DNA of 64,000 bases, taken from NCBI RefSeq assembly GCF_900102105.1, contig NZ_FNBB01000003.1, forward strand, positions 186,001-250,000, in the 5' to 3' direction. The notes under the pieces were generated by a model. It was not told where the DNA came from and searched no databases. It was given only the letters and a program-made list of their open reading frames with translations. Below are positions 1-64,000 of this stretch, one piece after another; within the stretch, counting starts at the first letter, position 1; the number at the start of each line of letters is the position of its first letter. The position numbers and the translations under genes were made by a program. Origin of the DNA: Agrobacterium pusense (GTDB taxonomy: Bacteria; Pseudomonadota; Alphaproteobacteria; Rhizobiales; Rhizobiaceae).

Positions 1-179
1 CGCTCGAAGAAGGGTACGATGAGGTTCAGGCCAGGCTCGAGCGTGCGCGTATAGCGCCCGAAACGTTCCACCGTATAGCGGTATCCCTGCGGCACGGTCT
101 TGATGCCGGCAAACAGCACCAGAATGACCAGAACCACGGCTGCCAAGACGACGATGTCGAAACCGCCCAATGCGATCAT
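1..179 (-). CDS. SPFH/band-7 paraslipin (QmcA-like), N-terminal fragment
   Basis: Reading leftwards from an ATG at 177-179, 59 codons are present before the window ends. The product starts with a short hydrophobic anchor (about residues 8-26, rich in V, L and I). It continues with the segment TVPQGYRYTVERFGRYTRTL and then EPGLNLIVPFF, which is typical of the start of the stomatin/prohibitin SPFH domain in QmcA/paraslipin proteins. Family members are membrane-anchored scaffold proteins, often next to an NfeD protein, that form oligomers at the inner membrane. It lies 58 bases downstream of hemH on the same strand and could be co-transcribed. The C-terminal part lies outside the window, so the exact subfamily cannot be settled. 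Confidence 0.8.
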   Translation of the reverse strand, partial: MIALGGFDIVVLAAVVLVILVLFAGIKTVPQGYRYTVERFGRYTRTLEPGLNLIVPFFE

Positions 180-237
180 CACTTTACCCTCCAGCACATC
201 ATGATCAGGGTTTTACCCCCGTATCGTTATGGCAAGA

Positions 238-1272
238 TTACACCCAGCCTTGCAACTCCCGCCGCACAACCTTTTCGAGAACGGTCATGCCCTCGGCACT
301 GTCATTCAGGCATGGGATGTGGGCGAATTTCTCGCCGCCATTATGCAGGAAGATTTCTCCGGCTTCACCGGCAATTTCTTCCAGGGTCTCAAGACAATCC
401 GATACGAAGCCGGGATTCATCACGGCTATACGTTTGATGCCTTCCGAGGCAAGTTTTTCCACGGTCTTGTCAGTATAGGGCTGGAGCCACTCTTCCGGTC
501 CGAAACGGGACTGGAACGTGATCATGAAGTTCTTGTCGGTCAAGCCCAGAGCCTCCCGCAGCAGACGAGCGGTTTTCTGGCAATGGCAATAATAGGGGTC
601 GCCCTTTTTGAAATAGGATTGCGGAATGCCGTGGAAGGAGGTGATCAGCATCTCCGGCTCCCAGTCCAGCGTCGCCAGATGGTTTTTGACGGAGGCGGCG
701 AGCGCCTCGATATAAGCGGGATCGTCATGATAGGGCGGCACGGTGCGGATCGCTGGCTGCCAGCGCAGTTTCATCAGATGTTCAAACGCCTTGTCGTTCA
801 CGGTCGCCGTGGTGGACGCGGCATATTGCGGATAAAGCGGAAAAAGCAGGATTTTTTCGCAGCCCTGTTCTTTAAGCGCGTCGATCTTCGAGGTGATGGA
901 AGGCTGCCCGTAACGCATTGCCCAGTCAACAACCACGTTGGGCAAATCCTTCAATGCCTGCGCCATCAACTCGCCCTGGCTGCGCGTATATGTGCGCAGG
1001 TAGCTTTCGTTGCGCTCGTGGTTCCAGATTTCCTCGTAGGCCTTGCCAACCTTCTGCGGGCGCTTGTTGAGGACGATGCCGTAAAGGATCGGATACCAGT
1101 AGAGGCGCGACCATTCGATAACGCGCTTGTCGCTCAGGAACTCCGCCAGATAACGGCGCATCGGCCAATAATCCGTACCATCGGGCGTGCCGAGATTGAC
1201 GAGCAGCACGCCCACCTTGCCAAATGCGACACGGGGATGGTTCGCGGGGAGTGCGGATAATTCTGTCACCAT
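238..1272 (-). CDS. hemH: Ferrochelatase
   Basis: Ferrochelatase inserts Fe2+ into protoporphyrin IX, the last step of protohaem synthesis. The 344-residue product has the family opening KVGVLLVNLGTPDGTDYWPM, the segments LLFPLYPQYAASTTATV and LITSFHGIPQSYFKKGDPY, which carries the active-site histidine, and the C-terminal motif VMNPGFVSDCLETLEEI. A longer reading frame continues upstream to 1431, but homology only begins shortly after the ATG at 1272, so I place the start there. It is transcribed leftwards with the paraslipin gene following. No Irr or FNR-type box is obvious upstream. Length and motifs match the alphaproteobacterial family. Confidence 0.95.
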   Translation of the reverse strand: MVTELSALPANHPRVAFGKVGVLLVNLGTPDGTDYWPMRRYLAEFLSDKRVIEWSRLYWYPILYGIVLNKRPQKVGKAYEEIWNHERNESYLRTYTRSQGELMAQALKDLPNVVVDWAMRYGQPSITSKIDALKEQGCEKILLFPLYPQYAASTTATVNDKAFEHLMKLRWQPAIRTVPPYHDDPAYIEALAASVKNHLATLDWEPEMLITSFHGIPQSYFKKGDPYYCHCQKTARLLREALGLTDKNFMITFQSRFGPEEWLQPYTDKTVEKLASEGIKRIAVMNPGFVSDCLETLEEIAGEAGEIFLHNGGEKFAHIPCLNDSAEGMTVLEKVVRRELQGWV

Positions 1273-1625
1273 GAATGATACCCTGAAACTCGAACTGGTT
1301 GTGCGAGGGACGCTCCGCCTCGGATAAAGGCTGGAAACGCTCCATCGTCTGTTTATTGACCCCAACGCAAACCGCAATGAAGTTTGGCCGGAAGTGCACG
1401 AGCTATACGCCCGTGGCGTTACTTTGTTCATCGTGTTCTAGACGAAATTCTTCAGGATTAAACCACCGCCACCGGCTATTTCCGCCATTCCGGCAGGCAC
1501 ATGCCTTCAGGCGGCAAAATTATTACCGTAAGTATCTGTTTTTAATTAGAAAAAAGAAGCCGGCCCAGAAATTCGAGGGCCGGCTTCGTGTCTGCGGCAT
1601 ATTGCCCTGTCTGCTGTAGCCCCGC
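1273..1625. other. Intergenic region upstream of hemH
   Basis: This 353-base stretch lies between the hemH start and the 3' end of the 5'-nucleotidase gene. It should contain the hemH promoter. The right part holds the rho-independent terminator listed at 1550-1587. The short frames crossing it look like out-of-frame extensions, and I found no convincing small gene. Confidence 0.5.
1550..1587 (-). terminator. Rho-independent terminator of the 5'-nucleotidase gene
   Basis: An 11-bp perfect stem (1556-1566 with 1577-1587, arm GAAGCCGGCCC) has a 10-base loop. On the minus strand it is followed by six T residues (1550-1555). It lies about 40 bases beyond the stop codon of the leftward gene. Confidence 0.9.
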
Positions 1626-3542
1626 TTATTGAGCCGGCAGTTCCAGCTCCTCGCCGATTTCGATGTGGTTCGGATGCTTCAGCGTGTTTGCCTTGGCAAT
1701 TCTCTGCCAGAGCGCGCCGTCGCCATATTTCTCCGCAGCAATTTTCCAGAGCGAATCGCCTTTTTCCACCACATATTTGCTGGCGGCTGCAGCAGCTGCA
1801 GCAGGCGTCGTTGTGGGAGGTGCGGGGGTGGCAGGGGCTGCAGGCGCGGGTGCCGGTGTGGCGGCCGGAGCGGCTGTCGTCGCTGCCGGCGCGGGTGCTG
1901 CGGGCTTCGCCGGGGCGACGTAACCTGCGGGCGTCACTTCGGCGATGCGGCCATCCGTATAGGGCTTATAGGGGCTGTTGGCGGTAATATAGGCCGCGAC
2001 GGCCTCCTCGAGATTGGGGCCGAAATCATAAGCGTTGATGGCTTTGGTCGCAAAAACCTTGAAGCCGTCACCCCCGGTCCGCACGTAGTTATTGGCCGCA
2101 ACGATATAGGTCTTGGCGGGATCGAGAGGCACGAAGGCATCGCCTTCCTTGACTTCGACGGAAACGACGCGGCTGCCGGCCGGCTTCGAGCGGTCGAAGG
2201 AATATTTCATGCCGGAAACCTGCATGAAGCGGCCCGCACCGTCATCAATCTGGCTGACGCCGTTTTCGAGGGCGGCACGAATATCCTCGCCCTTGAGCTG
2301 GAAGGTTGCGACGGTGTTCTGGAACGGCAGAACCGTCAGCACTTCACCCATGGAGACATCGCCGCCATCGATGGAGGAACGCAGGCCGCCGCTATTTGCA
2401 AAAGCGATGGTGACGCCCTGATCCTTGACGCGGGCCAGCGTTGCGTCGGCCACCAGATTGCCCATCGAGCATTCCTTCACGCGGCAAATCTTGCGGTCGC
2501 CCTCGATCGGGCCCTCAGAAGTGCCGACCACCTTGGCTTTCAGGGCTTCGATCGGCGCCTTCAGTTCATCGATACGCTTCAGCGTGGCTTCATCGGGCTT
2601 GAAGGAGGAATCGACGAGGATCGGGTCTCCCTTGCTTTCCTTAACCACGCCGTTGTCGTCGAAGACGACTTTGAGGTCGCCAAGATATTTGCTGTACTGG
2701 CCGGCCTGCACGACAGGAACCTTGTAGCCGCCGGGATTGTCAACGAGCGTCGGATAAGGGCCTTCGGCTTTCTGGTCGGTGTTCGACAGCAGCGTATGCG
2801 AATGGCCGCCAACCACAACATCGACATCGGGAATTTTGGCGATGAATTCCAGATCGCGCGGGTAGCCGACATGGGTGAGCGCGACGATCTTATCGACGCC
2901 GTCCTGCTTCAGCTTCTGTACCTGTTCGCTAATTTTCGCGACATCTTCGGCAATGGTGATGTTGGGACCAGGTGTTGCCAGTTCGGCCGTATCGTTGGCA
3001 ACGGCGCCGACGATACCGATTTTCTGTCCGCCGACCTCGAGCACGATGGACGGCTTTACCCGGTCGCCGATTTTAGAGGCGGCGGTGGCCACCACGTTGG
3101 CGGTTACGACGGGGAATTGAACCTTGTCGAGGAAGCCGGCGAGCCCGTCCTCGCTATCGTCGAATTCATGGTTGCCGACGGTCATCGCGTCGAACTTCAT
3201 GGCATTCAGCATTTCCGCTTCCACCGTGCCCTTGTAGGTGGTGTAGAACAGTGAGCCCTGGAAATTATCGCCGGCATTGAGCAGCAGGACGTTTTTTCCT
3301 CCGGCCTTCAGGGCATCCCTTGTCTGGTTGATCGCTGTCAGCAGGCGCGCGGCACCGCCGAAGCATTCATTCTTGCCTTCCTCTTCCGCAGAGCAGGTCG
3401 AGTCGAATTTGTTGATCGATTCGATACGGGAGTGAAAATCATTGATGTGAAGAATGTTGAGCTCGTAATCGGCCAGAGCCGCGCTGGCGGAAAGCGTTAT
3501 CGCCGAAACGCTCAGCATGCCCAGTCCCAAAATTTTCTTCAT
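1626..3542 (-). CDS. Secreted 5'-nucleotidase/metallophosphatase with C-terminal LysM domain
   Basis: The 638-residue product begins with a signal peptide (residues 1-24, ending ASAALA). An N-terminal calcineurin-like metallophosphatase domain follows, with the metal-site motifs LNILHINDFHSR, NAGDNFQG, GNHEFDDS and VGGHSHTL. The UshA/5'-nucleotidase C-terminal domain includes AFANSGGLRSSIDGGDVSMG and NNYVRTGGDGFKVF. After an Ala/Pro-rich linker (about residues 540-590), a LysM module starting KYVVEKGDSLWKIAAEKYGD ends the protein. The enzyme probably hydrolyses nucleotides or sugar nucleotides in the periplasm, and the LysM domain should tether it to peptidoglycan. It has its own terminator at 1550-1587. 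The enzymatic class is secure; the substrate is not. Confidence 0.92.
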   Translation of the reverse strand: MKKILGLGMLSVSAITLSASAALADYELNILHINDFHSRIESINKFDSTCSAEEEGKNECFGGAARLLTAINQTRDALKAGGKNVLLLNAGDNFQGSLFYTTYKGTVEAEMLNAMKFDAMTVGNHEFDDSEDGLAGFLDKVQFPVVTANVVATAASKIGDRVKPSIVLEVGGQKIGIVGAVANDTAELATPGPNITIAEDVAKISEQVQKLKQDGVDKIVALTHVGYPRDLEFIAKIPDVDVVVGGHSHTLLSNTDQKAEGPYPTLVDNPGGYKVPVVQAGQYSKYLGDLKVVFDDNGVVKESKGDPILVDSSFKPDEATLKRIDELKAPIEALKAKVVGTSEGPIEGDRKICRVKECSMGNLVADATLARVKDQGVTIAFANSGGLRSSIDGGDVSMGEVLTVLPFQNTVATFQLKGEDIRAALENGVSQIDDGAGRFMQVSGMKYSFDRSKPAGSRVVSVEVKEGDAFVPLDPAKTYIVAANNYVRTGGDGFKVFATKAINAYDFGPNLEEAVAAYITANSPYKPYTDGRIAEVTPAGYVAPAKPAAPAPAATTAAPAATPAPAPAAPATPAPPTTTPAAAAAAASKYVVEKGDSLWKIAAEKYGDGALWQRIAKANTLKHPNHIEIGEELELPAQ

Positions 3543-3697
3543 GGTCCCTCTCTCCTGTTCAAAGCGGAAGCCCTGGCCGGTTGATCATTCTCCGACCGCG
3601 CTCATTCTTTAGTCCGAAAACATGTCAGTCTTTCGAAAACCGGATGTTTCCATTTAGCGGCAGTCGCCGCAAGCGAAATTATGACAGGTAGGCAATA

Positions 3698-3725
3698 AAG
3701 AAAAACGCACGCCAAAGGCGTGCGT
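3698..3725 (-). terminator. Rho-independent terminator of omp10
   Basis: A 9-bp perfect stem (3705-3713 with 3717-3725, arm ACGCACGCC) has a 3-base loop. On the minus strand it runs into T residues. It lies 35 bases beyond the stop of the omp10-like gene. Confidence 0.88.
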
Positions 3726-3759
3726 CCGAGGGGTTTATCTTATTGAATAGGTGATATTA

Positions 3760-4134
3760 TCAGCCCTGACGCGTGAGCGAGAACTGGCTGTTTGTGTCCG
3801 TCGTGCAGTTCAATTGTGACGGGGAGACGAGGGCGCAGTTGACGCGCGACTGCGTGTTGCGCACCAGCGACGTCATATTGATTTCGTAAAGTGTCGGCGA
3901 AATGGTGACATAGGTGCCGGAGGCCAGCAGCGTGTTGGTGTCGGTTGACCGGGTGGAGAAGGCGCCGTTCTGGAAGGTCGATACGATGCCGTTGCGGTCG
4001 ATCCAGCGGCCGTCGACAGCCGGCCCGCGGGACAGGGACGGCGCCATCGAGGTTTGCTGCGATGGACCCGGCGCGACGCATGAAGACACCGCGATGGCGG
4101 CTGAAAGCAAAGCCGCGCTTGTCTTGAAGTTCAT
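3760..4134 (-). CDS. omp10: Omp10-family outer membrane lipoprotein
   Basis: The 124-residue product has a short signal sequence with the lipobox VSSC near residue 19. The mature part resembles Brucella Omp10: [20 protein letters not shown], then [32 protein letters not shown] and QLNCTTD followed by FSLTR. Omp10 is a small surface-exposed lipoprotein of Brucella. Its biochemical function is unknown, and I infer only outer-membrane location here. The gene is monocistronic, with its own terminator, and lies between the 5'-nucleotidase and homospermidine synthase genes. The assignment rests on recalled family sequence, not an alignment. Confidence 0.85.
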
Positions 4135-4280
4135 GAGCCTGTTCTCCTGCGATTCGATAAAAGCTTCTTGCTTCGACCATGCCGTGAAGCGTTCTTTATT
4201 TCAAGGCAACGTTGTTCGCTCTCCCCGGTTCCTGAGGTCATTCAGGAAAGTCCCGGCGTGGCAAATATGAGACTCTTCCA

Positions 4281-5726
4281 TCAGCGCACGAGGATGTTGC
4301 GGAACTGCCAGGGATCGGACTTGTCGAGATTTTCGGGGAACAGGCCGGGACGACCATCAAGCGGTGTCCAGTCGGTATAATGACCCTCGACCGGGCCGAG
4401 ATAGGGGCGCTGCACTTCAAGGCAGCGGCGATAGTCCATCTCGTCGGCTTCGACGATGCCGACCTGAGGATTTTCGAGCGCCCAGACCATGCCGGCCAGC
4501 ACCGCCGAACTGACCTGCAGTCCGGTCGCGTTCTGGTTCGGGGCAAGCGACCGCGCCTCTTGCAGGCTGAGCCGGGAGCCATACCAATAGGCGTTTTTTT
4601 CGTGACCATAGAGCAGGACGCCCAGCTCGTCGGCGCCATCGACAAGCTCGTCTTCGCCCAGCACATGCTGAACCGGCTGGGGAATGCCGCCATTGCCGAA
4701 GAGTTCATGCAGGGAGAGAATCGCGTCGTTGCAGGGATGGTAGGCATAATGACAGGTGGGTCGGTATGTCACGTCGCCACCATCGTTGCGGACAGTGAAA
4801 TAATCCGAAATCGAAATCGCCTCATTGTGCGTGACGAGAAATCCATATTGCGGCCCAAGGCCCGGGCACCATGTGCGTACTCTTGTGTTGGCGCCCGGCT
4901 GATCGAGATAGATCGCTGCCTTGCTGCCCTTCTTCTGTTTTTTTGCGTTTTTCGGCATCCAGTTCTCATGCGTTCCCCAGCCGAGCTCGGCCGGCTGAAA
5001 ACCTTCCGCGATAAAACCTTCGACGGACCACGTGTTCCAGAAAGCGCCGAAGGGCTTGGGTTCTTTCGCCCGCTGGGTGTCGCGTTCAGCCACGTGAACA
5101 CCCTTGACGCCAAGCCGCTCCATCAGTTTCGCCCAGCCCTCCCGGTCATGGGACTGCGGCTCCTCGATGTCGACGCCGATATCCTTTGCGAGATTGACGA
5201 GTGCCTGTTTCACGAACCACGAGACCATGCCCGGATTGGCGCCGCAGGTCGAAACGGCCGTCGTGCCGCCGGGTCTGCGCGCCTTTTCCTTGAGCATGGT
5301 CTCGCGCAGCGAATAATTCGTTCTCGCGGCATTGTCGGCATCGGCATCGAAATAAAAGCCGGGCCATGGCTCCACGACGGTGTCGATGTAGAGCATGCCG
5401 TGTTTACGGCAGATACGCATGAGATCGACGGATGCGGCATCCACGGAAAGGTTGACGCAGAAACCTTGACCCCGCACGCCTTTAAGAAGCGGCTTGAGAA
5501 CCTCCTTATAGTTCTCCTTTGTCAGGTGTGTCTGGATATGACGGATGCCCTTCTCGGCCAGAAACGGGGCGATGTCTGCGCGCGGATCGATGACCACGAG
5601 GCGGGTCCGGTCGAAATTGAAATGACGTTCGATCAACGGAAGAGTGCCACGCCCGATGGAGCCGAAGCCGATCATGATGATTGGGCCATCGATATCGCCA
5701 TAAATCGGGTGGTTTGCGTCCGTCAT
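4281..5726 (-). CDS. hss: Homospermidine synthase
   Basis: The 481-residue protein matches bacterial homospermidine synthase, which makes sym-homospermidine from putrescine using NAD+ as a recycled cofactor. The N-terminal Rossmann fold shows IIMIGFGSIGRGTLPLIERH with a GxGxxG-type loop, followed by RLVVIDPRAD. The substrate domain carries LYIDTVVEPWPGFY, STCGANPGMVSWFVKQAL, and the C-terminal DEMDYRRCLEVQRPYLGPVE. On the minus strand AAAGGA lies about 10 bases before the ATG at 5726, which supports this start. Homospermidine is a major polyamine in many rhizobia. The gene appears to be monocistronic and faces the diguanylate cyclase divergently. A weak inverted repeat at 4229-4248 downstream lacks a T-run. 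Confidence 0.95.
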   Translation of the reverse strand: MTDANHPIYGDIDGPIIMIGFGSIGRGTLPLIERHFNFDRTRLVVIDPRADIAPFLAEKGIRHIQTHLTKENYKEVLKPLLKGVRGQGFCVNLSVDAASVDLMRICRKHGMLYIDTVVEPWPGFYFDADADNAARTNYSLRETMLKEKARRPGGTTAVSTCGANPGMVSWFVKQALVNLAKDIGVDIEEPQSHDREGWAKLMERLGVKGVHVAERDTQRAKEPKPFGAFWNTWSVEGFIAEGFQPAELGWGTHENWMPKNAKKQKKGSKAAIYLDQPGANTRVRTWCPGLGPQYGFLVTHNEAISISDYFTVRNDGGDVTYRPTCHYAYHPCNDAILSLHELFGNGGIPQPVQHVLGEDELVDGADELGVLLYGHEKNAYWYGSRLSLQEARSLAPNQNATGLQVSSAVLAGMVWALENPQVGIVEADEMDYRRCLEVQRPYLGPVEGHYTDWTPLDGRPGLFPENLDKSDPWQFRNILVR

Positions 5727-5939
5727 TCGTCAATTTTCCTTTTTCAGCCAATAAGTAAGCTAGATCACAAAAGCGTGCCACAATAAAGGGCAGGCAGACG
5801 ACGGACATATGACGGTGCTGCCCGCAAGGTCGGTTCAGCTTCTCTTCCCTTCATTCTGCCTCTTCGCATTTTGGAGGGCGCGTTTATAATTGAACTCTTC
5901 TTTTCGCCATCGACCAAGGCTCGGGGAGGGCTTGACGGG

Positions 5940-6887
5940 ATGATGGAGGAGGGATTTCTCCATCACAGGAGTTGCCTGTTGAGTGATCTTTTCGCGCGTG
6001 TAACAGTGCTTCAGAGTGCCACCCCCGTTTTGATCGCCCTCTATGATTCCGACGATCGGTTGCGGCATGCCAATCCGTCGTTTCGGGAGAGCTTCAGGCT
6101 TGCCGAAGATGATTTTCCGACCTGGGCGGATATCATGCGGCTGAACCACCGGCTGCGGACCGGTGTCGTCATTCGCAACAATGATTTCGAGGGATGGCTG
6201 CTGTCGGCGCAGTCCCGTCGCGGCAAGCTGCCTTACCGCGCCTTCGAGATGGACATGTATGACGGCCGCTGGTTCTGGATGACGGAAACGGTGCAGCAGG
6301 ATGGCTGGATGCTTTGCGTTGCAAGCGATGTCACCGAATTGCGCCAGGGTTACAGAACGCTGAGGCAGGACAGGGATCTGGCCGTACGCGCCTCCCAGAC
6401 GGACGAACTCACGGGAACGGCGAACCGCCGCTTCGTCTTCGCCAAGCTGGCATTGCAGGTCGAGCAGGTCTCAAAGGGGCTGGAAGCCTCTTTTTGCCTT
6501 TGCACGCTCGATATCGATTTTTTCAAGCAGATCAATGATCGTTTCGGTCATAAGTGCGGTGACGCGGTGCTGCGCGATTTTGTCGGCGTCGCCCATTCCG
6601 TCATCCGCAGGGTCGATTGTTTCGGCAGGATCGGTGGTGAAGAGTTCATGCTCGTCCTGCCGAGAACGTCTCTTGCCGAGGGGCGGGACATTGTCGAGCG
6701 GCTGCTGCAGCGAGTTCGGCTTTCGCGACCTCTCGCGGATTTTCCGGATTTCTCCTACAGCTGCTCGGCCGGCATGACGGCCTATCGGACGGCGGAAAGC
6801 GCGGACGATATTTTCACGCGTGCCGATCAGGCCCTTTATGCGGCCAAGGAGAAGGGCCGCGACCGGCTTCTGGCGGTAACGGTCTAG
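5940..6887 (+). CDS. PAS-GGDEF diguanylate cyclase
   Basis: The product (about 315 residues) has an N-terminal PAS-like sensor (ATPVLIALYDSDDRLRHANP). A GGDEF domain follows, with DELTGTANRR, the metal-binding DIDFFKQINDRFGHKCGD and the catalytic GGEEF. The product inhibition site RRVD lies five residues before GGEEF, so feedback control by c-di-GMP is probable. No transmembrane segment is visible, which suggests a cytosolic enzyme. The frame is open from 5871, but that codon is TTG without a ribosome site. I chose the ATG at 5940, preceded by GGGGAGGG; a TTG near 5980 preceded by AGGAG is another candidate. The stop codon overlaps the convergent pabC-like stop within a shared CTAG. Confidence 0.88.
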   Translation: MMEEGFLHHRSCLLSDLFARVTVLQSATPVLIALYDSDDRLRHANPSFRESFRLAEDDFPTWADIMRLNHRLRTGVVIRNNDFEGWLLSAQSRRGKLPYRAFEMDMYDGRWFWMTETVQQDGWMLCVASDVTELRQGYRTLRQDRDLAVRASQTDELTGTANRRFVFAKLALQVEQVSKGLEASFCLCTLDIDFFKQINDRFGHKCGDAVLRDFVGVAHSVIRRVDCFGRIGGEEFMLVLPRTSLAEGRDIVERLLQRVRLSRPLADFPDFSYSCSAGMTAYRTAESADDIFTRADQALYAAKEKGRDRLLAVTV

Positions 6888-7519
6888 ATGAGTTCCGCCG
6901 CAACCAGCCCATGCAGCGAATTGCCGACGAAGAGCCTGCGGCCGGCAATGTCTTCCGGCTTCAGCGCCTGGCCACGCGCCTTGCGTTCGCGGATCAGATC
7001 GGCGCGCAGCACGCCCGGCAGAATGCCGCTGTCGAGCGGCGGCGTCAGCAATTGCCCATCGGGCATTTCCAGGAAAATGCTGGTCGATGATCCCTCGCAC
7101 AATTCGCCGCGTTCGTTGAGCAGCAGCACCTCGTCGGCCTCTCCGGCTGAAAATTCAGCACGGGCGGCGTCATAGGGTTCGCGGCGCGAGGACTTATGGC
7201 GATAGAAGGTATCAGTGGAATCGAGTGTGACGTTCCGGGCGATACGAACCCGCCAGACCGTATCCTGTCGCAGGGGCTTGAACTCGGTGGTTTCGATGTC
7301 CAGTTCCCCCTTGTAGTTCATCACCAGCCTGACGCAGAGCGGCTTGTCGCCGCCCACCGCCTTTTCCAGCGCCTGAACCGCATTGGCCGGGGCACGGAAA
7401 CCGAGCGCGTCGGCAGAGCGCAGCAGCCGGCGGATATGCTGGTCAATGCGCTGAAAGCCGGTCTGTGGCTCCCAGCGCAGCGTTTCCCTCAAGGTCAGAT
7501 CGGCGGGTTTGCGTTTCAT
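6884..7519 (-). CDS. pabC: Class IV aminotransferase, 4-amino-4-deoxychorismate lyase-like
   Basis: This fold-type IV PLP enzyme of 211 residues (223 if the ATG at 7555 is used) probably converts 4-amino-4-deoxychorismate to 4-aminobenzoate and pyruvate for folate synthesis. It has RHKSSRREPYDAAR, which contains the PLP lysine, the cofactor-binding NERGELCEGSSTSIFLE, and PPLDSGILPGVLRADLI. The family start TLRETLRWEPQTGFQRIDQH lies a few residues after the ATG at 7519, so I favour that start, although neither ATG has a good ribosome site. A branched-chain or D-amino acid aminotransferase role cannot be excluded. Its stop overlaps the convergent cyclase gene by 4 bases. Confidence 0.78.
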   Translation of the reverse strand: MKRKPADLTLRETLRWEPQTGFQRIDQHIRRLLRSADALGFRAPANAVQALEKAVGGDKPLCVRLVMNYKGELDIETTEFKPLRQDTVWRVRIARNVTLDSTDTFYRHKSSRREPYDAARAEFSAGEADEVLLLNERGELCEGSSTSIFLEMPDGQLLTPPLDSGILPGVLRADLIRERKARGQALKPEDIAGRRLFVGNSLHGLVAAELI

Positions 7520-7569
7520 GGCCTGTGCTCGTCGCCCGAAATTGATGACCGGCATCCTGTGCCGGCACT

Positions 7570-7616
7570 ATCAACCGGCAAAGCTTGTCCGGAACAGGAT
7601 AGCCCTGCCGGTTGAT
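7570..7616. repeat. Inverted repeat between pepF and pabC
   Basis: The 11-base arm ATCAACCGGCA (7570-7580) is repeated exactly in inverse at 7606-7616 with 25 bases between. In RNA this would form a long hairpin just after the pepF stop and before pabC. No T-run follows, so it does not look like a simple terminator. Confidence 0.55.
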
Positions 7617-7620
7617 GAGA

Positions 7621-9471
7621 TTAAGCCTGCCTGTTATCCAGCGCTTCCAGCTCGTCGATCAGCCCCTCGATCATCGAAAGCCCCTTGTCCCAGAAGGAGG
7701 GATCGGTCGCATCAAGGCCGAAGGGCTTCAGGAGTTCCGAATGGTGCTTGGTGCCGCCCGCCCTCAGAAGCTCGAAATACTTCTCCTGAAAGCCCGACTC
7801 GGCCTTCTGGTAAGCCGCATAAAGCGAGTTTACCAGGCAATCGCCAAAGGCATAGGCGTACACATAGAAGGGCGAGTGGATGAAATGGGGGATGTAGGTC
7901 CACCAGGTTTCATAGCCTTCGGAAATCCGGATCGCCGGACCCAGGCTCTCGGCCTGAACCGAAAGCCACAAGTCGCCGATCTGCTCGGAGGTCAGTTCAC
8001 CCTGCTTTCGCGCGGTGTGAAGCTTGCGCTCGAATTCATAAAAAGCAATCTGGCGCACGACCGTATTGATCATGTCCTCGACCTTGCGGGCGAGCATGGC
8101 CTTGCGTTCCCGAACATCCTTCGTGTCATCGAGCAGCTTGCGGAAGGTCAGCATTTCCCCGAACACCGAGGCCGTTTCAGCCAGAGTGAGAGGCGTTGCG
8201 CACATCAGGGCCCCCTGTTCGCCGGCCAGAACCTGATGCACGCCGTGGCCAAGCTCATGGGCAAGCGTCATCACGTCGCGTGGTTTGCCGAGATAGTTGA
8301 CCAGCACATAGGGATGGGCCGAGGGCACGGTGGGATGTGCAAAGGCACCCGGCGCCTTGCCGGGGCGGGCAGGGGCGTCGATCCATTCTTCATCGAAGAA
8401 GCGGCGGGCAATATCGGCCATTTCCGGCGCGAAGTCGCCATAGGCGGAAAGTACGGTATCCTTTGCCTCATCCCACGAAATGATCGTGTTCGACGTATCG
8501 GGAAGGGGTGCGTTGCGGTCCCAATAATTCATCTGCTCCATGTCCAGCCACTTCGCCTTCATGGCGTAATAGCGATGCGAAAGGCGCGGGTAGGCTTTTT
8601 TGACTGCCGCCGCCAGCGCATCAACAACCTCGCGCTCGACGCGGTTCGCCAGATGGCGGCTATCGGCAATATCCTCGAATTTGCGCCAGCGGTCGGAAAT
8701 ATCCTTGTCCTTGGCGAGCGTGTTGGTGATGAGCGTGAAGACCCGCAGATTGGCCTTGAAGGTGGCGCTCAGCGCTTCCGCCGCCTTCTTTCGGGTTTCC
8801 GGTTCCGGCTCCTGAAGCATGTTGAGCGTCACTTCCAGCGGCAGGCTTGCGCCGTCTATGTCGAAACGCAGATCTGCCATCGTCTCGTCGAAGAGGCGGT
8901 TGAACGCCGCCGCGCTGGTCATCGATTTTTCGAGGAAAAGCTGTTCGAGCTGATCATCGAGCTGGTGCGGCTTGTCCTTGCGCAAATCCACGAGCCAGGG
9001 GCGGTAATGCCCTGCAGCTGCATCATTCGCCATGCAGGCATCCATCGTGGCGTCGTCGATGCGGTTGAGTTCGAGCGTGAAGAACAGAAGGTGGGAGGAA
9101 ATATCCGTCAGTTTCGCCTGGGCGTCGCCGTAGAGTTTGCCGTTTGCCGGATTGGATGTGTCGGAAAAATAGGTGAGCCCGGCAAAAGAGCCGATGCGGC
9201 CGATAAGATCGTCCAGCGCTTCATATTCCTTCAGCGCCGCGCCGATGCCCTTTTCGCCCGTCGCCTTTGCGGCGGCCTCAAGCTTGCCCTTCCATTTCTG
9301 CTCGAAAGCAGCCGCCATCGACGCCGCTTTCTCCAGGTCACCCCTGTATTCGGCCGAATCTCCCAACGGATAAAGGTCCGATAGCTTCCAGCCGGGCAGG
9401 TCGCCAAGCACTGGGGCGGCTGTTTCGGCGAGGGCGAAGAAAGGCTGCGGAACGGGTTGGTTGAGGGTCAT
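7621..9471 (-). CDS. pepF: Oligoendopeptidase F, M3B family
   Basis: The 616-residue zinc metallopeptidase carries the HExxH motif in TLAHELGHGVHQVLAG. The downstream glutamate is in LTLAETASVFGEML, and the substrate-side segment ISEGYETWWTYIPHF is present. M3B peptidases cleave short peptides in the cytosol. The length matches PepF, and no signal peptide or membrane segment is seen. A longer frame reaches 9549, but family similarity begins after the ATG at 9471 (MTLNQPVPQPFFALAETAAP). The neighbouring pabC-like gene follows on the same strand after an inverted repeat. Upstream, the divergent NtrC-type gene starts 170 bases away. Confidence 0.93.
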   Translation of the reverse strand: MTLNQPVPQPFFALAETAAPVLGDLPGWKLSDLYPLGDSAEYRGDLEKAASMAAAFEQKWKGKLEAAAKATGEKGIGAALKEYEALDDLIGRIGSFAGLTYFSDTSNPANGKLYGDAQAKLTDISSHLLFFTLELNRIDDATMDACMANDAAAGHYRPWLVDLRKDKPHQLDDQLEQLFLEKSMTSAAAFNRLFDETMADLRFDIDGASLPLEVTLNMLQEPEPETRKKAAEALSATFKANLRVFTLITNTLAKDKDISDRWRKFEDIADSRHLANRVEREVVDALAAAVKKAYPRLSHRYYAMKAKWLDMEQMNYWDRNAPLPDTSNTIISWDEAKDTVLSAYGDFAPEMADIARRFFDEEWIDAPARPGKAPGAFAHPTVPSAHPYVLVNYLGKPRDVMTLAHELGHGVHQVLAGEQGALMCATPLTLAETASVFGEMLTFRKLLDDTKDVRERKAMLARKVEDMINTVVRQIAFYEFERKLHTARKQGELTSEQIGDLWLSVQAESLGPAIRISEGYETWWTYIPHFIHSPFYVYAYAFGDCLVNSLYAAYQKAESGFQEKYFELLRAGGTKHHSELLKPFGLDATDPSFWDKGLSMIEGLIDELEALDNRQA

Positions 9472-9641
9472 CTGATATGTCCTTCTGATTATGCTTTGCG
9501 CAGCATATGGGGCCTTTGTTTCCCGCGGCAATGGATAAAATGCAAGCAATTCTCAAAACTGGATGTTCAAGTCTCCCGTGCCAGAGTGCGGCACAAGGGA
9601 CCGCATGACGCAGGTCCATAAACCGGAAACCGGAGCTAAAA

Positions 9642-11186
9642 ATGACCGCGCATGTTCTTGTGATAGACGACGATCCCGTCCAGCGCCGCCTGCTCAAAAA
9701 TGCGGTGGAACGTTATGGGCACCTGGCCCTGCTTGCCGAGAACGGCAAGGCCGGCCTGGAGCTCCTCAAGCAATATAGCGGTGAAATAAATGTCGTCGTC
9801 CTCGATCTCATGATGCCGGAGATGGATGGTCTCGGTTTTCTGAAAGCCGTTGGTGAACTGGGCGTCGACGTTCCGGTCATCGTCCAGACGGGGCAGGGCG
9901 GCATCGATACGGTGGTGCAGGCAATGCGCGCCGGCGCCTTCGATTTCGTCGTCAAGCCGGTCTCACCGGAAAGGATCGGCGCCGCCATCTCCAATGCGCT
10001 CAAGCTCGACAGAAGAGAGGCAAAGGCCCGCACGGGCAGGCGCGGACGGAGCAATGCAGTGAATTTTACCGATATCGTTTCCGCAAGCCCCGCAATGCTG
10101 AGGGTGATCGAACTGGCGCAGCGCGCCGCCCAGTCCAGCATTCCCGTGGTGCTTGAGGGTGAGTCGGGCGTGGGCAAGGAAATGGTCGCCCGGGCCATCC
10201 AGTCCGCCGGCGACCGGGCGAACAAGCCCTTTATTACAGTCAATTGCGGCGCTATTCCCCATAATCTCGTGGAAAGCATTCTCTTCGGTCACGAGAAGGG
10301 CGCCTTCACCGGCGCGACGGAAAAGCACGTCGGCAAATTCATGGAAGCGGATGGTGGCACGCTGTTCCTGGACGAGATCGGCGATCTGCCGCTGGACGTG
10401 CAGGTCAAGCTGCTGCGCGCCGTTCAGCAAGGCGAAATAGAAACCGTCGGTTCCGCTCGGGTGCAGAAAGTAAATGTGCGGCTGATCTCGGCCACCAACA
10501 AGAATCTCATCGAGGAGGTCAAGGAAGGCCGCTTCCGCGAGGATCTTTATTATCGCCTCAACGTCTTTCCGATTACCATTCCCGCCTTGCGTCGCCGGAA
10601 GGAAGATATCCCCCACCTCGCACGGGTGTTTGCCGAACGTTTTTCCGCGGAGCAGAAGCTGCCCAATCCCGTCGGCCTGGATGCCAGCGCGCTGGCGCTG
10701 CTGACCGCTTATGACTGGCCCGGCAATATTCGCCAGCTTGAAAATGCCGTCTTCCGCGCCGTCGTGCTGTCGCAGGGCGGGGAACTGTCGGATGCCGATT
10801 TTCCGCAGATCGCGCTGCAACTGCCGGAATTCTCGACAGGCGATGACGCAGAGGATGTCATCCGCTCGCCATCCGGATCGTCACTGAAGCTCGCAGCCTA
10901 TTCGCCGCCAACACCAGCCGTCGAAAACCATGTCGTCACGGATGAACCGGCGGATGTTTCCACCACCATCTACCGGGGAGGAAGCCTGATCTCCAGCACG
11001 GATGAGACGGGCAACATCCGCAAGCTGGCGGAGATCGAAGAAGAGCTTATTCGTTTCGCCCTGCGTTTCTATCGCGGGCAGATGAGCCAGGTTGCCAGAA
11101 AGCTCGGCATCGGCCGCTCGACACTTTATCGCAAGCTGAAGGATTACGGCATCGATCCCGATGATCCGCTTCGAGACGTCGCATGA
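9642..11186 (+). CDS. Sigma-54-dependent response regulator (NtrC family), orphan
   Basis: The 514-residue protein has three parts. The receiver domain (1-120) has acidic DDD near residue 10, phospho-acceptor Asp55 in [12 protein letters not shown] and Lys in FVVKPVS. The AAA+ domain (about 140-385) has Walker A GESGVGKE, the sigma-54 contact loop GAFTGA, Walker [14 protein letters not shown] and a sensor region with [11 protein letters not shown] Fis-type helix-turn-helix lies at the C-terminus ([20 protein letters not shown]). Together these predict a phosphorylation-controlled activator of RpoN promoters. No histidine kinase gene is adjacent, so the partner and regulon are unknown. A linker of roughly 60 residues separates the AAA+ and DNA-binding domains. 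Confidence 0.93.
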
Positions 11187-11434
11187 TCGCGTGAAGCACT
11201 TATTCGAGGGCAGATCGCAAAATTCGTTAACTTCTGAGCAAGGATATCCGCTTACCGTCTATAAACCTCTTGTTAGTGGCTGATTCACTATATAGAGGAA
11301 GGTTGTATGTGTGTGGCAATTTTGCCATCGTGTCACCGTATTTGACGTTCATTTGAGGCAATGTGACAGAAATTGTCTTCCAGGCGGGGATCGAATTGCC
11401 ATATCTGCATCGGAATAACGCGCTTTCAGGCAAG

Positions 11435-13267
11435 ATGGCGCGCGGCTTGATCAAGGATATATGCACGAAGCTGTCGGCACGCGCTGTCACCTTTGCCTGC
11501 CTGATGCTCGCCGCAATGCCTTTCGTTGGTGTTTCGGCGACGGAAGCCGCCGCCGAAACGCGCAGTCTCAAGCTGTATTATATCCACACACGCGAGAAGG
11601 CGGTCATCACCTTCAAGCGCAATGGAAAATATGACCAGAAGGGTCTGCAGGAGCTGAACCGATTCCTGCGCGACTGGCGTCGCAACCAGCCGACACGCAT
11701 GGACCCGCGCCTTTTCGATCTCGTCTGGGAAGTCTATCGCCGCAGCGGTGCCACCGATTATATCAACGTCGTGTCGGCTTTCCGCTCGCCTGAAACCAAT
11801 GGTCTTCTGCGCACGCGCACCAAGGGTGTCGCAGAAAAGAGCCAGCACATGCTGGGCAAGGCCATGGACTTTTATATCCCCGGCGTGAAACTTTCCCGTC
11901 TTCGCGAGATCGGCATGCAGATGCAGATCGGCGGCGTCGGTTTCTATCCGACATCGGGATCTCCTTTCGTGCATATGGATGTCGGCGGCGTTCGTGCCTG
12001 GCCGCGCATGAGCCGCCAGGAACTCGTCCGCATCTTCCCGAATGGCAATACGCTGCATCTTCCTTCCGATGGTAAGCCGCTTCCCGGTTATGAGCAGGCG
12101 CTTGCCGATTACAAGAAGCGCGTCAGTTCCTCTTCCATTCAGGTTGCTTCCAGTGCCGGTGCCGGTCCGGCCTCTTCGGGCGGCGGCAAGCGCAAGACCC
12201 TGTTGCAGGCCCTGTTTGGCGGCGGTGACGAGGATGAAGATCCCGATAGCATCGCAGCGCCCGAGCCCGCCGAACGTCCGGCGGTTGCTCGCCCGGCAGC
12301 TCCGCAGCAGGCGGCTCCTGAGCCCGAACCGACAATCGCCGTTGCTTCGGCCCAGGCACTTCCGGGTGTGACCGATGCCCCGTTGCCCACGGCCCGTCCC
12401 GCATTCGGCAACCAGCCGCCTGCCAATACCGGCCTTGCGACCGCGCTTTATTCGCCGGCGCGTAACGCAGCCCAGGATGCGCTGCAGGCAGCGACCACAC
12501 CGACGCCCACATCCGCGCCTGCCGAGCGTCAGCAATTTGCCGATCTCGCCGAGGTTTCAGTTCCGGTGCCGACGCTTCTCGGGCCGCGTGGCATGAAGGG
12601 GGATGCCGAGGGTTCTGTTCTCACCGCTTCCGCTGAAGGCGCAACGCCCGCAGCAACGGGCGAACTGGCCTCTGTTCCGGTCCCCGCCAACCGTCCGGCT
12701 GTTGCGGAAGCCCTGCTGGCGGCCGCGAATGCCGATCCGGAGGGTGAAGACGACCTCGCCGAGACGCAGCAGGACACCCTTTCACCAACGGTGGTCGCAG
12801 CTCTGGAACAGAGCGGTCAGGCTGCCCGGTCGCAGGTTCAGTCAGCCGTCACGCCGACAGCCGCTCCTTTCCCGGCTGCCGTCAATCACAAGGTCACGGT
12901 CGCACCTGCTGAAACGGCCAAGGCAGAACCACAGCCCGGCTTCGGTGACGCTTTTGATCTGAAACCTGCCATCAATAGTGGTCTCACTGCCGGCCTGCCG
13001 ACCAAGGGCGCACGCCCGAGCAAGCAGGATGCTGCGGTTTCCCACCAGGCCATGGTCGGCGGCGGGCGTCTGACACAGGACCTGATTTCGGATTGGGCGC
13101 TCAATCAGAACAAGGGCACGACCGGGCGTTCGGTCAAGGCGCCGCGGGTTGTCGCCAACCGCATGCTGAGCCACGATATGTCGGCTTCCGCGACGTCGGC
13201 AAGCTTCAAGCCGGGCGCGGTCGCCATCGAATCGAGCCGCTTCAGCACGCCGGTCAAGATGCACTGA
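11435..13267 (+). CDS. DUF882 (YcbK-like) secreted protein with long disordered tail
   Basis: An N-terminal hydrophobic signal (LMLAAMPFVGVSATEAAAET) is followed by a DUF882/M15-like domain. Its putative zinc-site motifs are SAFRSPETNGLL, SQHMLGKAMDFYIPG and PFVHMDVGGVRAWPRMSR. Related proteins (YcbK, M15 carboxypeptidases) act on peptidoglycan, so a periplasmic wall enzyme is inferred. The last 350 or so residues are low-complexity Ala/Pro/Ser/Gln, probably disordered, with repeated VPVP and PTARP-type motifs. I chose the ATG at 11435 because it gives a normal signal peptide. A GTG at 11363 preceded by GAGG would add 24 residues. A strong terminator follows at 13300. Confidence 0.82.
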   Translation: MARGLIKDICTKLSARAVTFACLMLAAMPFVGVSATEAAAETRSLKLYYIHTREKAVITFKRNGKYDQKGLQELNRFLRDWRRNQPTRMDPRLFDLVWEVYRRSGATDYINVVSAFRSPETNGLLRTRTKGVAEKSQHMLGKAMDFYIPGVKLSRLREIGMQMQIGGVGFYPTSGSPFVHMDVGGVRAWPRMSRQELVRIFPNGNTLHLPSDGKPLPGYEQALADYKKRVSSSSIQVASSAGAGPASSGGGKRKTLLQALFGGGDEDEDPDSIAAPEPAERPAVARPAAPQQAAPEPEPTIAVASAQALPGVTDAPLPTARPAFGNQPPANTGLATALYSPARNAAQDALQAATTPTPTSAPAERQQFADLAEVSVPVPTLLGPRGMKGDAEGSVLTASAEGATPAATGELASVPVPANRPAVAEALLAAANADPEGEDDLAETQQDTLSPTVVAALEQSGQAARSQVQSAVTPTAAPFPAAVNHKVTVAPAETAKAEPQPGFGDAFDLKPAINSGLTAGLPTKGARPSKQDAAVSHQAMVGGGRLTQDLISDWALNQNKGTTGRSVKAPRVVANRMLSHDMSASATSASFKPGAVAIESSRFSTPVKMH

Positions 13268-13299
13268 GCCTTCATTGCCAATGCGGCCCGAGAGGCCAA

Positions 13300-13331
13300 T
13301 AAAAAACCCGCCGGTGACGGCGGGTTTTTTT
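13300..13331. terminator. Bidirectional terminator between DUF882 gene and pykA
   Basis: A GC-rich stem (AACCCGCCG paired with CGGCGGGTT, loop GTGA) is flanked by an A-run on the left and a T-run on the right. It can end transcription of the rightward DUF882 gene and the leftward pykA. Confidence 0.92.
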
Positions 13332-13349
13332 GTTCCTGATATCTGTCCG

Positions 13350-14789
13350 TCAGACGCCGCTCTGGCCGTCCGAGCCGATATAGGCAATACGCACCATGTT
13401 GGTCGCGCCGGGTGTGCCGAGCGGAACGCCGGCGGAGATGATGATACGGTCACCCGGCTTGCCGAAGCCTTCGGAAACGACGATGCGACAAGCGCGGTTC
13501 ACCATGTCGTCCAGATCGCTGGCGTCGCCGGTGACGACGCAGTGCAGACCCCAGACAACCGACAGTCGGCGTGCGGTCTGGATGATCGGCGAGAGGGCGA
13601 TGATCGGAACCTGCGGCCGCTCACGCGAGGCGCGCAGACCTGTCGTGCCCGAAGATGTGTAGGTGACGATCGCCGCAAGCTTCAGGGTTTCGGCAATCTG
13701 GCGGGCGGCCAGCGAAATCGCATCGGCGCCTGTCGGTTCCGGCTGGGCGCGCTGCGCGTAGATGATGTTGGAATAATGCGGATCCTGTTCCACGGTGCTT
13801 GCGATGGAGGCCATGGTGGAAACGGCTTCGACCGGATAATCGCCAGAGGCAGACTCGGCAGAGAGCATGATCGCGTCAGCGCCTTCGAAGACGGCGGTGG
13901 CGACGTCGGACACTTCAGCGCGGGTCGGTACAGGCGCTGTTATCATCGATTCGAGCATCTGCGTGGCAACCACGACCGGCTTGCCTGCGCGGCGGCAGGC
14001 GCGGGTCAGCTGCTTCTGAATGCCGGGAACGGCTTCCAGCGGCATTTCGACGCCAAGGTCGCCACGGGCAACCATCAGGGCGTCAGAAAGCTCGATGATT
14101 TCTTCGATGCGCTCGACCGCCTGCGGCTTTTCGATCTTGGACATAAGGCCGACGCGGCCGCGTGCGATCTTGCGCACTTCAGCCAGATCCTCAGGACGCT
14201 GGACGAAGGAAAGCGCGACCCAGTCTACCTCGTTGGTTTCCAGCACGGCATCGAGGTCGACGCGGTCCTTGTCGGTGAGAACGCCGACGCCGAGCAGAGT
14301 GTCGGGCAGGCTGATACCCTTGCGGTCGGAAATGCGCGTGCCGGAAATGACCGTGGTGACGATGCTCTTGCCGTCGCTCTTTTCAGCGCGCAGATGCAGC
14401 TTGCCGTCATCGATCAGCAGGCGATGGCCCGGTTTGACCGCCTCGAGAATTTCGGGGTGCGGCAGGAAAACGCGGGTGTTGTCGCCAGGTGCGTCGTTGT
14501 TATCAAGGGTGAAGGTCTGGCCAGGTACGAGCTCGACCTTGCCTTCCGCAAATTTTCCGACGCGCAGCTTCGGACCCTGCAGGTCGGCCAGAATGCCGAT
14601 GGGGCGGCCGTTGCGGCTCTCGACCGAACGGATGCGCTGAATGAGCGTCCGCATCAGGTCGTGGCTCGCATGGCTCATGTTGATCCGGAAAAGATCCGCG
14701 CCGGCGAGATGCAGCTTTTCGATCATGGCCTCATCGGAGGAGGCAGGGCCGAGAGTTGCAAGAATTTTGACTTTGCGGTTACGCTTCAT
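13350..14789 (-). CDS. pykA: Pyruvate kinase
   Basis: The enzyme converts phosphoenolpyruvate and ADP to pyruvate and ATP. The 479-residue product shows VKILATLGPASSDEAMI, the substrate region DLFRINMSHASH, ILADLQGPKLRVGKFAEG, the catalytic lysine in SKIEKPQAVERIEEI, and VATQMLESMITAPVPTRAE. The ATG at 14787-14789 overlaps the TGA of the upstream DUF1036 gene by one base (TGATG), so the two are probably translationally coupled. Length and motifs are standard for type II pyruvate kinase. Confidence 0.96.
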   Translation of the reverse strand: MKRNRKVKILATLGPASSDEAMIEKLHLAGADLFRINMSHASHDLMRTLIQRIRSVESRNGRPIGILADLQGPKLRVGKFAEGKVELVPGQTFTLDNNDAPGDNTRVFLPHPEILEAVKPGHRLLIDDGKLHLRAEKSDGKSIVTTVISGTRISDRKGISLPDTLLGVGVLTDKDRVDLDAVLETNEVDWVALSFVQRPEDLAEVRKIARGRVGLMSKIEKPQAVERIEEIIELSDALMVARGDLGVEMPLEAVPGIQKQLTRACRRAGKPVVVATQMLESMITAPVPTRAEVSDVATAVFEGADAIMLSAESASGDYPVEAVSTMASIASTVEQDPHYSNIIYAQRAQPEPTGADAISLAARQIAETLKLAAIVTYTSSGTTGLRASRERPQVPIIALSPIIQTARRLSVVWGLHCVVTGDASDLDDMVNRACRIVVSEGFGKPGDRIIISAGVPLGTPGATNMVRIAYIGSDGQSGV

Positions 14790-15271
14790 CAGTTTTGATT
14801 TCCCTGTGTGCCTGGCGTATCGGAAAGCTGGACCATCCAGCTGCCCTGTCTGCCCGTGTCATATTCCTTGAAACCCATTCTCTGGAAGCTGCGGGCATAA
14901 CAATCATCCACACCGGTGATCTTGAACTCGTTTTCCGCCACGCACATGTTGACGTCACCGGTCCAGCGGCCGCCATGAGCGGCATCCTCGGCATAGAGAT
15001 AATAATAACGTGACTGCAGTTCACCTTCGATCAGCGTCGCGCAGGTCGAGGCGGGGACCTGCCACCAGCCTTCGCTGACCCAGCCCTCCTGTGCCCGATA
15101 GCCAATTGCGACCCCCACGAGATTCTGCGTGCTGTTGCAGACGCGAAAATCCGCATACGCGGGCCCCGCGATCATGAAAGGGGTCAGAAACAATGCCGCT
15201 ATGGAAAAAAGACGGGCGAGGTGCCTGATGTGGCGGGGACGAGCGAGAGATGACTGAGTCACGGCTTCCAT
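14789..15271 (-). CDS. DUF1036 secreted protein
   Basis: The 160-residue product has a signal peptide (hydrophobic AALFLTPFMIAGPAYA). A DUF1036 domain follows, with FRVCNSTQNLVGVAIGYR, WVSEGWWQVPASTCATLIEG, YYYLYAEDA and a C-terminal SFQRMGFKEYDTG. Four cysteines probably form disulphides in the periplasm. Function is unknown. The frame runs upstream to 15328, but the ATG at 15271 precedes the signal peptide directly. It lies immediately upstream of pykA with a one-base stop/start overlap. Reading from the other side, an inverted repeat TTCTTGG (15300-15306 / 15316-15322) lies in its leader. Confidence 0.85.
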   Translation of the reverse strand: MEAVTQSSLARPRHIRHLARLFSIAALFLTPFMIAGPAYADFRVCNSTQNLVGVAIGYRAQEGWVSEGWWQVPASTCATLIEGELQSRYYYLYAEDAAHGGRWTGDVNMCVAENEFKITGVDDCYARSFQRMGFKEYDTGRQGSWMVQLSDTPGTQGNQN

Positions 15272-15467
15272 CCGGATTCCATGGTTATAATGAACACACT
15301 TCTTGGCGTGGCCGCCCAAGAAAGTCAACGCGAGTTTAATCGATTATATTGTTCGTGGGATCGTGAGTGCGATAAGGTAGATGGCTGTTCTTCCGCCGTA
15401 ACTTGCGCCCGGCCTCAAGCCATGCCATCAAGTTTCTCTCCTCAATGCTGCCCCAGAAAAATCATCG

Positions 15468-16256
15468 ATGAACGACTTCATACCCTATGAAATCATAGAA
15501 GGCGATTATGACAAAGGCATGGTTCTGCTGGCAGACCACGCCATGAACCTTCTGCCGGCACACTACGGCAATCTTGGTCTTCCGCAAACCGCTTTTCATC
15601 GCCACATCGCATTTGATATCGGTATAGAGGGGCTAACGCGCTCGCTGGCTGTGCGCCTTGGCGTGCCGGCGGTGCTCGGGCGTTTCTCGCGGCTGCTGAT
15701 CGATCCGAATCGTGGTGAGGATGATCCAACTCTCATCATGAAAATCTCGGACGGAGCCGTCATCCCCGGAAACCATCCGATTTCCGACGAGGAATGGCAA
15801 AAGCGGATCGAGACTTTTCACCGGCCTTATCACAATGCCGTGGACAGCGTGCTGACCCGTGTGGCCGAGGCCTCGGAAGAAGCGCCGCTCGTCCTGTCAC
15901 TGCATTCCTATACACCGTTCTGGAAGGAAACGCCGAGGCCATGGCATGCGGCGGTTCTGTGGGATACGGATCATCGCGCGGTCGATCCGCTGCTGGCGCA
16001 TCTGCGCGCTACCGGCGACATTCTCGTCGGCGACAACGAACCCTATGACGGAGCACTCAAGGGCGATACCATGTATCGTCATTGTATGGCGAAGGGTATA
16101 CCGCACGCACTTCTGGAGGTCAGGCAGGATCTGATCGGGAACGAGGAGGGGATCGCCGAATGGTCAGACCGGCTCGCTCCCATTTTTGCCGCAATGAATG
16201 ACGATCCGGTTCTGCATGAATATCAGCTGTTCGCTTCCCGCACCGGCCCTTATTGA
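15468..16256 (+). CDS. N-formylglutamate amidohydrolase family protein
   Basis: The 262-residue product has family signatures LLADHAMNLLPAHYGNLGL, HIAFDIGIEGLTRSLA, SRLLIDPNRGEDDPTLI, FHRPYHNAVDS and VLSLHSYTPFWKE. Characterised members hydrolyse N-formyl-L-glutamate at the end of histidine degradation, using a zinc site formed by His and Glu residues. Many rhizobial paralogs lie away from hut genes, as here, so the substrate is uncertain. It is followed after 15 bases by a DUF1244 gene and is probably co-transcribed with it. No signal peptide is visible. Confidence 0.85.
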   Translation: MNDFIPYEIIEGDYDKGMVLLADHAMNLLPAHYGNLGLPQTAFHRHIAFDIGIEGLTRSLAVRLGVPAVLGRFSRLLIDPNRGEDDPTLIMKISDGAVIPGNHPISDEEWQKRIETFHRPYHNAVDSVLTRVAEASEEAPLVLSLHSYTPFWKETPRPWHAAVLWDTDHRAVDPLLAHLRATGDILVGDNEPYDGALKGDTMYRHCMAKGIPHALLEVRQDLIGNEEGIAEWSDRLAPIFAAMNDDPVLHEYQLFASRTGPY

Positions 16257-16271
16257 GCCTGGAGTTTCGCC

Positions 16272-16577
16272 ATGACAAATGAGAACGACAACGGGCAGAT
16301 CGAGTTTGAGGCGGCCGCATTCCGGCGTCTCGTCAAACATCTTCGTGAACGCCACGATGTGCAGAACATCGACCTGATGAATCTCGCGGGCTTCTGCCGC
16401 AACTGCCTTTCCAACTGGTACCGTGAAGCGGCCGAGGAAGCGGGTGTTCCGCTCAGCAAGGAAAAATCCCGGGAAATCGTCTACGGCATGCCCTATGAGG
16501 ACTGGAAAGAGAAATACCAGGGCGAAGCGAGTGGCGACCAGAAAGCCGCTTTCGAGCAGAACCGGCCCAAGGAATAA
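16272..16577 (+). CDS. DUF1244 family protein
   Basis: The 101-residue protein matches DUF1244, with FRRLVKHLRERHDVQNIDLM, the conserved NLAGFCRNCLSNWYREAAEE and SREIVYGMPYEDWKEKYQ. The paired cysteines in CRNC could bind metal. Function is unknown. A GGAG sequence lies 7 bases upstream of the ATG. It sits directly behind the formylglutamate amidohydrolase-like gene and ahead of gapR. Confidence 0.88.
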   Translation: MTNENDNGQIEFEAAAFRRLVKHLRERHDVQNIDLMNLAGFCRNCLSNWYREAAEEAGVPLSKEKSREIVYGMPYEDWKEKYQGEASGDQKAAFEQNRPKE

Positions 16578-16727
16578 GTCTTCACCGACGGAATCGACTT
16601 GACGGGACGCCTTTCAGTGGGCAGTTCACAGGCCTGAATTTTGCTGCCTGCTGGCAGCGACCGGCGAACGCCTTGCCAGTTTGAATGAACAAGGCCCACA
16701 TGCGGGCCGCCAATGAAGGATGATATG

Positions 16728-16982
16728 ATGGACGAAACCAGCACCACCGAAACCGTCGCCGCCGCCGAACTGCGTCAGTTCATCGAGCGCGTCGAGCGCC
16801 TCGAAGAAGAAAAGGCTGCTATTCAGGGTGATATCAAGGATGTCATGGGCGAAGCGAAGGGGCGTGGGTACGATACCAAGGCCATCCGCACCATCATCCG
16901 CCTGCGCAAGAAGGATGCCAACGAGCGCATCGAGGAAGAAACGATTCTTCAGACTTATATGGCCGCGCTCGGCATGGAATGA
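16728..16982 (+). CDS. gapR: GapR nucleoid-associated protein (DUF2312)
   Basis: GapR of Caulobacter is a small helical protein that binds overtwisted AT-rich DNA and helps chromosome replication and segregation. This 84-residue product has the family pattern [40 protein letters not shown] and [16 protein letters not shown], ending [11 protein letters not shown] codons at 16713 and 16725 are also in frame. I chose 16728 because AGGA lies 7 bases ahead and homologs begin with a similar M-x-E-T. A strong terminator follows. A GGCCC inverted repeat lies just upstream, near 16692-16708. Confidence 0.92.
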
Positions 16983-17003
16983 TCGGCTGAAAATGCCTCA
17001 ATG

Positions 17004-17031
17004 AAAAATCGCCGCTTCTGCGGCGATTTTT
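17004..17031. terminator. Bidirectional terminator after gapR
   Basis: The stem ATCGCCGC / GCGGCGAT with loop TTCT is bordered by A5 on the left and T5 on the right. It sits between the convergent gapR and TPR genes and can serve both. Confidence 0.92.
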
Positions 17032-17049
17032 GTTTGACTGCCCTCGATA

Positions 17050-17670
17050 TCAGCCGCGCGTGCCAGCCAGCTTTTCTGAAAGGTCGATGGCTTCCTTGCG
17101 GGCGTCCTTGTCTGCAGGATAAAGCGCCAGATAACGCTCCCAGGCTTTCAGCGCCAGCTCGTCGCGGCCGGAGGCTTCGAGGATGTTGGCCAGGCTTGCA
17201 AGCGCAGGGAAATAGCGCGGCTCTTTTTCCAGCGTCAGGTTGATGTCCGCCATTGCCTTGCGGGTGTCGCCATCGGCGAAATGGACCATGGCGCGGCGAT
17301 AGGGCGCCTGCACATAGTCGGGATCGAGCAAAACAACCTGGTCGAGAAAATCGTAAGCGGCGGCGTTGCGCTTTTCGTCGGCAGCTTCGCCTGCCCATTG
17401 CATCAGGAGATTGATCGTTGCGCTGCCGGAATCATTCCATTCGGAGGCGATCTGGTTGGCGATGCTGCGCGCCTTGACCGCATTCCGTTCCTTTTTCAGC
17501 GAAGCGAAAAGCGTGTCGATTGTCTTGGCGGGTGATGGCGCCGATTCGACAGCAACAGCTGGCTTTCCGTCTGCCGCTTGGGCAACAGCAGCCGTTCCCG
17601 CAAACGCGAGGCTTGAGACCATGAAGCCCTGAGCAATAATGAGAGCGGTGCAAAAACGATTTGGGCGCAT
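17050..17670 (-). CDS. Secreted TPR-repeat protein
   Basis: The 206-residue product has an N-terminal signal (ALIIAQGFMVSSLAFAGTAAVAQA). About three TPR units follow, including AAYDFLDQVVLLDPDYVQAP, DTRKAMADINLTLEKEPRYF and ALKAWERYLALYPADKDARK. TPR proteins act as interaction scaffolds; the partner here is unknown and periplasmic location is inferred. The putative start codon lies inside a strong nested hairpin (17661-17699) and no ribosome site is evident, so start choice or translation control deserves care. Transcription is leftward, ending at the shared terminator near 17004. Confidence 0.8.
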   Translation of the reverse strand: MRPNRFCTALIIAQGFMVSSLAFAGTAAVAQAADGKPAVAVESAPSPAKTIDTLFASLKKERNAVKARSIANQIASEWNDSGSATINLLMQWAGEAADEKRNAAAYDFLDQVVLLDPDYVQAPYRRAMVHFADGDTRKAMADINLTLEKEPRYFPALASLANILEASGRDELALKAWERYLALYPADKDARKEAIDLSEKLAGTRG

Positions 17671-17699
17671 GGGTTAAAGCTTAACCCGACTGCGCCCAA
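17661..17699 (-). promoter_or_regulatory. Nested hairpin spanning the TPR gene start codon
   Basis: An outer 9-bp stem pairs TTGGGCGCA (17661-17669) with TGCGCCCAA (17691-17699). An inner 7-bp stem pairs GGGTTAA (17671-17677) with TTAACCC (17681-17687). In the leftward mRNA the ATG (17668-17670) would be base-paired or in the small internal loop. It may control translation, or be a dyad operator in DNA. Confidence 0.65.
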
Positions 17700-17770
17700 T
17701 ATCAAATGCAAACTTCTGGTCTGTCAACAAAGTGATCCGCGATCTGATCGCGAACCGCAGTCGCAGTCAA

Positions 17771-17896
17771 TCAGCCCTGACGAGCCTTGAAGCGCGGGTT
17801 CTGCTTGTTGATGATGTAGACGCGGCCCTTGCGGCGAACCAGGCGGTTATCGCGATGACGGGCCTTAAGCGCTTTAAGCGAATTCTTGATCTTCAT
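17771..17896 (-). CDS. rpmJ: 50S ribosomal protein L36 (zinc-free form)
   Basis: This 41-residue gene translates as [20 protein letters not shown], then [20 protein letters not shown], then G. It is the alphaproteobacterial L36 that lacks the four zinc ligands of the canonical CxxC form. L36 binds 23S rRNA late in assembly of the large subunit. The gene stands alone between the purK terminator and the TPR gene. A GCACGG hairpin (17916-17933) lies in its leader. Confidence 0.95.
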
Positions 17897-17915
17897 TTTA
17901 CTGGTCCGCAGTTTT

Positions 17916-17933
17916 GCACGGTTTATGCCGTGC
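17916..17933 (-). promoter_or_regulatory. Hairpin in the rpmJ leader
   Basis: A 6-bp perfect stem GCACGG / CCGTGC with a 6-base loop lies about 20 bases before the rpmJ start on the minus strand. No T-run follows in either direction. It may be a leader structure or an operator. Confidence 0.4.
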
Positions 17934-17945
17934 TATTCAAACAAT

Positions 17946-17972
17946 CAAAAGCGCGCAACGGGGCGCGCTCTT
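17946..17972 (-). terminator. Probable terminator of purK
   Basis: Stem GCGCGC (17951-17956) pairs with GCGCGC (17963-17968), extended by A/T pairs. On the minus strand it ends in TTTT. It lies about 70 bases after the purK stop. Confidence 0.65.
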
Positions 17973-18042
17973 TTCGGTTGGCAGGCAGATACCTGTTTGA
18001 GCCCTGCCTGTCAACACTTGCCCGCGTCTTTGCCTTAAAAGA

Positions 18043-19134
18043 CTAGGCTTTTCCTGTGTGCAGAAGCTGCGTCACGTGGCCCATCTTGCGGCCCGGCCGT
18101 GCTTCCGTCTTGCCGTAGAGGTGGACGAGACAATCTTTCTTCGACAGCCATGCCGGTACATCGTTGATGTCGTCGCCGATCAGATTGGTCATGATGCAGT
18201 CGGAATGGCGATCCGTGTTGCCGGGGTTAAGGCCCGATACGGCGCGGATATGCTGTTCGAATTGCGAGATCACACAGGCCGCCTCCGTCCAATGGCCAGT
18301 ATTGTGCACGCGGGGCGCCATTTCATTGGCGACCAGCGATCCATCCGGCAGGACGAAAAACTCAATGCCGATAACGCCGACGTACTCCAGGGCGGCCAGG
18401 AGCTTTTCCGCCGATTGCACGGCAATACCCCTTGCGGCATCCGAAAGTGCGGCCGGCACGGTAGATGTGTGCAGGATGCCGTTCAGATGAACGTTCTCGG
18501 CCGGATCGTAACAGGTTACGGTCCCGTCCCGGAAACGGGCGGCGATGATCGAAATTTCGCGTTCGAAGGCGATGAAGCTTTCAAGAATCAGGGGCACGCC
18601 GCCAAGCGCTGCAAACGCGCCCGCGAGGTCTTCGCCACCCCGGAAGAGGCGCTGGCCCTTGCCGTCATAACCCATGCGACGGGTTTTCAGCACACCTTTG
18701 CCGCCAAAGGCGGCCAGCGCGGCTTCCAGCTCTTCCTGGCTATCCACGGCGTGGAAATCGGCGGTTGGAATGCCGCAATCGTTGAGGAAGCGTTTTTCCG
18801 TCAAGCGATCCTGTGAGGCGCTGAGCGCCTGTGCCGGCGGATAAACGGGAACCGAGGCGCTGAGTTTTTCTGCCGCGGCGACGGGCACGTTCTCGAATTC
18901 GTAGGTCACGACATCACAGCGGCTTGCGAGTTGCGCAAGTGCTTTTTCGTCATCATATGCTGCCACGATCTGGTCGTTGCAGGCCTGTGCCGCGGGACAA
19001 TCCGCCTGCGGCTCCAGCACGATGGTACGGTGGTTGAGACGCGCCGCGGCCATCGCCAGCATGCGGCCGAGTTGCCCGCCACCGATGATGCCGATGGTGA
19101 GGTTGGTTGTTTTTGCCATGTCGTTTGTCGTCAC
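18043..19134 (-). CDS. purK: 5-(carboxyamino)imidazole ribonucleotide synthase
   Basis: PurK carboxylates aminoimidazole ribonucleotide using ATP and bicarbonate in purine synthesis. The 363-residue ATP-grasp protein starts with a Rossmann-like [20 protein letters not shown]. It shows [55 protein letters not shown] and [11 protein letters not shown]. The GTG start at 19134 overlaps the purE stop as GTGA, which supports translational coupling. An ATG five codons later, at 19119, is an alternative. It is transcribed leftward behind purE and followed by a probable terminator. Confidence 0.95.
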
Positions 19135-19631
19135 TGGGCGCTGTCCATGGGGTATTCCGCGACAGCCGCCGACTGGCGCGCACGCCAGGCGTCCAAACGA
19201 TCGGCAAGGTCTTCATCGCCAAGCGCCAGCACCGCGGCCGCGAGAAGGGCCGCATTGATCGCGCCGGCCTTGCCGATCGCGAGCGTGCCGACAGGGATGC
19301 CGGCGGGCATCTGCACGATGGAATAGAGGCTGTCCTGACCGGACATGGTCTTCGATTGGACCGGAACGCCGAAGACCGGAAGCGGCGTCATGGCAGCTGT
19401 CATGCCCGGCAGATGGGCAGCGCCGCCGGCGCCCGCAATAATGACCTTGAAGCCTTCGTCTTTCGCGCCGTTGGCGAAATCGTAAAGCCGGTCAGGGGTG
19501 CGATGGGCGGAAATGATGCGGGCTTCGTACTCGATGTCGAGCGCATCCAGCGTGTCGGCAGCGTTCTTCATGGTCTCCCAGTCGGACTGGCTGCCCATGA
19601 TGATGGCGACGGGGGGCGTTTCTGCTGTCAC
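19131..19631 (-). CDS. purE: N5-carboxyaminoimidazole ribonucleotide mutase
   Basis: PurE moves the carboxylate of N5-CAIR to give CAIR. The 166-residue class I enzyme has the motifs [25 protein letters not shown] with the catalytic histidine, [15 protein letters not shown] and [13 protein letters not shown]. It forms a two-gene operon with purK through a 4-base overlap. A YdcH-like gene lies 15 bases upstream on the same strand. Confidence 0.97.
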
Positions 19632-19646
19632 GTAATGTCTCCGGGC

Positions 19647-19850
19647 TCAGGCGATGATATCGGGAATGACCTGATCTTCCAGCTGGGTCATCTTGTCCTT
19701 GACGGCCAGCTTCTTCTTTTTCATGCGTTGTATCCGCAGCGCGTCGCAGCTGGTCTGGATCATCGCATTGATCGCCGCGTCATAATCCTCATGCTCCTGG
19801 CGCAGCCGCGCCAGCGTGAGCCTGATGTCCGCCTGGTCCTGATCGGGCAT
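19647..19850 (-). CDS. YdcH-like DUF465 protein
   Basis: The 67-residue, strongly charged helical product has the DUF465 pattern: an N-terminal heptad region (LTLARLRQEHEDYDAAINAM), then RIQRMKKKKLAVKDKMTQLE. Family members are small coiled-coil proteins of unknown function. It lies 15 bases upstream of purE on the same strand, so it may share the operon. A second DUF465 gene is divergent at 20085. Confidence 0.82.
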   Translation of the reverse strand: MPDQDQADIRLTLARLRQEHEDYDAAINAMIQTSCDALRIQRMKKKKLAVKDKMTQLEDQVIPDIIA

Positions 19851-20084
19851 CTTGTCATCCCCATTTTATGCCAGCCGGATAGCCTCCGGCGCGTATGTGA
19901 TCGTTCACGAGCCTCTATCATCAAATCGCGGTAACGGGAAGTTATCCCTTGCGACCAAATTGCCCACTTATTGCCTTCATTTCGCCTTCGACAAGCCGAC
20001 CGATCCGTGTCACATTGTCGTCGCAAACCTGAAACTCCAGCGATGGAGAGCTGGAGGTAGGTTCAAAAAGGAAGGACGTGCCGC

Positions 20085-20261
20085 ATGACCATTCAGGCTC
20101 ATATTGCATCGCTCGAAAAGAAACACGGTGCTCTGGAGGAGGAGCTCGAAAGTATTCTTGCTTCCCCGTCGTCTGACGATAGAGAGATCGCGGACCTTAA
20201 ACGTCGTAAACTGCGCCTGAAGGATGAACTCCAGAGGCTCAAAGCCTCCACAAGACATTGA
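20085..20261 (+). CDS. YdcH-like DUF465 protein, second copy
   Basis: A 58-residue reading frame starts MTIQAHIASLEKKHGALEEE, continues IADLKRRKLRLKDELQRLKA and ends STRH. The Lys/Arg-rich LKRRKLRLKDEL segment is the DUF465 hallmark. GGAAGGA lies 8 bases before the ATG. It diverges from the first DUF465 gene and ends before a terminator at 20318. Function is unknown. Confidence 0.85.
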   Translation: MTIQAHIASLEKKHGALEEELESILASPSSDDREIADLKRRKLRLKDELQRLKASTRH

Positions 20262-20317
20262 TTTATGGCAGATCGCTGGCCCTCGATGAATGAGGGGTCG
20301 GCGGTCTGACCCTTTCG

Positions 20318-20355
20318 AGCTCTGGCGGCGAAAACCTGCTGCCAGAGCTTTTTTA
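20318..20355 (+). terminator. Rho-independent terminator of the second DUF465 gene
   Basis: A 9-bp perfect stem AGCTCTGGC / GCCAGAGCT (20318-20326 with 20341-20349) is followed by T residues on the plus strand. Confidence 0.9.
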
Positions 20356-20363
20356 TTGCCGTA

Positions 20364-21128
20364 TTAGAACGGCAGTCCGTCCCACAGCAGTTTCAGTGCC
20401 GCAATCAACGCCATGGCATACATCAGCGGGTAAAACACGGATGGTTTAAGGTATTTCACCACTCTTGCACCGGCCAGCGTCGCCAGCATCGCGACGGGCA
20501 GCAGACTTGCCGATGTCTTGAGGTTGGTGGCGTCGAGCGCGCCAAGTGCGAAATAGGGTATGAGCTTGATCGCATTCATGATGGCGAAGAAGCGCACGCT
20601 CATGCCGGTATAGGTCTTCGGGTCGAGTTTCAGCGGCAGAACGTAGATCTGGAAGGGCGGTCCACCCGCATGGGCCACGAAACTCGCATAACCGGACAGG
20701 CTGGACCAGAGCGTGGCGGCGGCCGGCCTTTGCGGTTTTGCCGGAATTTCCTGACCGTTGCGGCTTTTGAAACTCTCATAAAAGTAACGCAACACGAACA
20801 GGATCGTGACCGAGGCGACGACGAGACGCATGGCATCTGCGGAGATCATGCTCGAAGTTGCCCAGCCGAGCGCAATGCCGGCGATTGCCCCCGGCAGCAT
20901 GACAAGGAGCGTCTGGCGATGGTTGTAGTGCCGCCAGGCGAAAAGCGCGACAATATCCATGACGATCAGGATCGGCAGGAATATCGCCGCCGCCTGCACG
21001 GGCGATACGGCAAGCGCCATCAGTGGCACGCCCATCAGCGCCAGCGCGCCGCCCAGTCCCCCTTTGGAAAGGCCGACGAGAACAACTGCGGGAATGGCGA
21101 CGAGATAAAAATGAAAATCGGTCAGCAT
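20364..21128 (-). CDS. TauE/SafE family membrane permease
   Basis: The product (about 254 residues) is an integral membrane protein with seven or eight hydrophobic segments. Family motifs are VVLVGLSKGGLGGALALMGV near the start and TLWSSLSGYASFVAHAGGPP in the middle. TauE/SafE proteins export sulphite or organosulphonate-derived anions, but many members have unknown substrates. The frame extends to an ATG at 21176, but similarity begins at MLTDFHFYLVAIPAVVLVGL, so the ATG at 21128 is preferred. No sulphur genes are adjacent to narrow the substrate. Confidence 0.85.
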   Translation of the reverse strand: MLTDFHFYLVAIPAVVLVGLSKGGLGGALALMGVPLMALAVSPVQAAAIFLPILIVMDIVALFAWRHYNHRQTLLVMLPGAIAGIALGWATSSMISADAMRLVVASVTILFVLRYFYESFKSRNGQEIPAKPQRPAAATLWSSLSGYASFVAHAGGPPFQIYVLPLKLDPKTYTGMSVRFFAIMNAIKLIPYFALGALDATNLKTSASLLPVAMLATLAGARVVKYLKPSVFYPLMYAMALIAALKLLWDGLPF

Positions 21129-21232
21129 GGATGTATGGTTGATCCTTTCGCCGGTCCGGTTTATCGGATTTGTCATATGAAAACGAGTGCAGATCGCGTC
21201 GGAAGCGTCGTCTGCCTGAAATGGACGAAACG

Positions 21233-21886
21233 ATGAGCATTGTTGAAGACCGTTGCCGCCTTGTCCTGATCGTCCCGCAATCGGACGATGCGCAAAAGCA
21301 GGCGGCAGATGTGGAAGCCGCGCTGCGGGGAGGCGATGTCGCTTCGGTCATCATTCCGCAATACGGTCTGGATGACGCCGCTTTCCAGAAACGCGCCGAA
21401 CTGATCGTACCCCTCGTGCAGGCGTCGGGTGCCGCAGCGCTCATTGCCGGTGACAGCCGTGTCGCCGGCCGGGTGAAGGCGGACGGGCTGCATGTGGTCG
21501 GTAACGCCGAGGCGCTTTCGGAGGCTGTGGAAAAATTCACCCCGAAACTGATCGTCGGCGGCGGAAATGCCGATGACCGCCACAAGGCGCTGGAGCAGGG
21601 CGAGGCCAATCCGGATTACGTGTTTTTCGGGAAGCTCGAAGGCGACATCAAGCCCGAGGCGCATCCCAAGAACCTGGCGCTTGGTGAGTGGTGGGCGTCG
21701 ATGATCGAAATCCCCGCCATCGTCATGGGCGGCACGGACCTCTCGTCCGTGGTTGCCGTGGCGGAGACGGGCGTGGAGTTCGTGGCTATGCGCAGCGGCG
21801 TTTTCGATAATGTCGGTGGCGCCGCCCAGGCCGTTTCTGAAATCAACGCTTTGCTTGACGAAAAAGCGCCACGGTTTGACGGTTGA
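21233..21886 (+). CDS. Thiamine phosphate synthase-like protein (ThiE/TenI family)
   Basis: The 217-residue TIM-barrel protein resembles thiamine phosphate synthase and TenI. It has CRLVLIVPQSDD at the first strand, ALIAGDSRVAGRVKADGLHV, GGGNADDRHKALEQGEANPD followed by YVFFGKLEGD, and a phosphate-binding IPAIVMGGTDLSS. True ThiE joins the pyrimidine and thiazole halves of thiamine. Several catalytic positions differ from the canonical enzyme as far as I can see, and no thi genes are adjacent, so a ThiE-like role is inferred. The ATG at 21233 fits the domain start; two earlier in-frame starts exist. Confidence 0.72.
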   Translation: MSIVEDRCRLVLIVPQSDDAQKQAADVEAALRGGDVASVIIPQYGLDDAAFQKRAELIVPLVQASGAAALIAGDSRVAGRVKADGLHVVGNAEALSEAVEKFTPKLIVGGGNADDRHKALEQGEANPDYVFFGKLEGDIKPEAHPKNLALGEWWASMIEIPAIVMGGTDLSSVVAVAETGVEFVAMRSGVFDNVGGAAQAVSEINALLDEKAPRFDG

Positions 21887-21894
21887 TACAGGCG

Positions 21895-22995
21895 ATGATC
21901 ATGCGCTCGCTTCATTTCTGCCTCTCTGTTTCGCTGCTGGCGTTTGCTTTCGCCGCGCCGGCGGGTGTCGCTCTTGCTCAATCCGGGCCGCAGAGTGAAA
22001 ACAATGCGCTTTCCCGACAGCTGGAAAATGAGGCTCAGCCGACCCGTCAGGGCAGGGTGCAATCTGAAGAGCAGAAGGACTTGCAGCCCTCAGCCGGCGT
22101 GAACGTCTATCAGCGCATGGGTGCGGATCTGCCGGCACTGCCGCCTGAGAAGGAATTCAAGGGCCGGGTGGATGAGGCCTATGGCCATTTCCAGCGCGGC
22201 GAATATGTGCAGGCGCTTGATAAGGCACTGAACCGCGCGCAGAACGGTGACGCACCCGCCCAGACGCTGGTGGCGGAAATGATGTCGCGCGGACTTGGCA
22301 TTGCACGTGACGAGAAAACAGCCGCGTTCTGGTATCAGCAGGCCGCACAGGGCGGCGATCCCGTCGCCATGTTCAAATTTGCCCTTATCCTGATGGAAGG
22401 AAAATTCGTTACGCGCGACAAGGCGAAGGCCGATGATTTCATGCGTCGTGCAGCGGAAGCCGGCAACGCCTCTGCCCAGTTCAACTGGGGCCAGATATTG
22501 GTTTCGGAAAATCCGGGCGCCAAGGGTCTGCTGATGGCTTTGCCCTTCTATGAAAAATCCGCCGAACAGGGCATTGCCGATGCGCAATATGCGGTATCGC
22601 AAATTTACTGGTCCGTGAAGGATGTGCCGGCCGAGAAAAAGGCAAAGGCGCGCGACTGGTTGATGCGCGCCGCAAAGGCCGGCTATGACACTGCACAGGT
22701 CGATCTCGGTATCTGGCTGGTCAACGGATTTGGTGGCGAGCGTAATCTCGACGAAGGCTTCCGCTGGCTCTATGGCGCAGCACAGCGCGGTAATGTCGTG
22801 GCGCAGAACAAGGTTGCGCATCTCTATATTCAGGCACTCGGTACCCGGCCTGATCCGGTTGAGGCAGCCAAATGGTACGTGCTTTCCCGCCGCGCCGGAT
22901 TGAAGGATCCGTCTCTCGAGGACTTCTATCTCGGCATCAATGACGAGCAGCAGAAGAAGGCGATCGAGGCCGCAAATCGTTTCCGTCCGACCTGA
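21895..22995 (+). CDS. Secreted Sel1-repeat protein
   Basis: The product of about 366 residues has a signal peptide (FCLSVSLLAFAFAAPAGVALA) and at least five Sel1-like repeats. Examples are EKTAAFWYQQAAQGGDPVAM, KADDFMRRAAEAGNASAQFN, ALPFYEKSAEQGIADAQYAV, ARDWLMRAAKAGYDTAQVDL and GFRWLYGAAQRGNVVAQNKV. Sel1 proteins are alpha-helical solenoids that mediate protein contacts. In rhizobia related proteins affect surface polysaccharide and signalling, but nothing here fixes the partner. It starts 8 bases after the ThiE-like stop and may be co-transcribed with it. Starts at 21883 (TTG) and 21901 are alternatives. Confidence 0.85.
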   Translation: MIMRSLHFCLSVSLLAFAFAAPAGVALAQSGPQSENNALSRQLENEAQPTRQGRVQSEEQKDLQPSAGVNVYQRMGADLPALPPEKEFKGRVDEAYGHFQRGEYVQALDKALNRAQNGDAPAQTLVAEMMSRGLGIARDEKTAAFWYQQAAQGGDPVAMFKFALILMEGKFVTRDKAKADDFMRRAAEAGNASAQFNWGQILVSENPGAKGLLMALPFYEKSAEQGIADAQYAVSQIYWSVKDVPAEKKAKARDWLMRAAKAGYDTAQVDLGIWLVNGFGGERNLDEGFRWLYGAAQRGNVVAQNKVAHLYIQALGTRPDPVEAAKWYVLSRRAGLKDPSLEDFYLGINDEQQKKAIEAANRFRPT

Positions 22996-23159
22996 TGGAA
23001 GGGTTGCGTTCCCTGGCCGCGGTTGACCCATGGGCTTTTTACCTTGAATTTCCGCGCGTTTTGTGGTCTTGAACCGCAAACTTTCAATTCAAGAAAATAA
23101 TGACGTGCCTGCCCGGTGAGCTTCCGGGCGGTTCGCAAGCTTTCCAGGAAAAAACATCG

Positions 23160-23960
23160 ATGGCCCGTTCAGCCCTTCTCAATGTCATGGTTCAGGCCGC
23201 CATCAAGGCGGGTAAGTCTTTGTCGCGTGACTTCGGTGAAGTGCAGAACCTGCAGGTCTCGGTCAAGGGACCGAGCGACTTCGTTTCGCAGGCGGATCTG
23301 AAGGCCGAGAAGATCGTGCGCGAGGAGCTGATGAAGGCGCGCCCGACCTATGATTTCCTGGGTGAAGAAGGCGGCGAGGAAAAGGGAACCGATGGTGCAC
23401 ATCGCTGGATCGTCGATCCGCTCGATGGCACAACCAACTTCCTGCACGGCATTCCGCATTTTGCGGTTTCCATCGCACTGGAGCGTAACGGCGAAGTTGT
23501 CGCCGGCGTAATCTTCAATCCGGCCACCGATGAACTCTACACCGCCGAGCGCGGCGGCGGCGCATTCCTCAACGATCGCCGCATCCGCGTTGCCGCGCGC
23601 AAGGCGCTGACGGATTGCGTCATCGGCTGCGGCGTGCCGCATCTCGGCCGCGGCAACCACGGCAAGTTCCTGGTCGAGCTTCGTCACGTTATGGGGGAGG
23701 CTGCAGGCATCCGTCGCATGGGTGCGGCGTCGCTCGATCTCGCCTACGTTGCCGCTGGCCGTCTCGACGGTTACTGGGAAGCCGATCTTTCGCCGTGGGA
23801 CATGGCGGCCGGCCTCGTGCTGATTCGGGAAGCCGGTGGTTTCGCCTCCGACATCAAGGGCGGCACGGATATCTTCGGCAGCAGTTCCGTTGCTGCAGGC
23901 AACGAATATATCCACAAGGCGCTCGTTGAGGTGGCCAACCGCCCTATTCCGGGCCGCTGA
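23160..23960 (+). CDS. suhB: Inositol-1-monophosphatase family protein
   Basis: The 266-residue Mg2+-dependent, Li+-sensitive phosphatase shows the metal-site motifs FLGEEGGEEK, WIVDPLDGTTNFLHGIPHF and YWEADLSPWDMAAGLVLIRE. Substrates are inositol or related sugar phosphates; E. coli SuhB also aids rRNA transcription. The frame is open from 23100, but the ATG at 23160 begins the conserved sequence. A terminator follows at 24005. The MotA-like pair downstream is separated by that terminator. Confidence 0.93.
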   Translation: MARSALLNVMVQAAIKAGKSLSRDFGEVQNLQVSVKGPSDFVSQADLKAEKIVREELMKARPTYDFLGEEGGEEKGTDGAHRWIVDPLDGTTNFLHGIPHFAVSIALERNGEVVAGVIFNPATDELYTAERGGGAFLNDRRIRVAARKALTDCVIGCGVPHLGRGNHGKFLVELRHVMGEAAGIRRMGAASLDLAYVAAGRLDGYWEADLSPWDMAAGLVLIREAGGFASDIKGGTDIFGSSSVAAGNEYIHKALVEVANRPIPGR

Positions 23961-24004
23961 TTGGTTTTCAGCAGAAAACCTGCCGTTTTCTGCAAGTTTT
24001 CGAT

Positions 24005-24032
24005 GCCCGGCGAATGTTCGCCGGGCGTTTTT
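24005..24032 (+). terminator. Rho-independent terminator after suhB
   Basis: An 8-bp stem GCCCGGCG / CGCCGGGC (24005-24012 with 24019-24026) is followed by GTTTTTG on the plus strand. Confidence 0.9.
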
Positions 24033-24162
24033 GTTTTCCCTCGCTCGGCTCCATGCCTTCTTTCGTGAAAAGCCTGTGACGAAAGACCGGCTTTTCGCTT
24101 CAAATCGTCGCAATTTTCAAATAGCTTCCGCTGGATAGCTGACCAAAGGGAATGCGAACGTT

Positions 24163-25179
24163 ATGGCGGATTCGGAGCTGCTCGATCTTGGCGTCGAGAA
24201 ACCGGTGACCACACGGGAATACAGCCACAAGCTGTCCAGCCCCACACCGTTTCTCTGGACGATGGTTCTGTTTCTGATCCTCGTCGGTTTTCTGGCAGCG
24301 ATTCTCTATCGGCAGGCGCACACCGCCTTCATGACCAATCCGGGGCTCAACGGCTTCATTCTCGGTGTGCTCGCCATCGGCATCATTCTGGTGTTTACGC
24401 AGACGATGAGCCTGCGTTCGGAAGTCCGCTGGTTCAACGCCTTTCGTGCCGCCGGCAGCGTCGAAAAGGTCGGTCGCGCGCCCAAACTGCTTGCGCCGAT
24501 GAGCACGCTGATCGGCAAGCGCGGTGAAGTCCGCCTTTCTGCCGTTACGCAACGCACGATCCTCGATTCCATCGCAACGCGCCTCGACGAGACGCGTGAT
24601 ACTTCGCGTTATCTCGTCGGCTTGCTGGTATTTCTCGGCCTGCTCGGCACCTTCTGGGGCCTTATCGGCACCATTGGCGCCATCAGCAACGTCATCCAGT
24701 CTCTCGACCCAAGCGCCGGTGACAGCAATGATATTCTCGGTTCGCTCAAGGCCGGTCTCACCGCGCCGCTGGCGGGTATGGGAACGGCCTTTTCCTCGTC
24801 ACTGCTCGGTCTTTCCGGTTCGCTTATTCTCGGTTTTCTCGATCTTCAGGCCGGCCGCGCCCAGAACCGTTTCTACACCCAACTCGAAAACTGGCTTTCC
24901 TCGGTGACGGATACGACGGACGCCCCAAGGGAGTCACGGGGCGACGCAGGGGCCGTGGTGAGCACCGAGCGTTCGCTCGCGGCCATGACCAGTCTTGCCG
25001 AAGGCATTCAGGGTCTGGTCAAGAACATGCGCAGCGAACAGCAGATGTTGCGCGACTGGATCGAGGCGCAACAGGAGGAATCCAAATCGCTCCGCCGCAC
25101 GCTCGACCGGCTTTCGGCGCGGATTGACAGCGATACGAAGTCTTCCGGACGCACCCGGCACGATAACGGGAGCGAATAG
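24163..25179 (+). CDS. MotA/TolQ/ExbB-type proton channel protein
   Basis: The 338-residue membrane protein has four hydrophobic segments, near residues 29-50, 62-83, 147-172 and 206-232. The last two carry the MotA/TolQ/ExbB signature: GLLVFLGLLGTFWGLIGTIG and LAGMGTAFSSSLLGLSGSLI. A predicted coiled coil closes the protein (NMRSEQQMLRDWIEAQQEES). It lies two bases before a MotB-like gene, so the two probably form an ion-driven stator complex in the inner membrane. It is distinct from flagellar MotA and from tolQ at 53758. An inverted repeat GAAAAGCC (24067-24074 / 24089-24096) lies in the upstream region. The function of the pair is unknown. Confidence 0.85.
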   Translation: MADSELLDLGVEKPVTTREYSHKLSSPTPFLWTMVLFLILVGFLAAILYRQAHTAFMTNPGLNGFILGVLAIGIILVFTQTMSLRSEVRWFNAFRAAGSVEKVGRAPKLLAPMSTLIGKRGEVRLSAVTQRTILDSIATRLDETRDTSRYLVGLLVFLGLLGTFWGLIGTIGAISNVIQSLDPSAGDSNDILGSLKAGLTAPLAGMGTAFSSSLLGLSGSLILGFLDLQAGRAQNRFYTQLENWLSSVTDTTDAPRESRGDAGAVVSTERSLAAMTSLAEGIQGLVKNMRSEQQMLRDWIEAQQEESKSLRRTLDRLSARIDSDTKSSGRTRHDNGSE

Positions 25180-25181
25180 CC

Positions 25182-26213
25182 ATGGCGCTTGCGCGCAACC
25201 GCCGCCGCGACAGGGGTGTGGATTATTGGCCGGGCTTCGTCGATGCGCTGTCGACGCTGCTGATGGCCATCATGTTTTTGCTGACGGTCTTCGTGCTCGC
25301 GCAATTCGTGCTATCGCGTGAGATTACCGGCAAGGACGAGGTGCTGACGCGTCTCAATAGCCAGATTGCCGAATTGACCGAACTTCTGGCCATGGAAAAG
25401 GGCAACAAGCAGGATGTGGAGGACGCCTTGGCGAGCTTGCAATCCACTCTTGCCGCGTCTGAGAATGAACGGTCGCGGCTGCAGGCACTGCTCGACGCCG
25501 GCTCGGGCAACAATGCCAGCGCCAACGCCCGTATCGGCAGTCTCACCGGCGAACTGGACGAGCAACGGCAGGCCAATTCCCGCGCCTCCGCGCAGATCGA
25601 GTTGCTCAACCAGCAGATTGCGGCGCTGAGGGCGCAGATTGCCTCGGTCGAAGCCGCGCTGCAGGCTTCGGAAGCCAAGGATGCCTCTTCTCAGGTCAAG
25701 ATCGCCGATCTCGGCCGCCGCCTCAATGTCGCGCTGGCGCAGCGGGTGCAGGAACTGAACCGCTATCGGTCCGACTTCTTCGGGCGGTTGCGCGAAATTC
25801 TGTCCGATCGTGAAAACATCCGCATCGTCGGCGACCGATTTGTCTTCCAATCCGAAGTGCTCTTCCCTTCCGGCGGCAATGAACTCAATCCGGAAGGGCA
25901 AGCGGAAATGGCGAAGCTCGCAACCGCGCTGCTTGATCTCGCAAAGGAAATCCCGGCGGAGATCAACTGGGTCCTGCGCGTCGATGGCCATACGGATAAT
26001 GTCCAGCTCTCTGGCTCCGGCCGCTACCGCGACAATTGGGAACTCTCCTCGGCCCGTGCCACTTCGGTTGTGAAGTTCCTGATCTCCAAGGGCGTGCCGG
26101 CAAACCGTCTGGTCGCCGCCGGCTTTGGAGAATATCAGCCGATTGCAGAAGGTGACTCACCGGAGGCACGGCAGCAGAACCGCCGTATCGAACTCAAGCT
26201 GACCGAGCGCTGA
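25182..26213 (+). CDS. MotB-like protein with coiled coil and OmpA peptidoglycan-binding domain
   Basis: The 343-residue product has one transmembrane helix near residues 20-45. It is preceded by YWPGFVDALSTLLMAIMFLL, whose Asp occupies the position of the proton-carrying Asp of MotB. A long heptad-rich coiled coil spans about residues 55-195. The C-terminal OmpA-like domain has LFPSGGNELNPEGQAEM, VLRVDGHTDNVQLSG, WELSSARATSVVKFLISKG and RQQNRRIELKLTER, including the Asp and Arg that bind diaminopimelate. With the preceding gene it forms a stator-like pair anchored to peptidoglycan. No flagellar, tol or defence genes are adjacent. Confidence 0.88.
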   Translation: MALARNRRRDRGVDYWPGFVDALSTLLMAIMFLLTVFVLAQFVLSREITGKDEVLTRLNSQIAELTELLAMEKGNKQDVEDALASLQSTLAASENERSRLQALLDAGSGNNASANARIGSLTGELDEQRQANSRASAQIELLNQQIAALRAQIASVEAALQASEAKDASSQVKIADLGRRLNVALAQRVQELNRYRSDFFGRLREILSDRENIRIVGDRFVFQSEVLFPSGGNELNPEGQAEMAKLATALLDLAKEIPAEINWVLRVDGHTDNVQLSGSGRYRDNWELSSARATSVVKFLISKGVPANRLVAAGFGEYQPIAEGDSPEARQQNRRIELKLTER

Positions 26214-26258
26214 AATCGCGGACCGCATCTGGGCGGTTGCCTTCCGACGAAAGTAAAC

Positions 26259-26272
26259 TTACGTTCGCGTAA
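26259..26272 (+). promoter_or_regulatory. Dyad TTACG-N4-CGTAA upstream of FAD dehydrogenase
   Basis: TTACG (26259-26263) and CGTAA (26268-26272) are a perfect dyad about 30 bases before the ATG of the flavoprotein gene. They are set inside AAGTAAAC...AAAAGTAA. The shape is typical of TetR- or MerR-type operators. The regulator is not identified. Confidence 0.4.
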
Positions 26273-26302
26273 AAGTAATTCCGTCATATCTGGGAGGGGC
26301 TG

Positions 26303-27949
26303 ATGGAACGCTATGATGTGATCGTTGTCGGGGCGGGGCTTGCCGGGCTGGTTGCGGCAACGGAGGCTGCCGAGCGAGGTCTCAGCGTCTGCGTGGTTGA
26401 TCAGGAGGGTGAGCGGAACCTGGGCGGACAAGCCTTCTGGTCGCTTGGCGGCCTGTTTTTCATCGATAGCCCAGAACAACGTCGGATGCGCGTGCGAGAC
26501 AGTCTCGACCTTGCGAGGCAGGACTGGTTCGGTTCGGCCGGTTTTGATCGCCCGGAAGATCACTGGCCGTGTCGCTGGGCAGAGGCCTATCTCGATTTTG
26601 CTGCCGGTGAGAAGCGGGAATGGCTGCACCGAATGGGTATGCGCTGGTTTCCCGTTGTCGGCTGGGCCGAGCGTGGCGGCGGTTTGGCCGATGGCCATGG
26701 CAATTCTGTTCCACGCTTCCATGTCACCTGGGGCACAGGCCCCGGGGTGCTTGCTCCCTTCGTTAAAAAGGCAAAGCTGATCGCGGCGGATGGGCGGCTA
26801 TCCTTCCGCTTCCGCCACCGGGTTGATCGGCTGGATATCGCCGATGGCCGGGTGACCGGCGTTTCCGGCGCGGTTCTTGCAAGCGATCCGGTGCAACGCG
26901 GAGAGGAGAGCAGCCGGGAAGAGCAGGGCGAATTCAGTCTTTCCGCTGCTGCGGTCATTGTCAGTTCCGGCGGCATCGGCGGTAATCAGGAGCTGGTGCG
27001 GCGCAACTGGCCCGTGGAACGACTGGGCCAGCCGCCGCAAAACATGGTTTGCGGTGTGCCGGCGCATGTGGACGGCCGCATGATCGCCATCACTGAGGCG
27101 GCGGGTGGCGGGGTCATCAACCGTGACCGCATGTGGCATTACACCGAGGGTGTCAAAAACCACGACCCGATCTGGCCAGGTCACGGCATCCGCATTCTGC
27201 CCGGTCCTTCGTCCTTCTGGTGCGATGCGAATGGTGACCGGCTTCATGCGCCGGCCATGCCTGGCTTTGATACGCTTGGCACACTGAAGATGCTGGGTGA
27301 ACGTGGCAGCGGTTACAGCTGGTTCATTCTGACCAAAGCGATCATCAAGAAGGAGTTCGCGCTTTCAGGTTCGGAGCAGAATCCTGATTTGACGGGCAAG
27401 AATATGCGCCTGTTGCTGAAAAGGTTGGGAAAGGAGCCGCCTGGACCCGTGCGGGCTTTCATGGAACGGGGCGAGGATTTCGCCGTTCGTGATACGCTGG
27501 AAGAATTGGTGCCTGCGATGAACGCCATCGCCGGAAATGATCGCCTGGACACCAACCACATCCGCCGGCAGATCGAAGCGCGCGACCGTGAGATTGAAAA
27601 CGGCTTTAGCAAGGATACGCAGGTAACGGCGATCCACGGTGCGCGCCGTTACCTCGGTGACCGGCTGATGCGAACGGCGAAACCGCATCGCCTGCTCGAT
27701 CCTGCCATGGGGCCTTTGATTGCCGTGCGTTTGCATGTGCTGACGCGCAAGACCCTGGGTGGCCTGCACACCGACCTTGAGGCGAGGGTGCTGGACGCCG
27801 GCGGTGAGCCGGTGCCGGGGCTTTATGCCGCTGGCGAGGTGGCTGGTTTCGGCGGTGGCGGCATGCATGGATATAACGCGCTTGAAGGCACTTTCCTTGG
27901 AGGATGCCTGTTTTCCGGGCGCATTGCGGGGCGCAGTGTGCTGACGTAA
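26303..27949 (+). CDS. FAD-binding dehydrogenase, fumarate reductase/KsdD-like
   Basis: The 548-residue flavoprotein begins with a dinucleotide-binding loop (YDVIVVGAGLAGLVAATEAA) and then CVVDQEGERNLGGQAFWSLG. It ends with the second FAD motif PGLYAAGEVAGFGGGGMHG followed by GTFLGGCLFSGRIAG. Family members oxidise or reduce C=C bonds, for example in ketosteroids or fumarate; the substrate here is unknown. It is a single gene preceded by GGGAGGGG before the ATG. It converges with the ABC exporter, whose stop lies 1 base beyond its own stop, with no terminator between them. Confidence 0.85.
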   Translation: MERYDVIVVGAGLAGLVAATEAAERGLSVCVVDQEGERNLGGQAFWSLGGLFFIDSPEQRRMRVRDSLDLARQDWFGSAGFDRPEDHWPCRWAEAYLDFAAGEKREWLHRMGMRWFPVVGWAERGGGLADGHGNSVPRFHVTWGTGPGVLAPFVKKAKLIAADGRLSFRFRHRVDRLDIADGRVTGVSGAVLASDPVQRGEESSREEQGEFSLSAAAVIVSSGGIGGNQELVRRNWPVERLGQPPQNMVCGVPAHVDGRMIAITEAAGGGVINRDRMWHYTEGVKNHDPIWPGHGIRILPGPSSFWCDANGDRLHAPAMPGFDTLGTLKMLGERGSGYSWFILTKAIIKKEFALSGSEQNPDLTGKNMRLLLKRLGKEPPGPVRAFMERGEDFAVRDTLEELVPAMNAIAGNDRLDTNHIRRQIEARDREIENGFSKDTQVTAIHGARRYLGDRLMRTAKPHRLLDPAMGPLIAVRLHVLTRKTLGGLHTDLEARVLDAGGEPVPGLYAAGEVAGFGGGGMHGYNALEGTFLGGCLFSGRIAGRSVLT

Positions 27950-27950
27950 C

Positions 27951-29837
27951 TCAGGCCTGTGCGCGCAGTTCTTCGGGCCCAGTCTGGAATTGCAGATGGG
28001 CGAGCCGGGCATAGAGACCGTTCTGGCGAATGAGACTCTGATGCGTGCCTTCCTCGATGATGCGGCCTTCATCCATCACCAGAATGCGGTCGGCTTTGAG
28101 AACGGTGGCAAGGCGGTGGGCGATGACAATGGTGGTGCGGCTGCTCATGAGCTCATCGAGAGCCTTCTGTACCAGTGTCTCGCTTTCCGCGTCGAGCGCC
28201 GAGGTGGCCTCGTCCAAAAGCAGGATAGGTGCGTTGCGCAGGATGGCGCGGGCAATGGCGATGCGCTGGCGCTGCCCGCCGGAAAGCGTCACGCCGCGCT
28301 CTCCCACCTGGGTGTCATATCCGTCGGTAAGGCGTTCGATGAAGCTGTCGGCCTGCGCGGCGATGGCGGCGGCGCGCACTTCTTCCCGTGTCGCGTCAGG
28401 CCGCCCAAAGGCGATATTGTCATGGATGGAGGAGGCGAATATCGCTACATCCTGCGGGACGATGGACAGGCGCGCCCGCAGATCGGCGAGCTTGACGTCG
28501 CGGATATCAGCGCCGTCAATGGTGATACGGCCCTGCTGCGGATCGTAAAAGCGCATCAGCAGCGAAAAGACCGTGCTCTTGCCCGCACCGGAGGGTCCGA
28601 CGATGGCGACGGTTTCGCCGGCGCTGACTTTGAAGGAGAGGCCGGAGACGATCGGCCGTCCTGCCGCGAGCGGGTAGACAAAATCGACATTCTCGAATGC
28701 GGCTTCGCCACGCGGTGGCTGGGGCAGAGTGACGGGCGCGACGGGATCGAGAACCGGCGAGCGCTCGTCCAGCAGTTCGGACAGCCGTTCCGCCGCGCCG
28801 CCGGCCTGCGCCAGTTCTCCCCAGACTTCCGAGAGCTGGCCAAGGCCGCTGGCCGCGATGACCGAATAAAGCACGAACTGACCGAGCGTTCCCGCGGTCA
28901 TGCTACCGGACAGGACGCTTTGCGCCCCATACCAGAGAATGCCGACAACGCTGCCGAAGACGAGCGTAATGGCGACGGCGGTGAGGATGGAGCGTGCGCC
29001 GATGGCGGCGCGTGCGCCCTGATAGGCCGCTTCCACTGAAGCGCCATAACGGGCATTCGCCAGCGTCTCGGCATTGAAGGACTGTACGGTGCGGCTCGCT
29101 GCAATCGTCTCGGAAGCATAAGCGGCGGAAATGGCCAATGTGTCTTGTGTCGTACGGGAGCGGGCGCGAACCGAGCGCCCGAAGGCAATCAGGGGAAAAA
29201 CGATAAAGGGAATGGCCAGCAGCGCGAGTCCGGAAAGACCGGGGCTGGTATAGATCATCATCGCCACGGCGCCGCAGCACATGATGATGTTGCGCAACGC
29301 CACCGACGCAGATGAGCCGAATGCGGAGCGGATCTGCACCGTGTCGGCCGTCAGTCGCGAGGTGAGCTCGCCTGAGCGGTTGGCATCGAAGAATTGCTGT
29401 GACAGCGTGGTGAGATGGGCGAACACATCGCGGCGAAGATCGGCGACGACCCTCTCGCCGATCGTCATGACGTAATAATAACGCATGGCGCTGGCGAGTG
29501 CGAGAACAACCGCAATGGCTAAAAGCATGGCGAAGTAGCTGTTGATCATACCGCCATCAGGCGTCTGAAAACCGTGATCGATGATGCGGCGAACGGCGAG
29601 CGGCAAGGCAAGAGTCGTGGCGGAAGACAGAACAAGTGCAAAAAGAGCCGCAGCCATCAAGCCACGATAACGCCTGAGATAAGGAAACAGGCCAAGGAGC
29701 GGTTTCAGGCTTCTCTGTTTCACCGCTTTATGCTGTTCGATGTCTGCCACGTCCTCTATGCTCCTCGTTCTTCGCCATTTTTCGGCCTTTTGCGGGCGAA
29801 TTTCCGGTCTGCGGTAAAATTCCTGCCCGGCAGCCAT
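27951..29837 (-). CDS. ABC exporter, fused transmembrane and ATPase domains (MsbA-like)
   Basis: The 628-residue half-transporter has six predicted membrane helices between about residues 50 and 330. The nucleotide-binding domain has Walker A GPSGAGKST, signature LSGGQRQRIAIARA, Walker B ILLLDEATSALD and the switch histidine in VIAHRLATV. It resembles MsbA/lipid or drug exporters; substrate is unknown. The start is unsure: AAAGGAG directly abuts the ATG at 29837, which is too close for normal initiation. An in-frame GTG about 30 codons later (DVADIEQHKAV), preceded by GAGGAG, is a good alternative. Confidence 0.88.
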   Translation of the reverse strand: MAAGQEFYRRPEIRPQKAEKWRRTRSIEDVADIEQHKAVKQRSLKPLLGLFPYLRRYRGLMAAALFALVLSSATTLALPLAVRRIIDHGFQTPDGGMINSYFAMLLAIAVVLALASAMRYYYVMTIGERVVADLRRDVFAHLTTLSQQFFDANRSGELTSRLTADTVQIRSAFGSSASVALRNIIMCCGAVAMMIYTSPGLSGLALLAIPFIVFPLIAFGRSVRARSRTTQDTLAISAAYASETIAASRTVQSFNAETLANARYGASVEAAYQGARAAIGARSILTAVAITLVFGSVVGILWYGAQSVLSGSMTAGTLGQFVLYSVIAASGLGQLSEVWGELAQAGGAAERLSELLDERSPVLDPVAPVTLPQPPRGEAAFENVDFVYPLAAGRPIVSGLSFKVSAGETVAIVGPSGAGKSTVFSLLMRFYDPQQGRITIDGADIRDVKLADLRARLSIVPQDVAIFASSIHDNIAFGRPDATREEVRAAAIAAQADSFIERLTDGYDTQVGERGVTLSGGQRQRIAIARAILRNAPILLLDEATSALDAESETLVQKALDELMSSRTTIVIAHRLATVLKADRILVMDEGRIIEEGTHQSLIRQNGLYARLAHLQFQTGPEELRAQA

Positions 29838-29909
29838 CTCCTTTCACAAGGGGATAGCAGGCTCTTGTTATCTCGGCGACCTTCATGTATAGGCTCCGCA
29901 TCGAATTGG

Positions 29910-29939
29910 GAAGCCATAGCCCATCTGGACTATGGCTTC
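29910..29939 (+). promoter_or_regulatory. Perfect 10-bp hairpin in the rpmE upstream region
   Basis: GAAGCCATAG (29910-29919) and CTATGGCTTC (29930-29939) form an uninterrupted 10-bp stem with a 10-base loop, followed by ATTTATTG. It lies about 70 bases before rpmE. It could be a ribosomal-protein leader, an attenuator or an operator. Confidence 0.55.
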
Positions 29940-30010
29940 ATTTATTGAATTGGCTCAGTTGACGCAATTGCGGCAAATGGACCGCACGTCACTTAACCAG
30001 GAAGATTGTC

Positions 30011-30232
30011 ATGAAGGCTGATATCCATCCCGATTATCACACGATCAAGGTGGTCATGACCGATGGCACCGAATACGAAACCCGCTCTACCTGGGGTTCG
30101 GAAGGCGCCGTCATGAACCTTGAAATCGACCCCAAGTCCCATCCGGCATGGACGGGCGGCAACCAGCAGCTTATGGACCGCGGTGGTCGCGTTTCCAAGT
30201 TCAACAAGCGTTTCGGTGGCCTCGGCCTCTGA
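30011..30232 (+). CDS. rpmE: 50S ribosomal protein L31 (zinc-free form)
   Basis: The 73-residue product opens [20 protein letters not shown]. It continues with the L31 motifs [13 protein letters not shown] and [14 protein letters not shown]. It has no cysteine, so it is a zinc-independent L31. L31 bridges the two ribosomal subunits. AGGAAG lies 7-8 bases upstream of the ATG. A strong terminator follows and a hairpin lies in its upstream region. Confidence 0.97.
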
Positions 30233-30253
30233 TTCCCTTGCGGACGGATTGTT

Positions 30254-30283
30254 AAAAAAGCCCGGTTTTACCGGGCTTTTTTG
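30254..30283. terminator. Terminator after rpmE
   Basis: Stem AAGCCCGG / CCGGGCTT has loop TTTTA and is framed by an A-run and a T-run. It serves rpmE and can act in both directions. Confidence 0.93.
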
Positions 30284-30329
30284 TTGCGCTGTTTTGGCGA
30301 TGGCATCTACCCGGCATGACCGCTGAAAC

Positions 30330-30356
30330 AAAAAAGCAGGCCGGTGAGCCTGCTTT
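30330..30356 (-). terminator. Terminator of rcdA
   Basis: Stem AAGCAGGC / GCCTGCTT (30334-30341 with 30348-30355) ends in a T-run on the minus strand. It lies 30-55 bases beyond the rcdA stop. Confidence 0.88.
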
Positions 30357-30384
30357 CAAATTGTCCACTCAATGTGGTGTTTTC

Positions 30385-30900
30385 TCAGTTGATCGAGAAA
30401 GCCGTGCGCAGTAGGTTGAGCTGCGCCTGAACGCTGTTCTCATTGTCCGGCACCTTCGCGGCTTCGGAGGGGCGATAGATTTCGCGGTCGAGCAGGGCGA
30501 TGCGGTTCTGGAGACGCAGCGAGCGCTCGATAAGATCGCGGAAGGACTCCGGCAGGTCGTTCCAGCCGGGCGCGTTGCGGTCGACGTTAAAGCTGTCGAG
30601 GCGAACCTTATTCTTCTCGCTCAAAACCTGATCGCGGGTCATTTCACCGTTGTTGACGGCGCGCTGGAGAAGCAGCCAGGAGGCCATCTGCATCAGGCGA
30701 GTCGTGAGGCGCATCGATTCCGCGGCATAAAGCACTGAGGCCATGCGCGGCAAAACTTTCGAGGCGGCCCGGCCGGCGCCGTCGAGATAGCTTGCAGTTT
30801 CCTCCACCAGGGTCATGCCTTCGGTATAGAGGGTCTTGAACTGGTTGGAAGCAGCCGCGCGCCCCGCAAAGCTTATGGTATTTAAAACCTGTTCCGACAT
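30385..30900 (-). CDS. rcdA: RcdA family protease adaptor (DUF1465)
   Basis: RcdA of Caulobacter helps deliver CtrA and other substrates to ClpXP during the cell cycle. The 171-residue helical product matches DUF1465: YTEGMTLVEETASYLDGAGR, VLYAAESMRLTTRLMQMASW, LLLQRAVNNGEMTRDQV and DLIERSLRLQNRIALLDREI. The frame extends to an ATG at 30939, but the ATG at 30900 fits the family start better. The upstream region contains two perfect CtrA-type boxes (31016 and 31186), and its own terminator lies at 30330. The family call rests on remembered motifs. Confidence 0.82.
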   Translation of the reverse strand: MSEQVLNTISFAGRAAASNQFKTLYTEGMTLVEETASYLDGAGRAASKVLPRMASVLYAAESMRLTTRLMQMASWLLLQRAVNNGEMTRDQVLSEKNKVRLDSFNVDRNAPGWNDLPESFRDLIERSLRLQNRIALLDREIYRPSEAAKVPDNENSVQAQLNLLRTAFSIN

Positions 30901-31015
30901 TTCTTTAAATCCCTGCTCACGCACCACACTGTCAGGCAACGACGATCCGGATATTTTGTTCCGGCCTTTAGTGTTTTCAGGATGGTATCTTTACCTGAAA
31001 TGCGCAAGGCAATTA

Positions 31016-31030
31016 TTAAAGAAGGGTTAA
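31016..31030 (-). promoter_or_regulatory. CtrA-type binding box 1 upstream of rcdA
   Basis: TTAA (31016-31019), seven bases, TTAA (31027-31030) is a perfect match to the CtrA consensus TTAA-N7-TTAA. On the minus strand it reads TTAACCCTTCTTTAA. It lies 116 bases before the rcdA start. Confidence 0.7.
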
Positions 31031-31060
31031 TACCCACAGTTTTACCGAAGCCGGCGGCGG

Positions 31061-31087
31061 CAAAAAAAGAGCCGCGAAAGCGGCTCT
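31061..31087 (-). terminator. Terminator of the MFS-DUF1192 operon
   Basis: Stem AGAGCCGC / GCGGCTCT (31068-31075 with 31080-31087) has a GAAA loop. On the minus strand a run of seven T residues follows. It ends the leftward MFS-DUF1192 transcript. Confidence 0.92.
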
Positions 31088-31185
31088 CAAGGTAAAACAG
31101 GGAGAAAAATCAGACCAATTCGCCGAATGGAGAAGATGCCTGAAATCCAGAAGAACTGGATATGTATAGTAATCTCTCAGAAAGC

Positions 31186-31200
31186 TTAATTTTTGGTTAA
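31186..31200 (-). promoter_or_regulatory. CtrA-type binding box 2 upstream of rcdA
   Basis: TTAA (31186-31189), seven bases, TTAA (31197-31200) matches TTAA-N7-TTAA exactly. On the minus strand it reads TTAACCAAAAATTAA. It lies upstream of the terminator at 31061, so if it acts on rcdA it does so from a distance. Confidence 0.55.
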
Positions 31201-31301
31201 TGGTAAACGAAAGACTGACCCAAAACCTCTTGTTTTGGAACGCACGTTGAACCGAGTCTGCCGTTAGGCACGTGCGGGCCGGGTTTATTGGTCACCGCGC
31301 A

Positions 31302-31493
31302 TCAGGATCGGAAAAGATTCTCCGCCGCCTGTCTTCCCGCGGATTTCCGCTTTCTTTCCTCTTCGAGTCGGGTGATCTCGGCCTGGAGAAGCTCGATCCG
31401 GCTGTCCAGTTCGTCCACGGAGAGGAGGCTGAGATCGCTGCCAATCTGGTGTGCAGCGGGTTTTTGCGGGCGGTCGTCGTCAAAGAGGCTCAT
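31302..31493 (-). CDS. DUF1192 family protein
   Basis: The 63-residue product starts MSLFDDDRPQKPAAHQIGSD. It has the DUF1192 core LSVDELDSRIELLQAEITRL, a predicted coiled coil, and a basic tail. Function is unknown. The ATG overlaps the MFS stop as ATGA, so it is translated with the transporter. Confidence 0.88.
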   Translation of the reverse strand: MSLFDDDRPQKPAAHQIGSDLSLLSVDELDSRIELLQAEITRLEEERKRKSAGRQAAENLFRS

Positions 31494-32779
31494 ATGCCTG
31501 CTCCTTTTTCCACGTAGTCCCCATCCTCGCCGGGATATTGCGGCGCGCGCGGGTCAAGCGCAATACTCTCCGGTGTCACCAGCGGCGAAGGCGTCGTCGG
31601 CATCATCGTCGAGAAATTGTCCTTCTCGTCGGTTGAAAGCGCGGCGCGCCTGCGGCTTCTGATAATGGCATAGGCAGTAATCAAAATATGGGCGACGGCT
31701 GTGACCAGAAAAAGCGCATAGGGCCCGGAATAGGTCATGACAGCGCCGCCGAGCGTCGGTCCGATAATGGTGCCGACGCCGTAAAGCAACAGCAACCCGC
31801 CTGAAACCTTGACGAAATCCTCGGACGCCGCAAAGTCGTTGGCGTGCGCCACGGCTATGGGATAGAGCGCATTGGCGGCTGCACCGTAAACGGCGATCAT
31901 CGGAATCAGAACGTAGACGTGATGCGGCTGCACGGCTGCGACCGCAAGTCCCGCGACCGCGCCAAGCCCCGCGAGGCCGGCCAGCACGTAACGACGGTCT
32001 ATCCTGTCCGAAAGGCGACCCGCCGGGAACTGCGCCAATGCGCCGACGAAAATCGTGACGGACACCATGATGGCGATCATGGTCGGATCCAGGCCTGCCC
32101 GGGCACCGAAGACCGCGCCGAGCGTGCCGTAAGCACCGTTGGCGATGCCGATCATCAAAATGCCGACGAAGGAGACCGGGGAGTTGCGATAGAGCGCCGG
32201 CAAATCCAGTTTCACCTTCTGCAAGGGCTGTGGACTGGCCGCCTTTGAAAGCGTTGCCGGCAGAATGGCGATGCAATAAATGATGCCGCAGATCATGAAC
32301 AGCGAGGTATTGCTGATATCTCCCATCGGCACGATCATCTGTCCTGCCACGACGCCCAGAAGCGTGATGGCGATATAGAGCGAAAAGATCATGCCGCGGC
32401 TTTCGTTCGTGGCGCGCTCGTTCAGCCAGCTTTCGATGATCATTGAGGTGCCGGCGGTGCAGAAGCCGGTAAGCGCACGTAGCGTAATCCACCAGACGTC
32501 ATCAACGATGAGACCGGTCATGAGCACGGTCAGGCATACCAATGCGACGAAGGACGCAAAAGCCCGGACATGGCCAGCACGGCGCACGATGGCCGGCGCG
32601 ACAAAACAACCAACAACGAAGCCCGCAGCCCAGGAGGTTCCGAGGAAACCAAGGATCTCGTTGGAGTAACCCTCTGCCGAGCCACGCACTGGCAGCACGA
32701 GGCCCTGAAGACCGTTGCCGAGAAAGAGAAACAGAGTGCTGGATAAAAGAGCGAATACGGGTAGAAGATTTCTGCTCAT
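31490..32779 (-). CDS. MFS transporter, YcaD-like
   Basis: The 429-residue protein has twelve predicted membrane helices and major facilitator motifs: VVGCFVAPAIVRRAGHVRAF after helix 2, RALTGFCTAGTSMIIESWLN, and FPAGRLSDRIDRRYVLAG in the second half. The ESWLN(E)R segment is typical of YcaD-like carriers. The substrate is unknown. The C-terminal cytoplasmic tail of about 50 residues is acidic and Pro-rich. It overlaps the following DUF1192 gene by 4 bases. Confidence 0.88.
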   Translation of the reverse strand: MSRNLLPVFALLSSTLFLFLGNGLQGLVLPVRGSAEGYSNEILGFLGTSWAAGFVVGCFVAPAIVRRAGHVRAFASFVALVCLTVLMTGLIVDDVWWITLRALTGFCTAGTSMIIESWLNERATNESRGMIFSLYIAITLLGVVAGQMIVPMGDISNTSLFMICGIIYCIAILPATLSKAASPQPLQKVKLDLPALYRNSPVSFVGILMIGIANGAYGTLGAVFGARAGLDPTMIAIMVSVTIFVGALAQFPAGRLSDRIDRRYVLAGLAGLGAVAGLAVAAVQPHHVYVLIPMIAVYGAAANALYPIAVAHANDFAASEDFVKVSGGLLLLYGVGTIIGPTLGGAVMTYSGPYALFLVTAVAHILITAYAIIRSRRRAALSTDEKDNFSTMMPTTPSPLVTPESIALDPRAPQYPGEDGDYVEKGAGI

Positions 32780-32916
32780 GACAACACTCTCATGCGTTCG
32801 GACGGACGGTCGGACAGGTCATACAACGGGAGTTACCCGAATGAGTTGCACTCTTCTGGTGAACGGTAAAAATGTCCAGCCTGTGACGATGCAGAAATAA
32901 AGAAAAGGCTCAATAA

Positions 32917-33072
32917 ATGACGAAGGCGATCGGCCTTTTTTTACTGCTGGCCATGGCCGTCCAGATTATCCGGCCGCTCGGCCTGCCGGGGCTGAAGAAA
33001 CGGGGCGATTGCTGGAAGATAGCGGTTGCCGCCTTTGTCATCTGGTCGGTAACGCTGCTTCTGCGCCCATAA
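32917..33072 (+). CDS. Small two-helix membrane protein (51 residues), unknown
   Basis: A 51-codon frame encodes MTKAIGLFLLLAMAVQIIRP, then LGLPGLKKRGDCWKIAVAAF, then VIWSVTLLLRP. Two hydrophobic helices are separated by a basic, glycine-rich turn (LKKRGD). AAAAGG lies 8 bases before the ATG. It ends immediately before the terminator at 33074. I do not recognise the family. Codon use looks like the neighbours, and hydrophobic segments at both ends support a real gene. Confidence 0.68.
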   Translation: MTKAIGLFLLLAMAVQIIRPLGLPGLKKRGDCWKIAVAAFVIWSVTLLLRP

Positions 33073-33073
33073 G

Positions 33074-33099
33074 AAAAAGCCGCCCCGGGAGGCGGCTTT
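33074..33099 (-). terminator. Terminator of fba
   Basis: Stem AAAGCCGCC (33076-33084) pairs with GGCGGCTTT (33091-33099). On the minus strand it ends in T residues. It follows the aldolase stop by about 28 bases. Confidence 0.9.
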
Positions 33100-33126
33100 C
33101 ATTCACTAAAGCTCTGGAGCGAAGCC

Positions 33127-34152
33127 TCAGGCTGCCTTTTCGAGTTCTTGCTTCCAGTTGCCCTTGGCCGCCAGGCTGTTCATGGCGGCGCGGTGCGTGA
33201 AGGCGCGCTGGCCGGCAGCGACATTCTCCTGCTTGCCGCCCCATGTCTTGAGGGCCGTATCCTGAAGCGCGCGGCCGTAGGAGTAGGTGAGAGACCAGGG
33301 CAGGTCATAGCCGGAATTCATGGCGGAGAGATGCGCCGTTGCTTCTTCGGAGGACTGGCCGCCGGAAAGGAAGGCAATGCCCGGAACGGCGGAAGGTACG
33401 GTCGCCTTCAGGACCTTCACGGTCTTTTCCGCCACTTCCTCGACGGAAGCCTTGCGGGCCTTCTTGCCGTCGATGATCATGTTCGGCTTGAGGATCATGC
33501 CTTCGAGGTTCACGCGGGCGTCGAACAGGTCCGCGAAGACGGTCTGCAGAACCCATTGCGTGACTTCCGCGCAACGGTCGATGTCATGCGTGCCCGGCTC
33601 GCCGTCCATCAGGACTTCAGGCTCCACGATCGGCACGATATCCGCCTGCTGGCAGAGAGCGGCATAGCGGGCGAGCGACTGGGAGTTTGCCTTGATCGAA
33701 CCCCAGCTCGGGCGCTGTTCACCGATGGTGATGACGCCACGCCACTTAGCGAAGCGCGCACCGGCTTCGTGGTACTTGCGCAGGCGCTCATAAAGACCGT
33801 CGAGGCCTTCGGTAATGAATTCATGCGGGTGGAAGGCCATCGGCTTGGCGCCGATATCCACCTTGATGCCCGGCAGGCTGCCAGCCGCCTTGATGATATC
33901 AACGAAAGGTGTGCCGTCGGCAGCCTTCTGGAACAGGGTCTCTTCATAGAGAATGACGCCGGAGATATATTTCTTCATGGCGTCGTCGGAACGGAACAGC
34001 ATCTCGCGATAGTCGCGGCGGGCGGTCTCGGTGGACTCCAGATTGATGCTGTCGAAACGCTTTTTGATCGTTCCCGTGGATTCGTCGGCGGCGAGCAGGC
34101 CCTTGCCGTCGGCGACCATTTTGATTGCGATGTCTTCGAGACGTTCGGTCAT
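33127..34152 (-). CDS. fbaB: Fructose-bisphosphate aldolase, class I
   Basis: The enzyme interconverts fructose 1,6-bisphosphate with dihydroxyacetone phosphate and glyceraldehyde 3-phosphate. The 341-residue product resembles eukaryote-type class I aldolases: GKGLLAADESTGTIKKRF, ARFAKWRGVITIG, PIVEPEVLMDGEPGTHDIDR, EGMILKPNMIIDGKKA with the Schiff-base lysine, and IAFLSGGQSSEEATAHLSAM. It lies downstream of pgk on the same strand, but a pgk terminator and a 27-bp palindrome separate them, so it has its own controlled promoter. A terminator follows. Confidence 0.96.
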   Translation of the reverse strand: MTERLEDIAIKMVADGKGLLAADESTGTIKKRFDSINLESTETARRDYREMLFRSDDAMKKYISGVILYEETLFQKAADGTPFVDIIKAAGSLPGIKVDIGAKPMAFHPHEFITEGLDGLYERLRKYHEAGARFAKWRGVITIGEQRPSWGSIKANSQSLARYAALCQQADIVPIVEPEVLMDGEPGTHDIDRCAEVTQWVLQTVFADLFDARVNLEGMILKPNMIIDGKKARKASVEEVAEKTVKVLKATVPSAVPGIAFLSGGQSSEEATAHLSAMNSGYDLPWSLTYSYGRALQDTALKTWGGKQENVAAGQRAFTHRAAMNSLAAKGNWKQELEKAA

Positions 34153-34228
34153 TTGCTATTCTCCCAAGGCACAATAAATTTCCGATAACAGAAGTTCCAG
34201 GGCAGGGAAATGGCACGCTAACTCATTG

Positions 34229-34255
34229 AAACGATTGAAATGATTTCAATCGTTT
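34229..34255 (-). promoter_or_regulatory. 27-bp perfect palindrome upstream of fba, putative operator
   Basis: AAACGATTGAAA (34229-34240), TGA, then TTTCAATCGTTT (34244-34255) form a perfect dyad with 12-base arms. Further TTGAAA elements flank it. It lies about 77 bases before the aldolase ATG. The AT-rich, symmetrical form suggests a repressor site of LacI type. Confidence 0.75.
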
Positions 34256-34283
34256 GAAACTTTTCCTCCCGCGTGCACTTACC

Positions 34284-34320
34284 AAAAAACAAGGCCGGAC
34301 AAGCATCGCTTGTCCGGCCT
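34284..34320 (-). terminator. Terminator of pgk
   Basis: A 13-bp perfect stem AGGCCGGACAAGC / GCTTGTCCGGCCT has loop ATC. On the minus strand a run of six T residues follows (34284-34289). Confidence 0.93.
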
Positions 34321-34343
34321 CGTGTCAGGCAAGTGAGATAAGT

Positions 34344-35546
34344 TTACTTGGCGGCGGTCAGGATGGCAACGCCCGGCAGTTCCTTGCCTTCCATCCATTC
34401 AAGGAAGGCGCCGCCGGCGGTCGAAACATAGGAGAAATCCTCGGAAACGCCGGCATGGTTGAGCGCGGCCACGGTGTCGCCGCCGCCTGCGACGGAGACG
34501 AGCTTGCCGGCCTTCGTGCATTCCGCGGCATGTTTTGCGGCAGCCACGGTGGCTGCATCGAAGGGTTCGATTTCGAAGGCGCCGAGCGGCCCGTTCCAGA
34601 CCAGCGTTTCCGCGCGTGAAATCCAGGCCTTGATGCTTTCAACCGATTTCGGGCCGACATCAAGCACCATGGCGTCAGCGGGAATGGCATTGATGTCGAC
34701 CGTTTCACTGGCCGCACCGGCCTTGAATTCGCGGGCAACGACGCCGTCTTCCGGCAGCACGATGGCACAGCCGGAAGTCGCGGCCTCGATCATGATCTGC
34801 TTTGCGGTTTCGGCCAGATCGTGCTCGCAGAGCGATTTTCCAACCTGGGCGCCACGGGCGGCGAGGAAGGTGTTGGCCATGCCGCCGCCGATGACGAGGG
34901 CATCGACCTTCTTCACGAGGTTCATCAGAAGATCGATTTTGCTTGAAACCTTCGCGCCGCCGACGATGGCGACGACGGGACGCACCGGCTGGCCGAGGCC
35001 CTTTTCCAGAGCCTCAAGCTCGGCCTGCATGGTGCGGCCGGCATAGGCGGGCAGGTGGCGGGCGAGGCCCTCGGTGGAGGCGTGGGCGCGATGCGCGGCG
35101 GAGAAGGCGTCATTGACATAGATATCGCCATTGGCCGCCAGAGCCTCGACGAAGGTGGGATCGTTCTTTTCCTCGCCCTTGTGGAAGCGCGTGTTTTCCA
35201 GAAGCAGGATATCGCCGTCATTCAGTTTCGCAACGGCTTCCGCCGCCGGCGCGCCGATGCAGTCGGACGCGAAGGAGACGGCATGGTCCAGCACTTCCTC
35301 AACTGCTGGTACGATCTGGGAAAGCGACATGTCAGCCACGGGTTCGCCCTTCGGACGGCCAAAATGGGCAAGCAGAATGACCTTTGCGCCCTTCTTGGAA
35401 AGTTCCAGAATGGTCGGCGCGACCCGCTCGATACGGGTCTTGTCCGTAACTTTGCCATCCGCGACCGGCACGTTGAGATCAACGCGGACGAGAACGCGCT
35501 TTCCGGCAATGTCGTTGAGGTCATCGATGGTCTTGAAAGCGGGCAT
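34344..35546 (-). CDS. pgk: Phosphoglycerate kinase
   Basis: The enzyme transfers phosphate between 1,3-bisphosphoglycerate and ADP. The 400-residue product has [74 protein letters not shown] and the C-terminal [16 protein letters not shown]. The reading frame extends to 35624, but the ATG at 35546 ([20 protein letters not shown]) is the family start. It lies 67 bases downstream of the K+/H+ antiporter and is followed by a strong terminator. Confidence 0.97.
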
Positions 35547-35613
35547 AGGTCGATCCTGATTTGTTGCGAGTTCGGCAGGGACCATACTATGCCTGATTGC
35601 CGACGCAAGCCGG

Positions 35614-37479
35614 TCAGGCTTCATTTTCTCTCACGGTGTTTGAAGGTGCGACCACGTCTTGTGCGGTAGCGGTGGAACGCGACTGACGCCGCTGCGCCAG
35701 ATAGTCGCGCACCCGTTTGAAAATTTCCGAGAAGCTGATGAAGATCGGCAGGGTGGTAGCCGGTTCGACCGGCTCCAGCGAAATTCCGACACCCGCTATC
35801 GCCTCATGTTCGTCCAAAGTTCGCACGATCAGGACGATGGAGCCGAGGCGCACGCGGTCGGCATAATCGGCCCGTCCGGCAAGACGTGTCTCGATGAGTT
35901 CTGCGATGCTCATTGCATGTTCTGCTGGCGCAAGCAGGCCGGGACCATAGGCGGCATCAAGCTCCTTCGCCGGCCGGGCGGGAGAGATCGCGAAGGTGCC
36001 GAAGAAATCGGCGTCGTCATCGGCGACGGGCAGGGCGCTCGCGAAGAGCCGGTCGATCAGGCGGGAATAACCGGGGGCGATGAAGAGATAGACAAGATCA
36101 TTTTCACGCAGCCGCCCGGCATATTGGTAGCGAATCGATTTGCCGTCACGCACCACCAGCGAAGGCATCGCCCAGCGGGGAATGCGTTCGCCCTGCAGGA
36201 TGGCGCTGCCCTTTGCCACGCGGTAGGAAATCAGTTCGTGATTGGCCGTGCCGGGAAGGTCAACCTCCAGCTTGTCCACATCGCCCATGCGCGGCGGCAC
36301 GATCAGCCCCAGCCTTGTTGCCACTGGTTTGATGGTCCAGCCCTGCACGAGGAGCGATACCAGCACGATGATGAAGGCGGCATTGAAATATATCTGGGCG
36401 TCATCAAGTCCGCCGAGGATGGGCATGATGGCAAGCAGGATGGAGACGGCGCCGCGCAGGCCCACCCAGGCGACGAAAGAGGTTTCCTGTTGGGTGTAGT
36501 TAAACGGCATGAGGCTGAGCCAGACCGCGAGCGGACGGGCGACGAAGATCAGGAACAGCGCCAGCAGGATGGCTGGAATTGCGATTGCAGGAAACTGCGA
36601 CGGCGTGGCAAGCAGGCCGAGCATCAGGAACATGATGATCTGTGCCAGCCACGTCAGCCCTTCGTGGAAGCGACGGATCGTTTCCTTGGCGAAGATCCTG
36701 CGATTGCCGGCGACAATGCCGGCGACATAGACCGCCAGAAAGCCGCTGCCGCCAATCGTGCCGGTGAAGGAAAACACGAGCAGCGCCAGCGCAAGCACAA
36801 AGATCGGCGCCAGCCCGCGATCGGCGGCAAAACGGTTGACCACGGCGGCGATCATGAGACCGCCCAGCACGCCGACGATCACACCGAGGCCCATTTCCTC
36901 AACAAAAAGCAGCAGAAAACCGCTGTCGATACCGGCCAGGCCCTGTCCTTTGGCGATGATCTCGACCAGGGCGACTGTGAGGAAGATGGCCATTGGATCG
37001 TTGGTGCCGGATTCGACCTCCAGCGTGGAGCGCACCTGATCGCGGATGTGGATGCCGCCGATGCGCAGCAGGAAAAACACCGCTGCCGCATCGGTGGAGG
37101 CGACGATGGCACCGAGCAGCAGGCCCTCTAGCCAGGAGAGCCCGAGCAGGAGGGCGGCTGCGCCCGCGAAAAAGACGGATGTGAGAATAACGCCGACCGT
37201 GGCAAGCGCCATTGCCGGTGCCGCGGAAAGCCGGAATGACTGGATCGACGTGCCAAACCCGGAGTCGAACAGGATGACGGCAAGTACCAGCGAACCGAGC
37301 ATATAGGCGAGAGGGTTGTTGGTGAATTCGATACCGAGTCCGTCCACACCCGCCGCAAGTCCAATCACAAGGAAAAGCAGCAGCAGCGGCGCGCCGAAGC
37401 GGTAGGCGATGAGGCTCGAGAAGGCGGCGACGAGGACAAGAACAGTTGCCACCAGCAACAACAGATAAAATGATTCCAC
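35614..37479 (-). CDS. K+/H+ antiporter, CPA1 family (CvrA/NhaP2-like)
   Basis: The protein of about 621 residues has some 12 hydrophobic segments, including [37 protein letters not shown] (the cation-site Asp pair region), [20 protein letters not shown] and [21 protein letters not shown] cytosolic RCK/TrkA_C-like region follows ([35 protein letters not shown]), then a further domain of about 150 residues. NhaP2-type proteins expel K+ to control cell volume and pH. The annotated frame begins with TTG at 37542. I prefer GTG at 37479 (residues [10 protein letters not shown]), which has AAAGAGG 8 bases ahead. It sits between gap and pgk. Confidence 0.88.
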
Positions 37480-37794
37480 GTCCACCGCCTCTTTCACGCC
37501 GCGCTGGCCACCGCAATGATTGCTCTGCACGTTCGCAGTCAATGCGCCACGGGTTGCGGTCTGTCAGCGCTCGGTCGGCGGCGTTGAAAGGTAACGCAAG
37601 GCGGGGTGTATCGAAAGATACGGCAGGGCCGAAGTGCATTGCGCACGACCGTTATCCCTGCGTCCCTTGTCCGTTTCAAAATGGACCAGACAAAGGCAGG
37701 AAATTGAAAACATGGCGGCACTGTAGAGGAAAACCGGGAATAAAAAATCCGGCGGGATCGCTCCCGCCGGAATGCATCGACTGATGAGTATTCG
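37480..37794. other. Intergenic region between gap and the antiporter gene
   Basis: This 315-base spacer on the leftward unit holds the gap terminator (37742-37771) and, beyond it, the likely antiporter promoter. The short frames crossing it overlap gap out of frame. I see no separate gene. Confidence 0.5.
37742..37771 (-). terminator. Terminator of gap
   Basis: A 10-bp perfect stem TCCGGCGGGA (37748-37757) pairs with TCCCGCCGGA (37762-37771). It is followed on the minus strand by six T residues. Confidence 0.93.
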
Positions 37795-38805
37795 TTAGAT
37801 GGTCTTCGCGAAGGCGACAGCCGTATCCGACATGCGGTTGGAGAAGCCCCACTCGTTGTCGTACCAGGACAGGACGCGCACGAAGTTGCCTTCCATGACC
37901 TTGGTCTGGTCATTGGCGAAGATCGACGAGTGGCTGTCGTGGTTGAAATCGCGGGAAACCAGCGGCTCGTCGGTATAGCCGAGGATGCCCTTCAGCTGGC
38001 CGTCGGAAGCCGCCTTGATGGCTGCGTTGATTTCGGCAACGGTCGTGCTCTTCTTGGCCACGAACTTGAAGTCGACAACCGACACATTCGGGGTCGGAAC
38101 GCGGATCGACGTGCCGTCAAGCTTGCCCTTGAGGTGTGGCAGGACGAGGCCAACAGCCTTTGCGGCGCCTGTCGAGGTCGGGATCATGGACAGGGCTGCG
38201 GCGCGGGCGCGGTACAAATCCTTGTGCATGGTGTCCAGCGTCGGCTGGTCGCCGGTGTAGGAGTGGATCGTGGTCATGAAGCCATGATCGATGCCAACGG
38301 CGTCATCGAGAACCTTCACGACCGGCACGAGGCAGTTGGTGGTGCAGGATGCGTTGGAGATGACGAGGTGATCTTTCGTCAGCTGGTCATGGTTGACACC
38401 GAAGACGACGGTGAGGTCGGCGCCGTCAGCGGGAGCCGAAACGATGACGCGCTTTGCGCCGGCCGTCAGATGGGCAGCAGCCTTGTCGCGGGCTGTGAAG
38501 ATGCCGGTGCACTCAAGCGCGATATCGACGCCCAGTTCCTTGTGCGGCAGCGTTGCCGGGTCGCGAACGGCCGTCACCTTGATCGGCTTGCCACCGCCAA
38601 CGATGATGGTGTCGCCTTCGACCTTGACGTCGGCCGGGAACTTGCCGTGGATCGAATCGTAGCGCAGCAGGTGAGCGTTGGTTTCAACCGGGCCGAGGTC
38701 GTTGATGGCGACGACTTCGATATCGGTGCGGCCGGATTCGACGATGGCGCGCAAAACATTGCGGCCGATGCGGCCGAAGCCGTTAATGGCAACTTTTACA
38801 GTCAT
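37795..38805 (-). CDS. gap: Glyceraldehyde-3-phosphate dehydrogenase, type I
   Basis: The 336-residue enzyme oxidises glyceraldehyde 3-phosphate with phosphate to 1,3-bisphosphoglycerate. It starts [20 protein letters not shown] (NAD(P)-binding), carries the catalytic cysteine in [14 protein letters not shown], and ends [15 protein letters not shown]. Thr and Arg phosphate-site motifs ([20 protein letters not shown]) are present. It lies 62 bases downstream of tkt on the same strand with no strong terminator between them, so co-transcription is probable. Its own terminator follows. Confidence 0.97.
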
Positions 38806-38867
38806 TTACAGTCTCCCGATCAAGAATGGGCTTGGTCTTTGCTGAATGGTGAGGGCTTGGGAAGCCC

Positions 38868-40850
38868 TTACGCAAGTTTTGCCTCGACTGCGGCGACGAC
38901 AGCTTCCGCCGTGATACCGAAGTGCTTGAAGAGATCCTTCGCCGGGGCGGACGCTCCAAAGGAGTGCATGCCGACGAAAGCGCCATCGTTACCGATGAAA
39001 TAATCCCAGCCCTGGCGGATGGCGGCTTCCACCGCGACCTTGACCGGAGCCTTGCCGATGATGGCGTTGCGATAGGTTTCCGGCTGTTCCTTGAAGAGTT
39101 CGAAGCAGGGAACGGAAACGACGCGGGCGGATACGCCCTTGTCCTTCAGCGTTGCGGCCGCTTTCAGAGCCACTTCGACCTCCGAACCGGAAGCGAAGAT
39201 CGAAACCTTGGCGTCGCTGGCGGAAACGAGTTCGTAGGCGCCGTAAGCAGACAGGTTCTTCTCTTCATATTCCTTGCGCGAAGGTGCAAGGTTCTGGCGG
39301 GTTAGGGCCAGCGCAGACGGACGATGCTTCTGTTCCAGCGCCAGCTGCCAGCATTCCGCCGTCTCGGTCTCATCCGCCGGGCGGAAGACGAGCAGGTTCG
39401 GAATGGCGCGAAGGGCAGCGATCTGCTCCACCGGCTGGTGGGTCGGGCCGTCTTCACCAACGCCGATGGAATCATGCGTCAGAACGTGGACGACACGGAT
39501 GCCCATGAGCGCGGCAAGACGGATCGACGGACGGCAGTAGTCCGAGAAGATCAGGAAGCCGCCCGCATAAGGAATGAGACCGCCATGCAGTGCGATGCCG
39601 TTCATGGCAGCAGCCATGCCGTGTTCGCGGATGCCGTAGTGCAGGTAACGGCCGGAGAAGTCCGTCGGCGTGATGGACTTCATCTGGCTGGTCTTGGTGT
39701 TGTTGGACGGCGTCAGGTCGGCAGAACCGCCGATCATTTCCGGCAGCACGCCGTTAATGACTTCGAGCGAGTCTTCCGAGGCCTTGCGGGTCGCAACGGT
39801 CGGGTTGTTCTCGATGATCTTCTTCTTGAAAGCATCGATCGAGCTATCGAAATTGCCCGTCAGGTCGCCGGCGAAGCGGCGCTTGAACTCGGCTTTCTTG
39901 CCGGCCTCAGCGGCTTCTAGGCGGGCTTCCCAGTCCTGACGCGTCTTGGTGGAGCGCAGACCGGCAAGACGCCATGCATCCAGCACGTCTTCCGGAATGA
40001 CGAAAGCTTCGGCTTCCCAGTTCAGGCTCTTGCGGGCCGCAGCGATTTCTTCTGCGCCGAGCGGGTTGCCATGAACCTTATGGGTGCCCTGCTTGTTGGG
40101 CGCGCCGAAACCGATGACGGTCTTGCAGGCGATGAAGGTCGGGCGGTCCGATTTCTGCGCGGCTTCGATGGCAGCGGCGATCGCATCCGGATCATGGCCG
40201 TCAACACGGATGGTGTTCCAGTGAACCGCCTGGAAACGGGCAATCTGATCGGTGCTGTCGGAGAGGCCAACTTCGCCGTCGATGGTGATGTTGTTGTCAT
40301 CCCAGAAGAGAACGAGCTTGTTAAGCTTCAAATGGCCGGCAAGCGCGATGGCTTCGTGGCTGATGCCTTCCATGAGGCAGCCGTCGCCGCACAGTACATA
40401 AGTGAAGTGGCTCTGCAGGTCGGAGCCGAACTCCTCTTCCAGCTTGCGTTCGGCGATTGCCATGCCCACGGCGTTGGCGATGCCCTGGCCGAGCGGACCG
40501 GTGGTCGTTTCGATGCCGGTGGCGTGGCCATATTCAGGATGGCCGGCGGTCTTGGAACCGAATTGACGGAAACGCTTGATCTCGTCGATCGTCATGTCCT
40601 CGTAGCCCGTAAGATAGAGCAGCGAGTAAAGAAGCATCGAACCATGACCTGCCGACAGCACGAAACGGTCGCGATCCGGCCAGAGCGGCGCCTTGGGATC
40701 GAATTTCAGATAACGGGTGAAGAGAACGGTGGCGACATCAGCGGCGCCCATCGGCAGACCGGGATGGCCTGAATTGGCCTTCTCCACTGCATCCATGGCA
40801 AGAAAGCGGATCGCATTTGCCATCCGGTTGTGTTTGTCGCGAGAAATCAT
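38868..40850 (-). CDS. tkt: Transketolase
   Basis: Transketolase moves two-carbon units between sugar phosphates in the pentose phosphate pathway using thiamine diphosphate. The 660-residue product has [20 protein letters not shown], the cofactor region [17 protein letters not shown] followed by [32 protein letters not shown] and [20 protein letters not shown]. The frame reaches 40895, but the ATG at 40850 begins the conserved sequence [21 protein letters not shown] hairpin dyad (40881-40900) lies upstream. gap follows on the same strand. Confidence 0.96.
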
Positions 40851-41174
40851 GGCTTTTCCGTCTGTTTCCGGGTGAAAGGAGATAGTTTTACGCAACTATC
40901 CAAAAAGCGGGTTGATCCATAGCAGGTGAGGCAGGCAAGTCAATAAATCGACGGGCAATTGCGGTTCTGCGGTCGATAAAAATCGTTTCGCAAAGCGGGG
41001 GCTGGAACGGATTTCGTGTCCCGCCCGGCCCGGTTTCTTCGTTCATCCACAGAGCAAAACGCCACAATGCACTGGTTTGATTGACGGGATGGTAAATCGG
41101 GTAATAACCTCGCGAGCGTTTAAATGGCCTGAAACCGGACGATTCGGCCGGTGGCGTGCGAGTTGGAAAAAACG
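40851..41174. other. Divergent promoter region between tkt and the DUF4164 gene
   Basis: This 324-base region separates the leftward tkt from the rightward DUF4164-zapA genes, so promoters for both must lie here. It contains the dyad at 40881-40900. No small gene is apparent. Confidence 0.55.
40881..40900 (-). promoter_or_regulatory. Dyad GATAGTT-N6-AACTATC upstream of tkt
   Basis: Seven-base arms GATAGTT (40881-40887) and AACTATC (40894-40900) are separated by six bases, 31-50 bases before the tkt ATG. It could be an operator or an mRNA leader hairpin. Confidence 0.45.
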
Positions 41175-41447
41175 ATGTCGGCTGAGAAGACCTTACAATC
41201 TGCGCTGACGGAGCTGAATGCTGCCATCACAAATCTCGAAAATGCCATCGATATGCGTATCGAGCGGCAGAGAGAGACCGGCGAGATCGATAACGAGGTG
41301 AAGCGCGTCCATGTCGACCGCGCCAGACTGGCGCAGGAACTGGACCAGGCCGAGTTTCGCGCTAACCGTCTTGAAGAAGTCAATCGCGAGGTTTCGCGCC
41401 GGCTGGTGACGGCCATGGAGACGATCCGCGCGGTGCTGGATCGATAG
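41175..41447 (+). CDS. DUF4164 coiled-coil protein
   Basis: The 90-residue, almost entirely helical product has heptad repeats (LQSALTELNAAITNLENAID, RVHVDRARLAQELDQAEFRA, LEEVNREVSRRLVTAMETI). It matches DUF4164, found next to zapA in rhizobia. Function is unknown; the position suggests a link to cell division. I chose the ATG at 41175 over the GTG at 41151. zapA starts 10 bases downstream. Confidence 0.82.
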   Translation: MSAEKTLQSALTELNAAITNLENAIDMRIERQRETGEIDNEVKRVHVDRARLAQELDQAEFRANRLEEVNREVSRRLVTAMETIRAVLDR

Positions 41448-41457
41448 GAGCGGTATC

Positions 41458-41835
41458 ATGGCGCAAGTTACTGTTATGATCGACGGAAAGGCCTATCGCA
41501 TGGCGTGCGAAGCAGGCCAGGAAGACCACCTGACCGACCTTGCCACCCGTTTCGACCGGTATGTCGGGCATCTCAAGAGCCAGTTCGGAGAAATCGGCGA
41601 CCTGAGGCTAACGGTGATGGCTGGTATCATGGTGATGGACGAGCTTTCCGAGCTCAACCGCAAGATCGAGAAGCTGGAAGGTGAGGTCGCATCCCTCTCC
41701 CGCAATCGCGATGGCATGGCCGAGCACAAGGCGAAGTCGGATGAGATGGTGGCGCTTGCCATCGGCGATCTGGCCGACCGGCTGAACGGCATTACCGAAA
41801 AATTGCTGGACCGCCCAAAACCGGCGGCACACTGA
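41458..41835 (+). CDS. zapA: Cell division protein ZapA
   Basis: ZapA binds FtsZ and promotes bundling of Z-ring filaments. The 125-residue product has the ZapA pattern: MAQVTVMIDGKAYRMACEAG, DHLTDLATRFDRYVGHL and LRLTVMAGIMVMDELSELNR. A C-terminal coiled coil starting KIEKLEGEVASLSRN follows. It follows DUF4164 by 10 bases and precedes the 6S RNA gene. The zapA-6S order is conserved in many proteobacteria. Confidence 0.92.
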   Translation: MAQVTVMIDGKAYRMACEAGQEDHLTDLATRFDRYVGHLKSQFGEIGDLRLTVMAGIMVMDELSELNRKIEKLEGEVASLSRNRDGMAEHKAKSDEMVALAIGDLADRLNGITEKLLDRPKPAAH

Positions 41836-41910
41836 TTGTCCGGAATCCGAAGCGATAAAATTTCGCTCTGCGCCTCTGGCGGTTTTTCCCGATCCGTCCT
41901 ATATCTTGAA

Positions 41911-42068
41911 TGCGTTCTGCGCTTCTCGACAGGAACCACAATCCCTGGGGCCATACTCGATCCAAAGGGAGCTGTCCCTGGCCAGTCCCGTGGGGCTGGA
42001 CACACGGTGCCCACCTACTTTTGTAGGCACCCAGGATCGTAAATCTCCATCGGTCGCCGTGGAACGCG
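41911..42068 (+). ncRNA. ssrS: 6S RNA
   Basis: 6S RNA mimics an open promoter and sequesters sigma-70 RNA polymerase in stationary phase. Position between zapA and the folate cyclo-ligase gene matches ssrS. The approximately 158-base sequence can fold into a long rod. The closing stem is GCGTTC (41912-41917) with GAACGC (42062-42067). A middle stem is CGATCC (41958-41963) with GGATCG (42034-42039). The apical stem is CCAG (41982-41985) with CTGG (41996-41999). A CCTAC-TTTT-GTAGG hairpin lies on the 3' side of the central bubble. A TATATC -10 element precedes it at 41900. Ends are approximate. Confidence 0.85.
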
Positions 42069-42138
42069 CTTGAAGTTTCGGGACAATTCCGATGCTTCCC
42101 TGTACCCTCGATATAGTCGACAGTCATTTTTCATAACT

Positions 42139-42157
42139 GCCGGGCACGGCTTTTTTA
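42139..42157 (+). terminator. Weak terminator downstream of 6S RNA
   Basis: A 4-bp stem GCCG / CGGC with a 4-base loop is followed by six T residues (42151-42156). It may end a longer 6S precursor. Confidence 0.5.
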
Positions 42158-42283
42158 TATTCCTGTCATTGCAATGGCGGAACAATTCCCTATTATCCGG
42201 ATTGGTATGTCTGTCATGCCCTTTAAAAAGGGGCGCTGCGGCCAAAACCGCGACGTGCCGTTCAACAGCCCAAAGAGCTAAAC

Positions 42284-43561
42284 TTGTTTACTGAAATTAT
42301 GATCGTGGTCCTGCTCACCGTATTGAACGGTGTGCTTGCCATGTCCGAGCTTGCCGTTGTCTCCTCCAGACCGGCGAGGCTAAAGGTGCTTGCCACGCAA
42401 GGCAGCAAGGGCGCCACACAGGCGCTCAGCCTTTCCGAAAACCCCGGACGCTTTCTTTCTACAGTGCAGATCGGCATCACGCTGGTCGGCGTTCTCTCGG
42501 GCGCATTTTCCGGCGCCACGCTCGGTGCCCGCTTTACGGCGTGGCTTCTGGAGCAGGGTGTTCCTGACCGTGCGGCCGATGCGATTGGCGTCGGCTCGGT
42601 CGTCGTCGCCATTACTTACCTGTCACTGATCGTCGGCGAACTGGTGCCAAAGCAGATTGCGTTGCGCGATCCTGAAAAGATTGCCGCGCGTGTTGCGCCT
42701 ACCATGATGCTACTGTCCAAGGTCGGCGCGCCGCTGGTGTGGCTGCTCGACCGGTCGGGTAAGGCCATTCTGGCGCTTCTCGGCCATAGTGGCGAATCCA
42801 ACGCGTCGGTTACCGACGATGAAATTCGCACCGTTCTGGCCGAAGCCCATAGCGCCGGCGTGATCGAGACCGAAGAATCGGCGATGATCACCAGCGTCAT
42901 GCGCCTTGCTGACCGCAACGCGCGCGGCCTGATGACGCCGCGTCGCGACGTGGAAGTGGTCGATATCGAAGACAGCGCCGAAGAAATCCGCGAGCAGCTT
43001 CGCGGGACGCAGCGTTCGCGTCTTCCGGTGCGCAACGGCGCGTCCGACGAAATTCTTGGCGTGCTTTTCGCCAAGGACGCCTTCGATGCGCTGGCCTCCG
43101 GCAAGGAGCTCAACATTCGTGAGCTTCTGCGCGAGGTGCCCGTCGTGTCCGACCTGACGAGCGCCGTTGACGTCATTCAGTCGCTGCGTCGCTCCACCGT
43201 GCACATGGTCCTCGTTTATGACGAGTACGGCCATTTCGAAGGTATCATCAGCTCCGGCGACGTGCTGGAGGCCATTACCGGTGCCTTTCAGGAAGATGAC
43301 GACGAAGAGCCGGCCATGGTCGAGCGCGAGGACGGTTCGTTCCTCGTTGCCGGCTGGATGCCTGCCGATGAGTTCGCTTATCGCATGGGCTTCCAGATCA
43401 ATGAGGACGCCGAGTTCGAGACCGTCGCCGGACTTGTCCTGGACGAGTTCCGTCGCCTGCCGGAACTGGGTGAACATGTAACCCGCAACGGCTGGCGTTT
43501 CGAGGTCATCGACCTTGATGGTCACCGCATCGACAAGGTTCTCGTGAGCCGGGCCGCCTGA
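42284..43561 (+). CDS. CNNM/CorC-HlyC family membrane protein with CBS domains
   Basis: The 425-residue protein has an N-terminal CNNM transmembrane domain (VVLLTVLNGVLAMSELAVVS, PGRFLSTVQIGITLVGVLSG, YLSLIVGELVPKQIALRDPE). A CBS pair follows (ARGLMTPRRDVEVVDIED, HMVLVYDEYGHFEGIISSGD), then a C-terminal CorC_HlyC domain (FETVAGLVLDEFRRLPELGE). Members are linked to Mg2+/Co2+ efflux or resistance; the older name is hemolysin-like. It starts with TTG at 42284 (AAAGAG upstream), or the ATG at 42299. Its TGA overlaps the next ATG by one base. Confidence 0.9.
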   Translation: MFTEIMIVVLLTVLNGVLAMSELAVVSSRPARLKVLATQGSKGATQALSLSENPGRFLSTVQIGITLVGVLSGAFSGATLGARFTAWLLEQGVPDRAADAIGVGSVVVAITYLSLIVGELVPKQIALRDPEKIAARVAPTMMLLSKVGAPLVWLLDRSGKAILALLGHSGESNASVTDDEIRTVLAEAHSAGVIETEESAMITSVMRLADRNARGLMTPRRDVEVVDIEDSAEEIREQLRGTQRSRLPVRNGASDEILGVLFAKDAFDALASGKELNIRELLREVPVVSDLTSAVDVIQSLRRSTVHMVLVYDEYGHFEGIISSGDVLEAITGAFQEDDDEEPAMVEREDGSFLVAGWMPADEFAYRMGFQINEDAEFETVAGLVLDEFRRLPELGEHVTRNGWRFEVIDLDGHRIDKVLVSRAA

Positions 43562-44178
43562 TGCCCGGTGACGTTGCCGAAAAAGCAAGGTTGCGCGGCG
43601 AACGGCTCGCCGCGCGAGATGCTCTGACGCTGGCGGAACGGCACGAGAAGAGCCAGTCCATTACCGCCCACGGTGCCGCGGATATTCCCCTTGTGCCGGG
43701 GACCGTCATCTCCGGCTTCATGCCGATCCGCTCGGAGGCGGATACCCGTCCGCTGATGGAAGCGTTGCGGGCAAGGGGTGGACGTCTCGTCCTTCCCGTT
43801 GTGCTGGATCGTGAAACCATTGTCTTCAGGGCTTTCGAGAGGGATACGCCGCTGGTGAAGACCGGCTTCGGCACGACCGGTCCGGGTGAGGATGCGGAGC
43901 TTCTCGATCCCGATATACTGCTCGTACCTCTGTCCGTCTTCGATGGACACGGGCAACGGGTTGGTTATGGCGCAGGCCATTATGACCGCGCCATCGCGCG
44001 GTTGCACGCGAAGGGCAAACAGCCCGTTCTCATCGGTGTCGCCTTTGACTGTCAGGAAGTGGCAGACATCCCCGCGGAACCGCACGATGTCTCGCTTCAC
44101 GCCATTCTGACAGAAAGCGGTCTGCGCTGGTTTTCAGCCCCGTTGTCGATCTCCGATAGTGGGCAAAAGGCGCTTTAG
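43561..44178 (+). CDS. fau: 5-formyltetrahydrofolate cyclo-ligase
   Basis: The enzyme converts 5-formyl-THF to 5,10-methenyl-THF using ATP. The 205-residue product has KARLRGERLAARDALTLAER, ISGFMPIRSEADTRPLMEAL and the signature LVPLSVFDGHGQRVGYGAGH followed by YDRAIARL. The ATG overlaps the CNNM stop (TGATG). In E. coli fau (ygfA) directly follows 6S RNA; here the CNNM gene is inserted between. Confidence 0.93.
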   Translation: MPGDVAEKARLRGERLAARDALTLAERHEKSQSITAHGAADIPLVPGTVISGFMPIRSEADTRPLMEALRARGGRLVLPVVLDRETIVFRAFERDTPLVKTGFGTTGPGEDAELLDPDILLVPLSVFDGHGQRVGYGAGHYDRAIARLHAKGKQPVLIGVAFDCQEVADIPAEPHDVSLHAILTESGLRWFSAPLSISDSGQKAL

Positions 44179-44250
44179 CACTTTTTAAAAGATTGATTAC
44201 CCGTTAGAGGGGACGAAATATCGAAACATGCGCAAGATCGGGGCGGGTGA

Positions 44251-45075
44251 ATGAGGCTTCTTTTTCTCGGAGACATGGTTGGCAAGACCGGACGCACGGC
44301 TGTCTGGGAGCGATTGCCGGGGCTGATTTCCGATCTGAAGCTGGATTTCGTCATCGTCAACGGTGAGAATGCTGCTGGTGGTTTCGGTATCACCGAGGAT
44401 ATCTATCTCGAGACCATCAATGCCGGTGCCGATGTTGTCACCACCGGCAATCACGTCTGGGATCAGAAAGAGGCGGTTTCCTTCTGCGAGCGCCATGACC
44501 AGTTCCTGCGGCCCGCCAATTATCCCGAGGGTACGCCGGGCAAGGGCTCGGGCATTTTTTATGCCCGCAACGGCGCACGCATATTGGTCGCCAACATCAT
44601 GGGGCGGGTCTTCATGCATCCGGAGCTGGACGACCCCTTCAAGTCGGCGGAAAGCATTCTTGCTGCCTGCCCGCTGAAGGAACAGGCGGATGCCATCATC
44701 TTCGATTTTCACGCCGAGGCGACCAGCGAGAAACAGTGCTTCGGACATTTCGTGGATGGCCGTGCAAGCTTCGTCGTCGGCACCCACACCCATGTTCCGA
44801 CGGCTGACGCACAGATATTGAACGGCGGAACCGCCTACATGTCGGATGCGGGCATGTGCGGCGATTATGACAGTTCCCTCGGAATGGACAAGGAAGAGCC
44901 GATCAACCGCTTTATCTCCAAGATGCCGAAGGGCCGCTTTGAGGCAGCGAGCGGGCCTGCCACGATCTGCGGTGTCGGGGTGGAGATTTCCGACCGGACT
45001 GGGCTTGCGGAAAAAATTGCGCCGCTGCGCATCGGGCCGCGACTTTCGGAAACGCTGCCTTCCTTCTGGGTTTGA
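44251..45075 (+). CDS. YmdB-like metallophosphoesterase (TIGR00282 family)
   Basis: The 274-residue phosphoesterase has MRLLFLGDMVGKTGRTAVWE, VNGENAAGGFGITEDIY, TGNHVWDQKEAVSF, FDFHAEATSEKQCFGHFVDG and VVGTHTHVPTADAQILNGG. Bacillus YmdB hydrolyses 2',3'-cyclic nucleotides and affects gene expression; the physiological role here is unknown. Metal ligands (Asp, Glu, Asn, His) are all visible. It stands between fau and the MBL-fold gene on the same strand. Confidence 0.92.
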   Translation: MRLLFLGDMVGKTGRTAVWERLPGLISDLKLDFVIVNGENAAGGFGITEDIYLETINAGADVVTTGNHVWDQKEAVSFCERHDQFLRPANYPEGTPGKGSGIFYARNGARILVANIMGRVFMHPELDDPFKSAESILAACPLKEQADAIIFDFHAEATSEKQCFGHFVDGRASFVVGTHTHVPTADAQILNGGTAYMSDAGMCGDYDSSLGMDKEEPINRFISKMPKGRFEAASGPATICGVGVEISDRTGLAEKIAPLRIGPRLSETLPSFWV

Positions 45076-45187
45076 TCCCGCCGAAGCGTTCACAATGACG
45101 AGAGTGCCAGCCTTCAGTTGCTGATGTAACTGGACGCTCGGCAAAACCTGTCCCATCCTCTCAGCTTCGCAAGTTCAGGGGAGTGGC

Positions 45188-46030
45188 ATGATGCTGCGCG
45201 TGCTAATGCTTGCAATAACAGGACTGATCGCCTGTTCGGGAGCGGCCTTCTCCCAGTCGGCGAGCCGTCCTCCCGTCAGCCAGTGCCAGGCGATCGCCAG
45301 CGCCATTCCGGGCGTGATGTTCGCGCGCTTCGATGCGCGCAATGTTCAGCTGGCTCAGGCCACGGCGAAGGAAGAGGTGAAAATCAGCTTCATCGGCCAC
45401 TCCACCTACCTGATCGAAAGTCCCGGCGGGGTAACGATTGCCACGGATTATAACGGCGTCTATCGCCCTCCCGTCATGCCGACGGTGGTGACCATGAACC
45501 GGGCGCATTCAACACATTTCACCCTCAATCCGGACCCGGCCATTCAATATGTGCTGCATGGCTGGAGCGATACGCCGGGAGAAAAAGCCGAGCACAAGGT
45601 GCTCGTGGGCGACGTTTACATCCGCAATGTCTCAACCGACATCCGCAACCGCTGGGGAGATTATGAGTCTTTTCAGGAAAACGGCAATTCCATCTTCATC
45701 TTCGAGGTTGCCGGGCTGTGTATTGGCCATCTCGGCCATCTGCATCATGAGTTGACGGACACGCATTATGCCGAGATCGGCCGCCTGGATGTGTTGATGG
45801 TGCCTGTCGATGGTGGTCTGACCATGGGGGCCGACAGCATGAGCAGGGTAGTCAAGCGCCTGCGCTCTGCGCTGATCCTGCCGATGCATCGCACCGGCCC
45901 GCCGCTGGAGCAGTTTCTGACCATGTTTGGCGAAAATTTCGCTATCGCCTATGCAAGCGATCCGGTCATCCGGGTCTCGATGAGAAACCTTCCCCGCCAG
46001 CCGCAGATACTGGTGCCGAAAGGCATGTAA
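45188..46030 (+). CDS. Secreted metallo-beta-lactamase-fold hydrolase
   Basis: The 280-residue product has a signal peptide (LMLAITGLIACSGAAFSQ) and a UlaG-like MBL fold. The metal-site region SFIGHSTYLIESPGGVTIAT is followed by DYNG, FEVAGLCIGHLGHLHHELTD and VPVDGGLTMGADSMSRVVKR. The substrate is unknown. It is unusual in that the classic HxHxDH is replaced by GHST, as in UlaG/YhfI-type branches. GGGG lies before the ATG at 45188. Confidence 0.82.
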   Translation: MMLRVLMLAITGLIACSGAAFSQSASRPPVSQCQAIASAIPGVMFARFDARNVQLAQATAKEEVKISFIGHSTYLIESPGGVTIATDYNGVYRPPVMPTVVTMNRAHSTHFTLNPDPAIQYVLHGWSDTPGEKAEHKVLVGDVYIRNVSTDIRNRWGDYESFQENGNSIFIFEVAGLCIGHLGHLHHELTDTHYAEIGRLDVLMVPVDGGLTMGADSMSRVVKRLRSALILPMHRTGPPLEQFLTMFGENFAIAYASDPVIRVSMRNLPRQPQILVPKGM

Positions 46031-46067
46031 ATGGCGACGGGCGGGGAAAGGCTCGGGGAGCGGATTC

Positions 46068-46571
46068 TCAGGCGAAGGTGAGGTGCTGGCGAACGCCGAC
46101 GTCGGGCGTCTTGTCATCCGACATGTTTGCCTTGGCGATTTCCCAGCCGAATTTCAGCGTACTGTCCGTCGAAGCCCAGATATCGGCATCATCGACATGC
46201 AACGCCAGCATCGTTAGTTGCGGATCGCTCTTGCCGTGCTCGTACCAGGCGGCGGTGACTGAATTCCAGTATTCGTCGATCTTTGATTTGTCATCGCGCG
46301 CTTCGAGTACGCCCGAAAGGCAGGCGTGATAATCATGATCCTTGCCCACAAGGCAGAAATGCGCACGGGATCCGGATTTGAGCGATTTTACCAGATCCGT
46401 GTCTTTTTTGGAAAAAAACCAGATCGTGTTGGTCTTGGGGTCAGCGTGGGGCGCCATAGGCTGCATGTGACTGTGCAGGCCCTCAAGGCCGAGCATGCCG
46501 GCATGGACGGAATTAATCTCGTCCCAGAGCTGGCGGGCCGGGGCTTCTCTTGCTTCAGTCAGGCTGACCAT
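46068..46571 (-). CDS. Pyridoxamine 5'-phosphate oxidase-like general stress protein
   Basis: The 167-residue product has a split-barrel flavin-binding fold typical of general stress protein 26-like proteins: ARQLWDEINSVHAGMLGLEG, HADPKTNTIWFFSKKDTDLV, AHFCLVGKDHDYHACLSGVL and DEYWNSVTAAWYEHGKSDPQ. Such proteins bind FMN/FAD or F420-like cofactors; the reaction is unknown. I set the start at the ATG at 46571 because GAAGGAG lies 8 bases upstream, although the frame extends to 46685. Confidence 0.85.
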   Translation of the reverse strand: MVSLTEAREAPARQLWDEINSVHAGMLGLEGLHSHMQPMAPHADPKTNTIWFFSKKDTDLVKSLKSGSRAHFCLVGKDHDYHACLSGVLEARDDKSKIDEYWNSVTAAWYEHGKSDPQLTMLALHVDDADIWASTDSTLKFGWEIAKANMSDDKTPDVGVRQHLTFA

Positions 46572-46769
46572 ATGTCTTCTCCTTCCGGTTTGGGGCTGCG
46601 GCGGAGTGGAAAAGATGGCCTTCTCCGTCGCGTTCATGATCAGAACGAAGAGCGGATAAATCAGTTCCTTCTGTTGTTGCGGCAAGAGAAAGCGCCTGCG
46701 GGCTTGAACGATGAGCCTATCGCACTTATAAGGCCCGCAATCTCCAAATTACGATAAATCAGGTTTTCC

Positions 46770-47516
46770 ATGGCTGGTCATTCACAGTTCAAGAACATCA
46801 TGCACCGCAAGGGCAAGCAGGACTCCGTGCGGTCCAAAATGTTTTCCAAGCTTGCGCGCGAAATCACCGTTGCGGCCAAGACGGGCATGCCCGACCCGAA
46901 CATGAACCCGCGCCTGCGTCTGGCCATCCAGAACGCCAAGGCCCAGTCCATGCCGAAAGACAATATCGAGCGCGCCATCAAGAAGGCTGCGGGTGCCGAA
47001 GGCGAGAACTATGATGAGGTCCGCTACGAAGGCTACGGCCCTGGCGGCGTCGCCGTCATCGTCGAGGCGCTTACAGACAACCGTAACCGCACTGCCTCCA
47101 ATGTACGATCCATCTTCACCAAGGCTGGTGGTGCGCTGGGTGAAACCGGATCGGTCTCCTTCTCCTTCGACCGTGTCGGCGAGATTTCCTACAAGGCGGA
47201 AGTCGGCGATGCAGACAAGGTGATGGAAGCGGCCATCGAGGCCGGTGCGGACGATGTTGAATCTTCCGAAGACGGCCACATCATCATCTGCGGTTTCGAA
47301 GCGATGAACGAGGTATCCAAGGCGCTGGAAGGCGTGCTGGGCGAAGCCGAAAGCGTCAAGGCCATCTGGAAGCCGCAGAACACGGTACCGGTAGATGAAG
47401 AAAAGGCACAGTCGCTGATGAAACTCATCGACAACCTCGAAGACGATGACGACGTGCAGAACGTCTATTCGAACTTCGAAGTGTCGGAAGAAATTCTCGC
47501 CAAGCTTTCCGCCTGA
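46770..47516 (+). CDS. yebC: YebC/PmpR family regulatory protein
   Basis: The 248-residue protein begins [20 protein letters not shown]. It has the family motifs [60 protein letters not shown] and [20 protein letters not shown]. YebC proteins act as DNA-binding regulators or assist translation of difficult stretches. In many proteobacteria yebC precedes ruvCAB, as here, with the LLM oxidoreductase inserted on the other strand. A bidirectional terminator follows. Confidence 0.96.
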
Positions 47517-47531
47517 CGTTTTCACGTTCCT

Positions 47532-47569
47532 AAAAAAAGCCCCGGCAGCGATCCGCGCCGGGGCTTTTT
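47532..47569. terminator. Bidirectional terminator between yebC and the LLM gene
   Basis: The stem AAAGCCCCGGC / GCCGGGGCTTT is framed by an A-run and a T-run. It serves the convergent yebC and LLM oxidoreductase genes. Confidence 0.92.
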
Positions 47570-47571
47570 GT

Positions 47572-48573
47572 TTAGGCGGCCTTTTTGATGGATGTCCGCA
47601 CGTCGGCGAAAATCTCGACCGACCGCAGCCGCTTTTCGATGTCGTGGATCGGCATCGAGACAATCAGCTCATCCGCCTGTGTTTCAGCCAGAAAACCGTC
47701 GAGATGACGCTGGATCGTTTCAGGCGCGCCAACGGCGGCAAAACGCAACGTGTGCACCACGGAGAAGCGCTCCATCTCGTTCCAGTAGCCTTCCATGCTG
47801 TGCACGGGCTTCGGGAACTGCGTGCGCACATTGCGCCGCAGATTGACGAATTGCTGCTGTGACGAGGTAAAGAGATGCTGCGCCTCCTCGTCGGTATCGG
47901 CGCCTACACCCATCACGCCCACCATCACATAGGGCTTGTCCAGCACCTCGGAGGGCTGGAAGCGCTCGCGATAGATATGGATCGCTTCCATCAGCATGTC
48001 AGGGGCAAAATGGGATGCGAAGGAATAGGGCAGGCCAAGGGCTGCGGCCAGATGCGCACTATAGGTGCTGGAACCGAGCAGCCAGAGAGGCACGTTCGAA
48101 TTCATGCCGGGTACGGCGAGGATCGCCTGATCCTGCTGGGGCGGGCCGAGATATCTTTGCAATTCGACGATGTCGTGCGGGAAATTCTCCGCACCGGCGT
48201 CGAGATTACGGCGCAGCGCCCGTGCGGTTCGCATATCCGTTCCGGGGGCGCGGCCCAGGCCAAGATCGACCCGGCCGGGCAGAAGTGCTGCAAGCGTCCC
48301 GAACTGTTCGGCAATGACGAGCGGGGAGTGGTTGGGAAGCATGATACCGCCGGAGCCGACGCGGATATGTTTCGTGGCCGCTCCCACATGGGCGATAACG
48401 AGCGACGTCGCGGCGCTTGCGATGCCGGGCATGCCGTGATGTTCGGCCAGCCATATCCGGTTATAACCTTGTTCTTCAGCCTTGATCGCCATCCGGCGGG
48501 AGTTTTCGAGCGCCGCGCTGACGCTCTCGCCCTCGCCGATGGGCGAAAGATCGAGAAGGGAAAAGGGGATCAT
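47572..48573 (-). CDS. LLM class flavin-dependent oxidoreductase
   Basis: The 333-residue protein belongs to the luciferase-like monooxygenase superfamily in the group of single-component alkanal monooxygenase-like enzymes: [55 protein letters not shown] and [13 protein letters not shown]. It probably uses reduced FMN; the substrate is unknown. It is monocistronic on the minus strand and interrupts the yebC-ruvC order. Confidence 0.88.
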
Positions 48574-48796
48574 CCGACGCTCCTGCGTAATCTGGGTCTT
48601 TGCAGCGGATGTAAGGCGCGTCTACGGATTTACCAGACAAGTCGCGTAGAATTGAAGGATGGATCAAAAAAATTGGCCTTTGCCAAAGGTCGGTACTGGC
48701 ACAACTTTGGTCCTGACTTGACGTCTGTATCCGGGAATGTTGTCGTTTTGTTCACTTATCGCTGGCAGTCTCGCGGCCGGAAAGATAAGGTACCTC

Positions 48797-49309
48797 ATGC
48801 AAAAGACGATTCGGATCATCGGCATTGACCCCGGACTACGGCGCACCGGCTGGGGCGTGATCGACACATTGGGAAACAGCCTGCGTTTCGTCGCTTCCGG
48901 CACGGTGACTTCAGATGGCGACATGGATCTCGCCTCCCGGCTTTGCCAGCTTCATGACGGCCTGGCGGAAATCGTGCACAGCCATCAGCCCGATGAGGCG
49001 GCTGTGGAGCAGACTTTCGTCAACAAGGACGCGGTGGCCACGCTGAAACTCGGACAGGCGCGCGGCATTGCCATGCTTGTTCCGGCGCGTGCCGGTTTGC
49101 CGGTGTTCGAATATGCGCCGAACGCCGTGAAAAAAGCTGTCATCGGCGTGGGGCATGGTGAAAAGCAGCAAATTCACATGATGCTGAAAATCCTGATGCC
49201 GAAGGCCGAGTTCAAGGGTAACGATGCGGCGGACGCCCTCGCGATCGCAATCTGCCACGCCCATAATCGCGGCGGTGACAGGATGCGTCGGCTGCTGGCG
49301 GCCGGTTAA
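48797..49309 (+). CDS. ruvC: Holliday junction resolvase RuvC
   Basis: RuvC cuts four-way junctions moved by RuvAB. The 170-residue product has the catalytic Asp in [19 protein letters not shown], the Glu in [20 protein letters not shown], and the C-terminal Asp cluster in [17 protein letters not shown] start at the ATG at 48797 ([13 protein letters not shown]); the frame is open from 48737. ruvA follows after 29 bases. Confidence 0.97.
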
Positions 49310-49338
49310 TTTTAAGTCTCATTGCAGCGGGCGCGATC

Positions 49339-49956
49339 ATGATCGGAAAACTGAAGGGCAGCATCGAGGAAATCGGCACGGATTACGTGTTGGTGGATGT
49401 GCATGGCGTCTGTTACGTCGCCTATTGTTCGGCGCGCACGCTGTCGAAAATAGGCTCCGTCGGAGAGGCCGTGATCCTCTTCATCGAAACCTATGTACGA
49501 GAGGACCAGCTCAAGCTTTTCGGCTTTCTTTCGGCGCTGGAGCGGGAATGGTTCAACCTTTTGCAGAGCGTGCAGGGCGTCGGATCGAAAGTCGCTCTTG
49601 CGGTGCTTTCCACCCTGTCGCCCACCGAGCTTGCCAATGCCATAGCGCTCCAGGACAAGGCGTCAATATCGCGTGCGCCGGGGGTTGGGCCCAAAGTGGC
49701 CGTGCGGCTCGTGACCGAATTGCGCAACAAGGCCCCGGCTTTCGCGGGCGAGGCGTCCGGGGCTATCGGACTGAAGCAGGAACTCGGGGAGGGTGTAGCC
49801 TCCGCGCCGGTGGCGGACGCCGTATCTGCACTCACCAATCTCGGCTATTCGCGTGACCAGGCCGCCAATGCGGTCGCCGCGGCGCTGAAAAATGGCGGTG
49901 AGGGCGCGGATAGCGCCAAGCTGATCCGGCTGGGGCTGAAGGAGCTTTCACGGTAA
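49339..49956 (+). CDS. ruvA: Holliday junction DNA-binding protein RuvA
   Basis: RuvA holds the junction and recruits RuvB. The 205-residue product has an OB-fold start ([20 protein letters not shown]), helix-hairpin-helix motifs ([20 protein letters not shown] and [20 protein letters not shown]) and a C-terminal domain III ([20 protein letters not shown]). It is part of the ruvCAB operon. Confidence 0.97.
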
Positions 49957-50078
49957 GGTGAGCCCGTTACACAAGCGTCCGGATGCGGTGTTGAATTTCG
50001 TGACGGGCCCTGGCGCGACAGCCATGTTATAGCGGCGAAGACGACCTCATGAATTCTAGAAATAATGGAATGCCCTGA

Positions 50079-51119
50079 ATGAGCGATGCGGACAGACTGA
50101 TCACCCCTGAAAAGCGCGGTGAGGACATCGACACCACCCTGCGTCCGCAGTCGCTGGACGACTTTACCGGGCAGGCGGAGGCGCGCGCCAATCTCAAGGT
50201 CTTCATCGAGGCCGCCAAGAATCGTGGCGAGGCGTTGGATCACGTGCTGTTCGTCGGTCCGCCCGGCCTCGGCAAGACCACCCTGGCGCAGATCATGGCC
50301 AAGGAGCTTGGAGTGAACTTCAAGTCCACCTCAGGGCCGGTGATCGCCAAGGCGGGCGATCTCGCCGCGCTCCTGACCAATCTTGAAGAGCGCGATGTTC
50401 TCTTCATCGATGAAATTCATCGCCTCAACCCGGCCGTAGAAGAAATCCTCTATCCGGCGATGGAGGATTTCCAGCTCGATCTGATCATCGGGGAAGGCCC
50501 GGCGGCGCGTTCGGTGAAGATCGATCTTTCCAAATTCACGCTTGTCGCCGCCACCACCCGCCTCGGCCTCTTGACGACACCGCTGCGCGACCGTTTCGGC
50601 ATTCCCGTGCGTTTGTCCTTTTACACGGTTGATGAACTGGAACTTATCGTCCGTCGCGGTGCGCGGCTGATGGGTCTCAACATGACGGATGAGGGTGCCC
50701 GTGAAGTGGCGAGGCGGGCGCGTGGCACGCCCCGCATAGCCGGACGGCTTCTGCGCCGGGTGCGCGACTTTGCCGAGGTGGCGCGGGCGGAAGCCGTTAC
50801 CCGGGATATCGCCGACGAGGCTTTGACGCGGCTGCTGGTGGATAATATGGGTCTTGACCAGCTGGACATGCGGTATCTGACCATGATCGCCGTCAATTTT
50901 GGCGGAGGCCCGGTCGGCATCGAGACCATTGCCGCTGGACTGTCGGAGCCGCGCGACGCGATCGAGGATATCATCGAGCCCTATATGATCCAGCAGGGTT
51001 TCATCCAGCGCACGCCGCGCGGGCGTATCCTGACCGCCACGGCCTGGAAACATCTGGGCATGCAGCCGCCGAAGGATCTCGAGGCAGCACAGTTCCGGCT
51101 CACGCTTGAGGACGATTGA
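50079..51119 (+). CDS. ruvB: Holliday junction branch migration ATPase RuvB
   Basis: The 346-residue AAA+ motor drives branch migration. Seen are [20 protein letters not shown], Walker [10 protein letters not shown], Walker [38 protein letters not shown] with the arginine finger, and the winged-helix end [20 protein letters not shown]. It lies 122 bases after ruvA and starts at ATG 50079. Confidence 0.97.
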
Positions 51120-51171
51120 GGGGAACAAACCCGCCTTGCCGGCTTTGATCGTCTTTGGCACGGAGATGGTC

Positions 51172-51390
51172 ATGTCTGGATATCGCAAGGGTACGAAGGT
51201 CCGCTGGAACTGGGGCACGGGTACAGGTGAAGGGAAAATCCTTGAAGTCTTCACCGAAGATGTCGAAAGAACGATTTCCGGTTCCACGATAAAGCGTAAG
51301 GCCAGCAAAGACGAACCCGCTTATCTCATCGGACAGGAAGATGGCGGCAAGGTTCTGAAAAGCAGATCAGAGCTCGAACGCACCGATTGA
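51172..51390 (+). CDS. DUF2945 Tudor-like protein
   Basis: The 72-residue product reads MSGYRKGTKVRWNWGTGTGE, continues through GKILEVFTEDVERTISGSTI and DEPAYLIGQEDGGKVLKSRS, and ends ELERTD. It matches the DUF2945 Tudor-like domain described for hypervirulence-associated proteins. The frame is open from 51106, but the ATG at 51172 is preceded 6 bases earlier by GGAG. It lies between ruvB and the DinB gene; function is unknown. Confidence 0.85.
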   Translation: MSGYRKGTKVRWNWGTGTGEGKILEVFTEDVERTISGSTIKRKASKDEPAYLIGQEDGGKVLKSRSELERTD

Positions 51391-51423
51391 ACGACGCCGT
51401 TAGGTGTTACGGGAGGGATGCCG

Positions 51424-52005
51424 ATGCCTTATGATCCGCTGCGGGTTTTCCGCAAACTTGCGCGCAACAACCGGCTCGCCAATTACCGGCTGCATCAAGC
51501 CTGTCTCCAGCTTTCGCAGGAGGAGTTTGTTGCCCGCCGCATCAGTTTCTTCCCGACGCTGCGTGCGACGCTCAATCATATCTACACTGTCGACCGCTTT
51601 TATATCGATGCGTTGCAGGGCGGCACACTGGGACTGGCCGCCTTTGCCGTAGAGGAACCCTTTGCCAACATGCCGGCGTTGCAAGGCGCCCAGACAGAGC
51701 TTGACGAGGTGTTGATTGCCCTTGTCGACGGGCTCGATGAAGATCGCCTCGCCGCTACTGTCAGTATCCACCGCGGCAGGCGTATCCAGCAGGATCGCTG
51801 CGACGACGTTCTGTCGCATCTCTTCCAGCACCAGACGCATCATCGCGGGCAGGCGCATGCGATGCTGTCCGCGACCCCGGTCAAGCCGCCGCAACTGGAT
51901 GAATTCATTGTGGGAGATGATGCAAAGGCGAGAAAAGACGAGATGGATGCATTAGGGTGGACGGAAACCGATTTGATGTTTCCAGCCCGCAGGCCCGCCC
52001 AATGA
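51424..52005 (+). CDS. DinB family protein
   Basis: The 193-residue four-helix-bundle protein has the DinB metal-site histidines in LNHIYTVDRFYIDAL and FQHQTHHRGQAHAML. DinB-like proteins are often thiol-dependent metalloenzymes; the substrate is unknown. An ATG at 51418 directly abuts GGGAGGG, so I chose the ATG at 51424, 6 bases after it. The stop overlaps the next gene as ATGA. Confidence 0.88.
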   Translation: MPYDPLRVFRKLARNNRLANYRLHQACLQLSQEEFVARRISFFPTLRATLNHIYTVDRFYIDALQGGTLGLAAFAVEEPFANMPALQGAQTELDEVLIALVDGLDEDRLAATVSIHRGRRIQQDRCDDVLSHLFQHQTHHRGQAHAMLSATPVKPPQLDEFIVGDDAKARKDEMDALGWTETDLMFPARRPAQ

Positions 52006-52526
52006 CACACGATACCAAGCAGGACACCCGCATCCGCATCAAGTTCAAGCCGAAGCGCATTTTCCAGATGCGGGTCGCGGGGCTGGCCTTCCGCGATGGC
52101 CACGTCCTGGTGCACCGGGCCACACATGAAAAATTCTGGACCTTTCCAGGCGGGCGTGCCGAAATGGGTGAGCGCTCAGAAGAAACGCTGGCGCGCGAAA
52201 TGGTCGAGGAGCTCGGTGTGGAAGCCAAGATCGGGCGGCTTCTGTGGGCGGTCGAAAATTTCTTCCATTACGAAGGCAAGGACTGGCACGAACTCGGCTT
52301 TTATTACCTGATGGACCTGCCGCAAACGCTTGCCTTTCATCCCACCGACATTATTCACCGTGTTCAGGATGGCGATAACGAGCTTGAGTTTCGCTGGGTC
52401 GCGGCAACCCGGCAGGCATTGACGGAGCTTGATATTCCCCCCTATTTCATCGCCGACGAAATAGAGAACCTGCCCAGGACCACGAGACACCTTGTCTGGC
52501 ACGACGGCGATCTGGACGATAAATGA
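52002..52526 (+). CDS. Nudix hydrolase, first of a tandem pair
   Basis: The 174-residue product has a complete Nudix box, GGRAEMGERSEETLAREMVE followed by ELGV, where the second Gly, the Glu and the REMVEELG core match G-x5-E-x7-REUxEExGU. Preceding strands (FQMRVAGLAFRDGHVLVHRA) and following DWHELGFYYLMDLPQ resemble the second copy. Nudix enzymes cleave nucleoside diphosphate-linked compounds; substrate is unknown. ATG overlaps the DinB stop, and the stop overlaps the second Nudix gene. Confidence 0.92.
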   Translation: MTHDTKQDTRIRIKFKPKRIFQMRVAGLAFRDGHVLVHRATHEKFWTFPGGRAEMGERSEETLAREMVEELGVEAKIGRLLWAVENFFHYEGKDWHELGFYYLMDLPQTLAFHPTDIIHRVQDGDNELEFRWVAATRQALTELDIPPYFIADEIENLPRTTRHLVWHDGDLDDK

Positions 52527-53059
52527 CCTCTCCGCCCCAACGTCACATGATCCGGTTGGATCGCAGACCGCAGCTTTTCAGCATGCGCGTGGCAGCCCTC
52601 ATTTTTCAGAGTGGTCATCTTCTGGTGCAGCGTGGTACAGGGGATGACTACTGGGCCTTGCCTGGCGGTCGGGCTGAAATCGGAGAAAGCTCCGAGCAGA
52701 CCATTGTTCGCGAGATCGGTGAGGAACTTGATCGGACGTGTTCGGTGGAGCGCCTTTTATGGTCGGCCGAAAACTTTTTCGCCTATGACGGTTATTCGGC
52801 CCATGAGTTGGGATTTTATTATCTCGTTTCGCTGGGCCATGCCCTGCCATTCCATGAAAACCACATCGTCCACAGGGTGATGGATGGCGTTGAGGTCGAA
52901 TTCCGCTGGCTGCCTTCACGAACTTCCGCGCTGATCAGGAACGATCTGCGCCCGCGCTTCATCGCAGAGCGCATCGAGGCCTTGCCCCTGCGGCACGAGC
53001 ATCTGATTGTCCGCGAGGGCCGCTCTGACGCTACTGAAAATCCCAAGGAGACATTATGA
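52523..53059 (+). CDS. Nudix hydrolase, second of a tandem pair
   Basis: The 178-residue product carries a complete Nudix box, GGRAEIGESSEQTIVREIGE then ELDR; the last position is Asp-Arg instead of Gly-hydrophobic. It is clearly a paralog of the first copy: LFSMRVAALIFQSGHLLVQR and SAHELGFYYLVSLGH align with MRVAGLAFRDG and DWHELGFYYLMDL. Divergence is sufficient to suggest different substrates. ATGA overlaps join it to both neighbours. Confidence 0.92.
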   Translation: MTSPPQRHMIRLDRRPQLFSMRVAALIFQSGHLLVQRGTGDDYWALPGGRAEIGESSEQTIVREIGEELDRTCSVERLLWSAENFFAYDGYSAHELGFYYLVSLGHALPFHENHIVHRVMDGVEVEFRWLPSRTSALIRNDLRPRFIAERIEALPLRHEHLIVREGRSDATENPKETL

Positions 53060-53496
53060 GCGAGCTTTTGGTTTCGCTGTCGGGTGAACTGATCGAACAC
53101 GGTCACCGCCTGATGCAACGCGTCTATTACGAGGACACCGATTTTTCCGGCCTGGTTTATCACGCGCGGTACCTGCATTTTCTTGAGCGCGGCCGTACCG
53201 ATTACCTGCGTTGCCTCGGCTGTGAACAAAGTGCGCTTCTGACCGCTGATGAAGAAGGTCTGGTCTTCGTCGTGCATCGCATGGAGATCGATTTTAAAAG
53301 CCCCGCCCGGATGGATGACGTGCTGACGGTGACCACCATCACCGAGAAGGCCGGGGGCGCGAAAATGGTGCTCAATCAGGAAATCAGGCGCGGTGAAACG
53401 CTGCTCGTCGCCGCCAAGGTCATCATAGCCGTCATCAATGCCAATGGCCGGCCAAGGCGTCTTCCCGAGACGGTGGCGGAAAAATTTCTGAAGTAA
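53056..53496 (+). CDS. ybgC: Tol-Pal-associated acyl-CoA thioesterase YbgC
   Basis: The 146-residue hot-dog-fold thioesterase has the 4-hydroxybenzoyl-CoA thioesterase motif VYYEDTDFSGLVYHARYLHF, with the catalytic Asp, followed by LERGRTDYLR. It hydrolyses acyl-CoA and is usually the first gene of the tol-pal cluster. Its ATG overlaps the second Nudix stop (ATGA), so the DinB-Nudix-Nudix-ybgC genes form one coupled chain. Confidence 0.93.
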   Translation: MSELLVSLSGELIEHGHRLMQRVYYEDTDFSGLVYHARYLHFLERGRTDYLRCLGCEQSALLTADEEGLVFVVHRMEIDFKSPARMDDVLTVTTITEKAGGAKMVLNQEIRRGETLLVAAKVIIAVINANGRPRRLPETVAEKFLK

Positions 53497-53549
53497 TTGA
53501 TGGGCCGGATCAGTAAATCCGCCGGGCGTGGCCGGGTTGTAACACTCCT

Positions 53550-53559
53550 TTAACCATAA
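53550..53559 (+). promoter_or_regulatory. TTAACCATAA element upstream of tolQ
   Basis: TTAACCATAA lies about 200 bases before tolQ, within an ACCAT-A-ATGGT palindrome. The same 10-mer occurs in the pal leader at 57631. TTAACCAT resembles a CtrA half-site. Confidence 0.45.
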
Positions 53560-53620
53560 TGGTGTCTTACTTTAGCAACTGGCATTTGTGCAGCGCACGC
53601 CTTCCTTTCACCAAATTTAT

Positions 53621-53646
53621 TGGCAAGTAAGGCTTACTGGCAAGTA
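53621..53646 (+). repeat. Direct repeat TGGCAAGTA in the tolQ leader
   Basis: TGGCAAGTA occurs at 53621-53629 and again at 53638-53646, 17 bases apart start to start. It could be a tandem binding site or chance. Confidence 0.4.
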
Positions 53647-53712
53647 TCGGGGTATGGCTAAGGGGTTGGCGGCTGTTGCCGCAGGACTTCGAGCGTTAAC
53701 ACGCGTTTGAAT

Positions 53713-53733
53713 CGCCCGGTCCCGTACCGGGCG
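53713..53733 (+). promoter_or_regulatory. Hairpin just upstream of tolQ
   Basis: CGCCCGGT (53713-53720) and ACCGGGCG (53726-53733) form a perfect 8-bp stem with a 5-base loop, followed by TTT. It lies 24 bases before the tolQ ATG and may be an attenuator or an mRNA stability element. Confidence 0.5.
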
Positions 53734-53757
53734 TTTGGATTCGGGGATTGGATATTT

Positions 53758-54477
53758 ATGGAACAGGCAGGTTTGGCAGCGGCGACGCATGATGTAAGTC
53801 TCTGGGCGCTGTTTATGCAGGCGGGCCTCATCGTTAAGCTCGTGATGATCGGGCTTATCGCCGCCTCGGTCTGGACGTGGGCAATCGTCTTCGACAAATA
53901 TGTGAGCTTCGGCAAGGCGAGGCGCCAGTTCGACCAGTTCGAACAGGTGTTCTGGTCGGGCCAGTCTCTTGAAGAGCTCTATCGCACGCTGGCGGAGCGC
54001 CAGAATGGCGGTCTGGCCGCAATTTTCGTTTCGGCCATGCGCGAGTGGAAAAAATCCTTCGAGCGTGGCGCACGTTCGCCCATCGGCCTGCAGATGCGTA
54101 TCGACCGGGCAATGGACGTGACCATGGCGCGGGAAAGCGAACAATACGAGGCGCGCCTCGGCTCGCTCGCCACCATCGGTTCGGCCGGCCCCTTTATCGG
54201 TCTCTTCGGCACGGTTGTCGGTATCATGACCTCGTTCCAGGCGATTGCCGGTTCGAAGTCCACCAACCTCGCGGTCGTGGCTCCCGGTATCGCGGAAGCG
54301 CTTCTTGCAACCGCGATCGGCCTTGTCGCGGCTATTCCCGCGGTTATCGCCTACAACAAGTTCACGGCTGACGCACACAAGCTTTCCGCCCGAATGGAAG
54401 GTTTCGCCGACGAATTTTCGGCAATCCTGTCGCGACAGATCGATGAAAAACTTCAGACACGGCAGGCCGCCCAGTAA
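53758..54477 (+). CDS. tolQ: Tol-Pal system protein TolQ
   Basis: TolQ, with TolR, forms the proton-driven inner-membrane motor of the Tol system. The 239-residue product has three membrane helices: GLIVKLVMIGLIAASVWTWA, then LGSLATIGSAGPFIGLFGTV and IAEALLATAIGLVAAIPAVI. The conserved GLFGTVVGIMTSFQAI is typical. I start at the ATG at 53758 (MEQAGLAAATHDVSLWALFM) as homologs do; the frame is open from 53707. Confidence 0.96.
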   Translation: MEQAGLAAATHDVSLWALFMQAGLIVKLVMIGLIAASVWTWAIVFDKYVSFGKARRQFDQFEQVFWSGQSLEELYRTLAERQNGGLAAIFVSAMREWKKSFERGARSPIGLQMRIDRAMDVTMARESEQYEARLGSLATIGSAGPFIGLFGTVVGIMTSFQAIAGSKSTNLAVVAPGIAEALLATAIGLVAAIPAVIAYNKFTADAHKLSARMEGFADEFSAILSRQIDEKLQTRQAAQ

Positions 54478-54534
54478 GCGGCCGACTGCAATGCCGTCGA
54501 GTGATTTGCCGCAAGGCAAAACGGAGTAGATGAT

Positions 54535-54996
54535 ATGGGTATGTCAGCAGGTGGCAGCGGCGGCGGTTCCGGCGGACGCCGGGGTGGACGCGGCGGACGG
54601 CGCAGAGGCGGCGCGATCAGCGAAATCAACGTGACGCCGCTGGTCGACGTCATGCTCGTGCTGCTCATCATCTTCATGGTGGCGGCGCCTATGATGACTG
54701 TCGGCGTGCCGATCGACCTGCCGCAGACCTCCGCCAATGCGTTGAATTCGGACACGCAACCGATCACCATTTCCGTCAATGCCAATGGCCAGATCCATTT
54801 GCAGGAAACGGAAATCCAAGCGGCTGAAGTGGCGGACAAGCTGCAGGCAATCGCCACGACCGGCTATAACGAACGCATTTTCGTGCGCGCGGATTCCGTT
54901 GCCGCCTATGGCGTCGTTGCGGATGTGATGGCGCGTATCCAGGCGGCCGGTTTCAAAAATATCGGCCTTGTGACTCAGCAGAAACAGGACAATTGA
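54535..54996 (+). CDS. tolR: Tol-Pal system protein TolR
   Basis: The 153-residue product has a glycine/arginine-rich cytosolic N-terminus (GGSGGGSGGRRGGRGGRRRG) longer than in E. coli. A transmembrane helix follows with the proton-carrying Asp (SEINVTPLVDVMLVLLIIFM), and then a periplasmic domain (IFVRADSVAAYGVVADVMAR). It works with TolQ. tolA starts 9 bases after its stop. Confidence 0.96.
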   Translation: MGMSAGGSGGGSGGRRGGRGGRRRGGAISEINVTPLVDVMLVLLIIFMVAAPMMTVGVPIDLPQTSANALNSDTQPITISVNANGQIHLQETEIQAAEVADKLQAIATTGYNERIFVRADSVAAYGVVADVMARIQAAGFKNIGLVTQQKQDN

Positions 54997-55005
54997 CGTA
55001 AAGCG

Positions 55006-56175
55006 ATGAAGGGCAGCCTTACCACATCCGCGATCGTGCATGCGTCGCTTCTGGCTTTCGCCCTTGTCTCCCTGGGCTCGCCGGAACCCCTCGACGTGTC
55101 TCAGGCTGAGGCACTGCCGGTGGAGCTGGTGCCCATCGAGGAACTGACCCAGATACAGCAGGGCGATAAAAATGCGCCCAAGGCGGAAAAATCCGCGCCT
55201 GTTCCAACAACCCGTCCCGATATCATCGAGAACGCGCAGAATATTGGCAATAACACCGCGGATATCGAGGCGCCGCCGACGCCGACCGCCAAGCCAAACG
55301 ACAATATCGCCGCGGCCGCACCGCCAAAGCAGGAGAAGCCGCAGCCCGTCGTTGATACCAAAGCGAATGAGGTGAAGGAAATCGTCAAGGAGGAAACCTC
55401 GGCTCCCAAGCCGCAGGAAATGGCCGCCTTGCCGCAGACCAAGCCTGAAGTCGCACCGCAGCCCAAGACCGAGCCGCCGCCGCAGGAAACCAAGGCGGAA
55501 GAACCGCCGCCTGCCACGCAGGAGCCGGCAGAAATACCGGTGCCGCAGAACGTTCCCCGTCCGAATTCGAGGCCCGAGCCGCCGAAGCCGGAAGAGCCGA
55601 AACAGGCCGAGACAAAGCCAGCGGAACAGAAGCCAGCCGAAAAGCCAGCTGAGAAAAAGCCGGATCAGGCAAAGTCGACGGACAAGCCATCCGATAAGAA
55701 GCCCGGCGAGAAGAAGCAGGAGACTGCGAAGTCCGCTTCCTCGAAGGAAAGCGATTTCAACGCCGACGATATTGCCGCGCTGTTGAACAAGCAGGCGCCT
55801 TCCGGCGGCGGCGCAAAGCGCTCGACGCAGACGGCAGCCCTTGGCGGCAAGAAATCAACGGGCGGCTCGACGCTCAGCCAGACGGAAATGGATGCGCTAC
55901 GCGGCGCGATCCAGAAGAACTGGCAGATCATTCCCGGCATGGCGGATGCCTCGGACGTTCGCGTCCGGGTGACCATGAAGCTCGACCGTGATGGCTCCAT
56001 CATCGGTCGGCCCGAGATCGAGGCGACGGGCGGTTCCGAAGGGACGCGCCGTGCCCTTTCCGGCGGAGCTTATCGCGCCATCATGCGTTCTGCTCCGTTC
56101 ACGAACCTTCCTGCCGACAAATACGATGCATGGAACGAAGTCGTCGTGAACTTCGATCCCAGTGAATTGCTATGA
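55006..56175 (+). CDS. tolA: Tol-Pal system protein TolA
   Basis: The 389-residue product has a hydrophobic N-terminal helix ([20 protein letters not shown]). A very long Pro/Lys/Glu/Ala domain (about residues 50-265) follows, then a C-terminal TolA/TonB-type domain ([56 protein letters not shown]). The middle part lacks the regular Ala-rich helical repeats of enterobacterial TolA and is instead Pro-rich and probably extended. It spans the periplasm to Pal/TolB. Its stop overlaps tolB (ATGA). Confidence 0.92.
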
Positions 56176-57503
56176 ATGCTGAAAGGCCTGGCAACATGAA
56201 GATATTTTCGCCGATCCGGCTGGTGCTCGCTGTCGCGGCCCTCATGTCGGTTTTCTCCGCACCGGCTTTTGCACGGGTGGAAATCAATATCAACAAGGGT
56301 AATGTCGAGCCGCTGCCGATTGCCATCACCGACTTCATGTCGAGCGACGGCATCGGCGCGCAGGTCTCCGCGGTCATCGCCGCCGACTTGCAGCGGTCCG
56401 GTCTCTTTGCGCCGGTCAACAAGAACGCCTTCATCGAAAAGATCAGCAATCCGGATCAGCAGCCGCGTTTCGAAGACTGGAAGGTCATCAACGCGCAGGC
56501 GCTCGTTACCGGTCGCGTGACGCGCGAAAGCGACGGCCGCCTGCGCGCCGAATTCCGCCTGTGGGATACCTTCGCCAATCAGCAGATGACGGGCCAGCAG
56601 TTCTTCACCCAGCCTGAAAACTGGCGCCGTGTCGCTCACATCATCGCGGATGCCATCTACGAGCGCGTCACCGGTGAAAAGGGTTATTTCGACACCCGTG
56701 TCGTTTTCGTCTCCGAAAGCGGACCAAAGACCGCCCGCAAGCGGCAGCTGTCGATCATGGACCAGGACGGTTTCAACGTCCGCAACCTGACCAACTCGAA
56801 CGACATCGTCCTGACACCGCGTTTTTCGCCGAGCCGTCAGGAAGTGACCTACATGTCCTTCGAGGGCCAGCAGCCACGCGTTTATCTGCTGCAGCTGGAA
56901 ACCGGACAGCGTGAAGTCGTCGGCAACTTCCCAGGCATGACGTTCTCGCCGCGCTTTTCGCCTGACGGGCAGAAGGTCATCATGAGCCTTCAGCAGGATG
57001 GCAACGCCAATATCTACACCATGGATCTGCGCTCTCGTACCACGACACGCCTGACCAACACGTCGGCGATCGATACGGCCCCGTCCTATTCGCCTGACGG
57101 TCAGCGTGTTGCCTTTGAAAGTGACCGTGGCGGCCGCCAGCAGATTTACGTCATGAATGCCGATGGTTCCGGCCAGCAGCGCATCTCCTTCGGCGATGGT
57201 TCGTATTCCACGCCGGTCTGGTCCCCGCGCGGCGATCTGATTGCCTTCACCAAGCAGTCTGGCGGCAAGTTCTCGATCGGTGTGATGAAGACGGATGGTT
57301 CGGGCGAACGCATCCTGACCAGCGGCTTCCACAATGAAGGGCCAACCTGGGCACCGAATGGTCGCGTACTGATGTTCTTCCGCCAGAACGCGGGTGCCGG
57401 CGGTCCGCAGCTCTATTCGATCGACCTGACGGGCTACAATGAACAGCTCATCAAGACACCGACCTTCGCTTCAGACCCGGCCTGGTCGCCGCTTCTGGAC
57501 TGA
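56172..57503 (+). CDS. tolB: Tol-Pal system protein TolB
   Basis: TolB is the periplasmic beta-propeller that binds Pal. The 443-residue product has a signal peptide ([20 protein letters not shown]), an N-terminal alpha/beta domain ([20 protein letters not shown]) and WD40-like propeller repeats ([55 protein letters not shown]). The ATG at 56172 overlaps the tolA stop, so I use it. An ATG at 56196 preceded by AAGG would shorten the signal sequence and is a real alternative. Confidence 0.96.
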
Positions 57504-57512
57504 TATGACTGC

Positions 57513-57550
57513 CATCACGGCGCCGGCTTAAACCGGTGCCGTGATGTTTT
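57513..57550 (+). terminator. Terminator downstream of tolB
   Basis: A 14-bp stem CATCACGGCGCCGG / CCGGTGCCGTGATG with one G-U pair and loop CTTAAA is followed by TTTT. It separates tolQRAB from pal. Confidence 0.85.
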
Positions 57551-57630
57551 AAGCATACCACAGGGAAATGTGCCTCTTTCTTGCCGCAAAGTGTTGTGAG
57601 GGAGCAAAAAACTGGGACATTTCCTTTCTG

Positions 57631-57640
57631 TTAACCATAA
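57631..57640 (+). promoter_or_regulatory. TTAACCATAA element upstream of pal
   Basis: TTAACCATAA lies 73 bases before the pal ATG and is identical to the 10-mer in the tolQ leader at 53550. A second ATTAACCG follows at 57653-57660. Confidence 0.45.
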
Positions 57641-57712
57641 GCGTTTGCCGGCTATTAACCGCGATCAGTTAGTGTCTGGCAACGTTATTGAAATCCTAAG
57701 GAGAGACCGGCG

Positions 57713-58246
57713 ATGAGCCGTACACATATTTCGGCACTCAGCCCCATGCAGAAACTGGCCCGTAACCCGGCTGTCATCGCCATGACGCTCGCGCTTGCTC
57801 TCGCTGGCTGCGCGAACAAGAAGAACATGCCGAACAGCGCCGGTGAACTCGGCCTTGGTGGCGCAGGCTCTGCAACGCCGGGCTCCCAGCAGGACTTCAC
57901 GGTCAATGTCGGCGACCGCATCTTCTTCGACACGGACTCCACCTCGATCCGCGCCGACGCCCAGCAGACCCTGCAGCGCCAGGCACAGTGGCTTGCCCGT
58001 TACCCGAACTACGCCATCACGGTCGAAGGCCATGCCGACGAGCGCGGCACGCGTGAATACAACCTGGCACTCGGCGCCCGCCGTGCGGCAGCAACCCGCG
58101 ACTTCCTGGCCTCTCAGGGTGTTCCGGCAAGCCGCATGAAGACGATCTCCTACGGCAAGGAACGCCCGGTCGCGGTTTGCGACGACATTTCCTGCTGGTC
58201 GCAGAACCGTCGCGCGGTCACGGTTCTCGGCGGCGCAGGCATGTAA
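57713..58246 (+). CDS. pal: Peptidoglycan-associated lipoprotein Pal
   Basis: Pal is the outer-membrane lipoprotein of the Tol system. The 177-residue product has a signal sequence and lipobox (LALALAGCANKKN). An OmpA-type peptidoglycan-binding domain follows (RIFFDTDSTSIRADAQQTLQ, VEGHADERGTREYNLALGAR, RRAAATRDFLASQGVPASRM). AAGGAGA lies before the ATG. It has its own leader and terminator, apart from tolQRAB. Confidence 0.97.
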   Translation: MSRTHISALSPMQKLARNPAVIAMTLALALAGCANKKNMPNSAGELGLGGAGSATPGSQQDFTVNVGDRIFFDTDSTSIRADAQQTLQRQAQWLARYPNYAITVEGHADERGTREYNLALGARRAAATRDFLASQGVPASRMKTISYGKERPVAVCDDISCWSQNRRAVTVLGGAGM

Positions 58247-58273
58247 TCGCCTGACGTTTTTGTGAACGTAAAT

Positions 58274-58307
58274 AAAGGGCGGTCTTCGGGCCGCCTTTTG
58301 TTTTTTT
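58274..58307 (+). terminator. Terminator of pal
   Basis: Stem AAAGGGCGG pairs with CCGCCTTT (loop TCTTCGGG), followed by a T-rich tract TTTTGTTTTTTT. Confidence 0.85.
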
Positions 58308-58404
58308 CATAGTTTGGCCGAAGTTAAGTTGCTTTTTCGGTCGATATGGAAAAAATCCGGCTTGCACTATTCCGGTGCAAATCAGTTAAGGCAGGACGAA
58401 TGAG

Positions 58405-59412
58405 ATGAAGAAACTTGTCGTGGCGGGAATGCTGGGGCTTGCAGCCTGCACCGGCTTGAGCGGCACAGCCGTTTCGGGTCCGCTGTTCGGTGCGGGGGGT
58501 AGCTTCGGCACGATCAATTCTCAGCAGCAGCCCCCGGTCGTCCGGGTTCAGGCCAATGAAGCCTATCGGGTTCAGCAGCTTGAAGAACAGATCCGGCAAC
58601 TCAACGGCCGTATCGAGGAAATGAGCTTCCAGCTTTTGCAGATGCAGGAAACGATCCGCAAGGCGCAGGAAGACAATGAGTTCCGCTTCCAGGAACTGGA
58701 AAGCGGAAAGGGCGGAAGTCCTGCAGCAACGCCGAAAAAGAAGGCGGAGGCAAGTCCGGTCAGTCCGGCGACGCCCCCGACCGACGACGTTGCAACGATC
58801 ATCGAAACGCCACCCGAGGGTGGCGCTTCCGTTTCACCGTCTGCTCCCTCCAGTGCTCCGACAGGCGCGCCGGGTGAGACCACGCTCGGTTCGATCGAAC
58901 TTGATTCCAAGGGGATGCCTATTGGCGGCACGCTCAATTCAGGCGCCAACAATTCTTCCGGCAGCCTTCCCGGCGTGACAACAGGCAGCAGCACGCGCAA
59001 GACCGATCCCGTCAATACAGCGGCGCTGACCAGCGAAGGCGATATCTACCAGGCCGCTTACGGTCATGTCCTTTCCGGTGATTACAAGCTGGCGGAGCAG
59101 GGGTTCCAGCAATATCTGCAGGGTTACCCCAAGGGCACGAAAGCCGCGGATGCGAGCTTCTGGCTGGGTGAAGCGCAATATTCCCAGGGCAAGTTCAACG
59201 AAGCCGCGAAGACCTTTCTTAACGGCCACCAGGCCTATGGCAAGTCTCCGAAGGCTCCGGAAATGCTGATGAAGCTTGGCATGTCCCTTGCCGCTCTCGA
59301 TAATACCGAAACGGCCTGCGCCACGCTGCGCGAGGTGCCGAAGCGTTACCCCAATGCCTCGAAGACCGTGCTGAACAAAGTCGCCAGTGAACAGAAGCGG
59401 CTGAGCTGCTGA
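58405..59412 (+). CDS. cpoB: Tol-Pal-associated protein CpoB/YbgF
   Basis: The 335-residue product has a short N-terminal hydrophobic region ([14 protein letters not shown]). A coiled coil follows ([20 protein letters not shown]), then a Ser/Pro/Thr-rich linker (about residues 100-205) and a C-terminal TPR domain ([40 protein letters not shown]). CpoB links Tol function to peptidoglycan synthesis in E. coli. LAAC could be a lipobox, which would make this a lipoprotein, unlike E. coli CpoB; a cleavage site in TAVSGPLF is the alternative. Confidence 0.93.
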
Positions 59413-59443
59413 TCCCTCTTTCCCGTTGAAGTGCGGTCTGTCC

Positions 59444-60769
59444 ATGCCGGTTGATGTCCGCATTCCGAATGAACAGCCAATTGCGCCGCTTGCGGCCGCA
59501 CGGTCCTTTGTCGAAAAATTCCGCGAACCTGCGCATATTCTCGTCGCAATCTCCGGCGGCAGCGATTCCACCGGCCTGTTGCTGGCATTGCATGAGGTGA
59601 TGTCCGAGAAGGGGCGCGATCTGCTTCGGCTTTCTGCCGTTACAGTTGATCACGCTCTGCGAGTGGAATCCGCCGATGAGGCCCGCAAGGTTGCGACACT
59701 TTGCGCCGAGCTGGGCATTCCGCACGTCACACGCCGGTGGGAAGGTTTAAAGCCGGTCTCCGGCATTTCGGAAGCGTCCCGTCTTGCCCGCTACCGGCTT
59801 ATCGCGGAAGCAGCCGTCGCGTTCGATGCCGATCTCGTGGTGACGGGTCACACGGCCGGCGATCAGCGGGAAACCGTCGCGATGCGCGCTGCCCGCAACA
59901 GCGGCGAGGACAATCTCGGCCTTTCCGGCATGGCGGACGCGGTTTTATACGCTCGGCGCCATTGGATCAAGCGGCCATTCCTGAGGTGTGAAAGGCAGGC
60001 GATCCGCGATTACGTGTCGTCCCGTTCGCGGCGCTGGCTCGACGATCCAAGCAATGAAAATCCACGATATGAGCGTGTTCGCATGCGGCAGGCCTTGCCT
60101 GATGTTCCGCTTCCGGCCGATGGGGGAGAGGCGGAAAAAAGGCGTATATCCTCTGAAAAAACGGCAGTTTTCCTGCGCGCACACGCCGAGGTCTTTTCTG
60201 GTGCGCTCGCGAAATTGCAGCCGGACGGCGTGTCGCCTGATCGGGCGGATTTCCGGCACGGGCTGGCAGTGCTGATAGCAAGTCTCGGCGGGCGGCCCTA
60301 TCTGCCGGCCGCGGGCAGCATGGAGCGCGTTCTTTGCTTCCTCAAAACCGGCAATTACGGACGTATGACAGTCGGTCGTGTCCTGCTCGATCGCCGACGG
60401 GATGGGCTATATATCTTCCGCGAGCAACGAAATCTGCCGGAGCTTCGTCTCGAGGCATATCAGAAGGGCCTGTGGGATGATCGCTTCATCGTGGAAAACC
60501 GGTCGCCTTTCCCTGTCCGGGTCAGCGCGGAGGAGGCTGGTACTGGAGCGGGTTTTCCATCGGTGCCGCCGGGAGTGACCAGATTGGCGCTATCGGGCCT
60601 TCCGCAAATCGCCGCAGCGGAGGCGGGGCAAACGGCCGGGGAGTTGACGGTCGATGTGACGCCAAGGCTGGCGCCCTTCGATCTTTTTCTGCCGCGCTTC
60701 GACCTTGAGTTGGCAAATACGATCGCTGTTTTGTTCGGACGGCCGGCATATCCACAGCCCCCGGTTTAA
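59444..60769 (+). CDS. tilS: tRNA(Ile)-lysidine synthase
   Basis: TilS changes C34 of tRNA-Ile(CAU) to lysidine using ATP. The 441-residue product has the PP-loop [60 protein letters not shown] and [20 protein letters not shown]. The C-terminal region is less conserved, as is usual in rhizobia. The frame is open from a TTG at 59426; the ATG at 59444 is preferred although no clear ribosome site is visible. It lies between cpoB and ftsH, the normal order. Confidence 0.93.
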
Positions 60770-60923
60770 ATCGGGCCTCATTTTCGTGAATTGCCTTGGA
60801 ACAGTTTTTACACCAAAACGCATCAGATAATGCGCTTTGCCTTGGCAAGGGCAGATGTCGTCCTTATGTTAAGGGCACGTAATAGCGGGCAGTAGTTGTG
60901 CCCGTGTGAGTTCGGGGAGTTCG

Positions 60924-62888
60924 ATGAACCCAAATTTCAGAAATTTCGCCTTGTGGGCCGTGATCGCCCTCTTGCTGATCGCGCTGTTCAGCATGTTCCA
61001 GACGTCGCCGACGCAAACGGGTTCACGGGAAATTCCGTATTCCCAGTTTCTCCGCGACGTGGATTCCGGGCGAGTTCGCGACGTGACCGTCACCGGTAAC
61101 CGGGTTCTCGGAACCTATACCGAAAACGGCACGGCCTTTCAGACCTATTCCCCCGTCATCGACGACAGCCTGATGGAGCGCTTGCAGAGCAAGAACGTGA
61201 CCATCGTGGCGCGCCCGGAAAGCGATGGCTCCTCGGGCTTCCTGAGCTATCTCGGCACGCTTCTGCCGATGTTTCTCATTCTTGGCGTCTGGCTGTTCTT
61301 CATGCGGCAGATGCAGGGTGGTTCGCGCGGTGCGATGGGCTTCGGCAAGTCCAAGGCCAAGCTCCTGACGGAAGCCCATGGCCGCGTGACGTTTGACGAC
61401 GTTGCCGGCGTGGATGAAGCCAAGCAGGATCTTGAGGAAATCGTGGAATTCCTGCGTGACCCGCAGAAGTTCCAGCGCCTCGGCGGCAAGATTCCGCGCG
61501 GCGTTCTGCTTGTTGGTCCTCCGGGCACCGGTAAGACGCTTCTTGCGCGTTCCGTCGCAGGTGAAGCCAATGTGCCGTTCTTCACGATTTCCGGTTCGGA
61601 TTTCGTGGAAATGTTCGTTGGCGTCGGTGCCAGCCGTGTGCGTGACATGTTCGAGCAGGCAAAGAAGAATGCGCCTTGCATCATCTTCATCGACGAAATC
61701 GACGCCGTCGGCCGTCATCGTGGCGCCGGCCTCGGCGGCGGTAACGACGAGCGCGAACAGACGCTGAACCAGCTGCTGGTCGAGATGGACGGTTTCGAGG
61801 CGAATGAGGGCATCATTCTCATCGCCGCTACCAACCGACCTGACGTTCTCGATCCCGCACTTCTGCGTCCCGGCCGTTTCGACCGTCAGGTCGTTGTGCC
61901 GAACCCTGATATCGTTGGCCGCGAACGCATCCTCAAGGTGCATATCCGCAACGTGCCGCTCGCGCCGAATGTCGATCTCAAGGTTCTGGCTCGCGGTACC
62001 CCCGGTTTCTCGGGTGCGGATCTGATGAACCTCGTCAACGAAGCCGCCCTCATGGCCGCCCGCCGCAACAAACGCGTGGTGACCATGCAGGAGTTCGAAG
62101 ACGCCAAGGACAAGATCATGATGGGTGCGGAACGCCGCTCCTCCGCCATGACCGAGGCCGAAAAGAAGCTGACCGCCTATCACGAAGCCGGTCATGCCAT
62201 CACCGCTCTGAAGGTTGCCGTGGCCGATCCGTTGCACAAGGCAACGATCATCCCGCGCGGCCGCGCACTTGGCATGGTGATGCAGCTGCCGGAAGGCGAC
62301 CGCTATTCCATGAGCTACAAGTGGATGGTGTCGCGCCTCGTGATCATGATGGGTGGCCGCGTTGCCGAAGAACTGACCTTCGGTAAGGAAAACATTACCT
62401 CGGGCGCGTCTTCGGATATCGAGCAGGCAACCAAGCTTGCCCGCGCCATGGTCACGCAATGGGGCTTTTCCGATGCGCTCGGCCAGGTCTCCTATGGTGA
62501 AAACCAGCAGGAAGTGTTCCTCGGCCACTCCGTTTCGCAGTCGAAGAACGTCTCCGAAGCCACAGCCCAGACGATCGACACGGAAGTTCGCCGCCTGATC
62601 GATGAGGCTTATGCCGAGGCTCGCCGCATTCTGACGGAAAATCACGACGGTTTCGTTGCGATTGCCGAGGGTCTGCTCGAATACGAAACCCTGACGGGTG
62701 ACGAGATCAAGGCCCTGCTGAAGGGTGAGAAGCCCGCCCGCGATCTGGGCGACGATTCTCCGGGCAGCCGTGGTTCCGCAGTGCCGAAGGCCGGCACCAA
62801 GAAGGATGGTCCCAGTGAAGTGAAGGGTGACGGCGAAGCAAAGGGCGACGGTGAAGCCGAAGGCGGCATGGAGCCGCAGCCGCATTGA
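60924..62888 (+). CDS. ftsH: ATP-dependent zinc metalloprotease FtsH
   Basis: FtsH degrades membrane and cytosolic proteins including RpoH and LpxC in other species. The 654-residue product has two membrane helices ([40 protein letters not shown]). The AAA+ domain has [26 protein letters not shown] and [20 protein letters not shown]. The M41 zinc motif is AYHEAGHAI. The C-terminus is an acidic GDGEAKG-type tail. GGGGAG lies 4 bases before the ATG at 60924; an upstream GTG at 60906 is less likely. Confidence 0.97.
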
Positions 62889-62912
62889 TCGACCGCGTCT
62901 GTTAGAAATTGT

Positions 62913-62944
62913 AAAAGGCCATCCGGGTTTCCGGGTGGCCTTTT
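62913..62944 (+). terminator. Terminator of ftsH
   Basis: A stem of about 14 bp, AAAAGGCCATCCGG / CCGGGTGGCCTTTT with one G-U pair and loop GTTT, is flanked by T residues. Confidence 0.9.
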
Positions 62945-63078
62945 CATTTTGGTAACAAGATATAAGCCATTTTTGCGGTAATTTACGTGCTGTTTATCGT
63001 GGTTTGTGGCATCTAGCCAAAAACGCTTCCGGCTGTTTTCAGCTTATGCCGGAATGCTGGAAAAGATTTGGAGTTCAA

Positions 63079-64000
63079 ATGGCACGCCGTTATTTCGGAA
63101 CCGATGGTATCCGCGGACAATCGAACGTCTTCCCCATGACGCCTGATCTGGCGATGCGGGTTGGCATTGCCGTCGGGACGATTTTCCGCCGTGGCCATCA
63201 TCGCCATCGTGTCGTCATCGGCAAGGATACGCGCCTTTCCGGCTATATGCTGGAAAACGCCCTGGTTGCCGGCTTCACCGCCGCCGGTCTCGATGTCTTC
63301 CTGCTCGGCCCGATCCCGACGCCGGCCGTCGCCATGCTGACCCGCTCGCTGCGCGCCGATATCGGCGTGATGATTTCGGCCTCGCACAATCCCTTCTCCG
63401 ACAACGGCATCAAGCTTTTCGGGCCTGACGGTTACAAGCTTTCCGATGAGCTGGAGCTGGAGATCGAAGACCTCCTCGACAAGGATATCTACGCCCAACT
63501 GGCGAAACCTGCCGAAATCGGCCGAGCGAAGCGCGTCGATGGCGACATCTATCGTTATATCGAGTTTGTGAAGCGCACCCTGCCGCGCGACGTGACATTG
63601 AGCGGCCTGCGAATCGCCATCGACTGCGCCAATGGCGCGGCTTATAAGGTGGCGCCCGCAGCTCTCTGGGAACTCGGCGCGGAGGTCGTCACCATCGGCA
63701 ACGAGCCGAACGGCATCAACATTAACCTCGAATGCGGTTCCACGCACCCGGAAGCCCTTCAGAAAAAGGTTCACGAGGTGCGGGCCGATATTGGCATTGC
63801 GCTGGATGGTGATGCGGACCGCGTCATCATCGTTGATGAACGCGGTGAGATCGTGGATGGCGACCAGCTGATGGCCGTCATCGCCGACAGCTGGGCCGAA
63901 GACAACACGCTCCGCGGCGGTGGCATCGTCGCAACTGTTATGTCCAATCTCGGCCTTGAGCGCTTTCTTGGCGACAAGGGCCTCACCCTTGCCCGCACCA
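63079..64000 (+). CDS. glmM: Phosphoglucosamine mutase, N-terminal part
   Basis: GlmM converts glucosamine 6-phosphate to glucosamine 1-phosphate for peptidoglycan and LPS. From the ATG at 63079 (GGAG 5 bases upstream) the frame is open to the window end, giving 307 residues. It has [20 protein letters not shown], the phosphoserine motif [20 protein letters not shown], the metal-binding [13 protein letters not shown] and [17 protein letters not shown]. The C-terminal phosphate-binding domain lies outside. It follows ftsH after a terminator. Confidence 0.97.

Follow-up and report, generated by a model that had tools for sequence, protein, structure and literature searches.

A predicted small RNA unit with its own CtrA-type box between a DUF1192 gene and rcdA in Agrobacterium pusense

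Introduction

In Caulobacter, CtrA activates rcdA (PMC4433202), and rcdA is listed among the CtrA-bound cell-cycle transcription start sites (PMC4287350). CtrA control of rcdA has been predicted for a group including the Rhizobiales (PMC2877005). Possible CtrA sites are described upstream of atu3742 (rcdA) in agrobacteria, and rcdA orthologues have multiple transcription start sites in three agrobacterial lineages (PMC10469942). In Sinorhizobium meliloti, rcdA is essential and CtrA was found at its promoter by ChIP-seq, but the rcdA transcript did not change significantly upon CtrA depletion (microarray and qPCR or lacZ fusion), and direct regulation of rcdA by CtrA was judged not to be conserved (PMC4433202). 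For Hyphomonas neptunium, rcdA is reported not to be regulated by CtrA (PMC7200025). At full CtrA boxes of Caulobacter promoters the 5' base lies most commonly near −35 where CtrA activates (−39 at podJ P2), and six non-coding RNAs are among the start sites with a CtrA motif (PMC4287350). All these statements follow the cited passages of the papers.

Several small RNAs have been connected with the alphaproteobacterial cell cycle. For CcnA, a non-coding RNA of Caulobacter crescentus, activation by CtrA has been proposed, as has an action through a CCCC loop on the ribosome-binding sites of cell-cycle genes (PMC8959179, in the passages cited). GspR and EcpR1 of S. meliloti, 143 and 101 nt long, act on cell-cycle genes and are encoded between SMc03844 and SMc03845 and beside divK-pleD, respectively; the passages cited from these two papers do not mention a CtrA-driven promoter (PMC5928217, PMC4414408). 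The Rfam family RF02356 (BjrC1505, ‘Alphaproteobacterial sRNA’) is uncharacterised, and in the parts of the literature searched the name BjrC1505 occurs in the table of one paper only. CtrA was not found in the main-text parts searched of sRNA and transcription start site papers on S. meliloti, Rhizobiales and Bradyrhizobium, in which the locus tags used for S. meliloti were guesses. Among the titles and abstracts covered in the open-licence literature, none dealt with a CtrA-controlled sRNA at rcdA.

Here we analyse the spacer upstream of rcdA in a 64 kb stretch of Agrobacterium pusense DNA (the window). As in Caulobacter, and as predicted for Rhizobiales, a CtrA-type box precedes rcdA. Unlike in Caulobacter, the Rhizobiaceae spacer adds a second box and a predicted sRNA unit, and S. 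meliloti rcdA ignores CtrA depletion (PMC4433202, passages cited). We consider it probable that the spacer is organised as two separate transcription units, both with a CtrA-type box of their own: the distal box would drive an sRNA of about 100 nt, and the proximal one would at most modulate rcdA.

Results

Layout of the spacer

An earlier note on this DNA had identified the gene next to the spacer as rcdA and delimited the spacer. Both statements are borne out: the product matches Pfam DUF1465 with 203 bits and the NCBIfam equivalog NF051867 ‘protease adaptor protein RcdA’ with 213 bits (cut-off 170), and the spacer is bounded by the DUF1192 stop codon at 31302-31304 and the rcdA ATG at 30898-30900. 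The features are given below in window coordinates, in the order of minus-strand transcription.

31302-31493, minus strand: DUF1192 small protein gene, upstream of the predicted sRNA (PF06698, 83.7 bits)
30901-31301: spacer between the DUF1192 gene and rcdA, both flanking genes on the minus strand
31186-31200, minus strand: distal CtrA-type box TTAACCAAAAATTAA, exact match, occupying the −35 region of the predicted sRNA promoter
31168-31173, minus strand: predicted −10 of the sRNA promoter, ATTACT (TTA 90-93% conserved)
31062-31161, minus strand: predicted sRNA of about 100 nt, with stem-loops 1 and 2, an unpaired linker and terminator stem-loop 3 (fold and covariation; 5' end predicted)
31089-31109, minus strand: linker UUUUUCUCCCUGUUUUACCUU, unpaired in the fold
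31062-31088, minus strand: intrinsic terminator GAGAGCCGC-TTTC-GCGGCTCTT plus T run, lying between the boxes, with its stem at 31088-31067 and the T run reaching 31062
31016-31030, minus strand: proximal CtrA-type box TTAACCCTTCTTTAA of the rcdA promoter, exact match
31003-31008, minus strand: predicted sigma-70-type −35 of rcdA, CTTGCG, 7 b past the proximal box
30979-30984, minus strand: predicted −10 of rcdA, CATCCT
30385-30900, minus strand: rcdA, protease adaptor RcdA (DUF1465), stop codon included (Pfam and NCBIfam)

At 31490-31493 of the window the DUF1192 start codon overlaps the stop codon of an MFS transporter gene, which suggests translational coupling. A GANTC site, which we take to be the CcrM methylation motif, is present at 31254-31258, about 95 b ahead of the predicted sRNA start.

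The two CtrA-type boxes

A pattern search of the window for TTAA-N7-TTAA returned the two spacer sites, 31016-31030 and 31186-31200, and no third; as the earlier note had stated, both are exact and read TTAACC first on the strand of rcdA (minus). In 100 dinucleotide shuffles of the window the mean was 0.06 sites, and one shuffle had two or more. The match to the CtrA consensus claimed in that note holds for the full palindrome in both boxes, but the final C of the S. meliloti matrix TAA-N7-TTAAC (PMC3616915, passages cited) is absent from both. The host genome (5.28 Mb, 28 contigs) contains 47 sites of the exact pattern versus 49 of the reversed control, which shows no enrichment of the pattern as such. 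With an expectation of about 0.08 pairs of sites no more than 200 b apart in a genome, the sequence alone is only moderate evidence for the ‘notable’ pairing of two boxes within 200 bases, and it is by conservation that the pairing becomes notable.

Conservation was assessed on rcdA-upstream DNA sampled from same-genus, same-family and same-order genomes plus three named records, with shuffle controls that preserve base composition only and with related loci that are not independent. The check in other Rhizobiaceae suggested by the earlier note came out in favour of both boxes. The proximal box is exact in all 37 same-genus loci (the window's own locus, L002, included) and in 45 of the 46 other-genus family loci, as compared with 0.3% of shuffles; the distal box is exact in 36/37 (own included) and in only 31/46 of the same loci. 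A near copy (L032) of the S. meliloti locus L031 was kept outside the 46 family loci. Among the order loci the proximal box is exact in none of nine and agrees in at least seven of eight letters in four.

A terminator and a predicted small RNA between the boxes

The earlier reading had assigned both boxes to rcdA and had missed an intrinsic terminator on the minus strand that separates them. The hairpin has nine pairs, six of them G-C, and is followed by a T run; nearly all loci of relatives have a terminator of the GAGAGCCGC...GCGGCTCTTTTTT type in the corresponding position (none was found in L065 and L066). This terminator should thus stop minus-strand transcripts that begin downstream of the distal box before they reach rcdA.

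Between the distal box and the predicted −10, ATTACT (31173-31168), lie 12 b; the TTA of this −10 is 90-93% conserved among the 31 family loci whose distal box is exact. The −35 region is thus taken up by the box, whose 5' base falls at −39 relative to the predicted start (31161). The pattern of box tail plus −10 matches once in the window, with one mismatch allowed and used. A generic sigma-70 consensus scan of 30300-31600 gave no promoter, which is what one would expect where the box stands in for the −35.

The sequence 31160-31060 folds into three stem-loops (−33.6 kcal/mol, z −4.5), and in four relatives z ranges from −4.2 to −5.2. The unpaired linker UUUUUCUCCCUGUUUUACCUU is, judging from the fold model, likely to be the target-pairing region; its part CTCCCTGTTTTACCT is invariant in 25 aligned sequences. 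No ATG or GTG was found within 31161-31062 in a start codon search, and a coding function of the RNA was rejected on this ground. By sequence, the stretch shows promoter-like elements, a structured RNA, a Rho-independent terminator and no ORF, by which independent sRNAs with intrinsic terminators are recognised, and TTAA-N7-TTAA lies near −35 of the predicted start site, as in definitions of the CtrA regulon.

Relation to RF02356 and other RNAs

In a permissive Rfam scan RF02356 matched at the place of the predicted sRNA with 35.8 bits (E 7.8e-5). The gathering score of this family is 50 bits, and the window-wide scan gave no match at that level at the sRNA place. The sole gathering-level Rfam match in the window is a 6S RNA (RF00013) at 41911-42069, plus strand, with 81.3 bits. 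In the host genome the copy upstream of rcdA is the only significant one for RF02356 (next best 19.4 bits, E 0.59). Among 14 rcdA-upstream loci of relatives, 11 score above the gathering score in cmscan (50.2-106.4 bits), and the other three, L031 (S. meliloti), L045 and L088, gave no match at E<=0.01. A class-wide sample contained RF02356 at E<=0.001 in only 20 of 190 genomes, nine above the cut-off; 14 control genomes, Caulobacter vibrioides among them, had none at E<=0.001.

By sequence comparison, then, we regard the window RNA as a diverged positional and structural homologue of RF02356, but not a formal member by the Rfam cut-off. It shares with the family the position before rcdA, the order of the stem-loops, the CUCCCUG linker and a terminator of the GAGAGCCGC type, and differs in its second stem and linker, with CTGATTTTTCTCCCTGTTTTACC for TTTGACGCCTCCCTGTT. 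About the first third of the RF02356 model aligns upstream of the predicted RNA start, CtrA box included, reaching about 46-48 b beyond it (window 31062-31207, minus strand; L081 369-509). As the model spans the CtrA-type box, its 5' part may be promoter DNA and not RNA.

Other known RNAs are more distant. CcnA is similar in its proposed activation by CtrA, but it is encoded at the replication origin, and no sequence or positional relation to the window RNA is shown. GspR and EcpR1 were ruled out as the identity of the RNA, being encoded at the other loci named above (PMC5928217, PMC4414408, passages cited). MmgR (RF00519, suhB model) has a CUCCCU linker followed by a terminator hairpin as well; the matches to RF00519 are weak (window E 0.032, L084 E 0.0042), both below the gathering score.

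Conservation, covariation and linkage of the RNA

A covariance model, R1, was built from 25 hand-picked Rhizobiaceae loci, including the window's own and L031 (S. meliloti). The L045 sequence entered the R1 alignment with its 5' end cut back to the second SL1 match; L035, L053, L061, L065, L069 and L088 did not match the SL1 expression. R1 recognises a single copy in the host genome (108.7 bits, this copy being in the model; next 18.8) and likewise a single one in each of 104 family genomes out of 121, some of which supplied the model; of the 59 loci scanned, a subset of all loci, 55 match. Of the 17 family genomes without a match, nine are at most 2.6 Mb and eight 3.3-5.1 Mb in size. Four family genomes with a listed rcdA (G103, G107, G140 and G147) have no R1 match at E<=0.001; the loci of two of them, L065 (G103) and L069 (G140), retain an exact proximal box, and L069 has a weak R1 match at the locus level. 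The single family-derived model works across the order with falling scores.

In a plain MAFFT alignment of the 25 sequences only 2 of 19 pairs are changed on both sides, as against 11 of 19 in a model-fitted alignment of 55 sequences. In the latter, which is fitted to the structure and so leans towards it, we counted 46 double-changed cells; shuffles gave 9.7, and 0 of 500 reached the observed number. The share of paired cells is 95.8%, versus 37-48% with the partner slid.

Linkage was scored for 67 listed genomes out of the 104 with an R1 match. RNA and rcdA lie on the same strand, 161-290 b apart, in 65 of these 67. In the remaining two the linkage is lost, with RNA, terminator and promoter box intact: sRNA and rcdA are 4.6 kb apart in G075 and on different contigs in G177. 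The G075 locus (L258, G075:C1:2096600-2102600) has several kilobases of reading frames between sRNA and rcdA, whose translations, read by eye, appear to resemble an AraC-type regulator and a sulfatase. The S. meliloti locus L031 has two boxes in exact form, along with the terminator and the RNA sequence. One S. meliloti record, CP090106.1 (strain Ak57), is titled pSymB; it is 3.7 Mb long and carries tkt, gap, phosphoglycerate kinase and DUF1465 (rcdA) genes, and is therefore probably a chromosome under a wrong label.

Searching named genomes for the RNA core TTTGACGCCTCCCTGTT yielded at least 118 loci. Among the 80 titles listed of these, many belong to Bradyrhizobium, Mesorhizobium, Bosea, Devosia, Roseibium and their kin. 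In the flanks of the 118 listed loci rcdA is found downstream in 103, DUF1192 upstream in 74, either of the two in 109 and a T run in 112. Three loci (L168, L186 and L206) are titled as non-alphaproteobacterial bins, and none of the three has rcdA or DUF1192. From the class-wide RF02356 scan 15 loci were taken, eight of which have rcdA within the flank.

At the RNA promoter, among the matches listed, 106 of 114 RNA-core loci have a box with at least seven of eight letters, and 49 of 114 an exact one; local shuffles reach 1.6%, and the search window for the box was set after inspecting the flanks of these loci. The remaining 4 of the 118 had too little upstream DNA to be counted. Bradyrhizobium loci shown have TTTA-N7-TTAAG at this place, and only 7 of the 15 loci from the class-wide RF02356 scan fit the box expression. 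For the proximal box the corresponding values in the named loci listed are 27/102 exact and 43/102 with at least seven letters (shuffles 0.1% and 3.5%). The box at the RNA is thus the widespread one; the rcdA box is close to fixation among the family loci sampled and has a patchy distribution beyond them.

The promoter of rcdA

Downstream of the proximal box, two further elements are conserved in 45 family loci: CTTGC (95-100%), and a second element with C in 91%, A in 97% and T in at least 80%. From this pattern we infer that CTTGC and CAT..T represent the −35 and −10 of rcdA, that is, a complete promoter of its own. Since rcdA would then have a complete promoter, CtrA at the proximal box could only modulate it.

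Possible targets of the RNA

The linker contains UCUCCCUG. Among 56 start regions scored with the linker in the host genome (54 script-called ORFs of the window among them, one being rcdA itself with a longer start), the rcdA start ranks first with −24.7 kcal/mol. The ctrA mRNA, ranking 16/56, was unsupported as a target. The exact complement ACAGGGAGAA occurs at five places in the genome, one of them the sRNA gene itself; at the other four no clear ribosome-site target was seen.

Pairing with the rcdA start was scored on 85 of 86 loci, leaving out L059, which has no CTCCCTG. At the 5% level it beats the shuffled controls in nearly all of the 37 same-genus loci (35, own included), but in only 9 of 40 family and one of eight order loci. 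CAGGGA, the complement of UCCCUG, is present in the rcdA leader of 27/37 genus loci and 16/22 other-genus loci with the same linker (L032, the near copy of L031, being counted within the 40 and the 22), as compared with 1/83 of the other S. meliloti genes; it is found in 1/24 loci with a GCCTCCCTG linker, and S. meliloti rcdA ranks 45/84 by energy. The homologous leaders are not independent, and shared descent inflates the positive counts. These comparisons are suggestive of pairing with the rcdA ribosome site, mainly within the genus.

Discussion

The most probable reading of the spacer is the one with two units. The distal box would take the −35 place in a promoter for a trans-type sRNA of about 100 nt that ends at the terminator (31062). 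By analogy with Caulobacter promoters of like layout, CtrA bound there would switch the sRNA on, and the sRNA would then act by base pairing of its CUCCCUG linker with mRNAs. At the proximal box, upstream of what appears to be a complete sigma-70-type promoter, CtrA would at most modulate rcdA, so that CtrA occupancy in the spacer may be read out mainly as sRNA. We assign the distal box to the sRNA because the terminator intervenes and because the RNA persists where rcdA lies elsewhere; most likely, then, this box serves a product other than rcdA, contrary to the earlier note.

The boxes could alternatively constitute two CtrA promoters of rcdA, of which the distal one would produce a long leader and read through a leaky terminator. 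Such an arrangement would agree with the multiple start sites and possible upstream CtrA sites in agrobacteria (PMC10469942), with Caulobacter rcdA as a CtrA target (PMC4433202, PMC4287350) and with the adjacency of sRNA unit and rcdA in 65 of the 67 listed genomes. We consider it unlikely in view of the nine-pair hairpin with its T run, kept between the boxes in nearly all relatives, the RNA retained away from rcdA in two genomes, and the cited passages on S. meliloti (PMC4433202) and H. neptunium (PMC7200025), where rcdA does not respond to CtrA depletion and is reportedly not regulated by CtrA, respectively. If one of the multiple start sites in agrobacteria is that of the sRNA, they are expected on the preferred reading as well.

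It is quite improbable that the distal unit is an attenuator leader of rcdA, in which a signal decides between a stop and continuation into the gene. Although the tight synteny, with its 161-290 b spacing to rcdA in the genomes listed, and the structured RNA with a terminal hairpin would suit an attenuator, rcdA has its own conserved −35- and −10-like elements after the terminator, the RNA is kept without an adjacent rcdA in G075, G177, L104 and L107, and the general-purpose single-strand folds revealed no alternative antiterminator fold. We give hardly any credence to functionless chance matches in AT-rich DNA: both positions are conserved far above local shuffles while the N7 spacers vary, which makes chance unlikely, and ChIP-seq places CtrA at the rcdA promoter of S. 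meliloti (PMC4433202, passages cited), even though the genome-wide frequency, no higher than that of the reversed control, speaks for chance.

The two-unit reading has an extension with which it is compatible: the sRNA could pair with the ribosome-binding site of rcdA and repress RcdA, so that CtrA would protect itself. We hold this to be possible but doubtful, given the confinement of the pairing mainly to the genus. We are also sceptical of the more specific proposal that in Rhizobiaceae the sRNA evolved to silence translation of the neighbouring rcdA mRNA, by which CtrA would delay its own degradation. Silencing of rcdA, if true, would make the loop positive, the reverse in sign of the negative one that has been proposed. 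The idea of a CtrA–rcdA feedback loop is not new, CtrA control of rcdA being already in the literature cited above, and in its simple form it fails in two relatives, as S. meliloti rcdA is unresponsive and H. neptunium CtrA reportedly does not regulate the gene (PMC4433202, PMC7200025, passages cited).

What is new is the combination, conserved across the order and part of the class, of a CtrA-type promoter with an RF02356-type sRNA beside rcdA. Also new is the proposal that it explains CtrA binding without an effect on rcdA: a CtrA-driven sRNA in the same spacer would account for the S. meliloti data and give a testable reason for them. The terms ‘sRNA’, ‘small RNA’ and ‘non-coding’ are absent from the main text of PMC4433202. 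A CtrA-driven sRNA would, moreover, link RF02356 to the cell cycle.

At two loci, L104 and L107, the RNA is located beside DUF1192, and rcdA was not found within about 3.1 kb. L152 (titled Sneathiella chinensis) likewise has the RNA beside DUF1192, with no rcdA found in the flanking DNA examined. The association of the RNA with DUF1192 may therefore be older than that with rcdA.
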